A stretch of 64,000 bases of DNA from the NCBI GenBank assembly GCA_013298715.1, contig JAAFIQ010000002.1, positions 248,001 through 312,000 on the forward strand, read 5' to 3'. Below are positions 1 through 64,000 of the stretch, piece by piece. Numbering within the stretch: position 1 is the first letter of the stretch; each line of letters opens with the position of its first letter. This DNA is from Bacteroidota bacterium (GTDB taxonomy: Bacteria > Bacteroidota > Bacteroidia > B-17B0 > Aurantibacillaceae). Both the position numbers and the translations under genes were made by a program. The notes beneath the pieces are model-generated. The model did no database searches and was not told where the DNA came from. It saw only the letters and a program-made list of their open reading frames with translations.

Positions 1-505
1 AAATACCATCACTTACAACTATAAGCGCTCCAATAGATTGATTGCTGAAATTATTTTCTACATTCGAAAATAGATTGCTTAAATCTGTTTCTTTTTTGTT
101 GAATAAAAAAAAATCTTCTGCTGTGTTTGTCGTTTCTGCAAATTGTAAAATTTTTGTTTCAAATTTTTCTGAAAAGCTTTTACTAAGTTCACTAATGTTT
201 TTTATAAGATTGTTTTTTATTTCTGCACTATCTTTATTACAAATCATACTTGCAGAATTATCAATTCCAAAAATGATTAATGGTCGTTGGGTTTCGGTAA
301 CTAAGCGTTTTAAAAAAAATTGTAAGAGTAAAAAGCAAAGCAGGGTAGTTCCAACAAAGCGTAAAACAAAAAGAATTTGAATTATTGATTTTGAAGCGTC
401 AGTATTTTTTTTGTTTTTAAAATATACAAGACAAGAAATAATTGCTCCAAATGCAAGGCAAAGCAGTAAATAATACCAAGGACTATTTAAAATTAATTGT
501 TTAAT
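1..505 (-). CDS. VWA-domain membrane protein, N-terminal part (runs off the window)
   Basis: Reading the minus strand from about 505 gives an open frame to the window edge (about 168 codons). It starts with two membrane segments (around SPWYYLLLCLAFGAIIS and QILFVLRFVGTTLLCFLLL). A von Willebrand A-like fold follows, with the strand LIIFGIDNSASM, whose DNSAS fits the DxSxS metal-binding (MIDAS) motif, and later LIVVSDGI. Two TM helices followed by VWA resembles Bacteroidota BatA/B-like or VWA membrane proteins. No ATG, GTG or TTG lies between the upstream in-frame stop and the first TM segment. The best start by position is ATT at 505-503, giving (M)IKQLILNSPWYY. The gene lies 20 bp after fabG in the same direction and may be co-transcribed. 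The C-terminal part and exact role are not visible. Confidence 0.7.
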   Translation of the reverse strand, partial: MKQLILNSPWYYLLLCLAFGAIISCLVYFKNKKNTDASKSIIQILFVLRFVGTTLLCFLLLQFFLKRLVTETQRPLIIFGIDNSASMICNKDSAEIKNNLIKNISELSKSFSEKFETKILQFAETTNTAEDFFLFNKKETDLSNLFSNVENNFSNQSIGALIVVSDGI

Positions 506-525
506 GCGATAAAGTTAAACTATTT

Positions 526-1272
526 TTAGGTTAACATGCCACCACAGATGTTAATACATTGACCTGTTATGTAAGTACTTAAATCACTGGCTAAAAATAA
601 TGTTAAATTGGCTACATCTTCAGATGTTCCTCCACGCTTTAATGGAATAGAATCGCGCCATTGTTGAACAATTTTCTCGTCTAATGCGCCTGTCATTTCA
701 GTCTCTATAAAGCCTGGTGCAATTGCATTACAGCGTATGTTACGTGAGCCTAATTCTAAAGCAATAGACTTGGTAAAGCCTATTATACCTGCTTTACTGG
801 CTGAGTAATTGCTTTGTCCGGCATTTCCTTTTACACCAACAACCGAACTCATATTAATTATTGAGCCTTTTTTAGCTTTAAGCATAGGGCGTTGCACGGC
901 TTTGGTTAAATTAAATACAGACTTTAAATTCGCGTTTAAAACCTCGTCCCATTGTTGCTCGCTCATACGCATTAATAATGTATCGCGGGTTATGCCTGCG
1001 TTATTTACCAAAATATCTATAGTTCCAAACTCAGCAACAACTTCATTTACGAGCGCATCGGCAGCTGCAAAATTACCAGCGTCGCTTTTATAGCCTTTGG
1101 CTTTAACCCCTAGGCTAGTTAATTCTGCTTCAAGTGCAATAGCTTTCTCTTCGCTACTTGCGTAGGTAAACGCAACATTAGCACCATTTTTTGCAAACGA
1201 AAGGGCAATACCTTTGCCAATCCCGCGGGTTGCGCCTGTAATTAAGGCGACTTTATTTTGTAATAAATTCAT
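526..1272 (-). CDS. fabG: 3-oxoacyl-[ACP] reductase FabG
   Basis: This 248-residue protein has the usual length of the short-chain dehydrogenase that reduces 3-oxoacyl-ACP with NADPH in the fatty-acid elongation cycle in the cytosol. The Rossmann glycine motif TGATRGIG is at residues 12-19, NNAG at 90-93, a catalytic Ser near 142-143, and the YSASK motif puts Tyr156 and Lys160 in the active site. The C-terminal ITGQCINICGGM also fits FabG. The ATG at 1272 starts the protein directly before the first beta strand. It is divergent from the large T9SS cargo gene across about 140 bp. A FabG-like role in another ketoreduction cannot be excluded, but all family landmarks are present. Confidence 0.93.
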   Translation of the reverse strand: MNLLQNKVALITGATRGIGKGIALSFAKNGANVAFTYASSEEKAIALEAELTSLGVKAKGYKSDAGNFAAADALVNEVVAEFGTIDILVNNAGITRDTLLMRMSEQQWDEVLNANLKSVFNLTKAVQRPMLKAKKGSIINMSSVVGVKGNAGQSNYSASKAGIIGFTKSIALELGSRNIRCNAIAPGFIETEMTGALDEKIVQQWRDSIPLKRGGTSEDVANLTLFLASDLSTYITGQCINICGGMLT

Positions 1273-1360
1273 AAATCCAAATGTTAAAAAAGCAAATTTA
1301 TAAGAATATTTATTTTCGTTTTTAACAGAATTTTAATTTGTGGCACAGTTATTGTAAAGT

Positions 1361-1391
1361 TTTGTTAAATTAAAAAGAAGTTCTATTTTTA
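1361..1391 (+). promoter_or_regulatory. Probable Bacteroidota sigma-A promoter for the T9SS cargo gene
   Basis: A TTTG box at 1361-1364 is followed after 19 bp by TATTTTTA at 1384-1391, close to the Bacteroidota -33/-7 consensus TTTG-N19-TAnnTTTG except for the last base. It sits 21 bp before the ATG at 1413, a usual leader length for this phylum. The prediction is by pattern only. Confidence 0.45.
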
Positions 1392-1412
1392 CAAACTATA
1401 AAAAAAAGAAAC

Positions 1413-4400
1413 ATGAAAAAAACAAAATTAATGATTGCGGTATTTTTTGTTTTGTTTACCGGAATAATCGGTAAACTGAACGCTCAAAGTACCGAGGCTA
1501 AAGCCCGATTGCTCTATGTATTTTCGCCAGACTCTTTGGCTGGTTTTAACGCTCAGGAAGTGAGTGCAGAAGCTGTAGCTAGAGGTGCTTATGGATTTGA
1601 ATTACAATCTTACATGTACTTTAAAAAACGTAAATTTATTGATAATAAATATAATTTAGTTCCATCGGTAAGTCGTAATTCAGTTGCTCCAATTAGCCCA
1701 TCTAAATTTTACAATAATTTAGGTCAACTTATTAATTTCAATAGAACTTCGGCTTTACCTAGTAGTGGAGCTTGTTCTAACGAAGATTTTGAAGATAATG
1801 CTGGTTTACCTACCCAAGTAGGTGGAGCTGTTAACGGCTGGAATTTATTCGGTGCTTTTGGTGCAAACTTTTGCAACCCTAATGCTACTGGTGGTACAAA
1901 CGTATATACTATATATGGAGGAGCTGTGGTTGACCCGTTAATACCTGTTGCGCATAGAACAGTAACCTCATATTTCTCAGCAACCTCATTAACTCAACCT
2001 GCTGGAAGTTCGTTTATCAAATTAAATGATAACTCAACTGGAGGTAAAGTAGTTCGCTTAAATAAAACTTATGTTGTAACAGCAAATAATGCATTATTTA
2101 GATACGCTTACAGAGCTGTGCTTGATAATATTAACCATGCCTGTTGTGATCAACCTGGTTTTAATATTAAAGTTACCGTTACCCCAACAGCAGGTGGTAC
2201 ACCAACGGTTTTGGCTTGTCCAAATATTACTGTTGCGGCTGGTAATGCCTGTGGTCCTGCTGTTCCTGGATTCTCAACAAACCCAGCTAATGGTTACGCT
2301 TACAATCCGCAATGGGTACCTTCTTCAATCGATTTATCTGCTTACATCAACAATTTCCAAGTATCTATAGATGTATATGCAATTGATTGCAGTCTTACAG
2401 GACATTTTGGTTATGTTTATTTTGATGCTTTATGTGCTCCGATGACTATTGTGGGTAATGGAAATGGTTTTCCTGCCGGCACGCCTTCAATCAACGTTCC
2501 GTCTTGTGGTGCAGCTGGTGGTTCTACAATTTCTGCTCCTCCAGGCTTAGGACCTTATACATGGACTGCAACAGGTGTTGCTTTACCTCCAGGTTTTGGT
2601 ACGCCTAGTAATGCTAATTTTTCTTTTGTAACAACACAATCTGGTACTGTTCAATTAACCATGAATCCTCCTGGTTCTTGTGCTCCAATTATTAAAATCT
2701 TGAATTTAATTACTACACCTGCGCCTCAAGCGTTAATTTCTGTAACAAATGTTGCTTGTGCCCCTGGCCCAACTACTGCTTGTGTGAGTTTAACAACAGC
2801 TGGATCTGCATCAGTAACATCCAATATTATCTGGAATCCTCTACCAACCTCATTGAGTAACGGGTCTCTTTTAGCATGCGGATTTTTGCCTACAACAGGA
2901 AGTGTAACTGTGTTTGATACATTTAGCTGCCAAATTGTTAAATCGTTTACAATTACGGCTCCTCCTCCAATTCCAGTATTTACACTTACTAATTCATCGC
3001 CTTCATTTAGTATAACCTGCTTAAATCCTTCAATGAATTTGAGCGTTGTAACTAACTACAATTTTGGACCAACAACTGTTAATTGGTTAAATTCTAATTC
3101 AACCTTTACAGCCAATACAATGGGTGTTAGTTTAACAAATACAAATATTGCAAACTACTCCGTTACTTTAACTGACCCTGCAACTACTTGTAAAACAACT
3201 CAAACTTTTGCAGTTGTTATGAATACGGTTGCTCCTACGGTGGCGGTCTCACCTTTAACAGCTACAATAAGTTGTAGTGCTGTTGCCCCAACGTTTACAG
3301 CATCAGTTATATCACCAACAGTGAATACAGATATATGCTGGTCTCATCCTGCAGTTAATAACGGAGCCCCTCAATGCGCCGTTAACTCTTCTACACTTCT
3401 ATTTGGCCCACCTGCTGGCACTGCCTCAATTACTTACTTGAACAATCTTAATGGTTGTGTATCTACAAGGACTGTAATTGTCTCATCTAATACAACTATA
3501 CCTGTCTTCACAATGAGCGGTACATTTAGTTTAGGTTGTGTGCCGAATAATACAGCTCAAGTTTGTGCTACTGGAACTGTTCCTGGCTTAGGTACAGCTC
3601 AGTATTACCTAAACGCAAATCAAACTGCAACTGTGCCATATCCAGCTGCTTTTTTTACAAACCCTCCGAACTCTGGTTGTTTCCAAATTAATACGCCTGG
3701 GCAGTATACCATGGCTGTGCGTAACCCAATTGGAGATTGCCAAACGTATGCAATTTTTAACGTTCTCTCAAATACCGTTGTACCTTCATCTACAATTAGT
3801 ATTTTAACGCAAACCTTAACTTGTAATAACCCTACTGTTCAAGCACTTGCAACAACTACGACAGCAAATACCACTTTCATTTGGGCTTATCCACAATCTG
3901 GACCTAATACAGTATCTTCACCTAGTATCGAGGTTGGACCTGCTAATGGTCCGCCAACAAGTACAAGTTCTTTGGTTTATGGTAACTATACACTTACAGC
4001 AATTAACGGCAATAACAACTGTAGGAATATAACAATTGTGCCAATAAATCAAGATTTTAGAAGACCAATTATCTCTCCAGCCACAACAAATAGTGCCATT
4101 ATTAGTTGTAAAATGCCAACTGTACAAATTACAATTGTTAATGCTGTTTTCCCTGGTCAAACACAAAATATACCAATCACACAAAGTACTTTAGTATCAT
4201 CAACCTATTCAACTACCGGCACATCGTTTATTGTGAATGATATTGATACTTATACGATTAGTTCTACAGCCCTAAGTAACGGTTGTGTTTCTAATGCTAC
4301 TTTTGTAACAACTATTCCTGATTTCAATAAACCTGTAATTGCCTCAGTGCCTGCTGTTACAATAGCTTGTGCTTCAAATACTGCTAATACAAGTGGTGTG

Positions 4401-5186
4401 GTTACGGTTGCGCTTACAAATTCTTTGTCAAGCTGGAATTTACAATTGGTTAATCCTCCGGGTTCTATAAGTAATCCATCATTAACTTCCCCTGCTGGTT
4501 ACAATGTTCCTAACGGTCAGCAACAATATACATTTACTGTTGATGCGTCTGGAACCTTCCCTTACATAGTTAAAGATAATAAAAACGGTTGCTTTGTATC
4601 AGGCGAACTTCAAACTGTTACTGGCACCTTGATTGCAGATTTTGCACCAAGTACTAGTACTGGATTTGCACCTTTAACTGTTAACTTTACTAACAATACA
4701 CTTGTACAAGGTGCTGTTATGACTGCAACTGACGCAATAGTTTCTACTTGGAACTATGGTAATGGAGCTCCTGTTACTTCAACAGCTTATGGTTCACCTT
4801 CTTCGGCAACCTACAATAACCCTGGAACTTATACAGTTACATTAGTTTCTAAACGTGGTGGTTGTATTGATACTGTTCGTAAAGTTATAGTTGTTGATAT
4901 TCCTTCTAAATTAGATGTTCCAAACGTGTTTACTCCTAATGGTGACAAAAATAACGACGTATTTTTCTTAAAAACTACGAACTTAACGAAAGTAAGTGCC
5001 CTTATTTTTGACCGTTGGGGAAACAAAGTTTACGATTTAGAAAGTACAACTGGTAACATTGCTTGGGATGGTAAAAATCAAGCAGGTATGGATTGTGCAA
5101 ATGGGGTTTATTTCTACATAATCAAAGCCGAAGGTAAAGATGGTATAGAATATGAGAAAAAAGGACAAGTGAGTTTATTTAGATAA
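1413..5186 (+). CDS. Large secreted Ig-like repeat protein with PKD and T9SS type B (gliding-motility C-terminal) sorting domain
   Basis: The protein has 1257 residues. A cleavable signal peptide (about 1-25, ending LNAQ) takes it through Sec. The last ~85 residues, from VFTPNGDKNND through FDRWGNKVYD and WDGKNQ to KKGQVSLFR, are a classic type B C-terminal domain (CHU_C), which directs export by the type IX system and surface attachment or release. A PKD-like domain precedes it, near residues 1070-1160 (FAPLTVNFTN, GTYTVTLVSKRGGC). The middle holds at least six copies of an 85-95-residue Cys-containing unit, with Cys positions near 533, 617, 706, 800, 895 and 981. The N-terminal third looks like a sugar- or ligand-binding jelly-roll but is not recognised. 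No enzyme motif is seen; an adhesin or structural surface protein is the likely role. The gene stands alone, with its own promoter and terminator. Confidence 0.85.
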   Translation: MKKTKLMIAVFFVLFTGIIGKLNAQSTEAKARLLYVFSPDSLAGFNAQEVSAEAVARGAYGFELQSYMYFKKRKFIDNKYNLVPSVSRNSVAPISPSKFYNNLGQLINFNRTSALPSSGACSNEDFEDNAGLPTQVGGAVNGWNLFGAFGANFCNPNATGGTNVYTIYGGAVVDPLIPVAHRTVTSYFSATSLTQPAGSSFIKLNDNSTGGKVVRLNKTYVVTANNALFRYAYRAVLDNINHACCDQPGFNIKVTVTPTAGGTPTVLACPNITVAAGNACGPAVPGFSTNPANGYAYNPQWVPSSIDLSAYINNFQVSIDVYAIDCSLTGHFGYVYFDALCAPMTIVGNGNGFPAGTPSINVPSCGAAGGSTISAPPGLGPYTWTATGVALPPGFGTPSNANFSFVTTQSGTVQLTMNPPGSCAPIIKILNLITTPAPQALISVTNVACAPGPTTACVSLTTAGSASVTSNIIWNPLPTSLSNGSLLACGFLPTTGSVTVFDTFSCQIVKSFTITAPPPIPVFTLTNSSPSFSITCLNPSMNLSVVTNYNFGPTTVNWLNSNSTFTANTMGVSLTNTNIANYSVTLTDPATTCKTTQTFAVVMNTVAPTVAVSPLTATISCSAVAPTFTASVISPTVNTDICWSHPAVNNGAPQCAVNSSTLLFGPPAGTASITYLNNLNGCVSTRTVIVSSNTTIPVFTMSGTFSLGCVPNNTAQVCATGTVPGLGTAQYYLNANQTATVPYPAAFFTNPPNSGCFQINTPGQYTMAVRNPIGDCQTYAIFNVLSNTVVPSSTISILTQTLTCNNPTVQALATTTTANTTFIWAYPQSGPNTVSSPSIEVGPANGPPTSTSSLVYGNYTLTAINGNNNCRNITIVPINQDFRRPIISPATTNSAIISCKMPTVQITIVNAVFPGQTQNIPITQSTLVSSTYSTTGTSFIVNDIDTYTISSTALSNGCVSNATFVTTIPDFNKPVIASVPAVTIACASNTANTSGVVTVALTNSLSSWNLQLVNPPGSISNPSLTSPAGYNVPNGQQQYTFTVDASGTFPYIVKDNKNGCFVSGELQTVTGTLIADFAPSTSTGFAPLTVNFTNNTLVQGAVMTATDAIVSTWNYGNGAPVTSTAYGSPSSATYNNPGTYTVTLVSKRGGCIDTVRKVIVVDIPSKLDVPNVFTPNGDKNNDVFFLKTTNLTKVSALIFDRWGNKVYDLESTTGNIAWDGKNQAGMDCANGVYFYIIKAEGKDGIEYEKKGQVSLFR

Positions 5187-5208
5187 GCTTACCTCACAAC
5201 ATAAATTT

Positions 5209-5240
5209 AAAAACCGATTCTTTTTAGGATCGGTTTTTTT
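5209..5240 (+). terminator. Rho-independent terminator of the T9SS cargo gene
   Basis: The stem AAAAACCGAT pairs perfectly with ATCGGTTTTT across a 10-base loop and ends in a run of T. It lies 23 bp after the stop codon at 5186. Confidence 0.85.
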
Positions 5241-5332
5241 ATTGTTGTTCTCAGTAATTTATTTTTTAGTAGTAGTAATAATTACCGTCGTTTAAACTCT
5301 TCATTCGCAAACAATTTTGAGTGAATAAAAAG

Positions 5333-5362
5333 AAAAAGCCTCCAAAACAAGGAGGCTTTTTT
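5333..5362 (-). terminator. Terminator downstream of tRNA-Met
   Basis: A perfect hairpin, AAAAAGCCTCC / GGAGGCTTTTT with a 7-base loop, begins two bases past the tRNA 3' end on the minus strand and is flanked by A and T runs. It would end tRNA transcription, and the symmetric A/T tracts would also let it act in the other direction. Confidence 0.8.
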
Positions 5363-5363
5363 G

Positions 5364-5437
5364 TAGCGGAAACGGGAGTTGAACCCGTGACCTCAGGGTT
5401 ATGAATCCTGCGCTCTAACCATCTGAGCTATCCCGCC
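5364..5437 (-). tRNA. tRNA-Met (anticodon CAT)
   Basis: Reading the minus strand gives a 74-nt cloverleaf. The acceptor arm is GGCGGGA/TTCCGCT (two wobbles), the D stem GCTC/GAGC, and the anticodon loop TTCATAA has CAT at 5401-5403. The T arm is ACGGG-TTCAACT-CCCGT, with discriminator A. CCA is not encoded. The anticodon stem has an A-C mismatch at its last pair (31-39). The first acceptor pair is G-T rather than the C-A mismatch of initiators, so elongator Met is more likely. A CAT anticodon could also be a lysidine-modified tRNA-Ile, which sequence alone cannot settle. Confidence 0.92.
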
Positions 5438-5555
5438 AAAATTCGGGTTGCAAATATAGCTTTTTGACTTTTAAAAAGCAATAAAATTGTTATTTATTTC
5501 TATTTGCTTGTTTTTTTCAATTATTTGGTATACATTGCCATAAAATTTTTTATTT

Positions 5556-6614
5556 ATGTCGAAAAAAAGTAAGGTTTCGTCCTCTAAAAAAGCTAGTAAT
5601 AAAAAAGTAGATTCGAAAAAATCTGCTAAGAAAGATAAAAAAACGGCTAAGGCGTCGAAGCCAGTAGTTAAACCAGAAGCAAAAAAAGCTAAGGATAAAA
5701 AGATAGTAACTAAAACCAAAGTTGCTAAAAAGCCTACAAAGGTTACTAAGCCTGCAGCAAAGGCTAAGCCAGCTAAACCGACAAAAATCAAAAAACCTGT
5801 AACATCAACAAAAAAAGTTGTAACGAAAAAATCTAACGTTACAACAAAAAAAGTTGTTGTAAAATCAACTCCTAAAAAAATCAAAGTTGTTGCCAAACCA
5901 GCTAAAACAATTAAACCAATTTCGGTGAAGTCAGCTAAAGTTCACGTGAAAACGAAGCCTGTAGCAACTAAAAAAGCGGAAGTTGTAAAAACTAAAGTAG
6001 TTTCAGAGGTACTGTCTTCTAACAAAAAAACAAGTGTTATTGATGTTGAAGATACAAAAGTCGCTACAAAAAATAATTCTGCGAGCGCTTCAAAAGAGGT
6101 AATGGCAATCACAAATAATATCCCTCAAAAAAAACAAGATGTAATTTCACCTTCAAAAATAGCTACCATCTCTAGTGGAATTACAAACCCGATTAAGGCT
6201 CCTGAGTCTTACTCTGTTAAGGCAGAAAAAGAACCTGCTGGTAAATTTGAGATTGAGTTTGTGGTTAAATCATCTGCAGATATGTTGTACGAATTTTTAT
6301 ACAGTAATAGCGGATTGTCGGAATGGTTTTGTGATGACGTAAATATTAGAAATGGTATCTACACCTTTATTTGGGATGGGCAAATGCAACAAGCACGTTT
6401 ACTAAAAACGATTGATAATCAATTAGTACGTTTTCAATGGGTAGATAAAACAGATGGAAGTTATTTTGAATTCAGAATTCAACACGATGATTTAACAAAT
6501 GATAATTCGTTAATTATTACTGATTTTGCAGATTCAAACAGCGAAATTGAATCGTCAAAACTACTTTGGCAAAATCAAATTGATAAATTAATGCACGTTA
6601 TAGGTTCAATTTAG
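5556..6614 (+). CDS. START-like domain protein with a long histone-H1-like Lys/Ala/Thr/Val tail
   Basis: Residues from about 229 to 350 (KFEIEFVVKSSADMLYEFLY ... SKLLWQNQIDKLMHVIGS) form the short START/SRPBCC-like domain conserved in Bacteroidota as a stand-alone protein of about 125-130 residues, with the typical WFCDDVNI and FIWDG stretches. Here it carries an N-terminal extension of some 220 residues. The extension is almost entirely K, A, T, V, S and P, rich in KK pairs (KKVDSKK, TKKVVVKS) and without predicted fold, resembling histone H1 or bacterial AlgP/Hc1-like tails. The frame is continuous from ATG 5556 with no other good start before residue 229. The tail should be strongly basic and could bind nucleic acid, which is inference. 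The function of the START-like domain is unknown. The gene lies between tRNA-Met and folP (convergent). Confidence 0.8.
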   Translation: MSKKSKVSSSKKASNKKVDSKKSAKKDKKTAKASKPVVKPEAKKAKDKKIVTKTKVAKKPTKVTKPAAKAKPAKPTKIKKPVTSTKKVVTKKSNVTTKKVVVKSTPKKIKVVAKPAKTIKPISVKSAKVHVKTKPVATKKAEVVKTKVVSEVLSSNKKTSVIDVEDTKVATKNNSASASKEVMAITNNIPQKKQDVISPSKIATISSGITNPIKAPESYSVKAEKEPAGKFEIEFVVKSSADMLYEFLYSNSGLSEWFCDDVNIRNGIYTFIWDGQMQQARLLKTIDNQLVRFQWVDKTDGSYFEFRIQHDDLTNDNSLIITDFADSNSEIESSKLLWQNQIDKLMHVIGSI

Positions 6615-6626
6615 TTTTTCTTTTAT

Positions 6627-7481
6627 TTATTTTAGGTAGTAATCTACTAATTTTACACATTGATTGGCTTCAAGAACATCATGTACTCTAAGCAGTTTAG
6701 CACCGTTTAATAAAGCAATTGTATTTAATGTAGTTGTACCGTTTAAAGCAGTTACTGGGTTCGTTTCTATCACCAAATTAATCATACTTTTTCGCGATAA
6801 GCCTACCAAAATAGGATATTCTAAAGAACTAAATTCATCTAAGTTTTTAAGTAATTCATAATTTTGCTGCAACGTTTTGCCAAAACCAAAACCAACATCT
6901 AAAATTATATTTTCAAAATTTAATCCTTTAAGTTTTAGAATTTGTCTTTCAAAAAAGGTTTTTATATCAGTTATTACATTTTCGTAATTTGTCATTTGCT
7001 GCATTATTTCTGGTTTTGCAGGGGTATGCATCAACACATAAGGAATTTTATTTTTCGATACAATATCAAACATGTTTTCATCAAATGTTCCGCCGCTTAT
7101 GTCATTTATCATATCAATACCATTATCAATACTTCGTTTAGCAATTTCTGCACGGTAAGTATCTACACCAATTACAGTTGAGCCGAAATTTTTTCGAATC
7201 TCTGGTAAAATCAATTTCAATCGTTGCCACTCTTCCTCTATACTCAATTCAACAACTCCGGGTTTTGCTGAGGCGGCTCCTATATCAATAATATCAGCAC
7301 CTTGCAGCAATTTACTTTCAACGTCACTAATCACATCTTTAAGTGAATCAAATTTTCCTCCATCATAAAAACTATTCGGTGTAATATTAACAATGCCCAT
7401 TACTAGAGGCTTTTCAAAGTCAATAACTTTACCATTGTAAGTATAAGTTCTATATTTTTTTTCTTTAATTTTATGGCTCAT
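6627..7481 (-). CDS. folP: Dihydropteroate synthase FolP
   Basis: The enzyme joins p-aminobenzoate to 6-hydroxymethyl-dihydropterin diphosphate in cytosolic folate synthesis. Family motifs occur in order: MGIVNITPNSFYDGG, GADIIDIGAASAKPG, GVDTYRAEIA, NDISGG, MHTPAKP, DVGFGFGKT and GLSRKS. I place the start at ATG 7481 (MSHKIKEKK, 284 residues). The frame could extend 18 codons further, to 7535, but that stretch lies inside the divergent neighbour and has no conserved character. The two start codons face each other with seven bases between them, so the promoters must lie inside the opposite gene or upstream of it. It is convergent with the START-like gene, 12 bp apart. Confidence 0.93.
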   Translation of the reverse strand: MSHKIKEKKYRTYTYNGKVIDFEKPLVMGIVNITPNSFYDGGKFDSLKDVISDVESKLLQGADIIDIGAASAKPGVVELSIEEEWQRLKLILPEIRKNFGSTVIGVDTYRAEIAKRSIDNGIDMINDISGGTFDENMFDIVSKNKIPYVLMHTPAKPEIMQQMTNYENVITDIKTFFERQILKLKGLNFENIILDVGFGFGKTLQQNYELLKNLDEFSSLEYPILVGLSRKSMINLVIETNPVTALNGTTTLNTIALLNGAKLLRVHDVLEANQCVKLVDYYLK

Positions 7482-7488
7482 AACAATT

Positions 7489-8028
7489 ATGCAAAACACG
7501 TCGCAACAATACGATACCGTAATTTCGCACTGCAAAGATATCTTTTTAAAGAAAATGAAAGATTATGGAACAGCTTGGCGAAATTTACGACCTACTAGTT
7601 TGACTGATCAAATTTTTATTAAAGCACAACGAATAAAAAGTATAGAAGAAAAGGGTTCACAAAAAATAGCAGATGATATTAAAGGAGAATATATTGGAAT
7701 TATAAATTATTGTATTATTGGATTGATTCAATTAGAATTAAGTAACGACACACGCATTGATTTACCTTATGAGGAAGTTGCTAGTTTGTTTGAAAAAAAC
7801 AGTGCTGCAACAAAACAATTAATGCTCGATAAAAATCATGATTATGGTGAGGCATGGCGCGATATGCGTGTAAGTAGTCTTACAGATTTAATACTTATGA
7901 AAATTTTTAGAGTAAAACAAATTGAAGATAATAAAGGGCAAACAATTATTAGCGAAGGTGTAGATGCAAATTATATGGATATGATTAATTACAGCGTATT
8001 TGCAATGATTAAACTTAATAACGAATAA
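7489..8028 (+). CDS. DUF1599 protein with two tandem copies of the domain
   Basis: The 179 residues contain an internal duplication: DYGTAWRNLRPTSLTDQIFIK at 25-45 and DYGEAWRDMRVSSLTDLILMK at about 118-138, each followed by R(I/V)K(S/Q)IE and, some 20 residues on, by a Y-x-IINY or YMDMINY segment. This matches DUF1599 proteins of Bacteroidota, which are small, cytosolic and of unproven function; a link to nucleotide metabolism has been proposed for the family. The ATG at 7489 fits homologous starts (MQNTSQQYDTVI). It is divergent from folP by 7 bp, and the next gene begins 2 bp after its stop, so it forms an operon with the BT_3928-type protein. Confidence 0.85.
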   Translation: MQNTSQQYDTVISHCKDIFLKKMKDYGTAWRNLRPTSLTDQIFIKAQRIKSIEEKGSQKIADDIKGEYIGIINYCIIGLIQLELSNDTRIDLPYEEVASLFEKNSAATKQLMLDKNHDYGEAWRDMRVSSLTDLILMKIFRVKQIEDNKGQTIISEGVDANYMDMINYSVFAMIKLNNE

Positions 8029-8030
8029 AC

Positions 8031-9371
8031 ATGAAGAAATTTTTTGCAAGTAGATTTTTTAAACTAATATGGAGTTGCTCACTTGCACTTCTGCTGTATT
8101 ATATTTGTCCGCCTTGTTACAGTAAAATTTGGCTATGCAGTGTGTTGGGAATACTTTTAGTACTAATTAATTTCAATAAATTTTTTGGGAATTTGGTTTG
8201 GCTTACACACATTTCTCGTTTTTTGGTTGGAGGTTTATTTATTTTTTCGGGTGTAATAAAAGCCAACGACCCAGTAGGATTTAGTTACAAATTAGAAGAG
8301 TATTTTGAAGTATTTAAAGTTGCAGTTAAAGGCGGAAGCTTCGAATTTTTAACTGCAATGTTTGAAGGCATGGCGCACATTGCCTTACCGCTTGCAGCCA
8401 TACTTTGCGCCAGCGAAATTATTTTAGGTGCAATGCTGTTAATTGGTTACAAAGTTCGTTTAACGCTTTGGATGCTACTTGCACAAATTTCGTTTTTCAC
8501 GTTTTTAACTTTTTATAGCGCTTGTTATAATAAAGTTACTACCTGTGGTTGTTTTGGCGATTTTTTAGTACTAAAACCTTGGACTAGTTTTGGGAAAGAT
8601 GTTGTATTATTAGTTTTAATAACCATGTTGTTTGCAGGAGAAGCCAATATTGGTGCGCTTAATAGCAGTTTGGTTAATCACACGCTGTTTTTAATAGCAT
8701 TAACCTTTTCAATTTTATTTCCAATTTACACTATTCGTAATTTGCCGCTTAAAGATTTTAGAGCTTATAAAATTGGAAATAATATAAAAGATGAAATGAA
8801 GTTTGCCCCAACCTACAAACCTGCTGAAATTGAAACAGGATTTATTTACGAAAATTTAAAAACTGGGAAACAAGAACATTTTAATTTAAAAAATTACCCG
8901 TGGGCAGATACACTAAATTGGAAGTGGGTAAAAACAGACAATGTGGTTGTAAAAGAGGCTGTTGATGCACCAAAAATAACTGATTTTACAATTACAAATA
9001 TTGATGGCGAAAATGTTACAGATAGTTTATTGAACGAGAAAAATCATAGTTTTTGGTTAATAGCCTATGACTTGAGTAAAACAGAAGAAAATGCAACCTT
9101 GATGGCAGAAATAAATGATTTTTATAAACTAGCTACGCAAAATAGAAACAACATGGTGGTGTTTACTGCCAGTAGCCCAAAGATGATAGATGATTTTAAA
9201 CACAAACATAATTTGTTAGCAGACTTTTTTATTGTTGATGGAACTGTTTTAAAAACTATGATTAGAAGTAACCCAGGTTTAATGTTGATGAAGAATGGAA
9301 CAGTGATAATGAATTGGCATTATAATAATTTCCCGTCATTTACGGATACTAAGCAAAAATATATGAAGTAA
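8031..9371 (+). CDS. BT_3928-family DoxX/MauE-like membrane protein with C-terminal thioredoxin-like domain
   Basis: The protein has 446 residues. The first ~240 contain about seven hydrophobic helices with DoxX/MauE features: FSGVIKANDPVGFSYKLEEYF, and later TTCGCFGDFL. The C-terminal ~150 residues, from IENLKTGK through FWLIAYDLSKTEEN to VDGTVLKTMIRSNPG, look like a periplasmic thioredoxin fold without a CxxC motif. This organisation is known in Bacteroidota as the BT_3928 family, whose function is not established; a role in envelope redox or quinone chemistry is only inferred from DoxX/MauE relatives. The start is ATG at 8031, two bases after the DUF1599 stop. Confidence 0.82.
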   Translation: MKKFFASRFFKLIWSCSLALLLYYICPPCYSKIWLCSVLGILLVLINFNKFFGNLVWLTHISRFLVGGLFIFSGVIKANDPVGFSYKLEEYFEVFKVAVKGGSFEFLTAMFEGMAHIALPLAAILCASEIILGAMLLIGYKVRLTLWMLLAQISFFTFLTFYSACYNKVTTCGCFGDFLVLKPWTSFGKDVVLLVLITMLFAGEANIGALNSSLVNHTLFLIALTFSILFPIYTIRNLPLKDFRAYKIGNNIKDEMKFAPTYKPAEIETGFIYENLKTGKQEHFNLKNYPWADTLNWKWVKTDNVVVKEAVDAPKITDFTITNIDGENVTDSLLNEKNHSFWLIAYDLSKTEENATLMAEINDFYKLATQNRNNMVVFTASSPKMIDDFKHKHNLLADFFIVDGTVLKTMIRSNPGLMLMKNGTVIMNWHYNNFPSFTDTKQKYMK

Positions 9372-9441
9372 AATTTATTTAGTTGTTGCTCGGAATGTTT
9401 TTATCTGCCGATGTTACACCTAAAATTTAGTGGAATAAAAA

Positions 9442-10815
9442 CTAGTTTCCAATTATTAATTCTTTTGATAACTCAACAAAATCAATACCATCAAAATTAC
9501 CGCTACTCATCATTAGCAAAATGGAGTCGTTCCAGTTTTTACTTTTTAAGTAATCTGTTACTTGTTTACTTTCGGTAAATACTTTTAAATCTTTTCTTCC
9601 AAACGATTTTAAAACTTGCTCAGGCGTAATTTCTTTTAATTTTTTATGCGCAATGGTATGCGGATTAAAGTACACAATGGCTTCATCTGCTAAATCCATT
9701 GCCCCATTGTATTGCAATAAAAATTCTTCAGTTAAACTGCTAAATGTATGCAATTCCATACAAGCAACAATATGTCTTTTAGTAAATTGTTGTTTTACCG
9801 CATTGGTTGTGGCTTTTAGCTTTGATGGGGAGTGCGCAAAATCTTTATAAAAATTAAATGTATCTTTTTTATAAACTAATTCTAACCTTTTGGCGGCACC
9901 TTTAAAACTTTGAATGGCGTCATAAAATTGTTTGTCGGTAATTCCAATTTTATTGCAAACTAATTTTGCTCCGTTTAAATTCATTAAATTATGTTCACCA
10001 AAAATTTGCAGTTCAACTTTTTCATTGTTAACTAACAAATAGGTAATGCCATTTTCAATTACATGTGGCGGAATAGAGTAGGGGGTTTTACTTGCAAGTT
10101 GGGTATAATTTTTTTCAGAGACTTTTTTTAGTTCCGTATCATTTTCGCAATAAATTAAATGACCTTGAGGCTCTATTAAGTGAATAAATTTTTCAAATTG
10201 TTCAACATAATTTTCAAATGTTGGAAATACGTTGATGTGATCCCAAGCAATGCCACTTATTATGGCAATAGATGGTTTGTAGAGATGAAATTTAGGTCTT
10301 CTGTCAATGGGTGAGGCTAAATACTCATCGCCTTCTATTACGGCAAATTTACTGGTATTACTGAAATTTACCATTGTAGAGAAACCCGTTAATTGGGCAC
10401 CAACTAAATAATCTGTTTCCATGTTACAATAATTCATCACATGCAAAATCATAGCAGTAATGGTTGTTTTACCGTGGCTGCCACCTATTACAATACGTGT
10501 TTTATCTTGTGTGGCTTGGTAAATGTATTCAGGGTAGGAGTATATTTTTAAGCCTAATTCATTGGCTCTTTGTAATTCGGGATTGTCGGCACGGGCATGC
10601 ATGCCAAGAATTACGGCTTCTAAATCAGAAGCTATTTTTTCAGGAAACCATCCAATCTCCGTTGGTAATAATCCTGCTTTTTGTAAACGTGATTTACTTG
10701 GCTCATTTATTTCATCATCGCTACCACTTACTGTAAATCCTTTTTCGTGTAAGGCCAAAGCCATGTTATGCATGGCGCTTCCGCCAATTGCAATTAAGTG
10801 CACTTTTTTACTCAT
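9442..10815 (-). CDS. mpl: Mpl-type Mur ligase (UDP-MurNAc:L-Ala-gamma-D-Glu-meso-DAP ligase-like)
   Basis: The 457-residue Mur ligase reattaches recycled murein tripeptide to UDP-MurNAc in the cytosol. Domain 1 carries the MurC/Mpl-type glycine motif (IAIGGSAMHNMA), followed by GSDDEINEPS. The ATP site GGSHGKTT is at 111-118. The central domain has EGDEYLAS and the metal-binding region AWDHINVFPTFE. The third domain shows KDFAHSPSKLKATTNAVKQ. The combination GGSAMHNMA and GMHARADNPEL separates Mpl-like enzymes from MurC. Many Bacteroidota have this protein as a peptidoglycan synthetase of this type. It stands alone, 125 bp after asparagine synthetase on the same strand. Confidence 0.85.
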   Translation of the reverse strand: MSKKVHLIAIGGSAMHNMALALHEKGFTVSGSDDEINEPSKSRLQKAGLLPTEIGWFPEKIASDLEAVILGMHARADNPELQRANELGLKIYSYPEYIYQATQDKTRIVIGGSHGKTTITAMILHVMNYCNMETDYLVGAQLTGFSTMVNFSNTSKFAVIEGDEYLASPIDRRPKFHLYKPSIAIISGIAWDHINVFPTFENYVEQFEKFIHLIEPQGHLIYCENDTELKKVSEKNYTQLASKTPYSIPPHVIENGITYLLVNNEKVELQIFGEHNLMNLNGAKLVCNKIGITDKQFYDAIQSFKGAAKRLELVYKKDTFNFYKDFAHSPSKLKATTNAVKQQFTKRHIVACMELHTFSSLTEEFLLQYNGAMDLADEAIVYFNPHTIAHKKLKEITPEQVLKSFGRKDLKVFTESKQVTDYLKSKNWNDSILLMMSSGNFDGIDFVELSKELIIGN

Positions 10816-10942
10816 GCTTAAATTTACAACTGTTCCAAAAATTATTTTTTAGTTTTAAAAGTAATTTTAAACAGTGTTTTATTAATAAGGTTTTTATTGA
10901 GAGTTACAGGTAGAATCTTAAATTCAAAATGAGTGAAATCCT

Positions 10943-12808
10943 TTAATCATTCAATTTTTCATTCAACAAAATTAATGTCCAAATAAAATTACCATTATCT
11001 TTTTTTCCAGAATTATTTTCTTCAACTATTTTGGCTATTGTACTTTCATCCAACAATTTATTCACTTTAGTAAGATTTTGCTTTAAAATTACTTCAAAGC
11101 TTTTGTCTTTAAACCATTCGCGTAAAGGCACACTAAATCCTAGTTTTGGGGCGTGCAACAAATTTTCTGGCAACGTTTTTCCTATAGTGTTTCGTAAAAT
11201 ACTTTTCAGTTCCAATCCTTGTAATTTTACATCTTTATGCACTTTGACCATAAATTCAATAAGTCTGTAATCTAAAAAAGGAACTCGTGTTTCAATAGAA
11301 TTTGCCATACTCATTCTATCTACTTTTACTAAAAAATCGTTTGGTAAGCTGTGGTAGTAATGAACATACATTAATTTGTAAAAATCATCGGTGTAAGTAC
11401 AGTCTTTTAAAAGTGTTTCAAAATACGTTTCAATAGGAATTACATTTTTAATAGTCCTTGTTAATGTTTTTATACTTTCTAAATCAGTAAATGCAATTTG
11501 TTGGGCTATTCTTTTCTCAAAAGGTAGTTTAGAGGCTTTAAGAAAAGTAACAAGTTTTATTAATTTATATTTATGTTTATTTGGTAAAACACTTGCTGTG
11601 ATTGCAATTAGCTGCGTTAAAATCTTTACGGCATACGCTGGTAAAAAACGTTTAAGCCTGTTAGTTATTTTTATTGCTTTATAAGAATTGTAGCCACTCA
11701 AAACTTCATCGCCACCATCGCCGGTTAACACCATTTTTACTTGTTTTGAAGCGTGCTTTGATACAGTATCTGTAGGTATGGCAGAGGAGTCTCCAAAAGG
11801 TTCATCAAAGTGATGTGAAATTTTCTTTATTGATTCTTGAAATTCTGCAGGCTCAACTTCTCCCAAAAAATGTTTTGTTTTAAATTTTGTTGCAACTTCT
11901 TGTGCTAATTCACTTTCATCAAAATCTTTAGTATTAAAACCAATTGTAAATGTGTTAACTGGGAATTTACTTACTTCGCTCATAGCAGATACAACCGATG
12001 AAGAGTCTAAGCCACCACTTAAAAAGGCTCCAAAGGCAACATCGCAGCGCATACGTATTCTTACAGCATCTTTAAATAAATCTTCAAATTGTTTGTACAC
12101 TATTTTTTTATCGGTAATCATTTTCTCCTCATTAATCTGTGGGAGTTCCCAATATTTTTTTTCAACCACATTCCCATTCTTTACAATGAGGTAATGAGCG
12201 GGTTTTAATTTAAAACAATTTTTATAAAAGGTATCGGGTGCTGGTATATTGGTAAGTGCTAAGTAAATTTCAGTAAGTTCTAATCGAATTTCTTTTTCAA
12301 TTCCATAGGCAAATAAACATTTTAGCTCAGAACCAAAAACAAACGTGTTGTTATGCACAGCATAGTGCATGGGCTTTTCACCAATTCTATCGCGTGATAA
12401 AAACAATGATGCATCAATTTTATCATATAAAGCAAAAGCCCACATGCCATTAAATTTATTCTGGCAATCGTAACCCCAAGCTCTGTAAGCATTAATAATA
12501 ACCTCTGTATCCGAATTGGTAACAAAGTTGTAGCCAAGATTAATAAGCTCTTCGCGCAATTCAATGTAGTTATATATTTCGCCATTATAAACGAGTACAT
12601 AATTTTTATCATCACTTAGCATTGGCTGTGCGCCCAAATCCAAATCAAGGATAGATAACCTTCTGTGGCCTAAAGCAATATTATTTTCTAAAAAAAATCC
12701 TTCTGCATCAGGCCCGCGATAAACCATGCAATCCGTCATCATTTTTAAAGTCGATGGATTAACAGATTTTGTAGAATCAAAATGAATATAACCAGCTATA
12801 CCACACAT
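10943..12808 (-). CDS. asnB: Asparagine synthetase (glutamine-hydrolysing) AsnB
   Basis: The 621-residue enzyme makes asparagine from aspartate, glutamine and ATP. The mature N-terminal nucleophile is Cys2 (MCGIAGYIHF), beginning an Ntn glutaminase domain of about 210 residues with RGPDAEG, GHRRLSILD and NGEIYNY. The synthetase domain has the PP-loop SGGLDSSSV near residue 265, GDGGDEVLSGYN, and the DRMSMANSIETRVPFLD segment. Length and order are typical of AsnB. Amidotransferases of this shape also occur in surface polysaccharide loci (WbpS-like), but no sugar genes sit nearby, so the housekeeping role is more likely. The gene lies between mpl and a repeat element. Confidence 0.9.
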   Translation of the reverse strand: MCGIAGYIHFDSTKSVNPSTLKMMTDCMVYRGPDAEGFFLENNIALGHRRLSILDLDLGAQPMLSDDKNYVLVYNGEIYNYIELREELINLGYNFVTNSDTEVIINAYRAWGYDCQNKFNGMWAFALYDKIDASLFLSRDRIGEKPMHYAVHNNTFVFGSELKCLFAYGIEKEIRLELTEIYLALTNIPAPDTFYKNCFKLKPAHYLIVKNGNVVEKKYWELPQINEEKMITDKKIVYKQFEDLFKDAVRIRMRCDVAFGAFLSGGLDSSSVVSAMSEVSKFPVNTFTIGFNTKDFDESELAQEVATKFKTKHFLGEVEPAEFQESIKKISHHFDEPFGDSSAIPTDTVSKHASKQVKMVLTGDGGDEVLSGYNSYKAIKITNRLKRFLPAYAVKILTQLIAITASVLPNKHKYKLIKLVTFLKASKLPFEKRIAQQIAFTDLESIKTLTRTIKNVIPIETYFETLLKDCTYTDDFYKLMYVHYYHSLPNDFLVKVDRMSMANSIETRVPFLDYRLIEFMVKVHKDVKLQGLELKSILRNTIGKTLPENLLHAPKLGFSVPLREWFKDKSFEVILKQNLTKVNKLLDESTIAKIVEENNSGKKDNGNFIWTLILLNEKLND

Positions 12809-12999
12809 GTTTTAGGTAATAAAAATCCTTTCTAAATTTAATCCAACTAAGTTAAGCACTTTCTTTATTAATCAAACTTTGGGTTTAATTAGAAATTATG
12901 CTTTCCAAGTAATTTATTTTCAATAAAGATGTTATAAAATCAAAAGATTGAATCATAAACTTGCAACAACAATAGTTTATGTAGAAATTAGAGCCTATT

Positions 13000-13262
13000 T
13001 AGGGTTCACTCAAAATGTATAAAAATTAGCTGAATCGACCTGCCTACGGCGGGCACGGGCAGCGAAGTGAAGATGTATATAAATACTTCGAACTGAGCTA
13101 ACGATGAGTCAGCTAATTTTTATCAAGCAAAGGAAATAAAAAAACTCTATTTTTTAGTGCAAGGATTTTCTCAAAAAATTTCAAAAAGCTTTGCATATAA
13201 AAATGGATTTAATCCTTAAATCACTTATTAATTGGCATATTTGCGTTTTTGAGTGAACCCTA
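13000..13262. mobile_element. MITE-like element with nested perfect inverted repeats
   Basis: The 489 bp between asnB and the VWA gene hold no credible coding region but do hold this element. Its outer ends are a perfect 16-bp inverted repeat, TAGGGTTCACTCAAAA at 13000-13015 and its complement at 13247-13262. Inside, 15 bp at 13019-13033 (ATAAAAATTAGCTGA) are inverted at 13109-13123. Between the inner arms lies a GC-rich piece (CCTGCCTACGGCGGGCA) out of character with the AT-rich surroundings. No transposase frame is present. Length, terminal repeats and lack of coding fit a non-autonomous element. A structured RNA or a double terminator cannot be excluded. Confidence 0.6.
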
Positions 13263-13297
13263 TTTAAACTTTAATTGAATAATATTGTTGTATTAGC

Positions 13298-14395
13298 GTG
13301 ATTGGCGTAAGATTTAATAAACACGAGAATAAACCAAGCGATTTATTTGCAAAATTGCTTACTATTTTTAAGCAGTTAATTACCTACACCAGCGGGGATG
13401 TTGATGAGGCAATAGATTGGTTAAAACAATTGGATAAAGAATACGAGCTTACAACTCCAGATTACACCATAGACGATTTTATAAATGAGCTAAAAGAAAA
13501 AGGTTATTTAAAAAATGAAAAGGATAGTGGTGGAAATGGATTAGCTATCACTGCCAAAACTGAACAACTTATAAGAGACAATGCCTTAGAAAAAATATTT
13601 GGGAAACTAAAAAAATCTAATTCTGGAAATCATTCTACAAAGTTTACTGGTAAAGGAAGCGAAGAAATTAATGACGAACTCCGTGCTTTTGAATTTGGTG
13701 ATTCTCCTCAAAACATTGCAATGATGGAAAGTTTACAACAAGCGCAGATTAATCATGGCTTGGATGAATTCAAATTAACCGAAGCAGATTTATTAGTGCA
13801 TGAACAAGAGTTCAAAACGCAAACATCAACCGTTTTAATGATTGATATTAGCCATAGCATGATACTGTATGGTGAAGACAGAATTACACCTGCAAAGATG
13901 GTGGCGATGGCTTTGGTTGAAATGATTAAGCGTAAATATGCAAAAGACAGCATTGATATTATTGTTTTTGGTAATGAAGCATGGCAAATACAAATTAAGG
14001 ATTTGCCTTATTTACAAGTTGGACCTTATCACACAAATACAGTTGCTGGGCTTGAGTTAGCCATGTCTATTTTACAAAAGAAAAAAGCAAGCAACAAACA
14101 AATTTTTATGATTACAGATGGGAAACCAAGTTGCTTAAAAGAAAATGGCATGTATTATAAAAATAGTAATGGCTTGGATAGGCGTATAGTAAATAAGTGC
14201 TTAACTCTTGCAGCCGCTTGCAAACGAAGTAAGATTGGTATAACTACCTTTATGGTAGCTAACGATCAGTATTTACAAACTTTTATAGATGAGTTTACAC
14301 AAGCCAATCAAGGAAAGGCGTATTTTACAGGCTTACAAGGTTTAGGTGAAATGATTTTTAGAGATTACACAAATAATAAACGTAAAAAAATTTAA
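13298..14395 (+). CDS. VWA-domain protein, partner of the MoxR/ChlI-type ATPase
   Basis: The 365-residue protein starts at a GTG (13298). Its first ~170 residues are mostly helical. From about 177 comes a von Willebrand A domain with TVLMIDISHSM, where D183-S185-S187 form the MIDAS DxSxS, and with MITDGKPSC further on. Soluble VWA proteins of this type work as partners of the AAA+ ATPase encoded 13 bp downstream, as in Mg-chelatase (ChlD/ChlI) or MoxR/VWA chaperone pairs that insert metal or remodel a target. No signal peptide or TM segment is seen, so it is cytosolic. The MITE-like element ends only 35 bp before the start and may carry or displace the promoter. Confidence 0.82.
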   Translation: MIGVRFNKHENKPSDLFAKLLTIFKQLITYTSGDVDEAIDWLKQLDKEYELTTPDYTIDDFINELKEKGYLKNEKDSGGNGLAITAKTEQLIRDNALEKIFGKLKKSNSGNHSTKFTGKGSEEINDELRAFEFGDSPQNIAMMESLQQAQINHGLDEFKLTEADLLVHEQEFKTQTSTVLMIDISHSMILYGEDRITPAKMVAMALVEMIKRKYAKDSIDIIVFGNEAWQIQIKDLPYLQVGPYHTNTVAGLELAMSILQKKKASNKQIFMITDGKPSCLKENGMYYKNSNGLDRRIVNKCLTLAAACKRSKIGITTFMVANDQYLQTFIDEFTQANQGKAYFTGLQGLGEMIFRDYTNNKRKKI

Positions 14396-14408
14396 ATAAA
14401 CTTTCAAA

Positions 14409-15887
14409 ATGGATATAAATAAAATAACAATACTTGGCGATTTAAAAAAGACAAATTATGTTTCAAAATCGATTAAACAAGAGTTGAGAGATAATTTAAT
14501 TTTAAAATTAAAAAATAAAGAAACAATTTTTGATTCGATTTACGGTTACGAGCAAACTGTTATACCCGAACTACAACGTGCAATTTTGAGCAAACATAAT
14601 ATTTTATTTTTAGGATTGCGTGGCCAAGCCAAAACTAAAATGGCCAGACAATTGGTAAATTTGTTAGATGAGTACATTCCTGTTGTTGCAAATAGTCCCT
14701 TAAATGATTGCCCATTAAATCCAATTTCGAACTTTGCAAAAAATTTAATTAGTGAGTTGGGCGATAAAACACCTATTGCTTGGATACACAGAAGCGAAAG
14801 ATTTGCCGAGAAGTTAGCCACACCAGATGTAAGTGTTGCGGATTTAATAGGGGATGTTGACCCAATAAAAGCTGCGAATTTAAAATTGTCGTTTGCTGAT
14901 GAAAAAGTTATACATTACGGATTAATCCCTCGAAGCAACCGTTTTATTTTTGTAATAAACGAATTACCCGATTTACAAGCACGTTTACAAGTGGCTCTGT
15001 TTAATATTTTGCAAGAAGGTGATATTCAAATTCGTGGCTTCAATATTCGTATACCACTGGATGTACAATTCGTATTCACCGCAAATCCAGAAGATTATAC
15101 AAATCGTGGAAGTATTGTTACACCGCTTAAAGATAGAATTGGTGCGCAAATTCTTACACATTACCCAAAATCAATTGCGCTATCAAAACAAATCACCCAA
15201 AGTCAAGCCAAATTAAGTAATGAACAACAAAAAATTGAAGTAAGCGAGGTTTTAAAAAACCTTATTGAGCAAATTGCAGTTGAAGCTAGGTCAAGTGAAT
15301 TCGTAGATTCTAAAAGTGGCGTAAGTGCAAGGCTCACTATTAGTGCCTACGAATGTTTGGTGAGCAGTGCCGAATTACGGTTTTTAACCAACAATCAGCC
15401 TTATACATTTGCACGGGTAAATGATGTATATGGAGCTATTGCCGCCATTAATGGTAAAGTAGAGTTGGTTTATGAAGGCGAGCAAGAGGGAGCAGCCATT
15501 GTAGCAAATAATTTAATAAGCCAAGCCATACGTACATTGTTTGTAGAATTGTTTGAAGATCCTGCTAAACTTAAAAAGAAAAATCAAGTAAATCCTTATG
15601 CTGAAATTGTGAGCTGGTTTAATCAAGAAAATAAAATTGATTTGTTGGATACTGAAACTGATAAAGGCTACACTGCTGCTTTAAAAATTGTAGAAGGTTT
15701 AGATGAATTGGTTTCTAAATTTCATCCAACTGTAAAAGGGAATGAAAAATTAGTATTAATGGAATTTGCTTTGCATGGCTTAGCAAATCATTCACTCATC
15801 AACAAATCTATTTTAGAAAAAGGAATTTCTTTTAAAGATTTATTTGGTGCCTTAATTGGTAAAAATGATTTTGGGAATTTGATGTAA
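14409..15887 (+). CDS. MoxR/Mg-chelatase (ChlI)-type AAA+ ATPase
   Basis: The 492-residue ATPase has Walker A GLRGQAKT at 69-76. The ChlI-like insertions SDVDPIKAANLK-type and GLIPRSNRFIFVINELPDL (Walker B region) follow, then LFNILQEGDIQIRGFNIRIPLDVQFVFTANPEDYTNRG with sensor 1 Asn, and PLKDRIGAQI. This matches ATP-binding proteins annotated as magnesium chelatase-like or sigma-54-interaction-like in Bacteroidota that pair with a VWA protein. The pair probably acts as a chaperone or metal-insertion machine on an unknown client. No porphyrin pathway genes are nearby, so true Mg-chelatase activity is unlikely. It is co-transcribed with the VWA gene. Confidence 0.85.
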   Translation: MDINKITILGDLKKTNYVSKSIKQELRDNLILKLKNKETIFDSIYGYEQTVIPELQRAILSKHNILFLGLRGQAKTKMARQLVNLLDEYIPVVANSPLNDCPLNPISNFAKNLISELGDKTPIAWIHRSERFAEKLATPDVSVADLIGDVDPIKAANLKLSFADEKVIHYGLIPRSNRFIFVINELPDLQARLQVALFNILQEGDIQIRGFNIRIPLDVQFVFTANPEDYTNRGSIVTPLKDRIGAQILTHYPKSIALSKQITQSQAKLSNEQQKIEVSEVLKNLIEQIAVEARSSEFVDSKSGVSARLTISAYECLVSSAELRFLTNNQPYTFARVNDVYGAIAAINGKVELVYEGEQEGAAIVANNLISQAIRTLFVELFEDPAKLKKKNQVNPYAEIVSWFNQENKIDLLDTETDKGYTAALKIVEGLDELVSKFHPTVKGNEKLVLMEFALHGLANHSLINKSILEKGISFKDLFGALIGKNDFGNLM

Positions 15888-15911
15888 ATCACCACGAGAA
15901 TTTAGACTCAT

Positions 15912-17309
15912 TTAAACCCTAATCCCTACAACACAAACATCGTCTACTTGTTCGTGATTTCCTTTCCACGATTGATAATGGTTTTCAATAATAGAATTTA
16001 ACTCAATCATCGTTTTATGGTGGTTGGAAATTAATAAATTTTCAAAATTTTTGCGCATTAATTTTTTTCCATTTGGCCCTCCAAATTGGTCGGCATAGCC
16101 ATCGCTAAACAAATAAATGGTGTCGCCTTTTTCAAGTTGCAATGTTAAATTAGTGTATGGCAAAGCCACATCGGTTAGGTTACCAATGGCTTGTTTATTT
16201 GGTTTTAGTGTAATTAATTCTCCTTGCCTTACTACCAAAACCGGATTGTTTGCGCCAGCATACGCCATTTGCAAAGTATCCATATTTATGGCAACAAAAG
16301 CTATATCCATGCCATCTCTTATCTCTTCGCCATACCCATGGTTAAGTGTTTTTATAATGTTTTTATTTAAATGATCCAACGCTTCTGCTGGCGTATTTAC
16401 ATTTTTATCTACTGATGATTGGTGTAAAAAATTGCTTCCAAGTAAACTCATAAACGCTCCAGGTACACCGTGCCCCGTACAATCTGCAACAGCCATTAAT
16501 ACATAGTCCTGTGCTGGGCTATTTGCAGGTGTTGTTCTAATTTTTTTTGCCCAATAAAAATCGCCACAAACAATATCACGTGGTAAGTAATACACAAAAA
16601 AATTATCACCAAATAAATCTTTTAGTAAATTTTTTGGAGGTAATAGTGCTTCTTGCAAGCGTTTGGCATAGCGTAAACTACTTGTTATTTCTATATTTTT
16701 TTGTTCAACTTCTGTTTTTTGAATTTCTATAATATTTTTCGATTCTTCTAATTCCAATCTACTTTTTATTTCATTAAACGTTAATCTGTAACGTTGCCTA
16801 ATTATAAAAACACAAGCTATTGCTACAGTTAAAGTAAGTAGACCACCATTCACTAAAAATTCGTCAACAGAAATTTTACTAAACCAAATAAAAAATACAA
16901 CATTGCTTATTACAGTTGCAATTAATAAAATGATAGAAAGTTTTACTTCCCACAAAACAAGCATACCAACACAAATAAAAAGTGCCATGTAGGCAAAGGT
17001 GTGTTTTTGCATGTGCGGCACATCCATCATATTCCACATAAAGGCATTCTGAATAGAAATACCAAGCACCAACAAAAACATAATAAAGTAAATACTTAGT
17101 TTAGTTTTATTTCTGCTTAAAAGAAAAGCCAAACTCACCAAACAGACTGATAACCTAAAAATAAAAAAGGGTTTAAATAATTCAGGAACGGTAAGGTAAT
17201 CGCCTAAACTCCATAGCAAATTAAGGGCAAAACCAACCCAGCAAGCAATTACATGAAATTTTTCGGTAGATTTATTAAATTCAGTTTTTATTTTATCGTC
17301 GTTTACCAT
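15912..17309 (-). CDS. Membrane-bound SpoIIE/PP2C-type serine phosphatase
   Basis: The 465-residue protein begins with about six TM helices (roughly 20-185), followed by a short coiled coil (LEESKNIIEIQKTEVEQKNIEIT). The C-terminal ~250 residues are a SpoIIE/PP2C domain with the metal-binding motifs VCGDFYWA, ADCTGHGVPGAFMS and SDGYADQFGG. Proteins of this plan dephosphorylate Ser/Thr on regulators such as anti-sigma-factor antagonists, responding to a membrane signal. The N-terminal region resembles a 7TM-like sensor but no ligand can be inferred. It is convergent with the AAA gene and divergent from enolase. Confidence 0.85.
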   Translation of the reverse strand: MVNDDKIKTEFNKSTEKFHVIACWVGFALNLLWSLGDYLTVPELFKPFFIFRLSVCLVSLAFLLSRNKTKLSIYFIMFLLVLGISIQNAFMWNMMDVPHMQKHTFAYMALFICVGMLVLWEVKLSIILLIATVISNVVFFIWFSKISVDEFLVNGGLLTLTVAIACVFIIRQRYRLTFNEIKSRLELEESKNIIEIQKTEVEQKNIEITSSLRYAKRLQEALLPPKNLLKDLFGDNFFVYYLPRDIVCGDFYWAKKIRTTPANSPAQDYVLMAVADCTGHGVPGAFMSLLGSNFLHQSSVDKNVNTPAEALDHLNKNIIKTLNHGYGEEIRDGMDIAFVAINMDTLQMAYAGANNPVLVVRQGELITLKPNKQAIGNLTDVALPYTNLTLQLEKGDTIYLFSDGYADQFGGPNGKKLMRKNFENLLISNHHKTMIELNSIIENHYQSWKGNHEQVDDVCVVGIRV

Positions 17310-17434
17310 ACAAAAACAGGGTTAAGTTACTCAGCTAAATTCATTATTGCAAGCGTTTTCACTTATTTAATCTTTATAAATTTAATGTTAAAAAAGAGTT
17401 ATAATTAAAGCTTAAAAAAATTGTTTTGATTTTA

Positions 17435-17442
17435 TACTTTTG
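17435..17442 (+). promoter_or_regulatory. Candidate -7 element of the eno promoter
   Basis: TACTTTTG at 17435-17442 fits the Bacteroidota TAnnTTTG -7 element and stands 19 bp before the eno ATG. A good -33 box is not obvious, so support is limited. Confidence 0.4.
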
Positions 17443-17443
17443 A

Positions 17444-18751
<1,308 letters not shown>

Positions 18752-18753
18752 TT

Positions 18754-19026
18754 TTGTATTTAAGTTACGTCGTAATAGTTAAAGGTAAAGTTCAGGGCGT
18801 GGGCTACAGAGCCAATGCGCAAGCAAAAGCCAATAAATTGAACTTAAGTGGTTTTGTGAAAAATCAACACGACGGTTCAGTTTATATAAGGGTAGAAGGA
18901 AACGAAGCCCAATTGAACGAATTTATTGAGTGGTGTTATATTGGCCCGCGCTTGGCAAAAGTAAGCGAAGTAAATGTTGAAGCGAAAGAGGTTGAAGGCT
19001 ACCAAACGTTTGAATTAAAAAGGTGA
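18754..19026 (+). CDS. acyP: Acylphosphatase
   Basis: The 90-residue alpha/beta sandwich enzyme hydrolyses carboxyl phosphates such as acetyl phosphate or 1,3-bisphosphoglycerate. The KGKVQGVGYR loop holds the catalytic Arg19, and the conserved Asn is N37 in GFVKNQHDG. The start is TTG at 18754; no ATG lies near enough to give the first beta strand (YLSYVVIVKG). It lies two bases after eno, consistent with a link to glycolytic acyl phosphates, though that coupling is inference. Confidence 0.9.
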   Translation: MYLSYVVIVKGKVQGVGYRANAQAKANKLNLSGFVKNQHDGSVYIRVEGNEAQLNEFIEWCYIGPRLAKVSEVNVEAKEVEGYQTFELKR

Positions 19027-19083
19027 TTTTTAATATTTATCTAAAATAAAATGTAATTTTTTGTTAAAGTTTAAAACTTTTTG

Positions 19084-19124
19084 TTTGATGGATAAAAATA
19101 AATAGTAACTTTGTATTACAAAGT
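19084..19124 (+). promoter_or_regulatory. Promoter with palindromic operator ACTTTG-N5-CAAAGT (site 1)
   Basis: TTTG at 19084-19087 and TAACTTTG at 19106-19113 are 18 bp apart and match the Bacteroidota -33/-7 pair. The -7 box overlaps a perfect palindrome, ACTTTG-TATTA-CAAAGT, at 19108-19124, placed over the expected transcription start and only 9 bp from the ATG at 19134. A protein bound here would block initiation. The same palindrome recurs at 20099-20115, and a winged-helix regulator is encoded between the two sites. Confidence 0.65.
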
Positions 19125-19133
19125 GCTTTACAA

Positions 19134-19772
19134 ATGACAGAAGAAAAACAACAACTCGAAGCGTTAAGGGATATTAGAAGCCTAATGCAACAATCCTCAA
19201 AATTTTTATCGTTGAGCGGTTTATCAGGAATTTTTGCTGGAGTTTATGCCTTAGTTGGCGCCTATTTAGGACACATTGTTATCTCCAAATTTTTAGAAAA
19301 CGTAAAACACGGAACAAATTTTACGTTTGAGTACCGGAGAATGATTTTACTTTCGGTGTTAATTTGTTCTGGTGTTCTTATACTTTCGTTGTTAACAGCA
19401 TTTTATTTTTCTAATACAAAATCAAAAAAGTTAGGTCAAAAATTATTCGATCACACCACCTTGCGTTTATTTCTAAATATGTTTATTCCACTTTTGGCAG
19501 GTGGAATTTTTTGTATCTCTTTATTGTATCATGGCGGTGTATATATGCTATTAGTTGCGCCTTCAATGCTAATTTTTTACGGTTTGGCCTTAGTAAATGG
19601 AAGCAAATACACCTTGCATGATATTCGTTATTTGGGATTGCTTGAAATAGCAATTGGTATAGCCTCTTGTTTTTATTTAAGCGCCGGCTTGTGGTTTTGG
19701 GCAATTGGATTTGGTGCCTTGCATATAATATATGGCGCCTATACGTGGTTTAAACACGATCGACATTTGTAA
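19134..19772 (+). CDS. Multi-TM membrane protein of unknown function, first gene of a wHTH-regulated operon
   Basis: The 212-residue protein has a short cytosolic N terminus (EEKQQLEALRDIRSLMQQSSKF) followed by about six hydrophobic helices (around 27-48, 75-92, 115-135, 138-155, 165-185 and 186-202) and a basic C-terminal tail. I do not recognise an enzymatic motif. Similar membrane proteins in Bacteroidota are commonly encoded just before a small winged-helix regulator, as here (6 bp gap), so it may be its sensor or co-regulated target. The leader is extremely short, because the operator ends 9 bp before the ATG. Confidence 0.75.
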   Translation: MTEEKQQLEALRDIRSLMQQSSKFLSLSGLSGIFAGVYALVGAYLGHIVISKFLENVKHGTNFTFEYRRMILLSVLICSGVLILSLLTAFYFSNTKSKKLGQKLFDHTTLRLFLNMFIPLLAGGIFCISLLYHGGVYMLLVAPSMLIFYGLALVNGSKYTLHDIRYLGLLEIAIGIASCFYLSAGLWFWAIGFGALHIIYGAYTWFKHDRHL

Positions 19773-19778
19773 TAATCT

Positions 19779-20081
19779 GTGATAAATCCTAATATACATA
19801 AATTAAATAAGGCCTTTGAAAGTAGGGTTAGACTTGGTATCATGAGCGTGCTAATGGTTAATGATACTGTAGATTTTAATACTTTGAAAGAATTATTGCA
19901 AGTAACAGATGGCAATTTAGCTAGTCACAATGCGGCTTTAGAGAAAGATGGCTATTTACACATCAAAAAAGAATTTGTTGGAAAGAAAACATTAACCACT
20001 TATAGCGCAACAAAGGCGGGTGTTAAAGCGTTTGAGGAACATTTGAATGTACTTGAAAAATTAATTAAAAAGATAGATTAA
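19779..20081 (+). CDS. Small winged-helix transcriptional regulator (HTH_34 / MarR-like)
   Basis: The 100-residue protein consists of one winged-helix domain: RVRLGIMSVLMVNDTVDF, then FNTLKELLQVTDGNLASHNAAL as the helix-turn-helix, and the wing KKEFVGKKTLTTYSAT, followed by a C-terminal dimer helix. It fits the small wHTH family of Bacteroidota that resembles the MarR/ArsR fold. The start is GTG at 19779. It is the natural candidate to bind the palindrome ACTTTG-N5-CAAAGT found before its own operon and before the Coq4-like gene, giving autorepression plus repression of that gene. This assignment is inference from position. Confidence 0.85.
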   Translation: MINPNIHKLNKAFESRVRLGIMSVLMVNDTVDFNTLKELLQVTDGNLASHNAALEKDGYLHIKKEFVGKKTLTTYSATKAGVKAFEEHLNVLEKLIKKID

Positions 20082-20098
20082 AATTTTTTTGCCTAATT

Positions 20099-20128
20099 AC
20101 TTTGAAATACAAAGTGCTTTTAATTTTG
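20099..20128 (+). promoter_or_regulatory. Promoter with palindromic operator ACTTTG-N5-CAAAGT (site 2)
   Basis: The 17-bp palindrome ACTTTG-AAATA-CAAAGT at 20099-20115 repeats site 1 (19108-19124) in both half-sites and in the following GTGCTTT. A TAATTTTG -7 box lies at 20121-20128, just ahead of ATG 20134, so here the operator occupies the -33 side. The site lies in the short gap after the regulator gene and gives the Coq4-like gene its own regulated promoter. Confidence 0.6.
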
Positions 20129-20133
20129 TAAAA

Positions 20134-20631
20134 ATGAAAATATATTATAAATATGCAGAAGGAGTGAGAGAAATAACAATTTTGTTGTTGTTAGATTCTG
20201 TAGCGCCATTACACGCTAGAATAAATATTAAGCGCCAACCATGGCGATTAAACTCTCACCAATTAATCCAGTTTCCTGAAAATAGTTTAGGACATTCACT
20301 TGGTATTTTTTATCAACAAGAAAATTTTGAACCTGTTGCAAGGGCCGAAAGGCACGATGTATTTCATGTATTATTTAATTACAAAACCAATGTGTTTGAT
20401 GAATGTAAACTTCAATTCTTTTTGTGGGGAAATGGTAAAGCATCGCTTTTTACTTGCGGGGCTTGCTTGTTGAGCATACTCTTCTTTCCTAATAAATTAA
20501 AACATTTTATTAAACATTTTAAAAAAGGAAAATCGGTTCAAAATATCTCCAAATTAAATTTTAAAGAATTACTAAATAAAAATATAGATGAGTTAAGAAG
20601 CGAATTAAACTTTAAGACAGATATAGTTTAA
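20134..20631 (+). CDS. Coq4-like protein A
   Basis: The 165-residue protein has QFPENSLGHSLG followed by the COQ4 signature H-D-x-x-H-x(11)-E: HDVFH, eleven residues, then E in DECKLQFF. A hydrophobic stretch and a C-terminal ELRSEL-type helix follow, as in COQ4. In ubiquinone makers COQ4 binds metal and the quinone head group and takes part in C1 decarboxylation and complex assembly. Bacteroidota usually make menaquinone, so the substrate here is unknown. I chose ATG 20134; a longer frame from TTG 20089 would run through the operator and -7 box. A second copy lies at 21429-21947. The N terminal ~35 residues are not conserved between the two. Confidence 0.75.
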   Translation: MKIYYKYAEGVREITILLLLDSVAPLHARINIKRQPWRLNSHQLIQFPENSLGHSLGIFYQQENFEPVARAERHDVFHVLFNYKTNVFDECKLQFFLWGNGKASLFTCGACLLSILFFPNKLKHFIKHFKKGKSVQNISKLNFKELLNKNIDELRSELNFKTDIV

Positions 20632-20683
20632 GCCCAAAAACGTAATTAAGAAGCAAACATAATTAACAATAAAAAAAACAAAC

Positions 20684-21160
20684 ATGAAAAAAATCAGAAT
20701 CTACCTAGCAGCTTTTATCACACTTCTTGTATTAAGTGGTGTTACAGCATTTCCATTAAAAACAGAAGTAACTTTTTTAATGAACCATTTAGATTGGTTC
20801 AACTCTACTTTGAAGGGATGGATAATTAGTGTGAACAATGCTGTGCAAGCCACACCAGATATAGTATTATATGGCACTGATTGGTTAGCCTTTGCACATA
20901 TTATCATTGCTCTTTTTTTTATTCCAGTATTTATTAATCCAATAAAATACCAAATCAATTTAAACATTGGCATGGTTGCTTGTCTGGCAGTATTTCCGCT
21001 AGCTTTTATTTGAGGACCAATTAGAGGTATTCCGTTTTTTCATCAATTAATAGATTGCAGTTTTGGAATAGGAGGCATTGCGCTTTTGTATTTTATAAAA
21101 CGAAAAGTGAGCATACTAACAATTGATAACCCACATTTATTAACCATGACTAATGCTTAA
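20684..21160 (+). pseudogene. Four-TM membrane protein gene interrupted by an in-frame TGA
   Basis: From ATG 20684 the frame codes 109 residues (signal-like first helix, then NHLDWFNSTLKGWI, YGTDWLAFAHIIIALFFIP, a third helix) up to TGA at 21011-21013. Without any frame change it continues GPIRGIPFFHQLIDCSFGIGG, a fourth helix and a basic tail, to TAA at 21158-21160. The stop sits where a Trp (TGG) would complete (W)GPIRGIPFF, a pattern I associate with small Bacteroidota membrane proteins of unknown function. A single G-to-A change explains it. Other genes in the window end in TGA, so the code is standard. It may be a pseudogene, a truncated working protein or a sequence error. Confidence 0.7.
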
Positions 21161-21210
21161 TTATTATTTAAAGTTGATAATAAATAAGGTTTACTGTTTA
21201 AGATTGAGAA

Positions 21211-21365
21211 CAGGTCGCTCCTACGGAGCTTTGCAAACTGATTTTGTTTATATTATTACAAACATAACACTCCTACGGAGTTCTGCTAAATGCCCTCTAG
21301 AGGCTAACTGTTTGTGAAAACATTAATACTAATTAAAATATTAGCTCCATAGGAGCGCCCTATTG
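21211..21365. repeat. Intergenic palindrome cluster (GCTCC-TAC-GGAGC type)
   Basis: The 268-bp gap holds no gene but does hold four short palindromes: GCTCC-TAC-GGAGC at 21217-21229, ACTCC-TAC-GGAGT at 21269-21281, CCTCTAGAGG at 21294-21303 and GCTCC-ATA-GGAGC at 21344-21356. The first and last are also inverted copies of each other, so the whole block can fold into a multi-branched hairpin. Such GC-rich palindromes in an AT-rich background resemble intergenic REP or MITE-like repeats of Bacteroidota. They may come from insertion between the broken membrane gene and Coq4-like B. Confidence 0.6.
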
Positions 21366-21428
21366 TTTCTAAAATTAATAACCAATATCACTAACTGAAA
21401 TAACGACTAATAAAAAAGAAAAATATAT

Positions 21429-21947
21429 ATGAAAACACTATTAAATCCAATCATCCGATTACACGAAAAAACATCCAATTTTACCGCACAAAAAATTGGT
21501 CCACTTGTTTTTAATTTCGGAACAGATAATAAACCATGGGGGTTAAGCACAGCCATGCTTAAACAGTTTCCTGAAGGTAGTTTAGGAAAAGTTGTTGGCG
21601 AATTTCTTTACAAAAACAGAATGGAACCAATAGCAGGAGCAGAGTCTCACGATTTGTACCATGTGCTTTTTGATTATTCAACATCGTTTAAAGACGAAAT
21701 TGGTTTGCAATTTTTTTTAAGAGGTAATGGTAAAAAATCCATCGCCTCTTTTTTAACCTCCATTGGCGCTTGGGTTGTGCTTCCCTTTAGCTACAACTAC
21801 TTAAAATCAAGTTATGAAAAAGGAAAAAACTGCATAGACATTTCTCAATTAAATTTAAGAGAATTGCTTTATAAAGACTTTGAAAGTGTGAAACAAGAAT
21901 TATTTTCAAAAGTATCTTCAACTCAATTAAAGAGTCACGTCGAGTAG
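21429..21947 (+). CDS. Coq4-like protein B
   Basis: This 172-residue paralogue of the product at 20134-20631 has FPEGSLGKVVGEFLYKNRMEP, very close to the PEGSLG...FL..N..SP segment of COQ4, then HDLYH-x(11)-E (HDLYHVLFDYSTSFKDE), IGLQFF, a hydrophobic stretch and a C-terminal LLYKDFESVKQEL helix matching the COQ4 end. All expected metal-ligand residues are present. No Coq or Ubi genes lie nearby. The last few codons (SHVE, stop) are formed by the left arm of a repeat element, so the original C terminus may have been slightly longer or different. Quinone- or isoprenoid-binding is inferred from family membership; the reaction is unknown. Confidence 0.78.
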   Translation: MKTLLNPIIRLHEKTSNFTAQKIGPLVFNFGTDNKPWGLSTAMLKQFPEGSLGKVVGEFLYKNRMEPIAGAESHDLYHVLFDYSTSFKDEIGLQFFLRGNGKKSIASFLTSIGAWVVLPFSYNYLKSSYEKGKNCIDISQLNLRELLYKDFESVKQELFSKVSSTQLKSHVE

Positions 21948-22070
21948 TTTTTGTAAGGAAGTGATGTTTTGACAAAAACGTATCGAGACGCTTAATACTT
22001 TTTGAATAAGAAGTTTTAAGTCAAACGTCTCGATACAATTTTGTAAGAGGCAAGCAAAATTTACTCGACG
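21938..22070. repeat. Long imperfect inverted repeat overlapping the end of Coq4-like B
   Basis: Outer arms CGTCGAGTA (21938-21946) and TACTCGACG (22062-22070) and inner arms GTATCGAGACG (21980-21990) and CGTCTCGATAC (22026-22036) are perfect inverted pairs. Around the inner arms the match extends to 16 of 18 (CAAAA..GTATCGAGACG). The hairpin ends 45 bp before the DUF4173 gene. It looks like a dispersed intergenic repeat that inserted at the 3' end of the gene and now supplies its stop codon. It could also attenuate read-through into DUF4173. Confidence 0.65.
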
Positions 22071-22115
22071 AGACATGAGTCAAAATTAAATTTTACACAT
22101 AATAAATAAAATAAA

Positions 22116-23585
22116 ATGAAAAAAAACGATTGTATTCTTATCGCAGCCACGGCGGCCTATAGCCTGTTGTTTTATCAACAAAATGCTGGTGTAAATTTTT
22201 TACTATTTACAATACTACTCATTGCTATTTTTCTGGTGCGAGATAAAAACTTGCTAAAACAGCATAAATGGTTATGGGCGGCATCAATGGCGTTGGTAAG
22301 CAGTGCGTGTGTATTTGTTCATTCAAGCAGTTTAAGTATTCTAGCAAATTGTTTTTCAATACTTTTGCTTTCTGCTTTTTCTGTTAATGTTAAAACGTCG
22401 AGTATTTTTTCTATACTGTTTTCTATCTATTCTATTTTAAGTGCAATAGTGTTTGTAATAATTGATGCAATTGCGCGTTCAGAAAGTAAAACAACAGAAA
22501 ATTCAAATTCAAAAAAGTGGTATAAATTTTTAGCAGCGGCAATTGTATTCTTACTTTGTATTTTGTTTTTTGAGATGTATAAAAGCGCAAATCCATTGTT
22601 TGCAGAGAATACAAAATGGATTAATTTCAATTTTATTAGCGTAATGTGGGTGTTGTTTACCTTAAGTGGTTTTTTGATTGCTTATGGTATTATAAAACAC
22701 CGTACTATACCAAGTATAGAAACATGGGAAAATCAACTTCCTAACGAGAACAAAAAAGAAGAAAATAGTAATTGGAAACGAATAGAAATTGAACGATTTG
22801 CAGGAATTTTATTATTTCTCTTTTTGAATTTTATGCTCATAATTTTAAACTTTGGTGATATAACTTCTATTTGGTTTAAGGCTGCCTTGCCAGTGGGGAT
22901 ATCACATTCAGATTTCGTGCATAATGGAGTAGGTGTAATAATTTTATCACTAGTTATTGCAACAAGTGTTTTAATGTACTTATACAGAGGCGATTTTAGG
23001 TCGTTTAAATATTCATCAAGCTTAAAACTTTTAATATTATTATGGATAGTTCAAAGTTTAATTATGCTTTTTTCCACTACTTGTCGTAATCATATTTATG
23101 TAAGTTCATTTAATTTAACCAACAAGCGTATTGGTGTTTACGTTTGGTTGCTACTAGCAGCAATAGGTTTGGTGATTGTTTATTTTAAAATTGTAAAAGA
23201 AAAATCTAATTGGTATTTAATTCGTAAAAATTTTTCTGTGTGGCTTTCGGTGCTTGTTATTAGCGCTACTGTAAATTGGGATATAATTATTACTCGGTAT
23301 AATTTGAGCAATAAGCCATTTAAAGATGTTGATTTTTATTATTTATTTTCATTATCGTATTCAAATATTCCTGAGTTAATTGAGGTTACAAAAGACAAAG
23401 ACTTTCGATTAATTAATCATAAATTAAGAAATTTTAAAAGTAGATATGATAGGTATTATTCTGAGCAATACACCCAACACTTGAGTAATAAAATTAAAAA
23501 TTACCTAGTAAATTATAATGCCAGTTGGCAAAGTTTTGATTTAAGAGATTACAGAATAAATAAAAGTTTAATCATTAAAAGTTAA
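22116..23585 (+). CDS. DUF4173/DUF4153 multi-TM membrane protein
   Basis: The 489-residue inner-membrane protein has about eleven hydrophobic helices. The C-terminal half shows the DUF4173 pattern: PVGISHSDFVHNGVGVII, YLYRGDFR and KRIGVYVWLLLAAIGL. A soluble tail follows, with NLSNKPFKDVDFYYLFSLSYSNIPEL, where homologues also place a short periplasmic region. Its function is not known. The next two genes start 2 bp after each preceding stop, so DUF4173, DUF1361 and diacylglycerol kinase form one transcript concerned with the cell envelope. Confidence 0.85.
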   Translation: MKKNDCILIAATAAYSLLFYQQNAGVNFLLFTILLIAIFLVRDKNLLKQHKWLWAASMALVSSACVFVHSSSLSILANCFSILLLSAFSVNVKTSSIFSILFSIYSILSAIVFVIIDAIARSESKTTENSNSKKWYKFLAAAIVFLLCILFFEMYKSANPLFAENTKWINFNFISVMWVLFTLSGFLIAYGIIKHRTIPSIETWENQLPNENKKEENSNWKRIEIERFAGILLFLFLNFMLIILNFGDITSIWFKAALPVGISHSDFVHNGVGVIILSLVIATSVLMYLYRGDFRSFKYSSSLKLLILLWIVQSLIMLFSTTCRNHIYVSSFNLTNKRIGVYVWLLLAAIGLVIVYFKIVKEKSNWYLIRKNFSVWLSVLVISATVNWDIIITRYNLSNKPFKDVDFYYLFSLSYSNIPELIEVTKDKDFRLINHKLRNFKSRYDRYYSEQYTQHLSNKIKNYLVNYNASWQSFDLRDYRINKSLIIKS

Positions 23586-23587
23586 AT

Positions 23588-24214
23588 ATGATGAAATTTA
23601 ATATATTAAAGCAATGGTTTGCTTTTTGCTTGATGTTGGTATTAGCAAGGGTTTTTTATACAAGAAATTTATCATTTGTGTTTCTGTTTTGGAATTTATT
23701 TTTAGCATATCTACCTTATTTTTTTATGAAAAGATTAGCAATTACAAAATCACGCAGAGTAAAATTTTTGTTGGTTGTATTGTCGGTATTATTCTTACCA
23801 AACGCTCCTTATATTTTAACAGATTTGTTTCATCTTCACAAAAATTTAATTGCTCCCATGTGGTTTGATTTGATTTTAATTTCGAGTTTTGCCTTATTAG
23901 GCTTATTATATTTTGTAGTGAGTTATAAATTAATTCTTAAATATTTAAAGGAGAATATTCGTACCAAAACTTTATTTTATACTTCAAAGATTTTTATTTT
24001 ATTGTCTTCTGGCTACGGTATTTATTTGGGCAGGTATTTGCGTTTTAATAGTTGGGACGTGGTTTCAAATCCAATTACATTATTTAGTAAAATGGCGGAT
24101 TCAGTTTTTAATAGTTATCACATAAAAGAAACAGTTGCAATAACAGTTGTGTTTGCTTTATTTTTATATTTGGTTACTTCAATTTTTGAACAAAAACCAA
24201 AGTTCGAACTTTAA
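23588..24214 (+). CDS. DUF1361 membrane protein
   Basis: The 208-residue protein has about six TM helices. It carries the DUF1361 hallmarks LFWNLFLAYLPYF near residues 36-48, FLPNAPYILTDLFHL near 75-90, the WFDLILI segment, and SSGYGIYLGRYLRFNSWD near 139-155. The family is widespread, of unknown biochemical function, and usually sits in the inner membrane. It is tightly packed between DUF4173 (2 bp) and diacylglycerol kinase (2 bp). Confidence 0.87.
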   Translation: MMKFNILKQWFAFCLMLVLARVFYTRNLSFVFLFWNLFLAYLPYFFMKRLAITKSRRVKFLLVVLSVLFLPNAPYILTDLFHLHKNLIAPMWFDLILISSFALLGLLYFVVSYKLILKYLKENIRTKTLFYTSKIFILLSSGYGIYLGRYLRFNSWDVVSNPITLFSKMADSVFNSYHIKETVAITVVFALFLYLVTSIFEQKPKFEL

Positions 24215-24216
24215 AA

Positions 24217-24576
24217 ATGAATTACTTTAAAAAAAGATATTTATCATTTGTTTATGCCTTTAATGGTTTGTTCGCTGCAATTAAATCCGAAGCTCATATG
24301 CGAATTCATTTATTAACTTTACTAATTGTTGTACTGGCAGGATTTTATTTTGGTGTTACTAAAACAGAGTGGCTATGGCTTTTGATTTGCTGTGCTTTGG
24401 TTATTAGTGCCGAACTTTTTAATACCGCTATTGAGGCGCTTTGTAACGAAATTACAAAAGAGAAGAAAGAGAATATAAAATTTATAAAGGACGTAAGTGC
24501 GGCAGCGGTATTAGTTTTAAGTGTATTTTCAGTTGTTGTAGCAATATTAATTTTTTGGAAATATTTTTTTAGATAA
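24217..24576 (+). CDS. dgkA: Diacylglycerol/undecaprenol kinase (DgkA family)
   Basis: The 119-residue, three-helix membrane kinase has E26 in the first cytosolic segment (IKSEAHMRIH), and its active-site helix reads SAELFNTAIEALCNEI, matching the E-x-x-N-T-A-I-E motif. A KDVSAAAVL helix follows. These enzymes phosphorylate diacylglycerol or, in many bacteria, undecaprenol at the inner membrane, recycling lipid carrier or lipid. The motif usually ends in a conserved Asp (AIE..vD), which is Asn/Glu here (ALCNEI). It is the last gene of the DUF4173-DUF1361 operon. Confidence 0.88.
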   Translation: MNYFKKRYLSFVYAFNGLFAAIKSEAHMRIHLLTLLIVVLAGFYFGVTKTEWLWLLICCALVISAELFNTAIEALCNEITKEKKENIKFIKDVSAAAVLVLSVFSVVVAILIFWKYFFR

Positions 24577-24706
24577 TTATCCAAAATTTATTTGTTTTTA
24601 TTTGACGTTCAGGTAATTGAGGTATTAATTTTGCTTTTCCTATTCTTAAAGCTGTTTGAAACATAAGTATATTTTTACAAAAATAAATTTATTAATTACC
24701 AATAAG

Positions 24707-24737
24707 TTTGCTAAATTCACGTAAAAGAATACTTTTG
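24707..24737 (+). promoter_or_regulatory. Bacteroidota-type promoter for the HU-CCDC81/SPOR gene
   Basis: TTTG at 24707-24710 and TACTTTTG at 24730-24737 are separated by exactly 19 bp, an exact fit to TTTG-N19-TAnnTTTG. The leader to ATG 24754 is short (16 bp after the -7 box). The rest of the 177-bp gap shows nothing else. Confidence 0.65.
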
Positions 24738-24753
24738 TAACCCACTTTTTTAA

Positions 24754-25833
24754 ATGACTATACACAACACTATAATTAAAGGCATTTCTAAAAACTTAGA
24801 ACAATCTAATTTTTTGGTGCTACCTAATTTTGGTGCTTTTATAATTCATAATGTTGGTGCTCACATTCAATCTCAAGAAAAACAAGTGCTTTTTCCACCT
24901 CAAAGAAAAGTAAGTTTTAATTCGCAAATAAAACAAAATGATGGTATTTTGGCAAATTGGTTATGCACTGCAATTAACTGTACTTTGCCCGAAGCTACCG
25001 AAAAATTACTAGACTTTAGTGAGTATTGCACCAGTTTATTAAACGCAAAATCGCGAATTACCATAGAAGGAATAGGCTTTTTTTACAAAGATTTAGAAAA
25101 TAATTTGTGTTTTGAACCGAGTGAACATAATAATTTACAAACTGAAAGTTTTGGCTTAGCACCACTGAATTTGAATTTCATTGAAGCAGATTCTAAAGAA
25201 ATCGTTAATAGAATTGAGAAAGTAGATAAACCTATAAGTGTTGATAATAAAGTTGTTCTTAACACTAAACGCTCCCAAAAATTAATTTTACCACTGCTTG
25301 TAATTGTGTTGTTAACTTCCTTGCTGTCAATCGCGCTCACCAATAATACTATTTCAGGTGTTATTAAAGCATCTGTTTTTAGCTCGAGTGAAGTGGAGCA
25401 TTACAATAAAATAAATTACGTTGACTTATCATTAAAACCTTTTGAAGCGGTTAAAAGTAATTTTGTGTCTAACAGTTTTGGTTACTCAAGAATTAAAATT
25501 GGCGATGATAAATTGCTTGCTGTAAACATGAATTCTGCTCCATCTTCAATCAATTCGGAAGATAAAACATTTGTATCAAAAAATTATTACCCGCATACAA
25601 AATCTAAAAATAAATTTAATATTGTTGTAGGTTGTTTTAGTGTTTTATCTAACGCAAAAAAAATGATTAGTCAATTAAATTCAAAAAATATTGAGGGTTT
25701 TGTTAACGGAAAAAATAATAAAGAAATGTTTGTGGTTTGCGCTGGTAGTTTTTTTAACAAAGAAAATGCCCTTGAAAAATTGGCCACAATAAAAGAATCT
25801 TATCCAAATGCCTGGATAAAAAGCGAGGAGTAA
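24754..25833 (+). CDS. HU-CCDC81 / SPOR domain protein (peptidoglycan-binding division-type membrane protein)
   Basis: The 359-residue protein has an N-terminal pair of IHF/HU-like (HU-CCDC81-type) subdomains at about 1-130, with FLVLPNFGAFIIHNVGA, KVSFNSQIKQNDGILANWL and RITIEGIGFFYKD. A single TM helix follows at about 173-195, then a flexible periplasmic segment and a C-terminal SPOR domain at about 288-356 (KFNIVVGCFSVLSNAKKMISQL, MFVVCAGSFFNKENALEKL). SPOR domains bind denuded glycan strands at the division site. The HU-like part would lie in the cytosol, so the protein links the cytoplasm with murein. This architecture is characteristic of Bacteroidota. Confidence 0.88.
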   Translation: MTIHNTIIKGISKNLEQSNFLVLPNFGAFIIHNVGAHIQSQEKQVLFPPQRKVSFNSQIKQNDGILANWLCTAINCTLPEATEKLLDFSEYCTSLLNAKSRITIEGIGFFYKDLENNLCFEPSEHNNLQTESFGLAPLNLNFIEADSKEIVNRIEKVDKPISVDNKVVLNTKRSQKLILPLLVIVLLTSLLSIALTNNTISGVIKASVFSSSEVEHYNKINYVDLSLKPFEAVKSNFVSNSFGYSRIKIGDDKLLAVNMNSAPSSINSEDKTFVSKNYYPHTKSKNKFNIVVGCFSVLSNAKKMISQLNSKNIEGFVNGKNNKEMFVVCAGSFFNKENALEKLATIKESYPNAWIKSEE

Positions 25834-25965
25834 TCTTAACTCTTTGATTTTTAACAAATTAGTTATTGCCACTTTCCCAACTTTTTGCTAACTTTATTCG
25901 TATTAATTAGTAGGAATGGCTCGACTAACTTTTTTTGAGCTTTTGGATAATTACTTTTTTGTAAA

Positions 25966-26526
25966 ATGCACATTGAGCAAGAACTGATAGAATTATGTAT
26001 TCAGCACAACCGTAAGGCGGAGTACGATCTATACAAAAAAGTATACAGCTACCTCATGAGTATTTGTTTGCGTTACAACCGCGATAAAGACACGGCGAGT
26101 GAATCACTTAACATGGGTTATTTAAAAATTCTTACACATTTAAAAAATTATAAGCCTGAAATTCCTTTTAAACTCTGGATTAGAAGGATTATGATTAACA
26201 CCTTAATTGACGAATACCGCAAACGTAAAAAAGAAAAAGAGCGCTTAACCTACGTTGATAATTATTTTGATACAAGTGATTACTCGGAGGCAAACGAGGC
26301 TTTAGAAAAATTTGATACTGAAAAATTAACCAACTTGATTAATGAATTGCCAAATGCTACAAAAGAAGTATTTAATCTTTATGTAATTGATGGCTATACA
26401 CACAAAGAAATTGCTGAAATGCTCCATATAAGTGAAGGCACAAGTAAATGGCATTTAAGCGAAGCACGGCAAAAACTAAAACTAAAACTTGAAAATAATA
26501 AAGTAGAAACTATAATCTCCAGATAA
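25966..26526 (+). CDS. ECF-type sigma-70 factor
   Basis: The 186-residue protein has region 2 (YDLYKKVYSYLMSICLRYNRDKDTASESLNMGYLKILTHLKNYKP, with the WIRRIMINTLIDEYRKRKK region 2.4) and region 4 (LPNATKEVFNLYVIDGYTHKEIAEMLHISEGTSKWHLSEARQKLK) joined by a short acidic linker. It should recruit RNA polymerase to a small envelope-related regulon. The stop is followed after 1 bp by the gene of a protein with an anti-sigma-like N terminus and an outer-membrane barrel, so the two are probably a sigma/anti-sigma pair. No DNA-binding partner other than RNAP is expected. Confidence 0.92.
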   Translation: MHIEQELIELCIQHNRKAEYDLYKKVYSYLMSICLRYNRDKDTASESLNMGYLKILTHLKNYKPEIPFKLWIRRIMINTLIDEYRKRKKEKERLTYVDNYFDTSDYSEANEALEKFDTEKLTNLINELPNATKEVFNLYVIDGYTHKEIAEMLHISEGTSKWHLSEARQKLKLKLENNKVETIISR

Positions 26527-26527
26527 A

Positions 26528-28042
26528 ATGAAAAACGTAGAAGATTTTGATGATTTAATAAGACGAAAGGCTGAGTTGGCAAACCACGAGTTTAACGAAG
26601 CGCATTGGGAAAAAGCACAACAGCTTTTAGATGCAAGGCAAATTGGTGCTACCGCAAATTCTGGTGCAAGAAAAACGCTAAGTTTTTTACCATTGCTTAT
26701 TGTTGGTGTATTTGGTGTATCGGCCGCTACTGGAGTTTACATCAATTCATTTTTTGAAAACACAAACCTAAATGTTCAAACTAATAATATAGAAATAATT
26801 ACAAATTCTAAAAATCAAAATGTAAATGAAAAAATAATTACTTCAGAAAAGCTACTTGCAGATAATAATTTAGCCTCTAATTCAACGAAATCAGACTTAG
26901 AAAATAAAAGTTTAGCGAATTATTCTTCAAAGAATACTTCAGAGGCTACAATCAATAATTCTGCAAGGTTATCTCCTTCTCAAAACGCCTCATCCATGAC
27001 TAGAAATACTGATGCTAGTGAGGTAAATAACTCAGCCATAAATGCAAAATTGGCGTCAAAAAAATCTACTGAAAGCTCTACACCAAATAGTGTTTTAAGC
27101 GATTCAAAAACTTCTAATAATTCAGTAGTTAATACGAATGCTTCTAATACTAAAGTAATTGTTGCTACTTCTAAGAACAAAAAAGTAAATAATCAACCCA
27201 AAACCGAAATTCAAGGTGTATCTCCAAACTCAACTTCTAGTAATTCTGAAAATGCTGTAAATACTAATGTTTCAGAGGCTTTATTAAATTCGGAGTCGTT
27301 TGAATTTGTTTCATTAATGCCTCGGTCTGCTAATTTAGCAACCGATTCAGAAGAACGTGGATTAATTCCACAGCAATTCTCAACACCAAAAAAAGATGGG
27401 GATTATCACGAATCAAACAAAAGAAAATCTAACTTTTTAAATGTAGAAGCAGGTACAACCTACAATACAGGCTGGCGCGTAGATAAAAAACAAGATGCAA
27501 ATGGTTTTAATTGGTACGCAGGATTAAACTACGGATTTTACACCGGCAAAAAAACAAGTGTTAGTTTTGGATTACAAACCTATAATTTTTCTAACATTAA
27601 AAACGCCTTTTATAAAACGAGTTCAACAGAGTATGGATTTGGATCAACAATTACTTACACAGATATAGCAACGAATAACCTACAATACATTGCAGTTCCT
27701 ATTGAATTTAATTTTCAACCAAGTAGATTGCACATTTTTTCTTTTGGTGTAAATGCAAGCACAGCAGTATATGCCAAAAATTCATTAACTACCTACAATA
27801 TTTCTGATGATGTTAAAAGCAATAGTGTTGTTCAAAATAACACAGGAATTTATGATGCAGTAAACTCTAAAAATATAATGCTTACTGCCGCTTACAAGTT
27901 TAATGTTACAGGGCGTTGGTGGATAAACCTAGAGGCGAATTATGGTTTGAGCGATGTGTTTAATTCAAAGTCAATGCTTAGCGGTAAACAAACCACTTCA
28001 GGCGGACGCCTTGGTTTAACCTATACAATTTTTGATAAATAA
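26528..28042 (+). CDS. Putative dual-membrane-spanning anti-sigma factor with C-terminal outer-membrane beta-barrel
   Basis: The 504 residues fall into four parts. First is a cytosolic helical N terminus (1-55, DLIRRKAELANHEFNEAHWEKAQQLL). One TM helix (about 56-76, LSFLPLLIVGVFGVSAATGVYI) follows. Next comes a disordered Ser/Asn/Thr/Lys-rich linker of about 210 residues. Last is a C-terminal barrel-like domain (from about 300; NVEAGTTYNTGW, WYAGLNYGFYTGKKTSVSFGLQ, GRLGLTYTIFDK with a terminal aromatic-rich strand). This is the architecture described for Dma anti-sigma factors of Bacteroides, which reach from the cytosol through both membranes. The linker length suits crossing the periplasm. 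It is one base downstream of the ECF sigma gene. Anti-sigma activity is inferred from this context; an ordinary porin-family protein is the alternative. Confidence 0.75.
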   Translation: MKNVEDFDDLIRRKAELANHEFNEAHWEKAQQLLDARQIGATANSGARKTLSFLPLLIVGVFGVSAATGVYINSFFENTNLNVQTNNIEIITNSKNQNVNEKIITSEKLLADNNLASNSTKSDLENKSLANYSSKNTSEATINNSARLSPSQNASSMTRNTDASEVNNSAINAKLASKKSTESSTPNSVLSDSKTSNNSVVNTNASNTKVIVATSKNKKVNNQPKTEIQGVSPNSTSSNSENAVNTNVSEALLNSESFEFVSLMPRSANLATDSEERGLIPQQFSTPKKDGDYHESNKRKSNFLNVEAGTTYNTGWRVDKKQDANGFNWYAGLNYGFYTGKKTSVSFGLQTYNFSNIKNAFYKTSSTEYGFGSTITYTDIATNNLQYIAVPIEFNFQPSRLHIFSFGVNASTAVYAKNSLTTYNISDDVKSNSVVQNNTGIYDAVNSKNIMLTAAYKFNVTGRWWINLEANYGLSDVFNSKSMLSGKQTTSGGRLGLTYTIFDK

Positions 28043-28045
28043 GGA

Positions 28046-29149
28046 ATGAAGAAGTACATTTATTTTTTAGGAATTATTTTTATTGCAAGTGCTTGTAAAA
28101 AAGAAAAGTTGCCAGAGCAGCAAGATTTTAATTCGCCCGAGTTTTTTGTAAAATGCTCGGTAGATGGTGTTCCTGTTAGTATTGAGGCAGGAAAAAATGA
28201 TAACTATATGTTTGCTTCTAGTAAGGTTAATCCTGATTCGGTAAGAGTTTATTGCGCAGAAATTAAACAAAAAAATTGCTCCAATGCTTGTGGTTACAGT
28301 TTAAAGTTTGAAATTAATGACTATAAATTGAGCATCTATCCATCGAGTATTGATACAGCTCTCCGTTCTGGTTTTTATCAAATAAACGATTCGGTGTTAA
28401 CACCTTTGTATTACAGAGGAACTTTTTTCACATCAAGTTCCTCTTCCATTACACCTTCACTTAACTGGTTAGTTAATAACGGCCAACCAAAACAAGGGAA
28501 TAACATTACTTATACATTTTTAAAAAATACAACACCAACAATCAGTTTAAGCAAAGCAGATGTATTATGCAGCCAAACGCACAGTAATCAGTTTAAAATT
28601 GGGAATGATTTTAACTTCAATATCTCAGCTTACCGTGATACCACAATATTAAAAAGAAATTTCACATTCAGTGCTTTTCCAAATGTTAACTCCACTGGTT
28701 ACACTTATTTTTGGGAGTTTGGTGATGGCAGCAGAAGTCAACTCACAAACCCTACACATGCTTATGCGCAGCCTGGTTTATACAGGGTTAAGCTTACCTT
28801 GGTAAATTCATTGGGCATTAGCGAAGTGGGCTATTACCAAATAGATGCTACTAATCCAACAATTTGTGATGGAAATTATTTTGCAAATTTTGTTGGGGTG
28901 CCAAATAAAAAAGCATTTTCGGCAGTAAATGTAGTTTTGGTAGATAACGAAGGAAAAGAATACAGCACCAAAAATTCAAACCAAACTATTAATGCTGGTG
29001 TGGAGATTAGCAGTGTTGAAGAATACAAAGCCACAGGTGGCGGACAAAAAACTAAAAAGCTAAAAATTCGCTTTAATTGTAATGTATTTGATGGCAGTAA
29101 AACAATTTCAATACAAAACGGCGAGGCAGTAATTGCGTTGGGGTATTGA
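28046..29149 (+). CDS. PKD-domain lipoprotein
   Basis: The 367-residue protein starts with a lipoprotein signal (MKKYIYFLGIIFIASACKK, Cys17 as the lipidation site), so it is membrane-anchored and exposed to the periplasm or surface. A PKD domain is centred near residues 210-275 (FSAFPNVNSTGYTYFWEFGDGSRSQLTNPTHAYAQPGLYRVKLTLVN). The flanking regions are not recognised. It is 3 bp after the barrel/anti-sigma gene and probably in the same transcript, which suggests it is either a signal-sensing partner or a target of the sigma factor. Confidence 0.8.
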   Translation: MKKYIYFLGIIFIASACKKEKLPEQQDFNSPEFFVKCSVDGVPVSIEAGKNDNYMFASSKVNPDSVRVYCAEIKQKNCSNACGYSLKFEINDYKLSIYPSSIDTALRSGFYQINDSVLTPLYYRGTFFTSSSSSITPSLNWLVNNGQPKQGNNITYTFLKNTTPTISLSKADVLCSQTHSNQFKIGNDFNFNISAYRDTTILKRNFTFSAFPNVNSTGYTYFWEFGDGSRSQLTNPTHAYAQPGLYRVKLTLVNSLGISEVGYYQIDATNPTICDGNYFANFVGVPNKKAFSAVNVVLVDNEGKEYSTKNSNQTINAGVEISSVEEYKATGGGQKTKKLKIRFNCNVFDGSKTISIQNGEAVIALGY

Positions 29150-29218
29150 ATTTAACATGAAAGCAGCTTTGTTTCAATTCTTGGTTAACCGAAATTAAAA
29201 ACCATAAAGTTTTACCGT

Positions 29219-29614
29219 ATGATAGAAAAAATAATAATTGAAAAACCTTGCAATGCTTCTTGGAACAATATGGCAACTACCAAAGACGGTAGACATTGTT
29301 CACTCTGTAATACCAACGTTATAGACTTCTCAAACATGGCTTTGGAAGATATACATGATTATTTTAGAAAACGTGATGGCGAAAAAATTTGTGGTAAGTT
29401 TCATAACAGACACCTTGCGTATTCAAATAAATGGTTTGCTTTCCTGAATAAAATCGAAAGCTTTTTTTACAAAACTAAATTTAAAAAAGTAGCACTGGGT
29501 CTAATATATGTGCAATTATTTTTAACAGGGTGCAAAACAAAAAAACAAACAATGGGCGATAAACGTTTTTTAAATCAAAAAGGCCCTAGTAATACTTCAA
29601 TGTTGATTAATTGA
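29219..29614 (+). CDS. Small Cys-motif protein of Bacteroidota (function unknown)
   Basis: The 131-residue protein opens with a conserved N-terminal module: IEKPCNASWNNMATTKDGRHCSLCNTNVIDFSNMALEDIHDYF, then GEKICGKF. The order C-x(3)-W-x(2)-M, then H-C-x(2)-C-x(2)-V-x-D-F, then C-G is found in many Bacteroidota hypothetical proteins and looks like a small metal- or redox-type Cys cluster. A hydrophobic helix near 90-107 ends in FLTGCKTKK. In this copy that puts a lipobox-like Cys in mid-protein, which is odd and may just be the end of a TM segment. It overlaps the convergent TPR gene by 8 bp. Confidence 0.7.
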   Translation: MIEKIIIEKPCNASWNNMATTKDGRHCSLCNTNVIDFSNMALEDIHDYFRKRDGEKICGKFHNRHLAYSNKWFAFLNKIESFFYKTKFKKVALGLIYVQLFLTGCKTKKQTMGDKRFLNQKGPSNTSMLIN

Positions 29615-30551
29615 GGGGGTTGTGCTTTTTCTTTCTGAATTTATAAATTATTATTACTCTTATTACTAATAGCAAAAATCCAAAACCCCAAAGGCCATAT
29701 TTGAAATTGAATGCATTCGGCCTTGATTTAGAATTATTGTCTATGGCTAATTTAATTTTACTTTGTAGTTTGGGCATCATAGAGAGTCGTTTGGTTTCCG
29801 TTAGTCTTTTCTCTAAAAGTTGCTCAGTAAATCCGTATCTCTTGGCTTCTTCATAATCGCTGGATGCATCCTTATAATTCTCCAATAAAAATGCAACTGT
29901 ACCGAGGTCGAAGAAAAGTTGAGCAACGATTTTATCTTTTGGTTTTACAAAAGAAACTCTTTCATTAAGTTGATAGTATAGAGCGTCTGATAGTTTTATT
30001 AATTCGTTCTGTTTTAAAGTTGTTTTTGGTATCGAATCAGAGCCAAAATCTGTATTTAATAAAAAGTTTGTTGAAATAAATTGATCTCCGTGGATTTTAG
30101 CTTCTAAAATTTTTACATGAATCCATTCTGAATTTTTGTGTGATTTAGGGTCAATTTGAACCGATTTTTTAATCCATTCCAATGCTTTTTTATTCTGCCC
30201 TAAAAGTTCGTAAGCAGTCCCAATATTTGAAGCCGTTGAATATCTATTTGGCATTATTTTTTCAATTTCTAAATAAAGTTTTATAGCTTCATTATAACGT
30301 TTCATTAATATTAGTAAAAGCCCTTTATCGGAAAGATAGTCAAGGTTTTTTGTTTGGTTGTATAAACTATCAAGCTGTCTAATTCCGGATTTAAAACCTT
30401 CATCATTAAAAATATGCCCATAGGGAACACCTCCTTCTCTATCAAAGTATAGATAAGTTCCATCTTTCAGAACCATACTTTCTCCATTCAAACAAGCAAT
30501 TGATTTGTTGAAAAGAAGTAAAGTCGCGAGAATTGGGATTATTTTCTTCAT
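29607..30551 (-). CDS. Exported TPR protein with C-terminal TM anchor
   Basis: The protein has 314 residues from ATG 30551 (MKKIIPILATLLLFNKSIACLNGE). A four-codon upstream extension is possible but adds nothing. A signal peptide or TM helix is followed by TPR units (LSDKGLLLILMKRYNEAIKLYLE, ASNIGTAYELLGQNKKALEWIKKSVQIDP, AFLLENYKDASSDYEEAKRYGF), and a TM helix lies near the C terminus (LWGFGFLLLVIRVIIIY) before a basic tail. It probably acts as a membrane-anchored periplasmic scaffold. No partner is evident. It lies 56 bp downstream of the YfhO gene on the same strand. Confidence 0.8.
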   Translation of the reverse strand: MKKIIPILATLLLFNKSIACLNGESMVLKDGTYLYFDREGGVPYGHIFNDEGFKSGIRQLDSLYNQTKNLDYLSDKGLLLILMKRYNEAIKLYLEIEKIMPNRYSTASNIGTAYELLGQNKKALEWIKKSVQIDPKSHKNSEWIHVKILEAKIHGDQFISTNFLLNTDFGSDSIPKTTLKQNELIKLSDALYYQLNERVSFVKPKDKIVAQLFFDLGTVAFLLENYKDASSDYEEAKRYGFTEQLLEKRLTETKRLSMMPKLQSKIKLAIDNNSKSRPNAFNFKYGLWGFGFLLLVIRVIIIYKFRKKKHNPLN

Positions 30552-30607
30552 TGTTAATGCCATTTTTAAAAACGAATAATTTTATCTGACAAACTAAAAT
30601 TAAAATC

Positions 30608-33202
30608 TCAATCCTTATAAATCGAAACCAACTCTTGTTTTTTCTTGCTAGAATAAATTCCAAGTCCAACGGTTAGTAGTAATAATATAGAGCCTATTAA
30701 GGCAATGGTATTTGCTTTACCATAAGTTGTTGGTTCAAACTTAAATTCAATTTTATGTTTGCCTGCTGGTATTGGCATGCCACGTAAAACATAGTCAACA
30801 TTGGCGTGTGGCTTTAAAACACCATCTATGTAAGCATTCCAGCCTTTAGGAAAATAAATTTCAGAAAACACCGCAAATTCTTCAGCGTTTGTATTACTTT
30901 CATACACCAATTCATTTGGTTGGTAATTCACTAATTTAATTTCACCATTTCCACTGTAAGTATCTTTAATGCCCACTTCTGTTTTATATTTCTCATTTAC
31001 AATTGCGGCTTCTTTGGTATCAATTCTATATAAGCCAACAATTTCACTATCGGCGCTTGCTACTGTTTTTATTGATTTTATAAACCATGCGTTTCCATTG
31101 GCTTGTTTATTTTCTAAAGGCATTTCTGGTTGGTCTTCTCTACCGGTTGGAATAATAAAATATTTTGTGTTCAACATATTTATCACACCCATTTTACTCA
31201 ACATGGCGTTTGTTAAACTATCACTTGCAAAGGCTTTACCTGCATTACTTCTAAAAAAATCAATTTCTTTATCTAAATGAAAATCGATTAACTCAGCGTA
31301 ACGCTTTAATTTTGCGCCATGGTAACCACCAATTGATTTGTGAAAGTAAGAAGTTTGTGCATCATTAAATGTGTTAACATTCAAATTCAATACACGGTAA
31401 TCCAAACTCTTATCTTTTAAAATTTCTTCGTCCGCAGCGTTTGGTCTGTTAGCCGTATTTTTATAGGAATCTTTGCTTACAAATGATTTCGCATTTAAGT
31501 ACCTATTGGCAACCGCCCATAAATCAATCGTTATAAAAATTCCTAGCGAGTAAACTAAAAATAAATTCTTTGTTTTGGTTGTAGAATAGCCAAACATAAC
31601 TAAAAATGCCAACGCTATAAAAATTAAGGAACGCATAGCATCACTACTTACAATTTCTCCTCTTGCTTTTTCTATCTCAGGCATTATTTCAGCAACTGCC
31701 GATTTTGATTGTGCTTCTGGGTATCCTGCACGCACATATTCACTCACCAGTTTGGCTTCTTCGTTTGTTGCAGAAAGTGTGTTGAATGTGTCAGGTGCAA
31801 AATAATTAATTAAACAAAAGCCACCTACAACTCCTAAGGATAGATACATTACTACTTTTACTGAAGTACTTTGTTTTATAGTTCTAAGTTGTATTTTTTC
31901 ATTCCAGTTAGAGAATTTAACCAATTCATTCACTGCCATAATTGCCAAAAGTGGAATTGTGATTTCTGCAACAATTAAAATCATTGATACAGCCCTAAAT
32001 TTGTTGTATCCCGGAACGTTATCCATAAAAAAATTAGTGAGTCCCATAAAATTATTTCCCCAACTTAATGCAATTGTAAGTAGGGTAGCTAGCGCAATTG
32101 GCCATTTTATTGGATTCTTAATCACAAACATACCAACAAAGGCAAAAAATATGATTATTGCGCCAATATAAACTGGTCCACTTGTAAAAGGTTGGTCTCC
32201 AAAATACGCGTTGCTTCCTGCAACCTGCTCACGCATTTCTGGCTTAATACCTTTCAATGCCTTAGGATAAACGCTTCCTATTGAACTACTAGCACCGCCT
32301 TTGTAATCAGGAATTAGTAAAGAAAAAGTTTCATCAATACCATAACTCCACTGTGTGGCATAGTTTTTATCTAAACCGCTTGTTGTATTATCAGAGTTAC
32401 TTTTTAAATCGGCGTTGATTGTAAGTTCTGTTTTTCCTCGGGTGCTGTATTTTCCGTATTCATTGGTAAGTAATAAATTACCAGCATTTGGCAAGGCACC
32501 TATAAGCGAAGCCACGATAAATAAAGCTAAAGAAAATCCAAAAGCCTTAAAGGTTTTACCAGTTGTGGCTTGAACAAAGTAACCTGCAATGGTAAAACCA
32601 ATTAAAATATAACCATAATAAGTAATTTGCACGTGGTTACAATTTAATTCCATTGCTGTAAAAAGCGCTGTAATAGCGAATCCTAACCATTTTTTTTCAT
32701 TATTAAATAATAAAATCACACCACCAAACAAAGCTGGCAAATAGCCAAGGGCATTGGCTTTGGAGTTATGTCCGGCTTCTAAAATAATTAAAAAATAAGA
32801 ACTCAATCCGTAAGACAGTGCGCCAATTAAAGCGAGCCAAGGATTGATGCGCAAACACAAGAGCAATATGTAAAACCCTACAAAATATAAAAAGAAATAA
32901 CCAACAGGGTAAGGGATGAACAATTTAAATACTTTATCAAGTGTTGTAAGCCAATTGCCGGGGTAAAGCGTAGAAATTTGATAGGCTGGCATACCTCCAA
33001 ACATAGAGTTAGTCCACAAAGGCTCTTGGTTTTTTGCAACACGGTAGTCAAAAATTTCTTTACTCATACCTTTGTGGCGCTCAATATCACCCTGCATAAG
33101 TTGTTTGCCCGAAAGTACCGGACGGAAATAAATAAAGGTAACAACAACAAAAATAATTAGAGCAACTGCGTGCGGCACAAAACGGCTAAAAGACTTATTC
33201 AT
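30608..33202 (-). CDS. YfhO-family membrane glycosyltransferase-like protein
   Basis: The 864-residue protein has about 13 TM helices and an extracytoplasmic C-terminal domain. The YfhO pattern is clear: YFRPVLSGKQLMQGDIERHKGM near the start (the first loop of GT-C-type proteins), then SMFGGMPAYQISTLYPGNW, GHNSKANALGYLPALFGG, and the ending NAYIDGVLKPHANVDYVLRGMPIPAGKHKIEFKFEP before the last helix. Known YfhO proteins of Firmicutes are needed for glycosylating lipoteichoic acid or other surface polymers; the substrate in Bacteroidota is unknown. It is divergent from the sugar-pathway genes starting at 33318. Confidence 0.88.
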   Translation of the reverse strand: MNKSFSRFVPHAVALIIFVVVTFIYFRPVLSGKQLMQGDIERHKGMSKEIFDYRVAKNQEPLWTNSMFGGMPAYQISTLYPGNWLTTLDKVFKLFIPYPVGYFFLYFVGFYILLLCLRINPWLALIGALSYGLSSYFLIILEAGHNSKANALGYLPALFGGVILLFNNEKKWLGFAITALFTAMELNCNHVQITYYGYILIGFTIAGYFVQATTGKTFKAFGFSLALFIVASLIGALPNAGNLLLTNEYGKYSTRGKTELTINADLKSNSDNTTSGLDKNYATQWSYGIDETFSLLIPDYKGGASSSIGSVYPKALKGIKPEMREQVAGSNAYFGDQPFTSGPVYIGAIIIFFAFVGMFVIKNPIKWPIALATLLTIALSWGNNFMGLTNFFMDNVPGYNKFRAVSMILIVAEITIPLLAIMAVNELVKFSNWNEKIQLRTIKQSTSVKVVMYLSLGVVGGFCLINYFAPDTFNTLSATNEEAKLVSEYVRAGYPEAQSKSAVAEIMPEIEKARGEIVSSDAMRSLIFIALAFLVMFGYSTTKTKNLFLVYSLGIFITIDLWAVANRYLNAKSFVSKDSYKNTANRPNAADEEILKDKSLDYRVLNLNVNTFNDAQTSYFHKSIGGYHGAKLKRYAELIDFHLDKEIDFFRSNAGKAFASDSLTNAMLSKMGVINMLNTKYFIIPTGREDQPEMPLENKQANGNAWFIKSIKTVASADSEIVGLYRIDTKEAAIVNEKYKTEVGIKDTYSGNGEIKLVNYQPNELVYESNTNAEEFAVFSEIYFPKGWNAYIDGVLKPHANVDYVLRGMPIPAGKHKIEFKFEPTTYGKANTIALIGSILLLLTVGLGIYSSKKKQELVSIYKD

Positions 33203-33294
33203 ATAAAAATATTAAAAGTTTAAATATATTAAAATATCACCTAAAAATAAATGGGTAATTAGATGAATTTATTATGAAATTGCACATTTTAAAC

Positions 33295-33302
33295 TAATTT
33301 TG
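33295..33302 (+). promoter_or_regulatory. Candidate -7 element for the wlbB-wlbA-type operon
   Basis: TAATTTTG at 33295-33302 matches TAnnTTTG, 15 bp before ATG 33318. A clear -33 TTTG is not visible at the usual distance. Confidence 0.4.
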
Positions 33303-33317
33303 TGAGGCTAATTTTTT

Positions 33318-33899
33318 ATGGAGAACAAAAACTATTTTGCGCACCCCAGTGCAATTATTGATGAAGGTTGTATTATTGGCAATGGCACTAAAATATGGCA
33401 CTTTAGCCATATTATGCCTAATTGTATCTTAGGTGAGAAATGTAATATTGGCCAAAACGTAGTAATATCGCCAGAAGTGGTGCTTGGTAAAAATGTTAAG
33501 GTGCAAAACAACGTTTCTATTTATACAGGCGTAACCTGCGATGATGATGTTTTTTTGGGACCGAGTATGGTTTTTACAAATGTTATTAATCCAAGAAGTG
33601 CAGTTAACCGAAAAAACGAGTACGCCAAAACTCATGTGGGCAAGGGCGCAAGCATAGGTGCAAATGCAACCATTGTATGTGGGCATAACATTGGGCAATT
33701 TGCGTTTATAGGGGCAGGCGCTGTTGTAACAAAACACGTTCCCGATTTTGCTTTATTAGTAGGTAACCCAGCCCGTCAAATTGGATGGATGAGCGAGTTT
33801 GGGCATAGATTAGAGTTTGATAAACAAGGAGAAGCGGTTTGTTCAGAAAGCGGACAAAAATATAAATTAGAAAATAATAGTGTAAAACGAATTTCATAA
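33318..33899 (+). CDS. WlbB/WbpD-like sugar N-acetyltransferase (left-handed beta-helix)
   Basis: The 193-residue protein shows many hexapeptide repeats ([84 protein letters not shown]). The N-terminal [23 protein letters not shown] is that of WbpD/WlbB, which acetylates the 3-amino group of UDP-GlcNAc3NA using acetyl-CoA. The next gene is of the WlbA/WbpB type and starts one base after its stop; a UDP-sugar dehydrogenase follows. The set points to a di-N-acetylated hexuronic acid for a surface polysaccharide or glycoprotein. Confidence 0.82.
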
Positions 33900-33900
33900 C

Positions 33901-34938
33901 ATGTCAAAAATAAAATTCGCAGTTATAGGTCAAGGGCACATAGGAAAGCGCCACGCAGAAATGGTTCGCAGAAATCCAGATTGCGAGCTAGTTGCAGTAT
34001 GCGATATATTGCCAAAAGAAAAAATTGGATTAGAAAACCTACAAGAGAAATTTTACAATTCGGTTGATGACTTATTGCAAGCGCACCCTGAAATTAATGT
34101 AGTAAACGTTTGCACACCAAATGGCTTGCATTTTGAACATAGTAATAAATCCTTACAATCAGGAAAAAATGTTGTAGTTGAAAAACCAATGGCATTAAGT
34201 AAATCAGATTGCGAAAAATTAATTTACGAAGCCTTGCACCAACACAAAACAGTTTTTTGTGTGATGCAAAATCGTTATAGTCCGCCAAGTGTTTGGTTAA
34301 AAGATGTGGTTGATAATAAAATTATTGGTGATATTTATATGGTTCAACTCAATTGTTATTGGAATCGTGATGAACGCTATTATAAACCCGGCAATTGGAA
34401 AGGAACGCAAGACTTAGACGGAGGAACCTTATTTACACAATTTAGCCATTGGGTAGATATAATGTATTGGATTTTTGGTGATATAACCAATATACAAGCA
34501 AAGTTTTCGGATTTTAATCACCAACAAACAACTGCTTTTGAAGATAGCGGTTTTGTTAGTTTTGATTTTAGTAATGGTGGCATGGGAAGCATTAATTACA
34601 GTACTGCTGTGTGGGATAAAAATTTAGAATCTTCACTTACAGTTATTGGCAGCAAAGGCAGTATTAAAGTTGGCGGACAATACATGGATCAAATAGAAAC
34701 CTGTAATATAAAAGATTATACAATGCCAATACTTGCGGATACAAATCCTGCCAACGATTACGGAGCTTACAAAGGTTCAGCAAATAACCACCACAACGTA
34801 ATTGAAAATGTGGTTGATACACTTAAAGGGAGAAATAAAATTACCACCAATGCCTTAGAAGGATTGAAGGTAGTAGATATTATTGAAAGAATTTATTCGC
34901 TAAGACCAAGTTCTGTTATAAAAAACAATACAAAATAA
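33901..34938 (+). CDS. Gfo/Idh/MocA oxidoreductase, WlbA/WbpB-like
   Basis: The 345-residue NAD-dependent dehydrogenase has an N-terminal Rossmann motif (AVIGQGHIGKRHAE, residues 7-20), EKPMALSKSDCEK with the catalytic-region Lys, and GGTLFTQFSHWVDIMYWIFGDI near residues 178-199. The close fit to WlbA/WbpB suggests oxidation at C3 of UDP-GlcNAcA, giving the keto-sugar that an aminotransferase then aminates. That aminotransferase (WbpE/WlbC) is not adjacent; the DegT protein at 59877-60992 is the only one in the window. It is one base downstream of the acetyltransferase and 22 bp before the dehydrogenase. Confidence 0.82.
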   Translation: MSKIKFAVIGQGHIGKRHAEMVRRNPDCELVAVCDILPKEKIGLENLQEKFYNSVDDLLQAHPEINVVNVCTPNGLHFEHSNKSLQSGKNVVVEKPMALSKSDCEKLIYEALHQHKTVFCVMQNRYSPPSVWLKDVVDNKIIGDIYMVQLNCYWNRDERYYKPGNWKGTQDLDGGTLFTQFSHWVDIMYWIFGDITNIQAKFSDFNHQQTTAFEDSGFVSFDFSNGGMGSINYSTAVWDKNLESSLTVIGSKGSIKVGGQYMDQIETCNIKDYTMPILADTNPANDYGAYKGSANNHHNVIENVVDTLKGRNKITTNALEGLKVVDIIERIYSLRPSSVIKNNTK

Positions 34939-34960
34939 TTTTAAACAAAAATACAGAAGC

Positions 34961-36253
34961 ATGAGCATTTATAATAACATACTAAAAAAGGAATCTACCA
35001 TTGCCGTTATTGGTCTTGGTTACGTTGGTTTACCAATTGCACTAGCCTTTGCAAAAAAAGTAAAAGTAATAGGGTTTGATATTAACGAGGCCCGCGTAAA
35101 ATTAATGCAAAAAGGCATAGACCCTAGCAACGAATTAGTAAAAGATGATTTTAAGGATTCAGACATAACCTTTACGTATAAACTTGAAGATTTAAAGAAG
35201 GCAAATTTCTTTATAGTTGCCGTGCCTACACCTATTGATGAACACAACTTACCCGATTTAAAACCTTTACTTGGCGCCAGCAATACAGTTGGTAAAGTAT
35301 TAAAAAAAGGAGATTATGTTGTGTATGAATCTACCGTTTATCCTGGGTGTACAGAAGATGATTGCGTACCTGTTTTAGAGCAATTATCAAAACTAAAAAT
35401 GGGCAAAGATTTTAAAGTAGGTTATTCGCCAGAGCGCATTAATCCTGGAGATAAAGAACATACCATTACTAAAATTTTAAAAATTGTTAGCGGTTGCGAT
35501 AAAGAAAGTTTAGAAAATATTTCTAAAGTGTACGAAATTATTGTTGAGCCAGGCACTCACAAAGCCTCTTCAATAAAGGTGGCTGAGGCAGCAAAAATTA
35601 TCGAAAATACACAACGCGATGTAAACATTGCATTGATGAATGAGCTTTCAATAATTTTTAATAAAATGAATATTAACACCTTTGATGTTTTAGAGGCAGC
35701 AGGCACAAAATGGAATTTTTTAAAATTCTTTCCTGGCTTAGTTGGCGGGCATTGCATAGGTGTAGATCCTTACTACTTAACACACAAAGCAGAAAGTTTA
35801 GGGTATCATGCGCGCGTAATAAACAGCGGCCGTTATGTAAATGATAGTATGGGCTTTTATGTTGCCAAAAATATTGTAAAGAAAATAATCGCAGCAGGTA
35901 AAAATATTTCAAAATCGAAAGTTCTTATAATGGGAGCTACATTTAAAGAAGATGTAAGCGATGTAAGAAATAGCAAAGTAGCTGATATTGTAAAAGAATT
36001 AAAAAGTTTTGGTGTAAAAGTTGAAGTAGTTGATCCGCATGCAGATTCTGAAGAATTAAAACACGAATACGGTTTTGGATTAAACAAATTAGCCAAAGGT
36101 TATGATGGTGTTATTGTTGCCGTAAACCACAAAGAATACAAAGCCTTGGATGAGAAATTTTACAAAAGTATTTTATCAAACAAAGGCGTGTTGGTTGATG
36201 TAAAAGGCATGTACCGCGGTAAAATAAAAGGAATTACGTATTGGAGTTTGTAG
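34961..36253 (+). CDS. UDP-sugar 6-dehydrogenase (WbpO/TviB/WbpA type)
   Basis: The 430-residue enzyme oxidises the C6 hydroxyl of a UDP-N-acetylhexosamine in two steps to the uronic acid. Seen are IGLGYVGLP (18-26), FIVAVPTPIDEHNLPDL, YESTVYPGCTEDDCVPVLE, YSPERINPGDKEH, KVAEAAKIIENTQRDVNIALMNEL, and the catalytic Cys in PGLVGGHCIGVDPYYL. The start DEHNLPDL and PGDKEH are typical of the TviB/WbpO/WbpA branch rather than UDP-glucose dehydrogenase. With WlbA- and WlbB-like genes upstream it would supply UDP-GlcNAcA. Which epimer is used cannot be told from sequence. Confidence 0.88.
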   Translation: MSIYNNILKKESTIAVIGLGYVGLPIALAFAKKVKVIGFDINEARVKLMQKGIDPSNELVKDDFKDSDITFTYKLEDLKKANFFIVAVPTPIDEHNLPDLKPLLGASNTVGKVLKKGDYVVYESTVYPGCTEDDCVPVLEQLSKLKMGKDFKVGYSPERINPGDKEHTITKILKIVSGCDKESLENISKVYEIIVEPGTHKASSIKVAEAAKIIENTQRDVNIALMNELSIIFNKMNINTFDVLEAAGTKWNFLKFFPGLVGGHCIGVDPYYLTHKAESLGYHARVINSGRYVNDSMGFYVAKNIVKKIIAAGKNISKSKVLIMGATFKEDVSDVRNSKVADIVKELKSFGVKVEVVDPHADSEELKHEYGFGLNKLAKGYDGVIVAVNHKEYKALDEKFYKSILSNKGVLVDVKGMYRGKIKGITYWSL

Positions 36254-36879
36254 AATTGGGATTTGAGATTTTAGGTATAAGAAATTGTGTTAAAAAAATA
36301 AAATTGGGTTACAGAATAATAATCATAATAGCCTTAATTTTTTCAATCTCTTGTAGCAACGATTCAAATTCTCCAAAGAAGAACATTAACACTTTTGCCA
36401 ATGGTGATAATGGAAGTAAATTTATAGAAAAGAAAATTTTATTTACGAAAGACTCATCTGCCCTGAAAACAACAATATTGAATGAAATTCATCTAAAAGA
36501 TACATTAAAAGTGAGAGGAAATTATATTGTGTTTTTTAGACCGGACAGTTTAAGATTTCATAATTATTCTAAAGATCCACATTCAGGAATTTATGAAGCA
36601 GATTCAGACTTTGGGTTTGGAATATCTTCAGCGATTCACTCTTTAACAAATCAAAAAAAATATTCAAACATTAAATCTGTTGTTTCTAATTTTAGGTATA
36701 CTCTAATTCTAGATGGAGAAAATGGCGAAGTACTAATTGACCGAGATTCTATGGATTATGGATATCTCTTAACAAAAACAATGCAAAATTACAAATATCA
36801 GTCATTAGACCAAAATATTATTAGCTCAGGAGACTACTTTTTGAAGCAAGTAGATGATTATTTTAATATCAAAAAATAA
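36241..36879 (+). CDS. Probable lipoprotein of unknown function
   Basis: The frame is open from TTG 36241, inside the end of the dehydrogenase gene, but the first ~20 residues look like read-through. A later TTG at 36304 would give LGYRIIIIIALIFSISCSNDS, a better lipoprotein signal with Cys about 17 residues in. No ATG precedes the hydrophobic segment. The mature part is soluble (NEIHLKDTLKVRGNYIVFFRP, LRFHNYSKDPHSGIYEADSDFGFGIS) and I do not recognise a family. The stop codon at 36879 is secure and the start is uncertain. Confidence 0.55.
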   Translation: MEFVELGFEILGIRNCVKKIKLGYRIIIIIALIFSISCSNDSNSPKKNINTFANGDNGSKFIEKKILFTKDSSALKTTILNEIHLKDTLKVRGNYIVFFRPDSLRFHNYSKDPHSGIYEADSDFGFGISSAIHSLTNQKKYSNIKSVVSNFRYTLILDGENGEVLIDRDSMDYGYLLTKTMQNYKYQSLDQNIISSGDYFLKQVDDYFNIKK

Positions 36880-36945
36880 GGTCTGCAAAAATTTTTTCAC
36901 AAAAAATTAGCATTGCATAGCTTTTGTTTTTAAATTTGATTATTT

Positions 36946-38676
36946 ATGAATAGAAACACAATTGCTACAAATTACGAAACGGGTAAAGCTTTTGAGAAAA
37001 TAAATTCTTTTTTAGACAAAAAAGAAAAAACAATTTTCTATATCATACTTTTTTTAGGGTTACTATTAGCTATCTTAAATTTCAACGCCCGTATTAGTGA
37101 GGCACATGATGACTCGCTTTATATTGAGGCAGGATACAAATACGTAAATGAATTTCCTAACTATTACTACACCGCCAACGCACCCCTTTACCCAATGTTC
37201 TTAGGTTTGCTCACATTAGTGTTTGGTACAAATCTGGTTGTTTTTAAACTTTTTTCTATTCTTTTTTATGCGCTAGGCGGAATAATTTTTTACAAAGCTT
37301 TGCATAATAAAGTTGCTCCCGTTATAAAATTTTTCATTTTCTTCTTTTTGATGTTTAACTACTTAATAATTTATTACGCTAGTCAAACATTTTCCGAATC
37401 ATTTTATATGCTATTACAGGCTATATTCTTTTATTACTTTTTTAATTATAATTTTTCTACAAATCCTATTTCTACAAATATTAAAGCGCATTGGAAGCAA
37501 TGGCTTATTCTCGGGTTTTTATTAATGATACTAACATTGGCAAAAAATATTTTGTTATTTGGTGTAGTTGCCGTTTTACTTTATTACGCTACTCTAAAAG
37601 AATGGAAAAAAATTGGCTTACTGCTGGCATCTTTTGCTTTTTTTAAATTTTTATTTGAGGCAATTAAAAGTTTAGTTTGGGGAAAATCGGCAGTGCAATA
37701 TGCGTCGCAAACAAATTTATTATTAAATAAAGATCCTTACGACGCATCTCAAGGTAAAGAGGATTTATTAGGTTTTTTTGGAAGATTTACAGATAACATC
37801 GCCAATTATGTTGGTAAACGATTTTATCAAATTAATGGGTTCATGAACGAGGATTTCTATTTCAAAAAACAAGAAACCATGGATGGAAACATTGTTGAAG
37901 TGCAAAACTTTGGGCCACATTTTTTATTGGCATTCATAGTTTTGGGCTTGGTATTTTTTGGGTTGTACCAATCAATCAAACGAAAAAATTATTTATTTAC
38001 GTTTATCACACTATTTGCAGGTACAATATCTTTTGGAACGTATTTTGTGCTTCAAGCCCGCTGGGATCAAGCCCGTTTTGTAATGGTACACATGCCTGCA
38101 CTATTACTTGCAATTTCTTATGGCTTGTATAGTTTGGCGCTAAAAAAAGAATCGTATAGATTTATTTTTTTGGCATTTGTAATAGTTTTTAGCTCTTCTT
38201 TTTTACTCTCCTCTTTAAGGCGTTCAAGCAAAAACACAAAATACACTATTAAAAATTTAAAAGGAGATTTATATGCAGGTTATACCGATGATTGGAAAAA
38301 TTATTTAATGTTGAGTGCTTATTGTAATGACAGCTTGCCAAAAGCTTCCTTTGTTGCGGCCCGCAAAGCACCTATGAGTTTTGTATATGGTAAAGGAAAA
38401 TTTTTCTTTCCAATTTATTCGGTAATTGCCAAAGAACCTGGCACTAATCAATCTAACCCAGATTCAGCCTTAGCAATATTTAAAAAAAATAAAGTAACGC
38501 ATTTACTGATTGCCAGTTTACGCACCAATCCTAAGGTAAACGACGGAAATATAATAAACACGTTGCACAACATAGCGGCGCCAATAATTCAAAAATATCC
38601 ACAAAAATTAGTTTTGGTAAAACATATTGGCGATGCAGAACCCGCAGAGCTTTACGAATTAAGGTACGATAACTAA
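36946..38676 (+). CDS. GT-C family membrane glycosyltransferase (ArnT/PMT-like)
   Basis: The 576-residue protein has about ten TM helices followed by a soluble C-terminal domain. After the first helix comes ARISEAHDDSLYIEAGYKYV, with the D-D/E motif that binds the lipid-phosphate sugar donor in GT-C enzymes, and then YYYTANAPLYPMFLGLLTLVFG. It would transfer a sugar from a polyprenyl phosphate donor to an acceptor outside the inner membrane. The stop overlaps the start of the FkbM gene (TAATG). Confidence 0.8.
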   Translation: MNRNTIATNYETGKAFEKINSFLDKKEKTIFYIILFLGLLLAILNFNARISEAHDDSLYIEAGYKYVNEFPNYYYTANAPLYPMFLGLLTLVFGTNLVVFKLFSILFYALGGIIFYKALHNKVAPVIKFFIFFFLMFNYLIIYYASQTFSESFYMLLQAIFFYYFFNYNFSTNPISTNIKAHWKQWLILGFLLMILTLAKNILLFGVVAVLLYYATLKEWKKIGLLLASFAFFKFLFEAIKSLVWGKSAVQYASQTNLLLNKDPYDASQGKEDLLGFFGRFTDNIANYVGKRFYQINGFMNEDFYFKKQETMDGNIVEVQNFGPHFLLAFIVLGLVFFGLYQSIKRKNYLFTFITLFAGTISFGTYFVLQARWDQARFVMVHMPALLLAISYGLYSLALKKESYRFIFLAFVIVFSSSFLLSSLRRSSKNTKYTIKNLKGDLYAGYTDDWKNYLMLSAYCNDSLPKASFVAARKAPMSFVYGKGKFFFPIYSVIAKEPGTNQSNPDSALAIFKKNKVTHLLIASLRTNPKVNDGNIINTLHNIAAPIIQKYPQKLVLVKHIGDAEPAELYELRYDN

Positions 38677-39428
38677 TGGATTTTAATTACACCAAAATAA
38701 AATTTGGAAACTGGTTGTACAAAAACGCTTTTCCTATTTACAATTACACCTATCAAAAATTCAAATTAAAAAATGATGCTACTGAAATTCGTCTATTACA
38801 AAGCATAATAAAGCCAAACACCACTGTTTTAGATATAGGTGCAAACATTGGATTTTACGCAAAACTAATTTCAAAAATGGTAGGCGTAAACGGAAAAGTA
38901 ATTTGTTTTGAACCAGATAAAAAAAACTTTAATTATTTGGTTAATAATACAAAACAGCTTACTAACGTTGTGCGGTACAACTTAGCGGTGGCCAATAACA
39001 GCGATAATATAAAAATATATACCTCAAAGTTATTAAATGTAGATCATAGAACTTACCCTGTAAATAATTACGATACCGTTGAGGTTATTAAAGCTACCAG
39101 TATTGATGAGCTCATTGCAAAAGGTGAAATTAAAGCAGTTGACGTAATTAAAATAGATATTCAAGGCTTTGAAATAGCAGCCTTTGAGGGCATGAAAAAT
39201 TTATTGCAAACAAACGCTTCGCTAAAAATTGTTGCGGAATTTTGGCCTCATGGACTTAAACGCGCCGGTAAATCAGCCATTGAGCTTTATACTTTTTTTG
39301 AAAAATTAGGTTATACCATTTTTGAAATAACTGAAAATGACTTACAACCTATAACAAAAAATTTTATTGAAAAAAATAACGAGCGAGAATTTGAGTTTAG
39401 TTTTAATGTGTTGATTAAGAAAAATTAA
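38676..39428 (+). CDS. FkbM-family SAM-dependent methyltransferase
   Basis: The 250-residue enzyme shows the SAM-binding motif VLDIGANIGFYAKLISK near 49-65, VICFEPDKKNFNYLVNNT near 76-93, and the FkbM-type DVIKIDIQGFEIAAFEGMKNLL near 152-173. FkbM proteins O-methylate sugars or lipids. Its start overlaps the stop of the GT-C gene by one base, so it probably methylates a sugar of the glycan assembled there. Confidence 0.87.
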   Translation: MDFNYTKIKFGNWLYKNAFPIYNYTYQKFKLKNDATEIRLLQSIIKPNTTVLDIGANIGFYAKLISKMVGVNGKVICFEPDKKNFNYLVNNTKQLTNVVRYNLAVANNSDNIKIYTSKLLNVDHRTYPVNNYDTVEVIKATSIDELIAKGEIKAVDVIKIDIQGFEIAAFEGMKNLLQTNASLKIVAEFWPHGLKRAGKSAIELYTFFEKLGYTIFEITENDLQPITKNFIEKNNEREFEFSFNVLIKKN

Positions 39429-39446
39429 TTTCCAAAGAGTTTAATT

Positions 39447-40316
39447 TTATAATACATTATTACATTGTTCTTTCATTTTTTCTAACTCATCTTTCATTAA
39501 CACCACTAATTTTTGCATGTCCGCATTATTTGCTTTAGAGCCAATGGTATTTATTTCGCGACCAATTTCTTGCGTAATAAAGCCAAGTTTTTTTCCGCAA
39601 GCGGGCTCTGCCATGGTGGTTTTAAAATAATCTAAATGTGTGCTTAGTCTAACTTTTTCTTCGTTAATATCTAATTTCTCCACGTAGTAAATTAACTCTT
39701 GTTCCAAGCGGTTATTATCAATTTTATCTTTTCCAACAAACTCTTCTAAATTTTTTGTAATCCGTTCTTTAATTTGTTTTACTCTTCCTTCATCCAAGCC
39801 AATTATTTTTTGTAAGCTATCTTCTATATTGGTTAGGCGTGTTGTAAAATCAGCAGTTAGCGATTTTCCTTCTTCTAATCTAAATACATTCAATTGTTCT
39901 AACGCTGTATTAAGGCAGTCATGAACAGCTTTCCATTCATCTGCATCCACCTCTTTTTTTTCTGCCTTAAACACATCGGGCATTTTTAATACATGTATTA
40001 AAACATCTTGTGCAGGTTCATCAATAAATTTTGCAATCTCCATTATCTTTGCTTTGTAAGTTTTTGCTAAGGTAAGGTTCACTTCTAACTCCAACTCATT
40101 TTCGCTGTTATCAATATAAATCGCAACATCAATTTTTCCGCGTTCTAAATTTTTTGTGAGTTCCGATTTTATTTCTAATTCTTTATTTCTGTAACCCGAA
40201 GCCAAACGCAAACTTATATCTGCACTTTTGCTGTTAAGCGATTTTATTTCGCATACAATGTTTCTCCCTTTGTAGTTGGTTGTGGCTTTTCCAAAGCCTG
40301 TCATAGATTTAAGCAT
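39447..40316 (-). CDS. yicC: YicC-family endoribonuclease
   Basis: The 289-residue protein starts MLKSMTGFGKATTNYKGR and ends with FKTTMAEPACGKKLGFITQEIGREINTIGSKANNADMQKLVVLMKDELEKMKEQCNNVL, both strict family signatures. YicC/YloC proteins form hexamers and cut RNA. The gene start overlaps the end of the EamA gene by eight bases on the same strand. Confidence 0.92.
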   Translation of the reverse strand: MLKSMTGFGKATTNYKGRNIVCEIKSLNSKSADISLRLASGYRNKELEIKSELTKNLERGKIDVAIYIDNSENELELEVNLTLAKTYKAKIMEIAKFIDEPAQDVLIHVLKMPDVFKAEKKEVDADEWKAVHDCLNTALEQLNVFRLEEGKSLTADFTTRLTNIEDSLQKIIGLDEGRVKQIKERITKNLEEFVGKDKIDNNRLEQELIYYVEKLDINEEKVRLSTHLDYFKTTMAEPACGKKLGFITQEIGREINTIGSKANNADMQKLVVLMKDELEKMKEQCNNVL

Positions 40317-41211
40317 GCTGTATTTTTTTTGATTTTAAATTAATTAAATATAAGCCACAAATTATTAATATACCTGAAACTATTTTTGTTAATGTTAATT
40401 CATCTTTACCAAAAACTATTGCAAAAAAACTTGCTAAAAAAGGTTGTAAATAAATATACATACTCACCACATTTGGACTGAGTGATTGCAAGCCGTATAT
40501 GTTAAGCAAGTAAGCTAAAAAGGTGGTTGCAAACACAACAAAAAATAATGCACCAATTATTTGTAAAGTAAACCCTTGGTAATTTGTATTGATAGCATCT
40601 GCAAGCCCTATTGGAATAATGTAAATACTTCCGAACAAAAACATGGTACGCATAACTGTTACGGTATTATATTTTTGCATAATTGGTTTTATTAACACCA
40701 CAAAAATTGCCCACGATGTAGCATTTATTAAGGTCATACAATCGCCCATTACAGTTTGGCTGCCAAACTGCAAATTGTTGTGGTAAAGCAGTAAAATTAA
40801 TGCGCCACAAATTGCCAATGCTAATCCTGAAAAATTAAACCAAGTAATTTTTTGTTTAAGCACCAACATTGTAAACATAAACACCATAATTGGGTTTGAA
40901 ATCATAACAATGGAACTATTTATTGGAAAGGTTTTGCTTAAACCATAGATAAAAAATACTTGATTTATAACCACACCAAACAAGGTTAGCCACATCATTT
41001 TTTTTAAATCTTGTTTTTCTATTTTTTGAGTTTTAACAAATAAACTAAGCAACCAAAAAAAGGCACAAGCACCAATTATTCTAAAAAAAACTAAGGCAAG
41101 TGGTCCAATTGCATTTGGCATAAGCCCTTTAGCAATGCTGTAATTAAGTGCATAAATTAATTGAGCTCCAAATAACGCTAAGTGGCCTTTTATTGATTCT
41201 GTTAGTTTCAA
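40309..41211 (-). CDS. EamA-family (DMT) transporter
   Basis: The 300-residue protein has ten predicted TM helices in two EamA halves (about 8-145 and 153-292). Seen are GAQLIYALNYSIAKGLMP, the repeat-1 region FPINSSIVMISNPIMVFMFTMLVLKQKITWFNFSGLALAICGALIL, and the repeat-2 YLQPFLASFFAIVFGKDELTLTKIVSGILIICGLYLI. It probably exports a metabolite, and the substrate is not predictable. Confidence 0.9.
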   Translation of the reverse strand: MKLTESIKGHLALFGAQLIYALNYSIAKGLMPNAIGPLALVFFRIIGACAFFWLLSLFVKTQKIEKQDLKKMMWLTLFGVVINQVFFIYGLSKTFPINSSIVMISNPIMVFMFTMLVLKQKITWFNFSGLALAICGALILLLYHNNLQFGSQTVMGDCMTLINATSWAIFVVLIKPIMQKYNTVTVMRTMFLFGSIYIIPIGLADAINTNYQGFTLQIIGALFFVVFATTFLAYLLNIYGLQSLSPNVVSMYIYLQPFLASFFAIVFGKDELTLTKIVSGILIICGLYLINLKSKKIQHA

Positions 41212-41294
41212 GAGGCTAAAAATACTTAATTACTTGTTACTATTTTTTATGCCAGTAAAGTTTATATTATTTAGATAATTGTATATTCGTAACA

Positions 41295-42155
41295 ATGACT
41301 GTTAAGAATATAATGCTTTTTATTTTTGCCTTTGCTCAATTTTATTTAACTGCGCAAAATGAGTTTGATAAATACGGTATGGCTGGAAGCCAAGTATTTA
41401 CCGACTTAAAAGAGGCAATTAAGATTGAAAAAAAAGTTTATAAAATGAACTTGAGTTATAAAGCCATTGATATGAAGGCTTATGATAAACTTCATAAACT
41501 TTCAGATTTGCAAGCTTTAAAACTTAGTTCAAACAACCTAACGCAATTTCCTAAAAATTTTGAATCGCTATATAACCTGCAGTACTTTGCAAGCTACAAT
41601 AATGCGTTTACAAGTTTCCCTCCAAACTTAAAACCATTTTTTAATTTGTATTATTTAGATTTGCAACACACAAAAATTGATAGCATTCCGGCGCAAATAG
41701 CCTACTTAAACAAACTACAAACATTACGGTTTGGAAATACAGATGACACCTTAAAACTACCAACTACGTTTAAATTTTTAAAAAACTTAAAAGAACTTAG
41801 TATTGAAAATTGTGTGTTAGACAGTTTTCCTAAGCAATTATTTAAAGCACCTAGCTTGCAATTTTTATCGCTCTCAAACACCAATACGTTTTATTTAACG
41901 AAGCATTTTGAGCGCTTTAAATCCTTAGAAGTATTAATTATTGAAAATAACAGATTAGAAAAATTGCCTTTTGAAATTTATATGGCAAAAAAATTACGCA
42001 TACTATCTTTAAGAGGAAATAAATTACAAGATATTCCTGATAGTATATCAGAGTTACTAGAACTTACTATTTTAGATTTGCGAGGAAATTTTATAAGTAA
42101 AGAAAGGGTAGAAGAATTAAAATGTTTGCTTCCGGGTTGCGAAATTAAATTCTAA
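41295..42155 (+). CDS. Exported leucine-rich-repeat protein
   Basis: The 286-residue protein has a signal peptide (IMLFIFAFAQFYLTAQ) and about eight LRRs of roughly 23 residues from residue 70 on (LSDLQALKLSSNNLTQFPKNF, LNKLQTLRFGN, KLRILSLRGNKLQDIPDSISEL). It ends in a cap after LDLRGNFIS with LPGC. The LxxLxLxxNxLxxFP pattern is typical of bacterial SDS22/PII-like LRRs used for protein binding. It sits in the periplasm or outside and is convergent with the M23 gene, overlapping by 11 bp. Confidence 0.83.
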   Translation: MTVKNIMLFIFAFAQFYLTAQNEFDKYGMAGSQVFTDLKEAIKIEKKVYKMNLSYKAIDMKAYDKLHKLSDLQALKLSSNNLTQFPKNFESLYNLQYFASYNNAFTSFPPNLKPFFNLYYLDLQHTKIDSIPAQIAYLNKLQTLRFGNTDDTLKLPTTFKFLKNLKELSIENCVLDSFPKQLFKAPSLQFLSLSNTNTFYLTKHFERFKSLEVLIIENNRLEKLPFEIYMAKKLRILSLRGNKLQDIPDSISELLELTILDLRGNFISKERVEELKCLLPGCEIKF

Positions 42156-43125
42156 TTTTTTGTCCGGCTTTTAATTTTGAGCTCGGTTTTAAACCATTCT
42201 TTTTACAAAGTGCTTTAACGGTTGTTCTATTTCTTTTTGCAATTTTGGCTAGGCTATCGCCTTTTCTTACTTTATAATTTTTACGACTTGCTTTAGCGTG
42301 TTTGGTATTTTTATACGTTCCTTTTTTTGCTAAACCAATATCGTGTTTATGGCGGCTATGTAAAGCACGCAAATCGTATTTACTCTCTACATCTATTTTA
42401 CGTAAATTAAAAGTTGTTGCCTTTAATTCTCCCTTTTCATAATCAATAAAATCTTCGGTATCTAGCGCTTGACCTAAATAGCGCATTTCAAAATGCAAAT
42501 GAGCACCGTAAGAGCGTCCTGTGTTTCCGCCCAAACCAATAATTGCACCCGAGGCTATTTTTTGACCTGGTTCAACCAATATTTTTGATAAATGCCCGTA
42601 AACAGTTTCTAACCCATTGTTGTGGCGAATAATAACACAATTACCATAGCCATTGCAGTATTTAGCCAAACGAATCATGCCATCAAATGAACTTACTACT
42701 TGGTCGCCAGTTTCTAAGTCAATATCTGTACCATAATGCGGGCGGTAGCGTCTCCATCCAAAATTGCTAGTTACAGGACCTTTAAATGGCATACTAAAGC
42801 CACCATCACCTTCAGTTAAAAGATTAATAGTTACACTATCTGTTTTAAATTGCTCGTAAAAATTATAAGGATGTGCAGAACTTGTATCCCAACTGGCATA
42901 TAAATCATGGCTAGGAAACAACATAATAGTAGTGTCAGGCGTTTCCTCGCAATTCATTGCTTCTATATTAGAAACAAAGGTTGTTGTATCGTCTTTTTTA
43001 ACTTTAGGTTTTTTAGTATCATCCGGTTTTGTTTTCTTGTTATCATCCGGACGCAATGAGGCATGTGCGTTTACGCTTAAAAACGAAAAAGCTAAAATTG
43101 CGGTTATAAATTTTAATTGCCTCAT
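42145..43125 (-). CDS. M23 metalloendopeptidase with C-terminal LysM domain
   Basis: The 326-residue protein has a signal peptide (about 1-22) and a charged KK/DD-rich segment. The M23 domain lies at about 105-230: FGWRRYRPHYGTDIDL holds the zinc ligands H and D, and SYGAHLHFEMRY holds the HxH motif. A C-terminal LysM follows (NYKVRKGDSLAKIAKRN...LKAGQKIRI). It should cut peptide cross-links of murein in the periplasm, or serve as an activator if catalytically inert, but all the zinc residues are present. Confidence 0.9.
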   Translation of the reverse strand: MRQLKFITAILAFSFLSVNAHASLRPDDNKKTKPDDTKKPKVKKDDTTTFVSNIEAMNCEETPDTTIMLFPSHDLYASWDTSSAHPYNFYEQFKTDSVTINLLTEGDGGFSMPFKGPVTSNFGWRRYRPHYGTDIDLETGDQVVSSFDGMIRLAKYCNGYGNCVIIRHNNGLETVYGHLSKILVEPGQKIASGAIIGLGGNTGRSYGAHLHFEMRYLGQALDTEDFIDYEKGELKATTFNLRKIDVESKYDLRALHSRHKHDIGLAKKGTYKNTKHAKASRKNYKVRKGDSLAKIAKRNRTTVKALCKKNGLKPSSKLKAGQKIRI

Positions 43126-43337
43126 TATAAGAATTTTGCAAAGATTACATATTTATCCATATATGCAACTATTGTAACCCTATTTTGTGAGTTATTTTAT
43201 TAACAATTTAAAGATTTTCTTACGTTTATCGCCTAAATACTTGATTACGAATATTTTATATGGAATTTAGAAAACTAAAAAATGTTAATTTTCTGATTGC
43301 GTTTTTTAAATTTTCTGAGTATTTTGGATAAAGTTAT

Positions 43338-43859
43338 ATGAAAAATGCTTTTACGCTCTTATTATTGAGTTCTCTTTTTTTTAATAGTTGCTCAGTTGAA
43401 CAAAAAGGTGAGGCTGAAATTAATTTTGAATATAAAATTAGGAAGAAGTTAATCGAGAGTTACCTCCTTTGTGAAAAGTTAGAATGTCAAACAACTTTCT
43501 CTAAGGAAGCATCGATTTATTCAAAACTAACCAAACAACTACACGAGCAGGTTGCCAATTTTATTGATACAAGTTTCGTAAATATTCCAACACAGGATAC
43601 TAGTTATTCTAAGCAACTTTCAAAGTTTAATCAACAATACCATTCAAAAATAAATGAAACGGTTAAATCAGTAAATTATAAAATATTTCATGAATTAGAT
43701 TTAAACTTATTTAATTCCACCAAATTCAAAATCGACTCTAACGAAACTGAATACCCTAAAAAATATTATTTGACATGCATAAAACTTTTAGATGATCATT
43801 TGAATATTGTAAAAGGCATGCAACCAAAATTTTCTCACGATCCATGTGAGAAAAAATAG
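43338..43859 (+). CDS. Small lipoprotein of unknown function
   Basis: The 173-residue protein has a lipoprotein signal peptide (MKNAFTLLLLSSLFFNSCS, Cys18). The mature part is helical and charged and has no recognised family. The sequence around it is gene-poor: 212 bp upstream (43126-43337) and 152 bp downstream hold nothing I can name. Confidence 0.65.
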   Translation: MKNAFTLLLLSSLFFNSCSVEQKGEAEINFEYKIRKKLIESYLLCEKLECQTTFSKEASIYSKLTKQLHEQVANFIDTSFVNIPTQDTSYSKQLSKFNQQYHSKINETVKSVNYKIFHELDLNLFNSTKFKIDSNETEYPKKYYLTCIKLLDDHLNIVKGMQPKFSHDPCEKK

Positions 43860-44011
43860 TCTTGATTAATATACTAATAACTATAGAAGAATCATTTTAA
43901 ATTATAGGATATGAATATAGCTTGAGATTAAAGGCTAGTTAATAATGTATTTTCTTATATGCCTTATGCGGTTCAAGAAAAATATCTTATGAAATGCAAA
44001 TTACCTCACCC

Positions 44012-44962
44012 TTAAAAATTCCAACTTACTGAACTTATAGCCCTACCTGCATTTGCCATGTTATTTGCAGCGTTGCGCTCAAACACCCTAAACTGAAAGC
44101 CTAAATTAAATTGTAATTTTTTGTAAATAAAATCAACACTCGGTCCTAATAAACAAACATTGGTTCCGGTAGATGGAATTAAATTATCATGGTCATAAAC
44201 GCCTTTGTTGTATTCGTAGGTGCTTAGCCCAGTTAAAAACACAGATTTATTTTTTTTGGCAAATTGGTAGTATAAGGCCAAGGTTTGATTAAATGAGTTA
44301 CCAATTTTTTGATGTAAAGAATTAAACGTGTTTATTTTAAGAACTGAAAAAGAGTTTAATCCTAGTTGTTTAAATTGTAATTTATAGTTCGTGTAAATCA
44401 TCCCATCAAAACTACCACTGCCGTTTTGGTTTAATAAACTTAAACGTATTCCATCAGCTTTTTTTGCATATTGACCTGTAGGGAATTTTGCACCTAGCCC
44501 ACAAACGAGTTGTTGTTTAAAATTTTCAGAGGCAGCAGTAATCAATTTATATCCAAGTAAAATTTGCAAATCAGTTATACCTGCGTTCTTTTTTTTAATG
44601 CCATCGTACTCGGTTCGTATTTCTTGAAAACCAAAATTCACTAATAATTCTAATTTATTGGTTAAAGTAAAGCGCCCTTTCAAATCATACGATTTAAATG
44701 ATTCGTAATCTTTGCTACTGTAATTTGTAATCGCTTCATTACTATCACTTGGTTCAGGGTGCATAACTCTGTAGGCTCCAGGGTTTACAAAATAACTTTT
44801 TTGCTGATAGTGGTTATATCCATTCAACACCCGGTAACGGTGCATAAGCATTACTTGGTGCTTACTATAATTTGGATTGGCAACAAAAAAGCCACCACAC
44901 ACATCGCAAGCATAACCTGCTATACTATGTAATATAAAATTTAAAATAAATAATTTTTTCAT
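44012..44962 (-). CDS. Outer-membrane beta-barrel-like protein with N-terminal CxxCGG, last gene of the MbnP operon
   Basis: The 316-residue protein has a signal peptide (MKKLFILNFILHSIAGYA). The mature part begins CDVCGGFFVANPNYSKHQVMLMHRYRV, a Cys pair right at the N terminus, followed by beta-rich, aromatic sequence and a final strand ending in AISSVSWNF, a typical OM-barrel C terminus with terminal Phe. Similar Bacteroidota proteins start with CxxCGC or CxxCGG and a barrel. Its place after the MbnP and di-heme protein genes suggests export or sensing of metal or a metal-bound product, which is inference. Confidence 0.7.
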   Translation of the reverse strand: MKKLFILNFILHSIAGYACDVCGGFFVANPNYSKHQVMLMHRYRVLNGYNHYQQKSYFVNPGAYRVMHPEPSDSNEAITNYSSKDYESFKSYDLKGRFTLTNKLELLVNFGFQEIRTEYDGIKKKNAGITDLQILLGYKLITAASENFKQQLVCGLGAKFPTGQYAKKADGIRLSLLNQNGSGSFDGMIYTNYKLQFKQLGLNSFSVLKINTFNSLHQKIGNSFNQTLALYYQFAKKNKSVFLTGLSTYEYNKGVYDHDNLIPSTGTNVCLLGPSVDFIYKKLQFNLGFQFRVFERNAANNMANAGRAISSVSWNF

Positions 44963-45008
44963 TGTAATGATTTTTAAAAACCATTACACACGCAATTAGT
45001 AAAGAGAA

Positions 45009-45380
45009 TTAATCTCCTTCAGTTACAGGAACAGTAATTGAAATTTTCTCATCTGTTCTTACATTAATTGGTACTCCGCCTTCTACCTTACCGTTATTCA
45101 CAATAACAGCGTTATCAACGCCAACACCATATATGTAATAATTCCCTTTATAACAATTAAACTTAAAATTTCCATCAATATCTGTAGTAATTTGTTCATC
45201 GTAAACACTTACATCTGATCCAGGAAATTCTTTAGCATTAAACTTTATGTAAATTTTTGTAAAAGGAATAATTTTTGTGTGGTGCTTTACAATGCCTTTT
45301 ACTTCAGCGCTGCCGCCAAGTTGATTTTTTTTGCAAGAGAGTAAAAAAACACTAATAAGTATTAAAAAGTAATTTTTCAT
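45009..45380 (-). CDS. Small lipoprotein with a carboxypeptidase-regulatory-like fold
   Basis: The 123-residue protein has a lipoprotein signal (LILISVFLLSCKK, Cys16). The mature part (VKGIVKHHTKIIPFTKIYIKFN ... TTDIDGNFKFNCYKGNYYIYGVGVD) matches a transthyretin-like/CarboxypepD-regulatory beta-sandwich. It is 11 bp downstream of the di-heme protein gene and 46 bp before the barrel gene, in the same operon. Function unknown. Confidence 0.72.
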   Translation of the reverse strand: MKNYFLILISVFLLSCKKNQLGGSAEVKGIVKHHTKIIPFTKIYIKFNAKEFPGSDVSVYDEQITTDIDGNFKFNCYKGNYYIYGVGVDNAVIVNNGKVEGGVPINVRTDEKISITVPVTEGD

Positions 45381-45391
45381 GAATACACTCG

Positions 45392-46441
45392 TTATTTAAA
45401 GTTAGGGTCGGCAAATCGTTTATCGCTTATAAAACGGTAATCAGTTAGCGTATTTAAAAATGAAACTAAATCTGCTTTGTCTTGGGCTGATAACGTCATG
45501 CCTTGTCTTGGTAATTCGGGTGCTAAATTAATTGTATTTGTAAATGCTGCTGTGTAATGATTTATACATTGTTCTAAAGTTGTAAACCTGCCATCGTGCA
45601 TATACGGTCCTGTAAGGGCTACATTGCGTAAACTCGGAATTTTAAATAAATAATCATCACCAGGTTCGGCCGTATTTAATTCTCCTCGGCCTTTATCCTT
45701 TAAAAAAGGATCTACCGGCAAACCATTATTTCTAAATTCAAAACTACTCATTAACGGTTCAGTATGACAAACTGCACATTTTTGGAGAAACAAACTATAA
45801 CCTCTTGTTTCAGAGTCATTAAAACTTGTATTATTTTCCTGCCGTTTAAATCTATCATACTTACTGTTGTAACTATACATAAGTCCCATAAATTGCACCA
45901 TAGCAAGTTGCAACTTTTTTGTATCTGCAACTTCGCTTCCAAAAGCTTTATTAAATAAGTTTTTGTATTTAGAAGATGCATTTAGTTTTTCTAAAATTGG
46001 GTTAATGTCATCGCCCATTTCTACAGTATTTGTAATTGGTGCTATTGGTTGATTTTCTATGTGATTAATTCCACCATCGTGCATAAAACTACTATGCCAA
46101 ACAAGATTAAATAATCCTGGTGCATTTCGTTTTCCTAGCAAATCATTAATACCATGACTTAAAGCATGGTCAGCATTTGCAAACGCAACAAACTGTTGGT
46201 GGCAACTACCGCACGAAATGGTATTATCCTTACTTAAAATAGGATCGTAAAATAACGCACGACCTAATATAAATTTATCTTCAGTAATTGTATTAGTACT
46301 AAAGGTATATTTAGGTTGTGGCCAATTTGGAGGGATAATTTCTTTTAAATCATCGCTTGGTAGAATGGGATTAATTTTTGGGTCTACCTTACATCGAACC
46401 AAAACAAAAATTATAACTATGTAGAAACAGGTCTTGAACAT
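45392..46441 (-). CDS. Di-heme cytochrome c peroxidase/MauG-like lipoprotein (MbnH-like)
   Basis: The 349-residue protein has a lipoprotein signal (Cys17) and two CxxCH heme sites: CGSCH at 77-81 and CAVCH at 222-226. Around them are GRALFYDPILSKDNTISCGSCHQ, LFNLVWHSSFMHDGGINHIENQ and PSLRNVALTGPYMHDGRFTTLEQCINHY. This family includes cytochrome c peroxidases and MauG. In methanobactin loci the MauG-like MbnH oxidises a Trp of MbnP to kynurenine to create a copper site. Here the gene starts two bases after an MbnP-family gene on the same transcript, so the MbnH-like role is more likely than peroxide detoxification. It acts in the periplasm. Confidence 0.83.
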   Translation of the reverse strand: MFKTCFYIVIIFVLVRCKVDPKINPILPSDDLKEIIPPNWPQPKYTFSTNTITEDKFILGRALFYDPILSKDNTISCGSCHQQFVAFANADHALSHGINDLLGKRNAPGLFNLVWHSSFMHDGGINHIENQPIAPITNTVEMGDDINPILEKLNASSKYKNLFNKAFGSEVADTKKLQLAMVQFMGLMYSYNSKYDRFKRQENNTSFNDSETRGYSLFLQKCAVCHTEPLMSSFEFRNNGLPVDPFLKDKGRGELNTAEPGDDYLFKIPSLRNVALTGPYMHDGRFTTLEQCINHYTAAFTNTINLAPELPRQGMTLSAQDKADLVSFLNTLTDYRFISDKRFADPNFK

Positions 46442-46443
46442 AT

Positions 46444-47214
46444 TTAATTGGTAATACTTCCAAACGTAATCATATCAGCATAATTATCGGCAATCATTTT
46501 AGAGGAAGCATTTACCGACATTTGAAAATTAAGTGAAGAAATACTTATTGGTGAAGGGTTTTTAAAAATTTCTAAAACATCAGTGTTGAGATTAATAGCT
46601 GGCGTACCACTACTGTTAACATTTGCAGTACTTGAACCAAAATTAATTGTAACTGTTCTAATTCCTTTGTTTAAACCAGAAAAACCGCCAATATGGTATA
46701 TTACAGACTTGTTAGATGCGCTTGATTGTGGCGAAGTTCCTTCAAGTTTAAGAAAAATATAGCCTGTGTTCCAACTCCAAAACATATCTTTATTAGGTGC
46801 TAAATCACCATCTTGTGCGCCTGATTTGTTCCGCGCACTATCCACGCCAATAATAAATTGAACCGATTTGTAATTCGCGATAGGCACATTCGTTAAGTTA
46901 ATTGCTGTTTTAACAGCGGGATCAATTATATCATAGCTATTTGGCACGGTGTAAGTGCTATTATCGCTTTTGGTTAAAACAATATTCGAAATGTAATATT
47001 TGAATTTTGTTATTGAGATGGAATCACCGCTTTGAATCGTATAGGTAGTATTATAACTCAAATTAGCTGTGCCTACTTTATTAGCGAAGTTAATTTTTAA
47101 GTTGCCTGTTGTTGGCGCAGGTTCTGGAGTTGGCTCAACTGTTTTGGTATCTTTTTTACAAGAAGCCAATGCGAATAGCGAAAGAATCACTAAGGTATAT
47201 TTTATAATATTCAT
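46444..47214 (-). CDS. MbnP-family lipoprotein
   Basis: The 256-residue lipoprotein has a signal with Cys19 (LFALASCKK) and a Pro/Thr/Glu spacer. The MbnP fold signature follows: LKINFANKVG, KFKYYISNIVLT, QFIIGVDSARN, DMFWSWNTGYIFLKLEG, KSVIYHIGGFSG. The WSW motif near residue 150 offers the kind of conserved Trp that the partner heme protein is known to convert in MbnP. It would sit on a membrane and bind copper or a similar metal. It is the direct upstream partner of the di-heme gene (2 bp). Confidence 0.85.
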   Translation of the reverse strand: MNIIKYTLVILSLFALASCKKDTKTVEPTPEPAPTTGNLKINFANKVGTANLSYNTTYTIQSGDSISITKFKYYISNIVLTKSDNSTYTVPNSYDIIDPAVKTAINLTNVPIANYKSVQFIIGVDSARNKSGAQDGDLAPNKDMFWSWNTGYIFLKLEGTSPQSSASNKSVIYHIGGFSGLNKGIRTVTINFGSSTANVNSSGTPAINLNTDVLEIFKNPSPISISSLNFQMSVNASSKMIADNYADMITFGSITN

Positions 47215-47273
47215 GTTAGTTTATTTTTAATTGTTAAATTGTAAATTATTTGTTTCAATAGGTAATTTATGTA

Positions 47274-47618
47274 TTAAACAATAAACTTGGTAGGAGGTTT
47301 AAACAAAAACGACGAAAATTCAAAAACATACGTTATATTTTTGAGGTATTTTGGTTGTTGACGATAATTATTTCCTTTAAATGTTAATCGAGAAAGAATA
47401 ATTGCTTCTATAATCTTTTCTGTTTTAAGTTTGGGGATTTCGCTTTTTTCTTCGGCCGTGTCTTCATTCAGCAAATTTAGCTCCTTCTCCATAGCGCACT
47501 TTCCTTTACAACAATTATCTTTTACTTCTTTTTTTTCGCACAAAACCGTTTCGTAATATTTTTGGTTTGATAAGTATTTTAAACAAACTACCAAATTTGC
47601 AAAGGCATTTAGTACCAA
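47274..47618 (-). CDS. Small Cys-rich protein with N-terminal membrane helix, first gene of the MbnP operon
   Basis: At least 114 residues. The conserved core is YYETVLCEKKEVKDNCCKGKCAMEKEL (CC-x-GKC); a PP near the end precedes TKFIV. Such short proteins with a CCxGKC motif occur near copper or TonB-type genes in Bacteroidota. The frame is open further upstream, with IKSIIYIVTFSLVLNAFANLVVC as an N-terminal hydrophobic segment. No ATG or GTG precedes it. The TTG at 47618 lies in the middle of this segment, so initiation at an ATA or ATT codon upstream, near 47650, is possible and would give a signal or TM helix. It is 59 bp before the MbnP gene. Confidence 0.6.
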   Translation of the reverse strand: MVLNAFANLVVCLKYLSNQKYYETVLCEKKEVKDNCCKGKCAMEKELNLLNEDTAEEKSEIPKLKTEKIIEAIILSRLTFKGNNYRQQPKYLKNITYVFEFSSFLFKPPTKFIV

Positions 47619-47702
47619 AGAAAAAGTAACTATGTAAATAATTGATTTTATATTGTAAATTTATGAAAAAATTACCTTGTTTTAGTAACTTTCAATAAAT
47701 TA

Positions 47703-49577
47703 ATGGTTAAAAAAAGCATACTATTTTTATTAATTGCATATTGCACAAATATACTTTCACAAGCAATAGCTTTACAACCATTTATTGAGTATCAAAAGTA
47801 CAATTACTTTAATCAAGAAAGTCCTTATGCCATTGCCTTTCATCCAAAAAAAGACTTAATTGCCATTTCAACCAACGATGATAAGGTAAAAGTTATAAAT
47901 TTTAAAAAAGATAGTATTTGGGAGTACAAAGCCCCAACCTATAAAGGTGCGCCACTTATTGCTTATACACCAGATGGTAACGAACTAATTTTTACGAAAT
48001 ATTTATCAGGTAGCGACATTGCAATTTTTGACGCCAACGATTATCAGCTAAAACAAAACATAAAAGTAGATAAAGAAAGTGTTTATGATTTTATTCTGAG
48101 TAAAGAAGGAAAAACTATTATTACAACAGGTTCAGAGGGCACTATAAAATTGTTTACGAAATTAGCTGCGGAGTGGGATTTGTTTTTTGAAATTATTGTT
48201 CCTCAATACTCCTACAAAGTTCCAAAGTCAGAATCTAACTCAGCCAGTTTTGATGCCTCGTCTGGCGAAGTTAGCTCAAACCAAAAGCGAAAACTTAATT
48301 TACACTTTGCACAAAACAATAAATTATTTTGCAGTGAGATAGTTTACAAGAAAGACGACATCATTAAAAGTGTGCTCCGTATTTTTGAAACAGGCTCTAA
48401 AAAAAACAAAGCCATAACAGAAATTGAAATTGATGGAGAAATAAAAAGCGCGAACATTCATCCAAACGGCAAAGATTTGGTAATTGGTACGAACAAAGAA
48501 TTAATAATTTTTGAATTGGTAAACAATCAATTAAAACGCAACCGTTCGTTTATTGATTTTACAGATGTTGAAATTATAAACTTTGATGGACTAGGAAAAT
48601 ACGTAATGTTAAGCATTTCCAATTCTATAAAAATTTGTAAGTGGGATGCGCAATCATTAAAGGTTATAAACGATATAGATTTGGCACGATCGAGTGTTTA
48701 TACAGCATTTAGTAATGATAATAAGTACTTTGCTTGCAATGTTTACAGTTATGGAACTATCGTTTGGAAGACCGGACTTGTAGCAAATCCAAGTAATGCA
48801 ACTCAAAAAACCGGAAGCACTTCACCTAAAAAACTGGAAAACGTAAACACAACAAATACCAGTTTGGCAAAGGGAACAACTCATTTATTTATGATTGGTA
48901 TTGACGATTATAAAGATTATCCGAAGCTAAGTAATGCCAAAAAAGATGCTGTGGATGTGCGCAAACAATTATTGGAGAAATATAATATCGATGAAAAGAA
49001 CTGCAAGTCTTTGTTAGATAAAGATGCAACCAGTAAAAATATTTTAGATGCATTTAATGATTATGTAGAAAATTTGGGGGAAAACGATCAGTTATTAATT
49101 TATTATTCAGGTCACGGACATTACAACAAGCAACTGGATGAAGGGTATTGGATACCTGTTGATGCAACTAAAGGCAAAGAGTTAGATTTTTTACCCAACT
49201 CTACGATAGTAAAGTATTTAAAGGCTTTTCCTGCGCGTCATGTTTTTTTAGTTGTTGATGCGTGTTTTTCAGGTTCTTTAATGTCGAGCGGCACACGCGG
49301 ATTTTTAGAAAACGTTTCTCAATTCAAATCGCGTTGGGCCTTAACTAGCGGAAGGTACGAAGCTGTGAGTGACGGCGTTGAAGGAAAAAATAGTCCATTT
49401 GCAGAATATTTTATGAAGTACTTGAAAGAAAATACAAGTGAAAAATTTGCTGTATCGCAATTAGTAAATTATGTAAAACAAGCAGTTGGCAATAATGCAG
49501 AACAAACACCTTGGGGCAATGCCATAAGAAACGCTGGTGATGAAGGCGGAGAATTTATTTTTGAAATTAAGAAATAA
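47703..49577 (+). CDS. Exported WD40-like and caspase (peptidase C14) protein
   Basis: The 624-residue protein starts with a signal peptide (KKSILFLLIAYCTNILSQ). The N-terminal ~370 residues form beta-propeller-like repeats (YAIAFHPKKDLIAISTNDDKVKVINF, KTIITTGSEGTIKLF, NIHPNGKDLVIGTNKELIIFEL, KYFACNVYSYGTIVW). After a Ser/Thr linker comes a caspase p20 domain at about 398-600 (HLFMIGIDDYKDYPKLSNAKKDAVDV, YYSGHGHY with His471, VVDACFSG with Cys521), so the catalytic dyad is intact. The active site region DACFSGS matches metacaspase-like C14 peptidases. It should act in the periplasm or outside. Its target is unknown. Confidence 0.85.
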   Translation: MVKKSILFLLIAYCTNILSQAIALQPFIEYQKYNYFNQESPYAIAFHPKKDLIAISTNDDKVKVINFKKDSIWEYKAPTYKGAPLIAYTPDGNELIFTKYLSGSDIAIFDANDYQLKQNIKVDKESVYDFILSKEGKTIITTGSEGTIKLFTKLAAEWDLFFEIIVPQYSYKVPKSESNSASFDASSGEVSSNQKRKLNLHFAQNNKLFCSEIVYKKDDIIKSVLRIFETGSKKNKAITEIEIDGEIKSANIHPNGKDLVIGTNKELIIFELVNNQLKRNRSFIDFTDVEIINFDGLGKYVMLSISNSIKICKWDAQSLKVINDIDLARSSVYTAFSNDNKYFACNVYSYGTIVWKTGLVANPSNATQKTGSTSPKKLENVNTTNTSLAKGTTHLFMIGIDDYKDYPKLSNAKKDAVDVRKQLLEKYNIDEKNCKSLLDKDATSKNILDAFNDYVENLGENDQLLIYYSGHGHYNKQLDEGYWIPVDATKGKELDFLPNSTIVKYLKAFPARHVFLVVDACFSGSLMSSGTRGFLENVSQFKSRWALTSGRYEAVSDGVEGKNSPFAEYFMKYLKENTSEKFAVSQLVNYVKQAVGNNAEQTPWGNAIRNAGDEGGEFIFEIKK

Positions 49578-49603
49578 AGATTTTCGAGTTTTATAACAAA
49601 AAT

Positions 49604-52432
49604 TTATTTTTCAATGTCCTTTTCTGTTTTTGGTTTTGCGTCGCCTCCAAATTTCTTAATTGTATAGGTTAGTGTAAACAAAAAATAACGCTGCAAGGCA
49701 AGATTGCTGAAGTCTTCGTTGTAATTCGATGTTACAATTCTCCCAATACTTACGTTTTGTTTAAAGGCGTCGTTTACACTAATTTTGGTTTCAAGTTGTT
49801 TATTCTTTAAAAACTTATACGCTAAATAAGCATTACAAATTAAGAACTGCTGATTCAAATTATTAGTCAAGCCTAAATAGTTTGTATAAACACCTTCAAG
49901 ATTAAAAATTAAGCCTCTGTATAAATTCCAATTTAGTTTTGCATTTGTAGAGTGTGTTGTAAACAAACCGTCGTTATTTTTTAAAGTAGAATTTCTAACA
50001 TCATTCACGTTAATGTTATAGCCAATAGAAAAATCAAGCTTTTCGCTGATGTTACTTCCAATAAAAAATCCTGCTGTTAATACCGTGTTTTTTGCTTCGT
50101 TTAAAATAAAATTGGTTTTTGATGGTAGGTTACTATGGGTAACACCAAGATTAATATTCATATTGCTTTTTAATGCTTTTAATGGAAATCCGTAATTATA
50201 AAAGCAACGCAAGGTGTAATTGTTATTCAAGTTTTCAAATTTAGATAGTTGGCTACCTCTAAAAAGTGTAACGTTATTAATTATTGAATCATTAGCCAAT
50301 GTGTACAATGAACTTGCAATATAATTACTTGTATAAACAAAGTTAAAAAACAACGAGGTGTTAATTGCTTTTTGCAAATTAAAGCCACCAAACCTTGTAA
50401 ATATAGAGTGTTCAAAGCTTTGTTTTAATTTTGGATTGCCAACTTTTGGTTGTAGTTGGTTTGAAATATCTACCACATCTTGCAATTGAGCTAGTGATGG
50501 AATGTTGGTTGACGTTCTGTAATTGAAGCGCCAGTTTTTAGAACTACTAAATTTATAATTAATACGCATGTTTGGCAGCACATTATTAAATGATTGTTTA
50601 ATTGTTGGTGCTACTGGTAACTCTTGTTCGCCTGTTAATGTGGCGTGTTGATACTCAGCTCCGATATTAAAGTTTAGTTTATTTTTATTAAACCGGTAAG
50701 TAACGCCACCTCTGTTTGCAAAATAATTGTTAGAATATTTATTTGATAAGTTTGGATTGATGAGGTTATATGTTTCTGTTACACTATCAAAATCGGTAGT
50801 AATTTTATTTAATAATCCTATGTTTAAAGAAGGCGAATAATTTAACTGTAACTGACTTCGTTTGCCCAGTGGCTCAGTGTATGATAGGGTGGGGCTTACG
50901 CGCTTGCCATAACTGTATGCTTTAAAATTTTGGTTAAGGTTTATTGCACTAAGTGAAAAATTGGTTGCTGAATTATAATTACCAAAATTATTTTTTTCGT
51001 TAAGTTGTGTTAGCAAGGATAATGAGAGTGTGCGTCCAATTTTGTTAAGTTTAAGCATGTATAAAAATGTATTGGTGAAATCATAAGCTTTATTTACAGT
51101 TTTAGAATTGCTATTACTCAAGCTTAAAATTATTCCTTCAGGAATACTATTTGATGTACTTTGCCTATTAAGCAAGTTATTATTTTGGTAAATAAAAACG
51201 GGAGTGATCACAATGGTTTGATTAGAATCAATTTTATGTTCTACTCTTAAATTAAGTTTGTGGTTCGTATTAAATGTTTCATCTATTGCTGCTTGATTAT
51301 ATAACAAACCATTTTGTGAAAAATAGTTTCTAAAAAGTGTACTATTATTTTTGGAGTTACCGTAATTAAAAAAATAACTACCTGTTAAACTTGTTTTATT
51401 CTTCCAATCGTTACTAAAGTTTAGTCCAAGTGCTTGCGTTTCTGTAATTCCGTTTTGTGCAGCAGTTAGTAAATTATTACTTGGGTCGTTGGGCCTTAAA
51501 TTGCTTGATGAGTTGTTGTTTCCTCTTCCGCCTCTGCCTTGGCCGCCACCACTTTGGTTTGTATTTGCTAATGCACCGCTAATATCGCTTATGCTAAAAT
51601 TTTGAACGTTTACATTATTTGATAATAACAAGAGTGAAATTCTTTTTTTGCCCTTAAAACTATTCAAATTACCACCAGCATTGTACCTAAAATTTAAATT
51701 GTCTTCGGTGCCAGCGCCTGCAAAAATTCTTCCAAACTGACCATTTGCCCTATTTTTTTTACTTACAAAATTAATGCTCTTTTGGGTGTTATCGTCATTA
51801 AAGCCAGTAAATGCCGCTTGATCGCTCATTTTATCAAAAATTTCTACCTTATCAATCATATCTGCGGGTAAATTTTTTAATGCAGCATTTGGGTCATCGC
51901 CAAAAAATGGCTTACCATCTAACAAAATTTTTTGCACCGTTTCGCCATTTACTTTTATACCAGAGTTATCACTCGAAACGCCTGGCATTTTTTTAATTAA
52001 ATCTTCAGCAGTTGCATCTGGATTGTTTTTAAAGGCACTGGCATTAAACTGTGTTGTATCGCCATTTTGTTTACCACGTTCCTGAACTACGTTCACTTCT
52101 ACTTCTTTTAAAAGCTTGCCATCTTCTTGTAGTTGTATAATTCCTAAATCACAATTTTTTTTGAGTGGTTCAAGTTTTCTAAGTATTGTTTTATAGTTGA
52201 GTGCAACAATTTTTAATTTGTATGTTATTCCAGAATCGGCTTTAAATGAAAAGTAGCCAACAGAATCCGTTTGTGTGTATTGTAACTTAGTTGAATCTTT
52301 TTGCTGAAGAATAATGGTCGCAAAAGGAATAGGTTGTTTGTTGTTTATATCAAACACTTTGCCAACAAGGCTAATCTGTGACTTAGAAATTGTAAAAATA
52401 AATAAGCAGCAAACAAGGTAATATTTTTTCAT
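49604..52432 (-). CDS. Outer-membrane beta-barrel receptor with carboxypeptidase-regulatory and plug-like domains
   Basis: The protein has 942 residues from ATG 52432 (MKKYYLVCCLFIFTISKSQ signal peptide); an upstream TTG is ignored. Residues ~20-100 are a CarboxypepD-reg-like domain (LVGKVFDINNKQPIPFATIILQQKD). A plug region follows (EDLIKKMPGVSSDNSGIKVNGETVQKILLDGKPFFGDDPNAALKNLPADMIDKVEIF), then a long barrel of the OMP_b-brl_3 type. A loop is rich in Gly, Asn and Arg (GGGQGRGGRGNNN). No SusD gene lies nearby, so the substrate is open. The C terminus continues past the last strand (KKFGGDAKPKTEKDIEK). Confidence 0.85.
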   Translation of the reverse strand: MKKYYLVCCLFIFTISKSQISLVGKVFDINNKQPIPFATIILQQKDSTKLQYTQTDSVGYFSFKADSGITYKLKIVALNYKTILRKLEPLKKNCDLGIIQLQEDGKLLKEVEVNVVQERGKQNGDTTQFNASAFKNNPDATAEDLIKKMPGVSSDNSGIKVNGETVQKILLDGKPFFGDDPNAALKNLPADMIDKVEIFDKMSDQAAFTGFNDDNTQKSINFVSKKNRANGQFGRIFAGAGTEDNLNFRYNAGGNLNSFKGKKRISLLLLSNNVNVQNFSISDISGALANTNQSGGGQGRGGRGNNNSSSNLRPNDPSNNLLTAAQNGITETQALGLNFSNDWKNKTSLTGSYFFNYGNSKNNSTLFRNYFSQNGLLYNQAAIDETFNTNHKLNLRVEHKIDSNQTIVITPVFIYQNNNLLNRQSTSNSIPEGIILSLSNSNSKTVNKAYDFTNTFLYMLKLNKIGRTLSLSLLTQLNEKNNFGNYNSATNFSLSAINLNQNFKAYSYGKRVSPTLSYTEPLGKRSQLQLNYSPSLNIGLLNKITTDFDSVTETYNLINPNLSNKYSNNYFANRGGVTYRFNKNKLNFNIGAEYQHATLTGEQELPVAPTIKQSFNNVLPNMRINYKFSSSKNWRFNYRTSTNIPSLAQLQDVVDISNQLQPKVGNPKLKQSFEHSIFTRFGGFNLQKAINTSLFFNFVYTSNYIASSLYTLANDSIINNVTLFRGSQLSKFENLNNNYTLRCFYNYGFPLKALKSNMNINLGVTHSNLPSKTNFILNEAKNTVLTAGFFIGSNISEKLDFSIGYNINVNDVRNSTLKNNDGLFTTHSTNAKLNWNLYRGLIFNLEGVYTNYLGLTNNLNQQFLICNAYLAYKFLKNKQLETKISVNDAFKQNVSIGRIVTSNYNEDFSNLALQRYFLFTLTYTIKKFGGDAKPKTEKDIEK

Positions 52433-52587
52433 TGGGAACAAACCTTGTAAAGATAAACTAAATATATAAAACTATTGAACTAATTGCAATAATGAACTTC
52501 TCGTTCTTATTAATCTCTAGAAAATTATTGTTGAATTCAATTACTTGGAAATAAGAATTTACAAAACGAAATAAATTTCTGACAATG

Positions 52588-54267
52588 TTACTTTGCAATT
52601 CTTTCAAAAACTAAAACATAGCTTGGTGTGCGCGGTTGATAGTTCATAGCGGCATCTTTCCAAATGTAATTACTTGGCTGTCCATCTGCCATTTCAACCA
52701 CACCAACTACTTTATAATTTTTTTGGATAAACTTATTAGCCCATTCAAACACAAAATTATCGGTATTAGCTTGAACAAGCAAACTTAATTGATGATTAAA
52801 AAACACAACGTATTTAGGCTTTTCTTTTTCAGCACCAATAGCAAACTCGCGCTGCCAAACTTTGTGCATAGGCACATTATTTACAACAGCAGTAAAATAA
52901 GCATGTTTACTAGGCGCTTTCTTTTTAGTATAAAAATAAATTTGGGGCTCTGATCCAATAAGTAATAAACCATCTTCAGGTTTTGCATTATCATTTATAA
53001 ATTTTCCAATTTCCCATGCTTCAGGAAAAGGATTATTGCCATATGTTGTTCTTAAAATATATGTATAATTAGGATGGTAGTAGAATGACTTATTATCATT
53101 TAAATGTTTAACAAAAAATATTGTGAAAACGCTCAAGTATATGTAGTTAACCGTATTACTTCTTTTTTTCAATTTAGTTTCAATAAAAATTGTTATACTA
53201 TAAACTGTTACTCCTGCAAGAATAGCAATACCAGGCACAGTTTGGATCCAGTAGTGGCCATAAAAAAAATAACCTGGTACAATAGTTAAGAAACTAGCGA
53301 CAGCAATTGTTAAGGTAAATATCTTTTGTTTTAAATTTGTAGATGGAAGAACCAGGACTAGAATGGAAAGTATTGCATGAACCCAGAAAAACATATAATC
53401 CTTTATTATTGCATCCCTTGTATATTTAAAGTATTTGATACCTTCTTCAATTGGCATACTTTGTGAGTATTGTTTCGTGTGTTCAAATGTAAAATATATC
53501 ATGTCCTTAAATCCTCCCTTTAAGTAAACTAACCCAAACATTAAGATTACTACAAATGCAGCGCCAGTTATAAAAATTAACATTTCTTTAATAGTTTTTT
53601 TATAATTTTTCTCTTTTGTAAAAACAAAATCTGTTAGTAGGATTAAACCTCCCCAAAGTGCTATAAAAATTGCTGTTTGTTTTATCATAACAGCCATACA
53701 AAGCGAAAAACCAAAGAGAAAGAAGAACATGAGTTTATTATACAACTTGAGTAAGGAGTAAAAAAGTACGCCTAGTGCAATAAAAAAACTAACACCATGT
53801 TCAGATTGCACAGTAAAACCGCTCAAGGCAGGAGTAATTGAAACAACTGAGAAAGTTGCTGCCGCTATTATAGCTGCGGTGTTATTGAATAAATTTTTAA
53901 CTGCAAAAAAAACAAAAATCATGGTGAAAATATTTATCCACATAAAACCTTTATGCATACCTTGAACCGTATCACCAAAAAAATTTACTACGAACGCATA
54001 TAAATAAAATAAACCAGGAAACTTTATTTCGTAAAAGTCAATATATGGCGTTTTTCCTTCTAAAAGCAACTTGCCCATGTAGCAATAAATTCCTTCGTCA
54101 CGCTCAAATGGTATTCCATAAAAATTTGACCGTATACTGTAAATGATATACACCAAAATTAAAAGGAGCAAGTAGGTAATTTTATCTTGTATCGAAAAGC
54201 TAAATTCGAATCTGAATAACTTTAGTTTATCTTTTGTAAGTGTAGTTGAAGAATTTGTGTTAGCCAT
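52588..54267 (-). CDS. GT39/ArnT-like membrane glycosyltransferase
   Basis: The 559-residue protein has about eleven TM helices in the N-terminal two thirds. After the first helix comes FYGIPFERDEGIYCYMGKLLLEGKTPYIDFYEIKFPG, where ERDEG is the GT-C/ArnT-type motif and the D-E pair binds donor and metal. The C-terminal soluble part ends in APSKHAYFTAVVNNVP. It should add a sugar at the outer face of the inner membrane. Its start overlaps the end of the epimerase gene by 8 bp; these genes and the GT2 gene form one minus-strand unit facing away from the rfb genes. Confidence 0.82.
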   Translation of the reverse strand: MANTNSSTTLTKDKLKLFRFEFSFSIQDKITYLLLLILVYIIYSIRSNFYGIPFERDEGIYCYMGKLLLEGKTPYIDFYEIKFPGLFYLYAFVVNFFGDTVQGMHKGFMWINIFTMIFVFFAVKNLFNNTAAIIAAATFSVVSITPALSGFTVQSEHGVSFFIALGVLFYSLLKLYNKLMFFFLFGFSLCMAVMIKQTAIFIALWGGLILLTDFVFTKEKNYKKTIKEMLIFITGAAFVVILMFGLVYLKGGFKDMIYFTFEHTKQYSQSMPIEEGIKYFKYTRDAIIKDYMFFWVHAILSILVLVLPSTNLKQKIFTLTIAVASFLTIVPGYFFYGHYWIQTVPGIAILAGVTVYSITIFIETKLKKRSNTVNYIYLSVFTIFFVKHLNDNKSFYYHPNYTYILRTTYGNNPFPEAWEIGKFINDNAKPEDGLLLIGSEPQIYFYTKKKAPSKHAYFTAVVNNVPMHKVWQREFAIGAEKEKPKYVVFFNHQLSLLVQANTDNFVFEWANKFIQKNYKVVGVVEMADGQPSNYIWKDAAMNYQPRTPSYVLVFERIAK

Positions 54268-55168
54268 TATTTTTTATATGATTATAAATTTCTCTAATTC
54301 CTATTTCAAGCGGTGTAAACTTTGCGGTTGGAAAGTAGTTCATCAAGGATGAATTATCCAAGTCAATAGCACTATTATCGCTTTTTCTACTTTGTAAGTA
54401 ATCCACTCTAAATTCAACATCTAGCGCCAATTTTATTTTCTGAATTACACTAGTAATACTCAATGTATCGTTAGATGACAAATTAAAAATATTAGAGGTG
54501 GTTAAATCTTTACGGATGCAATTGGCTAAAATTATAGCAACATCGTTAACGTATATATAATTTCTTACCGAAGTTCCGTCACCAAAAACGGTTAGGTTTT
54601 CGCCTTTAATTATTTTTTCTAAAAATGTATTTATTAATCCTAAGCCTTTACTCGTATCTTGTCCAATACCGTAAATATTCGAAATTCTGTATATATCGTA
54701 GTTAATATTCGATTTTATTTTAAAATAGTTTAAAAAGTTTTCGATACAAAGTTTAGTTATACCGTATGGGGAAAAAGGAATTTTATTGCTATTTTCCGAT
54801 AATTTTTTTTCGGATGGGCCGTAAATAGTTCCAGCACTGCTCAGATAAACTATTTTTTTAACTGAGGTTGTTTCAAGATTTTCGCAAAATTTTACGAACG
54901 GGAGTAAATTTTTTTGTATTTCAATTGTAGGATTATTCCAGCTGCTTGCTGGTATTGTTTCAGAGGCGAGGTAATAAACCAAATCGATGTTTTTAAAATC
55001 ATTAGTTGTGTTATCTAGAATCAAAGGTTTGTAGTTTTTAAGTAGTTCATAATTTTTATTAGTTGTTGATTTTCCAAATAGAAAAATTTCTAAACCTCCA
55101 CCCTCAATCAAGCATTTTGTTAAATACTGTCCTACAAAACCATTACTTCCTACGATTGCTACTTTCAT
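54260..55168 (-). CDS. NAD-dependent epimerase/dehydratase (extended SDR sugar enzyme)
   Basis: The 302-residue protein has a Rossmann motif VAIVGSNGFVGQYL (3-16), YLSSAGTIYGPSEKK with the active-site Ser, Thr region, the YGITKL motif with Tyr and Lys near 137-141, and RISNIYGIGQD. It resembles UDP-glucose 4-epimerase and RfbJ-type 4-reductases. In this locus, with rfbF and rfbG for CDP-glucose, it may reduce or epimerise the 4-keto or 3-keto intermediate, but the substrate is not fixed by sequence. It is on the opposite strand from rfbF, with the GT2 gene before it. Confidence 0.82.
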   Translation of the reverse strand: MKVAIVGSNGFVGQYLTKCLIEGGGLEIFLFGKSTTNKNYELLKNYKPLILDNTTNDFKNIDLVYYLASETIPASSWNNPTIEIQKNLLPFVKFCENLETTSVKKIVYLSSAGTIYGPSEKKLSENSNKIPFSPYGITKLCIENFLNYFKIKSNINYDIYRISNIYGIGQDTSKGLGLINTFLEKIIKGENLTVFGDGTSVRNYIYVNDVAIILANCIRKDLTTSNIFNLSSNDTLSITSVIQKIKLALDVEFRVDYLQSRKSDNSAIDLDNSSLMNYFPTAKFTPLEIGIREIYNHIKNNG

Positions 55169-55171
55169 AAG

Positions 55172-56098
55172 TTAAATATTAATGGTTTTTTCAATTACAA
55201 CATAAGGGCGTTGTCTTACTTCATCGTAAATTCTTACAATATACTCGCCAATAATACCTAAGCAAATTAAAATTAGAGAACTAAAAAACGAAATAATAAT
55301 TACTAAAGTAGCAAAACCTTTTGTGTCTAAATCGCCTCTAAAATGAGCTATAATGGTAAGGATTGAGTAAATGAGTGCAAAACAAAAACCTATAATTCCT
55401 AATAAAGTTATTAATCTGATAGGTGCTGTAGAGAAAGAAAAAATTCCGTCCATGGCAATTTTCAACAGCTTTTTAAGTGTATATCCGCTCTGTCCATCTA
55501 GCCTTGCATGTCTTTCATATTCTACACCTATTTGTTTAAAACCTACCCAAGCACGTATACCTCTTAAAAACGGATTTTGTTCTTGTAGTTTTAACATATT
55601 ATCTACAACATGTTTCTTCATCACACAAAAATCACCGCTATCAATTGGGATGTAGATATCACTCATTCCTTTTAATATTCTATAAAAACTACTGTATGCA
55701 AGTCGTTTCACAATTGATTCTTTTCTTTTTTTTCTAACACCATAAGCCACATCATTCCCATCATCAAGGTGTTTAAAAAATAAAGGCAAAAGCTCTGGTG
55801 GGTCTTGTAAATCATCATCAATTATGGCAATGTAATCTCCTGTGCAATGACTTAAGGCAGTTTTTACTGCTATTTGATGACCAAAATTTTTCGATAATTT
55901 TATACCTTTTATATAGTTGTATGTATTGCTTAGTTCCACAATTTTATGGTAGCTTTTGTCCCTACTTCCATCGTCAACTAAAACCAATTCCAATTCCCAA
56001 TTCCATTTTACGCGTTCAGCTTCAATGGCCTCTAAAAGCTTATGCATAAACGCTGAGGAGTTATAAATTGGTACTAAAATTGAAATTTTTTTATTCAT
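55172..56098 (-). CDS. GtrB/DPM1-like family 2 glycosyltransferase
   Basis: The 308-residue protein has a GT-A domain (ISILVPIYNSSAFMHKLLEAIE, ELVLVDDGSRDKSYHKI, GDYIAIIDDDLQDPPELLPLF with the DDD metal site) and two C-terminal TM helices (RLITLLGIIGFCFALIYSI, LVIIISFFSSLILICLGIIGEYIVRIYDE). This is the shape of enzymes making polyprenyl-phosphate sugars, so it could make the lipid-linked donor used by the neighbouring GT-C protein. It starts at ATG 56098, divergent from rfbF. Confidence 0.9.
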   Translation of the reverse strand: MNKKISILVPIYNSSAFMHKLLEAIEAERVKWNWELELVLVDDGSRDKSYHKIVELSNTYNYIKGIKLSKNFGHQIAVKTALSHCTGDYIAIIDDDLQDPPELLPLFFKHLDDGNDVAYGVRKKRKESIVKRLAYSSFYRILKGMSDIYIPIDSGDFCVMKKHVVDNMLKLQEQNPFLRGIRAWVGFKQIGVEYERHARLDGQSGYTLKKLLKIAMDGIFSFSTAPIRLITLLGIIGFCFALIYSILTIIAHFRGDLDTKGFATLVIIISFFSSLILICLGIIGEYIVRIYDEVRQRPYVVIEKTINI

Positions 56099-56198
56099 AA
56101 AAGAGAATGCAAGGTAAACATATTTTATTAATTAATACAAGATTAAAAATTCATTTTGTATGACTTGATTTTGTTTAAGGCAGGTAGTAAAAAAATTA

Positions 56199-56206
56199 TA
56201 TATTTG
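56199..56206 (+). promoter_or_regulatory. -7 element of the rfbF operon promoter
   Basis: TATATTTG at 56199-56206 fits TAnnTTTG exactly. The frame of rfbF is open from a GTG at 56206, but that codon overlaps this box, which supports initiation at ATG 56230 instead. Confidence 0.5.
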
Positions 56207-56229
56207 TGTTTTATATTATTTTTAAACAC

Positions 56230-57006
56230 ATGAAAGTTGTATTATTGGCAGGTGGCTTAGGCACAAGAATATCTGAAGAAACAACAATTAAGCCTAAACC
56301 AATGATTGAAATTGGCGGAAAACCAATTATTTGGCACATAATGAAAATTTATGCCCAGTACGGTTATAATGAATTTGTTGTTTGCTGTGGTTACAAAGGG
56401 CATTTAATTAAAGAATACTTTATTAATTATTTTTTATATAATTCAGATATTACAGTTGAATTAGAAAAAAACGTGGTTGATGTACATTTTACAAATTCTG
56501 AGTCATTTAAAGTTACACTTGTGGATACTGGCTTAAATACTAACACAGCTGGGCGAATTAAAAAAATTGAAAAACATGTGAAAGGCGAACGTTTTATGCT
56601 TACTTATGGTGATGGTGTGGCTGATATAAATATTCCGGAGTTAATTAAAGCACATGAAAAAGCTGGTAAATTAGCTACGCTTACATCAATTCAATTACCC
56701 GGAAGGTTCGGTAATATTGAGATTGATGACAACAATGTGGTTACCAAATTTCAAGAAAAACCCGAAGGTGATGGTGTTTGGATAAACGGTGGCTTTTTTG
56801 TTTTGGAGCCAGGTATTTTTAAGTATTTAGAAGGAGACATGGAAGATGTGCAATGGGAAAAAGTACCACTTATTCAAATAGCAAACGATGGGCAATTAGG
56901 CTCCTATCGCCACAAAGGATTTTGGAAATGTATGGATGCCATGCGCGATAAAGTTGAACTAGAAGACCTTTGGGATTCAAATAAAGCACCTTGGAAAATA
57001 TGGTAA
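56230..57006 (+). CDS. rfbF: Glucose-1-phosphate cytidylyltransferase
   Basis: The 258-residue enzyme makes CDP-glucose from CTP and glucose 1-phosphate. The start at ATG 56230 gives MKVVLLAGGLGTRISEETTIKPKPMIEIGGKPIIWHIMK, which is the nucleotidyltransferase signature with the catalytic Lys. GYKGHLIKEYFINYF and MLTYGDGVADINIPEL follow, and GGFFVLEPGIF near the end. The length agrees with RfbF/DdhA. It is the first step of the CDP-sugar branch and overlaps rfbG by 7 bp. Confidence 0.95.
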   Translation: MKVVLLAGGLGTRISEETTIKPKPMIEIGGKPIIWHIMKIYAQYGYNEFVVCCGYKGHLIKEYFINYFLYNSDITVELEKNVVDVHFTNSESFKVTLVDTGLNTNTAGRIKKIEKHVKGERFMLTYGDGVADINIPELIKAHEKAGKLATLTSIQLPGRFGNIEIDDNNVVTKFQEKPEGDGVWINGGFFVLEPGIFKYLEGDMEDVQWEKVPLIQIANDGQLGSYRHKGFWKCMDAMRDKVELEDLWDSNKAPWKIW

Positions 57007-58103
57007 ATTTATTTGGAGGTGTTTATCAAAACCAAACTATTCTATTGATTGGTAATACTGGCTTTAAAGGCTCATGGATGGCTTATTGGCTTTCAAAAAT
57101 GGGTGCTAAGGTTATTGGCTATTCTCACAAAACACTTACTTCGCCTTGCCATTTTGATTTATTAGGAAAGGAATTTTATCACGAATATATTTTTGGTGAT
57201 ATTAATGATTATAAAGTTATCGAAAAGGTGGTAAAATCAAATAATATTGATTTGGTTTTTCATTTGGCTGCACAATCTCTTGTTCGCTACTCGTATAGTA
57301 ACCCACTTGAAACGTTTACAACCAATGTAATTGGAACCGCCAACGTTATTGAGGCAAGCAAACAAAATTCTAACATTAAAGGAATTGTTGTTGTTTCAAG
57401 CGATAAGTGCTACGAAAATTTTGAAGACGATAGGCCATACAATGAGCTTGATAGAATGGGTGGTTACGATCCATATAGCGCTTCAAAAGGCTGTACCGAG
57501 TTGGTTGCTAATTCTTACCGTTCTTCATTTTTCAATAAAAAAGATTTTGGCACTAAACATAATTTTATTTTAGCGAGCGCACGCGCTGGCAATGTTATAG
57601 GCGGTGGCGATTGGTCATTAGATAGATTAATACCAGATGTTGTAAAAAATGCAAGTCAACAACAATCAACCGAGATAAGAAACCCAGCCGCAACTAGGCC
57701 TTGGCAGCATGTACTAGAACCAATTTCTGGTTATCTGCTTTTAGGGCAAAATATATTACAAAAAAATAGTAGTGTTTCTGAAGGTTGGAATTTTGGGCCC
57801 GCTAACAACGAAACACTCTCAGTTAAAGAAGTTTTAGGGGTGGCAACAAAAATTTGGACAGAAATAAGTTATCATACACCTGAACAATTAAATGCACCGC
57901 ATGAAGCTAAATTACTGCGCTTAGATATTAGCAAAGCTACCAAAGAACTTGATTGGAAACCGGTTTGGAACACGCTAACTGCAATAGAAAAAACAATAGA
58001 ATGGTACAAAAACTTTTATACAAATAAAGTATTAAGTACCGAAAGCGATTTAATAACCTACGTTAATCAAGCCACAGAAAAAAATTGTAACTGGACAAAA
58101 TGA
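57000..58103 (+). CDS. rfbG: CDP-glucose 4,6-dehydratase
   Basis: The 367-residue SDR enzyme makes CDP-4-keto-6-deoxyglucose. Start ATG 57000 overlaps the end of rfbF. Motifs: IGNTGFKGSWMAYWLSKMG (NAD site), FHLAAQSLVRYSYSNP, VVVSSDKCYEN, GYDPYSASKGCTELVANSYR with the Tyr-x3-Lys pair, ASARAGNVIGGGDWSLDRLIPD and TRPWQHVLEP, all typical of RfbG/DdhB. It channels into the 3,5-epimerase and C-methyltransferase genes that follow with overlapping starts. Confidence 0.95.
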   Translation: MVNLFGGVYQNQTILLIGNTGFKGSWMAYWLSKMGAKVIGYSHKTLTSPCHFDLLGKEFYHEYIFGDINDYKVIEKVVKSNNIDLVFHLAAQSLVRYSYSNPLETFTTNVIGTANVIEASKQNSNIKGIVVVSSDKCYENFEDDRPYNELDRMGGYDPYSASKGCTELVANSYRSSFFNKKDFGTKHNFILASARAGNVIGGGDWSLDRLIPDVVKNASQQQSTEIRNPAATRPWQHVLEPISGYLLLGQNILQKNSSVSEGWNFGPANNETLSVKEVLGVATKIWTEISYHTPEQLNAPHEAKLLRLDISKATKELDWKPVWNTLTAIEKTIEWYKNFYTNKVLSTESDLITYVNQATEKNCNWTK

Positions 58104-58645
58104 TTTTTGAAGAAACATCTTTAGCAAAGTGTTATGTTATTACACCAAAATTGTTGCAAGACGAAAGGGGAGGATTTGCACGCGTTTTTTGCGAAGAATT
58201 GTTTCAACAAATAGGTTTAACAAAAAAATTTGTGCAAATAAATCATTCGTATAATAATTTAAAAGGTACTATTAGAGGCATGCATTTTCAAATACCGCCA
58301 TTTAGCGAATACAAATTAATACGCTGCGTTAAAGGTGCTGTGATAGATGTAGTTGTTGATATTAGAAAAAACACTCCAACATTTTTAAAACATTATGCAG
58401 TTGAATTAAGTGCCGAAAATAAAAAAATGATATTAGTGCCCGAAGGATTTGCGCACGGTTTTCAAACATTAAAAGATGATAGCGAGTTAATTTACCACCA
58501 TACCGAATTTTATGTGCCTAACTCTGAAGGAGGATTAAGATTTAACGATGAACGACTAAATATAAAATGGCCTTTGCCAGTTACCTCAATTTCTGAACGC
58601 GATAAATACCATAACTTAATAGATAATAATTTTAAAGGAATATAA
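58100..58645 (+). CDS. RmlC-like NDP-4-keto-6-deoxysugar 3,5-epimerase
   Basis: The 181-residue cupin enzyme shows ETSLAKCYVITPKLLQDERGGFARVFC, NHSYNNLKGTIRGMHFQ with the catalytic His of the RmlC family (in GMHFQ), VDVVVDIRKNTPTFLKHY, and GFAHGFQTL with YHHTEFYVP near the active-site Tyr. In this operon the substrate is probably CDP-4-keto-6-deoxyglucose rather than the dTDP form, because no RmlA or RmlB is seen. It overlaps both flanking genes by 1-4 bases. Confidence 0.9.
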   Translation: MIFEETSLAKCYVITPKLLQDERGGFARVFCEELFQQIGLTKKFVQINHSYNNLKGTIRGMHFQIPPFSEYKLIRCVKGAVIDVVVDIRKNTPTFLKHYAVELSAENKKMILVPEGFAHGFQTLKDDSELIYHHTEFYVPNSEGGLRFNDERLNIKWPLPVTSISERDKYHNLIDNNFKGI

Positions 58646-59874
58646 TGAATTGTAGATTTTGTAATACACCTGTAAAATCAGTGTTTGCTGACTTAGTTAA
58701 TAGTCCAGCATCGAACTCTTATTTAACAGAACAGCAACTGAACGAACCAGAAAGTTACTTCCCACTTAAAGTACTTACCTGCGAAAAGTGTTTTTTAGTA
58801 CAAGTTGATGAGTACTATAAATCAACCGAAATATTTAGTAGTGATTACGCATACTTTTCGTCGTTTAGCACCAGTTGGTTAGCACACGCAAAAAAATATA
58901 CTGAGTTAATGGTTGAGCGTTTTGGGTTTAATGAAAACTCACAGGTTGTTGAAATAGCATCAAATGATGGGTATTTGTTGCAATATTTTAAAGAAAAAAA
59001 CATTAAAGTGCTTGGAGTAGAACCTACAGCCAATACAGCTGCAGCAGCTAAAAAAAATCACAACATCGATTCAATTGTAGATTTTTTTGGTGTTGATTTG
59101 GCAAAAAAAATGATTGCTAATAATCAAGCCGCAGATTTGTTATTGGGCAACAATGTGCTTGCCCACGTGCCTAATATCAACGATTTTGTGGCAGGAATGA
59201 AAATAGCATTAAAGGAAAAAGGTGTAATTACGGTTGAATACCCGCATTTGTATCAACTTGTAATCAACAACCAATTCGACACCATTTACCACGAACATTT
59301 TTCGTATTTATCATTTACAACCGTAGCTAAAATTTTTGAAGCGCACGGCTTACAAATGTTTGATGTGCAAGAAATACCAACACACGGCGGATCGTTACGA
59401 ATTTTTGCTAAACATACAAACGACTCAAGCAAAGAGATTTCTATTAACGTTGAAAACATGCTTAAAAAGGAGAAAGAGGCAGGCATGTTGGATATCAAAT
59501 TCTATTCAAATTTTCAACCAGTGATAGAAAAAATCAAAAATGACGTATGGGAATTTTTGATTGAACAAAAGCGAAAAGGAAAAAAAGTAGCAGCCTATGG
59601 TGCTGCGGCAAAAGGAAATACATTGCTTAATTATTGCGGTGTAAGACACGATATGATAAATTTTGTAGTAGATGCAAATCCAGCTAAACAAAATAAATAC
59701 ATGCCAGGCAGCCATATTCCAATTGTGCTTGAAGAAAAAATTATGCAAGAAAAACCAGATTTTATTATTATCTTACCTTGGAATATAAAAGAAGAGGTTA
59801 CAAAACAATTAAGTTACGTTAGGAATTGGAATTGTAAATTTGTTGTTGCGATTCCGGAATTAGAAATATTTTAA
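58645..59874 (+). CDS. NDP-sugar C-methyltransferase (Methyltransf_13/14 type)
   Basis: The 409-residue protein has an N-terminal zinc module with Cys pairs CRFCNTPV and CEKCFLVQ and a SAM-binding domain (VVEIASNDGYLLQYFKEKNIKVLGVEP). YEHFSYLSFTTVAKIFEAHGLQMFDVQEIPTHGGSLRIFAKH holds the sugar-site His/Tyr residues known from TylC3-type enzymes. The C-terminal domain is GKKVAAYGAAAKGNTLLNYC...FVVDANPAKQNKYMPG. Such enzymes add methyl to C3 (or C5) of a 4-keto sugar, making branched sugars. It immediately follows the epimerase and overlaps it by one base. Confidence 0.9.
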   Translation: MNCRFCNTPVKSVFADLVNSPASNSYLTEQQLNEPESYFPLKVLTCEKCFLVQVDEYYKSTEIFSSDYAYFSSFSTSWLAHAKKYTELMVERFGFNENSQVVEIASNDGYLLQYFKEKNIKVLGVEPTANTAAAAKKNHNIDSIVDFFGVDLAKKMIANNQAADLLLGNNVLAHVPNINDFVAGMKIALKEKGVITVEYPHLYQLVINNQFDTIYHEHFSYLSFTTVAKIFEAHGLQMFDVQEIPTHGGSLRIFAKHTNDSSKEISINVENMLKKEKEAGMLDIKFYSNFQPVIEKIKNDVWEFLIEQKRKGKKVAAYGAAAKGNTLLNYCGVRHDMINFVVDANPAKQNKYMPGSHIPIVLEEKIMQEKPDFIIILPWNIKEEVTKQLSYVRNWNCKFVVAIPELEIF

Positions 59875-59876
59875 TT

Positions 59877-60992
59877 ATGAGCAATAAAACAATTTATATT
59901 AATAAACCATCTATTACAGATTTAGAGATAAGTTACGTTAATGATGCAATAACAAACGGATGGGGCGAAAAATGCTACGATTACATTAATAAGTTTGAAA
60001 AAACGTATAGTAATTACATTGGCGTTAAACACACATTAGCTACAGCGTCATGCACAGGCGCAATACACATAGCCTTAATGGCTTTAGGTGTAAAACCAGG
60101 AGATGAGGTTATTGTGCCAGAGTTGACATGGATTGCTAGTGTTGAACCTGTTTTATATATTCGCGCTAAACCTGTGTTTGTAGATGTACAAGAAGATACT
60201 TGGTGCATTGACCCTAAAAAAATAAAAGAAGCGATTACACCTAAAACCAAGGCTATTATAGCAGTTCATTTGTATGGCAATATGTGCGAAATGGATGAGA
60301 TTATGCAAATTGCTAAAGAACATAATTTATTTGTATTGGAAGATGCTGCTGAAGCAATTGGGTCAGAGTACAAAGGAAAAAAAGCTGGTAGTATTGCACA
60401 TATTGGTACTTTTTCTTTTCATGGAACAAAAACTTTATCTACTGGCGAGGGTGGGGCATTAACAACTAATGACACGGATTTGTACGAAAAATCAAAAGTA
60501 TTTAACGATCATGGAAGAAATCCGAAGGACCCTGAAAATAAAATGTTTTGGATGCGCAACTATGGCTATAAGTATAAAATTTCTAATCTAGAAGCCGCAA
60601 TGGGTTTAGCACAGGTTGAGCGCGCTGAAGAATTAGTAAAGCGAAAAAGAGAAATTTTTTATTTATACAAAGAATTATTAAATGATATACCTGGAAAAAT
60701 AAATGCTGAACAAGATTACGTAATAAACAGCTGTTGGTTACCAACTTTTGTTTTTGATAAATCTTTAAACTTCGATAGAGACGGTTTTTTTAAATACATG
60801 ACTTCCTTAAACATTAATAGTCGCCCGTTTTTTTATCCATTAACAAGTTTACCTATGTTTGAAGACAAACCTCAAAATGTAGTTTCCTATGACATATATT
60901 ATAGGGCTATTAATTTGCCGAGTTACCATGATTTAACGAATGAGGATATAAAATTAGTAGTTGATTCATTAAAACAATACTTAAAAAAGTAA
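59877..60992 (+). CDS. DegT/DnrJ/EryC1/StrS sugar aminotransferase
   Basis: The 371-residue PLP enzyme aminates a keto-sugar at C4 or C3. Motifs: TLATASCTGAIHIALMALGVKPGDEVIVPELTWIASVEPVLYI, VDVQEDTWCIDP, LEDAAEAIGSEYKGKKAG, and the PLP Lys185 in SFHGTKTLSTGEGG. The aminotransferase follows the C-methyltransferase by two bases and precedes a NeuD-type acetyltransferase, so the product is likely an N-acetylated amino-sugar. Perosamine-synthase-like enzymes share these features, and the substrate is not resolved. Confidence 0.92.
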   Translation: MSNKTIYINKPSITDLEISYVNDAITNGWGEKCYDYINKFEKTYSNYIGVKHTLATASCTGAIHIALMALGVKPGDEVIVPELTWIASVEPVLYIRAKPVFVDVQEDTWCIDPKKIKEAITPKTKAIIAVHLYGNMCEMDEIMQIAKEHNLFVLEDAAEAIGSEYKGKKAGSIAHIGTFSFHGTKTLSTGEGGALTTNDTDLYEKSKVFNDHGRNPKDPENKMFWMRNYGYKYKISNLEAAMGLAQVERAEELVKRKREIFYLYKELLNDIPGKINAEQDYVINSCWLPTFVFDKSLNFDRDGFFKYMTSLNINSRPFFYPLTSLPMFEDKPQNVVSYDIYYRAINLPSYHDLTNEDIKLVVDSLKQYLKK

Positions 60993-60999
60993 ATAACAC

Positions 61000-61650
61000 T
61001 TGCAAAAAAAGGATTACATAATTTGGGGTGCTACAGGACAAGCATTGGTTATTGAAGAAGCGTTGTTTAATAACGAGTATAATTTAATTGCAATATTTGA
61101 AAATGCAAACACTGTTGCATCTCCTTTTGAAAATGTTCCTATTTTTTATGGTAAAGAAGGCTTTTTTACATGGAAAAAAAACTTGAGCAATTACTCTGAA
61201 ATAAGTTTTGTTGTTGCCGTTGGCGGAGCAAGAGGCCAAGACAGATCAACGATTTCGGAATTTTTAAAAAACGAAGGCTTGAACAACCTTAACGTTATCC
61301 ATAAAACTGCATATGTAGCACGCAATGTAAATTTAGGTCGAGGCGTTCAAATACTCGCCAACGCAACTATTTGTGCAAGAAGTAAAATAGGAAATAACGT
61401 AATAATGAACACGTCTAGCCACATTGACCATGAATGCATACTATCCAACGGTGTGCACATTGGCCCTGGAGCTAGCCTTGCAGGTTGTGTCGAAGTAGGA
61501 GAGAATTCTTTTATTGGAACTAACGCTACAATTTTACCTAGAATTAAAATTGGAAAAAATGTTACAGTTGGTGCTGGGGCAGTTGTTACTAAAAACGTTG
61601 AAGATGATGCAGTAGTTGTTGGCAATCCGGCAAAAAATTTAATACAATAA
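61000..61650 (+). CDS. NeuD/PglD-like sugar O/N-acetyltransferase
   Basis: The 216-residue protein has an N-terminal Rossmann-like part (DYIIWGATGQALVIEEALF) and a left-handed beta-helix ([92 protein letters not shown]) with the catalytic His in SHIDHEC. Family members acetylate amino-sugars or sialic acid. The start is TTG at 61000; there is no nearer ATG. It lies 7 bp after the aminotransferase, whose product is the expected substrate. Confidence 0.88.
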   Translation: MQKKDYIIWGATGQALVIEEALFNNEYNLIAIFENANTVASPFENVPIFYGKEGFFTWKKNLSNYSEISFVVAVGGARGQDRSTISEFLKNEGLNNLNVIHKTAYVARNVNLGRGVQILANATICARSKIGNNVIMNTSSHIDHECILSNGVHIGPGASLAGCVEVGENSFIGTNATILPRIKIGKNVTVGAGAVVTKNVEDDAVVVGNPAKNLIQ

Positions 61651-61674
61651 ATCTTAATTAAATAAATATAAAAC

Positions 61675-62412
61675 ATGAATGAAGTAGAAAAATTTGAAGC
61701 AGACAAAATAAAAAACATTGCAGCTTTAGGAGCAGATAAAGAAATCGTAAAAAAAGGACTTGACTTTTTAGTTAGTTCAGCAAAACTTAAATACTCATAC
61801 AATTTTTCTTGGATGGGTAGACCAATAATAGCGTATCCGCAAGACATGATTGCTATGCAAGAATTAATTTGGGAGGTAAAACCAGACTTAATTATTGAAA
61901 CAGGTGTTGCTCATGGTGGCTCAATCGTATACTACGCATCTTTATTAGAGTTAATTGGTGGTGATGGTTTGGTTTTAGGAATTGATATTGATATTAGAAA
62001 ACACAACCGCGATTTAATTGAAGCGCACCCAATGATGAAACGCATTAAATTATTGGAAGGCTCGTCTGTTAGTAATGAAATTGTATCACAAGTCAAAGAA
62101 ATAGCATCTAAAAAGAAAAAAATAATGGTGTGTTTAGACTCTAACCATACACACGAGCATGTTTCAGAAGAACTTAAAAATTATGCGCCGCTAACTAGCG
62201 TTGACAGCTATTGTGTGATATTTGATACAGTAGTTGAAGATATGCCAAAAGACTGGGATTGGGGCGTAAGAAGCTGGGGAGTAGGTAACAATCCTAAAAC
62301 GGCAGTGTTCGAATATTTAAAAACAAACTCAAACTTTGAAATTAATAAAAGCATTGATAACAAATTATTGATTAGCGTTGCGCCAGATGGATTTTTAAAA
62401 CGCATTAAATAA
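61675..62412 (+). CDS. CmcI/cephalosporin-hydroxylase-like SAM-dependent protein
   Basis: The 245-residue protein shows SWMGRPIIAYPQDMIAMQELIWEVKPDLIIETGVAHGGSIVYYASLL, then GIDIDIRKHNRDLIEAHP and CLDSNHTHEHVSEELK, the CmcI pattern with a SAM/metal site. In polysaccharide loci these proteins are usually sugar O-methyltransferases rather than hydroxylases. It could methylate the sugar built by this operon. It starts 24 bp after the acetyltransferase. Confidence 0.85.
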   Translation: MNEVEKFEADKIKNIAALGADKEIVKKGLDFLVSSAKLKYSYNFSWMGRPIIAYPQDMIAMQELIWEVKPDLIIETGVAHGGSIVYYASLLELIGGDGLVLGIDIDIRKHNRDLIEAHPMMKRIKLLEGSSVSNEIVSQVKEIASKKKKIMVCLDSNHTHEHVSEELKNYAPLTSVDSYCVIFDTVVEDMPKDWDWGVRSWGVGNNPKTAVFEYLKTNSNFEINKSIDNKLLISVAPDGFLKRIK

Positions 62413-62419
62413 ATCCATA

Positions 62420-63259
62420 ATGGAAAACGAGCCGTTGGTAAGCATATGCATGCCGATATATAACGATGAGGAATATGTTGGAGAGGCGTTAGAATCTGTT
62501 TTAAATCAGACATACAAAAATTTGGAAATTATTTTTTCTAACAACTGTTCTACGGATAGGTCTATAGAAATAATAAAAAGCTACAAAGACCCACGTGTTA
62601 AAATTTATAGTAATGAAACAAATATTGGTGGTCACGCTAACTACTTAAAAGTTTTAACCTACCCTACTGGTAAATACATGTCTTATCTTTCTTCTGATGA
62701 TAAGATTGATGTTACTGCAATTGAAAAATGTGTTAAGGTGTTGGAAGACCCTAATAACAAAGATGTTGTTTTAGTAAACACGCACATTGGTATTATTGAT
62801 AATAAGAGCAAGGAAATTTACATAAAACGTTTTCCATTTGGTAAAGGCAAAATATCCTCCTATTTTGGAGTAAGGTCGAATTTTATTTACGGTTCAAATT
62901 GTATTGGCGAGCCCAATGGATCTGTTTGGAGAACAGAAACATTTAAAAAATTACCAGAACCATTATTTAAAAATGCAGTTTATTGGACAGGCGATTTAGA
63001 TATGAAGTTAGAATTAATTTTGTTGGGGAATACTTATATAATACCTGAACCATTAGGTAAATTCAGAGTTTCTAGAGATTCAGGCAGTGTTGCGTCTTTG
63101 CGTTGGCAAACAGCAAAACAATTTAGGCAATATGCTCTAAACCTATATAGAGATGAAAGATATAATTTAGGATACGGGTGGGTTGTGCTTGCTAGTATAA
63201 CTTCTTTTTTACTTATGATTGCACGTAATATTTTTTACTCACTCTTCATAAAAAAATAA
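62420..63259 (+). CDS. Family 2 glycosyltransferase
   Basis: The 279-residue protein has a GT-A domain: VSICMPIYNDEEYVGEALESVLNQTYKNLEIIFSNNCSTDRS, MSYLSSDDKID with the DxD-type motif (SDDK), and NCIGEPNGSVWRTETF. A short hydrophobic C terminus (VVLASITSFLLMIARNIFYSLF) attaches it to the inner membrane. It probably transfers the locus-specific sugar onto a lipid-linked chain. It is the last gene before the convergent PorQ-like gene, 11 bp apart. Confidence 0.9.
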   Translation: MENEPLVSICMPIYNDEEYVGEALESVLNQTYKNLEIIFSNNCSTDRSIEIIKSYKDPRVKIYSNETNIGGHANYLKVLTYPTGKYMSYLSSDDKIDVTAIEKCVKVLEDPNNKDVVLVNTHIGIIDNKSKEIYIKRFPFGKGKISSYFGVRSNFIYGSNCIGEPNGSVWRTETFKKLPEPLFKNAVYWTGDLDMKLELILLGNTYIIPEPLGKFRVSRDSGSVASLRWQTAKQFRQYALNLYRDERYNLGYGWVVLASITSFLLMIARNIFYSLFIKK

Positions 63260-63270
63260 AATTACAAAAC

Positions 63271-64000
63271 TTAAAACTTCAACGTAACATTAAACACACT
63301 GGCATTGCCGCCAAAGCCCATGCGGTTGTAACCGTATGCGAAGCCAAATTTTTTAAAGTTAATTCCAAAACCAAAACTTAGGCCTGCAGCACCACGCCTA
63401 TCAGGCAATGTCATTTCTTTTTGTCGGCGGTAATTGTAAGCAACTCTAATATTAAAGTTTTTTGTTAAAACTATTTCAGTGCCTATAACAATATGGCGCA
63501 TTACACCATCTCCAAATTTTCCAAATCTAACGCCAAATTTTTGAAAACCTGTACTGTCTACTTTTTTCGTATCTGTTGATAAAGAGGTTCTTTTATCAGC
63601 AGTATCAATTGGGCTAACGTATTTCAGATTAATATTATTCAAATGGTCTGCCACCATAAATAATTTAAACGGTGCTTTTTTAACCTTATAACTCATACCA
63701 AATTGCAAATTACGTGGTAAAGTAACTTCATCGTTACCTGAATAAGATTTCCAAACAAAACCTATATTTTTAGCCAATACACTTGCAGTAAAATTAGATT
63801 TGTGATAGGTAATCCCAAAATCTAAAGCGGTAGCATAGCTTTGATAGATATCGTATTGCGAAATAATATTTTTTAAACTTACTCCAATGTTAAAACAGGT
63901 ATCTTTAAAAGGCTTAGAGTAATTTAGGTTAATACAGTAATCGCTAGCAGCTACGTCATTCGTCTTATTTCCAAATTCATCATAGCCTTTAAACAGCCCA
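63271..64000 (-). CDS. PorQ-like T9SS outer-membrane protein, C-terminal part (runs off the window)
   Basis: The frame is open from the window edge at 64000 to the stop at 63271 (over 240 codons; the N terminus is missing). The readable part is a beta-barrel: SYSKPFKDTCFNIGVSLKNIISQYDIY, TALDFGITYHK, LPRNLQFGMSYKVKKAPFKLFMVADHL, RHIVIGTEIVLTKNFNIRVAYNYRRQKEMTL, then GLSFGFGINFKKFGFAYGYNRMG and a terminal Phe. This pattern fits PorQ of the type IX secretion system. It fits the T9SS cargo encoded at 1413-5186. An ordinary PorV/PorQ-family barrel is the alternative. Confidence 0.75.
   Translation of the reverse strand, partial: GLFKGYDEFGNKTNDVAASDYCINLNYSKPFKDTCFNIGVSLKNIISQYDIYQSYATALDFGITYHKSNFTASVLAKNIGFVWKSYSGNDEVTLPRNLQFGMSYKVKKAPFKLFMVADHLNNINLKYVSPIDTADKRTSLSTDTKKVDSTGFQKFGVRFGKFGDGVMRHIVIGTEIVLTKNFNIRVAYNYRRQKEMTLPDRRGAAGLSFGFGINFKKFGFAYGYNRMGFGGNASVFNVTLKF

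Follow-up and report, generated by a model that had tools for sequence, protein, structure and literature searches.

COQ4 is best known from the ubiquinone pathway of humans and yeast, where it is described as an enzyme or complex member that works on a prenylated ring (PMC7615680, PMC9774615); its chemistry was reported only lately, in 2024 (PMC7615680). In the crystal structure of the cyanobacterial Coq4 homologue Alr8543 (PDB: 6e12), residues H120, D121, H124 and E136 are reported to ligate Mg (PMC9774615). A second relevant system concerns CreD, whose loss is reported to damage envelope integrity in Stenotrophomonas (PMC4689548). No assigned role for COQ4 relatives outside ubiquinone makers was found in the papers listed. 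Among the matches listed, judged by title or abstract in a search that most subscription journals lay outside, no description was found of the HTH_34/memb212/Coq4 unit presented here.

The window, a 64,000-nucleotide stretch of a Bacteroidota genome, encodes two short proteins that a sequence-only reading had likened to COQ4: coq4a (20134..20631, + strand, 165 aa from its ATG) and coq4b (21429..21947, + strand, 172 aa). Both open reading frames lie where that reading had placed them and both carry H-D-x-x-H-x(11)-E, while the PEGSLG...P stretch ascribed to one of them is exact in coq4b, coq4a reading PENSLG. The proposed check against the Pfam Coq4 profile (PF05019, curated cut-off 22.9 bits) placed both proteins above the cut-off, with 48.5 bits for coq4a from its ATG and 26.8 bits for coq4b, although coq4b is marginal because a six-frame PF05019 search of the genome listed coq4a as its sole match. 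A comparison with NCBIfam returned nothing useful for either protein. The HDxxHx(11)E motif occurs in 79 of 79 homologous open reading frames (75 distinct sequences) and in 0 of 955 others from the same loci, and is therefore not a chance pattern. The two proteins share 39.7% identity over 136 residues, and a tree of 77 rows places coq4a in clade a (11 rows, 98/83) and coq4b in clade b (14 rows, 100/99). On these sequence comparisons, they are old paralogues belonging to two separate clades.

Structural modeling provides further evidence. The AlphaFold2 model of coq4b (pLDDT 82.9) matches 6e12 by Foldseek (E 1.3e-5, prob 1.00) and superimposes on it with a Z of 13.8 and an rmsd of 2.7 Å over 135 residues. 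The related structure 3msq follows (Z 12.0, rmsd 3.7 Å, 145 residues), and the best entry outside the Coq4 family reaches a Z of only 3.6. The superposition that the sequence-only reading had suggested thus leads, for coq4b, to the cyanobacterial homologue. In the alignment to 6e12, the coq4b ligand positions H74, D75, H78 and E90 all coincide with the Mg ligands of Alr8543, so that the His, Asp and Glu side chains are predicted to come together. Neither result named as fatal to the sequence-only reading, a missing profile match or a predicted fold that keeps these residues apart, was thus encountered, the second as judged from this alignment. No metal ligand is missing from the Coq4-like proteins, and the Coq4 fold is preserved as modeled for coq4b.

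Upstream of coq4a lies a compact regulatory unit. Operator A (ACTTTGTATTACAAAGT, 19108..19124, unstranded) overlaps a TAACTTTG box just 5' of the start of a membrane protein gene, memb212 (19134..19772, + strand, 212 aa), whose product is predicted to be all-helical. This is followed by a winged-helix HTH_34 regulator (19779..20081, + strand, GTG start), which matches PF13601 at 99.1 bits across profile positions 1-80 of 80 (cut-off 27 bits), and by operator B (ACTTTGAAATACAAAGT, 20099..20115, unstranded), which separates the regulator from coq4a. An in-frame TTG at 20089 is also a possible start for coq4a, and the longer frame would cross operator B. The shared operators noticed beside the regulator are real: the palindrome ACTTTG-N5-CAAAGT occurs at just two places in the 4.01 Mb genome (19108 and 20099), on either side of the memb212/HTH_34 gene pair, and a reversed control pattern occurs nowhere. 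Bacteroidota promoters carry a TTTG box at -33 and a TAnnTTTG box at -7. For memb212, the only Pfam match is below cut-off, and its model (pLDDT 85.6) gave 0 Foldseek matches at E <= 0.001. A known fold was rejected for it, the best structural match (a designed helical barrel, Z 8.4) lying within the tool's stated background for helical models. A role in anti-phage defense was likewise set aside, PADLOC returning a weak Csa3-type match to the regulator (21.4 bits) and none for five other proteins of the unit.

To place the locus in context, 67 named Bacteroidota loci with this type of Coq4 were surveyed. Flavobacterium aquatile LMG 4008 (L085), a non-pathogenic species, is one carrier of the cluster. 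The sample is uneven and partly repeated: one 40-row clade of the 77-row tree is Weeksellaceae, and the proteins of four loci outside the named set (L002, L004, L005 and L006) are identical to those in named loci. In this neighborhood survey, of the kind that the sequence-only reading had proposed, the module recurs, and the link to multi-TM neighbors is regular. HTH_34 is present in 61 of the 67 loci, memb212 in 62, DUF4153 in 52 and CreD in 8; DUF4153 or CreD is found in 60, and the two never together. The missing HTH_34 calls at L026, L054 and L059 may reflect the longest-ORF rule, by which a small gene is dropped under a longer overlapping frame. All 64 loci with at least three module genes called have them on the same strand.

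The operators are conserved along with the genes. With one mismatch allowed, operator A marks the beginning of the membrane gene in 63 of the 65 loci where that gene was called, and operator B follows the regulator in 64 of the 66 where the regulator was called. Across 815,884 bases the palindrome has 136 matches and the control pattern 5. At L031, L032 and L035, three Coq4 loci whose flanks are long, there was no regulator, no memb212 and no operator match. Phylum-wide, operator matches occur in 62 of 148 genomes, which is not evidence on its own because the reversed control pattern also matches many genomes. Twenty operator-bearing stretches were sorted by site arrangement: 13 hold a pair of sites ∼1-1.6 kb apart, another 6 have one site only, and the remaining stretch is a known Coq4 carrier. 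memb212 or HTH_34 was found in 13/13 paired-site stretches versus 1/6 single-site stretches. In genomes without a Coq4 match, the module precedes CreD (6 stretches) or DUF4153 (2), and Coq4 is thus best read as an accessory cargo of a regulated inner-membrane or envelope module. The module is widespread in Bacteroidota and usually carries DUF4153 or CreD, Coq4 being an optional addition.

We propose, with moderate confidence, that the window carries a regulated Bacteroidota envelope module in which metal-dependent, lipid-acting Coq4-fold cargo would be under HTH_34 repression. In this proposed inner-membrane or envelope module, operator A precedes the genes for the membrane protein and the HTH_34 regulator, and operator B separates that pair from the cargo. 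The HTH_34 protein would bind the two palindromes, the first of which covers the TAnnTTTG promoter box, and would thereby repress the cargo as well as its own unit. Repression would be lifted by a membrane signal, in whose detection the membrane partner probably assists. The box lies over operator A in 53 of 63 loci and at operator B in just 20 of 64, so that repression at operator B would need another geometry. The cargo here comprises the two paralogous compact Coq4-fold proteins together with DUF4153, DUF1361 and a DAGK-family kinase. At the inner membrane, the Coq4-like proteins most likely bind an isoprenoid or acyl lipid and act on it, with menaquinone or a polyprenol as the first candidates and ubiquinone not among them. 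The sequence-only reading had suggested a regulated membrane-lipid or quinone-modifying system; Coq4 membership, the regulated unit with its operators and the multi-TM link hold, while the quinone or isoprenoid substrate and the status as enzymes are putative.

The Coq4-like proteins may instead be non-catalytic lipid carriers or scaffolds, in which the Coq4 fold would serve to hold a prenyl or acyl lipid and to present it to a membrane partner such as DUF4153 or CreD. The title of entry 6e12 names a bound oleic acid, an earlier and now obsolete Alr8543 entry reportedly held geranylgeranyl monophosphate (PMC9774615), and Coq4 lies <=75 bases from DUF4153 or CreD in 38 of the 60 loci carrying either. 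However, the four metal-ligand positions are invariant in 51/51 aligned sequences, which seems more than simple lipid carriage would demand, and Zn-dependent decarboxylation has been reported for human COQ4 (PMC7615680). We regard the carrier role as a serious but rather unlikely alternative.

A different concern is that the cluster is eroding in this genome, the Coq4-like genes being decaying leftovers that may no longer matter here. Downstream of coq4a, a small membrane protein gene (20684..21013, + strand) is broken by an in-frame TGA at 21011-21013, beyond which an open frame with homology continues to 21160. The TGA falls on a position that is Cys in 11/11 aligned relatives, which made selenocysteine tempting, but it was set aside because neither tRNA-Sec nor SelB was found over cut-off. 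The genome search for tRNA-Sec gave 15 matches that did not exceed 47 bits (38.6 at most), of which the 8 best are ordinary tRNAs, and the best SelB match scored 190.4 against a cut-off of 242.25 and spanned just positions 1-278 of 581. A palindromic stretch (21218-21355) lies within a 268-base gap; in seven relatives that share this gene order (L003-L005, L022 and L024-L026) the corresponding gap measures <=30 bases or is replaced by an overlap. No copies were found in 78,660 bases from other loci of the same genome, and such stretches are therefore not shown to be dispersed repeats. Coq4 matches with an internal stop also occur in three other genomes (G061, G083 and G036). Against erosion stands the intact state of the two Coq4-like reading frames, the regulator, the two operators, DUF4153 and DUF1361, and we consider decay of the Coq4-like genes unlikely. 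The downstream genes are a DUF4153 integral membrane protein (22116..23585, + strand; PF13687, 139.9 bits; family in 52/67 named loci), a DUF1361 membrane protein (23588..24214, + strand; PF07099, 126.9 bits; 19/67) and a prokaryotic diacylglycerol kinase family protein (24217..24576, + strand; PF01219, 114.8 bits; 8/67). The DAGK family includes undecaprenol kinases.

The quinone genes of the host bear on two further alternatives. Six UbiA-family matches were found in the genome. One is an MqnP-like prenyltransferase (TIGR01475, 283.4 bits), below the cut-offs of the three MqnP models. Two MqnC-family relatives score 425.6 bits (cut-off 428.1) and 337.3, the second of which we take to be the radical SAM protein named MqnE. 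A UbiD-type decarboxylase is also encoded (207.6 bits, 610-aa frame). None of the UbiA- or UbiD-family matches falls in the window, which agrees, for these two families, with the remark of the sequence-only reading that the window has no other Coq or Ubi gene. Nothing in the families searched points to ubiquinone synthesis, and the host appears to make menaquinone instead. A role in menaquinone synthesis is one possibility for the Coq4-like proteins: in the futalosine route, for instance, they could provide a second decarboxylase for the prenylated naphthoate, much as animal COQ4 acts on prenylated benzoate; the MqnP- and MqnC-like genes fit, as does the reported decarboxylation of C1 of the ubiquinone precursor by human COQ4 (PMC7615680). 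This is quite improbable: a UbiD-type decarboxylase is already present, no menaquinone gene was recognized beside the Coq4-like genes, and Coq4 matches occur in just 7 of 36 other same-genus genomes (one weak, one with an in-frame stop), hardly the pattern of a core step. True ubiquinone biosynthesis, for which the family name and the PF05019 match speak, is very unlikely indeed, because all six UbiA-family matches fall short of the ubiquinone-type equivalog TIGR01474 (highest score 119.2 versus 275.45), MqnP-, MqnC- and UbiD-like genes are found, a Coq4 match is missing from 29 of 36 same-genus genomes, and the family does not track ubiquinone: among 14 control genomes, a cyanobacterium alone matched PF05019, and E. 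coli and Caulobacter did not.

A more specific version of the preferred envelope module can be offered tentatively. The HTH_34/memb212 switch might sense the state of the inner membrane and, as part of an envelope-stress response, induce a Coq4-fold enzyme for the remodeling of menaquinone or undecaprenyl-type lipids, with CreD and DUF4153 as interchangeable partners; if true, this would give the COQ4 fold a second biological job, apart from coenzyme Q. That the cluster recurs, with its own switch and paired sites, suggests a further, regulated function of this fold at the membrane that has nothing to do with coenzyme Q. COQ4 is a human disease gene, and this bacterial single-operon setting makes the role of its relatives testable. 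Furthermore, the module gives CreD and DUF4153 of Bacteroidota a predicted operator and regulator that are precise and testable.

The comparison with known systems can now be drawn. Human and yeast COQ4 share the HDxxHx(11)E metal motif with the window proteins but act beside a ubiquinone pathway, whereas this genome has no ubiquinone-type prenyltransferase over cut-off. Alr8543 of Nostoc and its relative 3msq resemble the window proteins in fold, metal motif and PEGxLG stretch, at 16-19% identity, and Nostoc is not known to contain ubiquinone, which the window host likewise appears not to make. The window proteins, at 165-172 aa, are roughly 35-60 residues shorter than the 207-212 residues of the solved Nostoc chains, so the lipid pocket may differ, and unlike Alr8543 and 3msq their genes sit in an HTH_34 module with DUF4153. 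CreD, known from the CreBC system of Gammaproteobacteria, is also an alternative cargo of this Bacteroidota module, where the neighboring regulator is instead HTH_34 with its regular membrane partner, and the window carries DUF4153 in the place that CreD takes at other loci.

The Coq4 cluster of the window lies entirely on the forward strand. Operator A (19108-19124) is followed by the gene for memb212, a predicted 212-residue membrane protein (19134-19772), a winged-helix regulator of the HTH_34 family (19779-20081), operator B (20099-20115), Coq4-like a (20134-20631), a small membrane gene that stops at a TGA (20684-21013), Coq4-like b (21429-21947), DUF4153 (22116-23585), DUF1361 (23588-24214) and a kinase of the DAGK family (24217-24576). 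Enolase and acylphosphatase genes lie upstream. The window also encodes, at 13298-17309, a VWA protein and AAA ATPase pair, then a SpoIIE-type phosphatase on the opposite strand.

Both Coq4-like proteins exceeded the 22.9-bit cut-off of PF05019 (48.5 bits for a, 26.8 for b), confirming the family named by the sequence-only reading. A profile of 51 relatives searched against PDB sequences gave two matches at E <= 0.1, 3msq (6.3e-7) and 6e12 (3.3e-4), both Nostoc Coq4 homologues. An AlphaFold2 model of Coq4-like b (pLDDT 82.9, pTM 0.75) retrieved these two Nostoc entries and none besides with Foldseek at E <= 0.001 (1.3e-5 and 1.9e-4). Superposition, a check proposed by the same reading, bore it out for Coq4-like b, the model matching 6e12 and 3msq far above all else (Z 13.8, rmsd 2.7 Å, 135 residues; Z 12.0, 3.7 Å, 145 residues; third-best entry, Z 3.6 only). 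Helical models can score Z 13 through common arrangement alone, a caution offset here because these two rows stand far over all others. The model thus indicates a clear relation, called distant in view of moderate Foldseek TM-scores (0.47-0.57) and an identity of 16-19%.

Residues H74, D75, H78 and E90 of Coq4-like b align with H120, D121, H124 and E136 of the Nostoc homologue Alr8543, reported as Mg ligands in 6e12 (PMC9774615). All four positions are invariant in 51/51 aligned sequences, some of them identical. With the nine scan-pattern positions excluded, the invariant columns number 9 among the 145 well-filled ones; the probability that all four motif columns fall among them is 7e-6, a generous value that assumes equal columns and independent sequences. 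All 79 homologous ORFs (75 of them distinct) keep the HDxxHx(11)E motif, against 0/955 other ORFs of the same loci.

The Coq4 type of the window is encoded by 67 named loci, all titled Bacteroidota or genera of the phylum; they come from one scan of a one-genome-per-species collection, in which only sequences fitting one nine-residue pattern were detectable. With neighbours counted within up to 6 kb and family names assigned from representatives, HTH_34 was found near Coq4 in 61 loci, memb212 in 62, DUF4153 in 52, CreD in 8 and either of the latter two in 60. DUF1361 occurred in 19, and a calcineurin-like phosphoesterase cluster was a frequent cargo (33/67). One such phosphoesterase, at L060:4761-5597, scored 46.2 bits. 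Key genes share a single strand in all 64 loci having at least three called. Seven loci are without DUF4153 and CreD (L022, L030, L033, L034, L035, L041, L052), and in L022, L033 and L041 the stored DNA stops shortly past Coq4. The plan is repeated in Sphingobacterium and Flavobacterium (with CreD) and in the window's own lineage (with DUF4153); in Saprospiraceae and Crocinitomicaceae the memb212-HTH_34-Coq4 part recurs with neither DUF4153 nor CreD. The sample is uneven, 40 of 77 tree rows forming one Weeksellaceae clade, and the locus counts therefore overstate independent events. Genes of the MPAB/Lcp oxygenase family, named after rubber oxygenase, adjoin the Coq4-like gene at L052:6576-7562 (147.1 bits) and L085:5147-5911 (23.4 bits, barely passing the cut-off of 23). 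No description of the memb212/HTH_34/Coq4 unit was found in titles or abstracts on Coq4, CreD, DUF4153, HTH_34 or DUF1361 among the matches listed, a scope mostly outside subscription journals.

The shared operators suggested from the sequence held up: the window's genome contains ACTTTG-N5-CAAAGT exactly twice, both times in the cluster, and a reversed control pattern had zero matches genome-wide. Across 73 loci (the 67 named plus L001-L006, L001 being the window's own locus, while L002, L004, L005 and L006 encode proteins identical to those of named loci), one-mismatch matches numbered 136 in 815,884 bases, the control pattern giving 5. Of the 65 loci with memb212 called, 63 have a site near its start (site A), and of the 66 with HTH_34 called, 64 have one just past that gene (site B). 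L031, L032 and L035 are counterexamples: Coq4 is present, but no regulator, memb212 or operator site was found. A TAnnTTTG box overlies the palindrome at site A in 53/63 loci, with TTG or TTTG 16-22 bases farther upstream in 61/63 by a loose test; at site B the box occurs in 20/64. These boxes match the Bacteroidota promoter, so a protein bound at site A would block it. Because the palindrome covers this putative promoter, HTH_34 is regarded as a candidate repressor that would act from the palindromes.

Operator sites in a 148-genome phylum sample were used to choose 19 stretches (13 site pairs ~1-1.6 kb apart and 6 single sites), and one known Coq4 carrier was added. Both memb212 and HTH_34 were present in 12 of these 20, one of the two in 3 and neither in 5; memb212 or HTH_34 accompanied 13/13 site pairs vs 1/6 single sites. 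CreD follows in 7 stretches and DUF4153 in 5, and the two occur together in none of the 20 stretches or the 67 named loci. Coq4 was present in two, L149 (with CreD) and L157 (with DUF4153). Genomes lacking a Coq4 match account for six of the CreD and two of the DUF4153 stretches, and Coq4 is therefore an optional cargo of the module. For the DUF4153 stretches L141 and L144, Coq4 is located elsewhere in the genome. The Coq4 type was found, own genome included, in 9/148 phylum-sample genomes (one at 20.1 bits only) and 10/60 relatives, and in 7/36 other same-genus genomes (one weak at 23.5 bits, one with an internal stop). CreD lies inside the memb212/HTH_34 module with these palindromes in L138, L140, L145, L146, L147, L149 and L153, as well as in its 8 named loci.

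Coq4-like a and b share 39.7% identity over 136 residues and fall in separate clades (a, 11 rows, 98/83; b, 14 rows, 100/99) of a tree whose several long branches leave the inner order unsure. Pairs also occur in L003, L021, L023, L027 and L028. The window operon shows wear, in the TGA and in a 268-base gap containing palindromes. The in-frame TGA of the small membrane gene (20684-21160) falls at a Cys invariant in 11/11 aligned relatives; selenocysteine was rejected because no selenocysteine machinery was found over cut-off in the window's genome, and the TGA is most likely a nonsense change. The 268-base gap precedes Coq4-like b, where seven relatives of the same gene order have <= 30 bases or an overlap. 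Of the four matches to CTCCTACGGAG in the entire window, for which 0.07 would be expected, three fall inside this gap at 21218-21355: two are exact, and the third has a mismatch and is on the opposite strand. No copy of this stretch was found in 78,660 bases from other loci of the same genome. Nested inverted repeats at 21934-22074 (arms of 22 and 20 nt) encode the final Coq4-like b codons and occupy the gap up to DUF4153; at 168 bases this gap is of ordinary size (114-189 bases in L021, L026, L027 and L028).

Of the six UbiA-family matches in the host genome, five are over cut-off. One of the six is MqnP-like (283.4 bits to TIGR01475), another is a heme O synthase and a third is closest to geranylgeranylglycerol-phosphate geranylgeranyltransferases; the other three are unassigned, and none of the six reached the ubiquinone-type UbiA equivalog. 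With a UbiD-type decarboxylase and two MqnC-family relatives, the better 2.5 bits below the MqnC cut-off, these family matches suggest menaquinone made by the futalosine route.

Family, fold, conserved motif, synteny and operators are the parts that the analysis establishes. In the proposed role, HTH_34 would repress, memb212 would assist the sensing of a membrane state and the cargo would restore the inner membrane. The Coq4-like proteins would hold a prenyl or acyl lipid via the Coq4 fold. DAGK (in the window and 8/67 named loci) and the MPAB/Lcp genes of L052 and L085 fit an isoprenoid or lipid theme, without fixing the substrate. The shorter chain, low identity, patchy distribution and Coq4 matches containing an internal stop (G061, G083, G036) are compatible with a role that is non-catalytic or dispensable; modification of the bound lipid is the probable reading because the metal site is invariant.

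Set against known systems, the Coq4-like proteins are shorter than their solved Nostoc relatives, with low identity to them. Their metal motif is shared with human COQ4, for which Zn-dependent C1 decarboxylation is reported (PMC7615680). CreD, reported to maintain envelope integrity in Stenotrophomonas (PMC4689548), is an alternative cargo in the Bacteroidota module.
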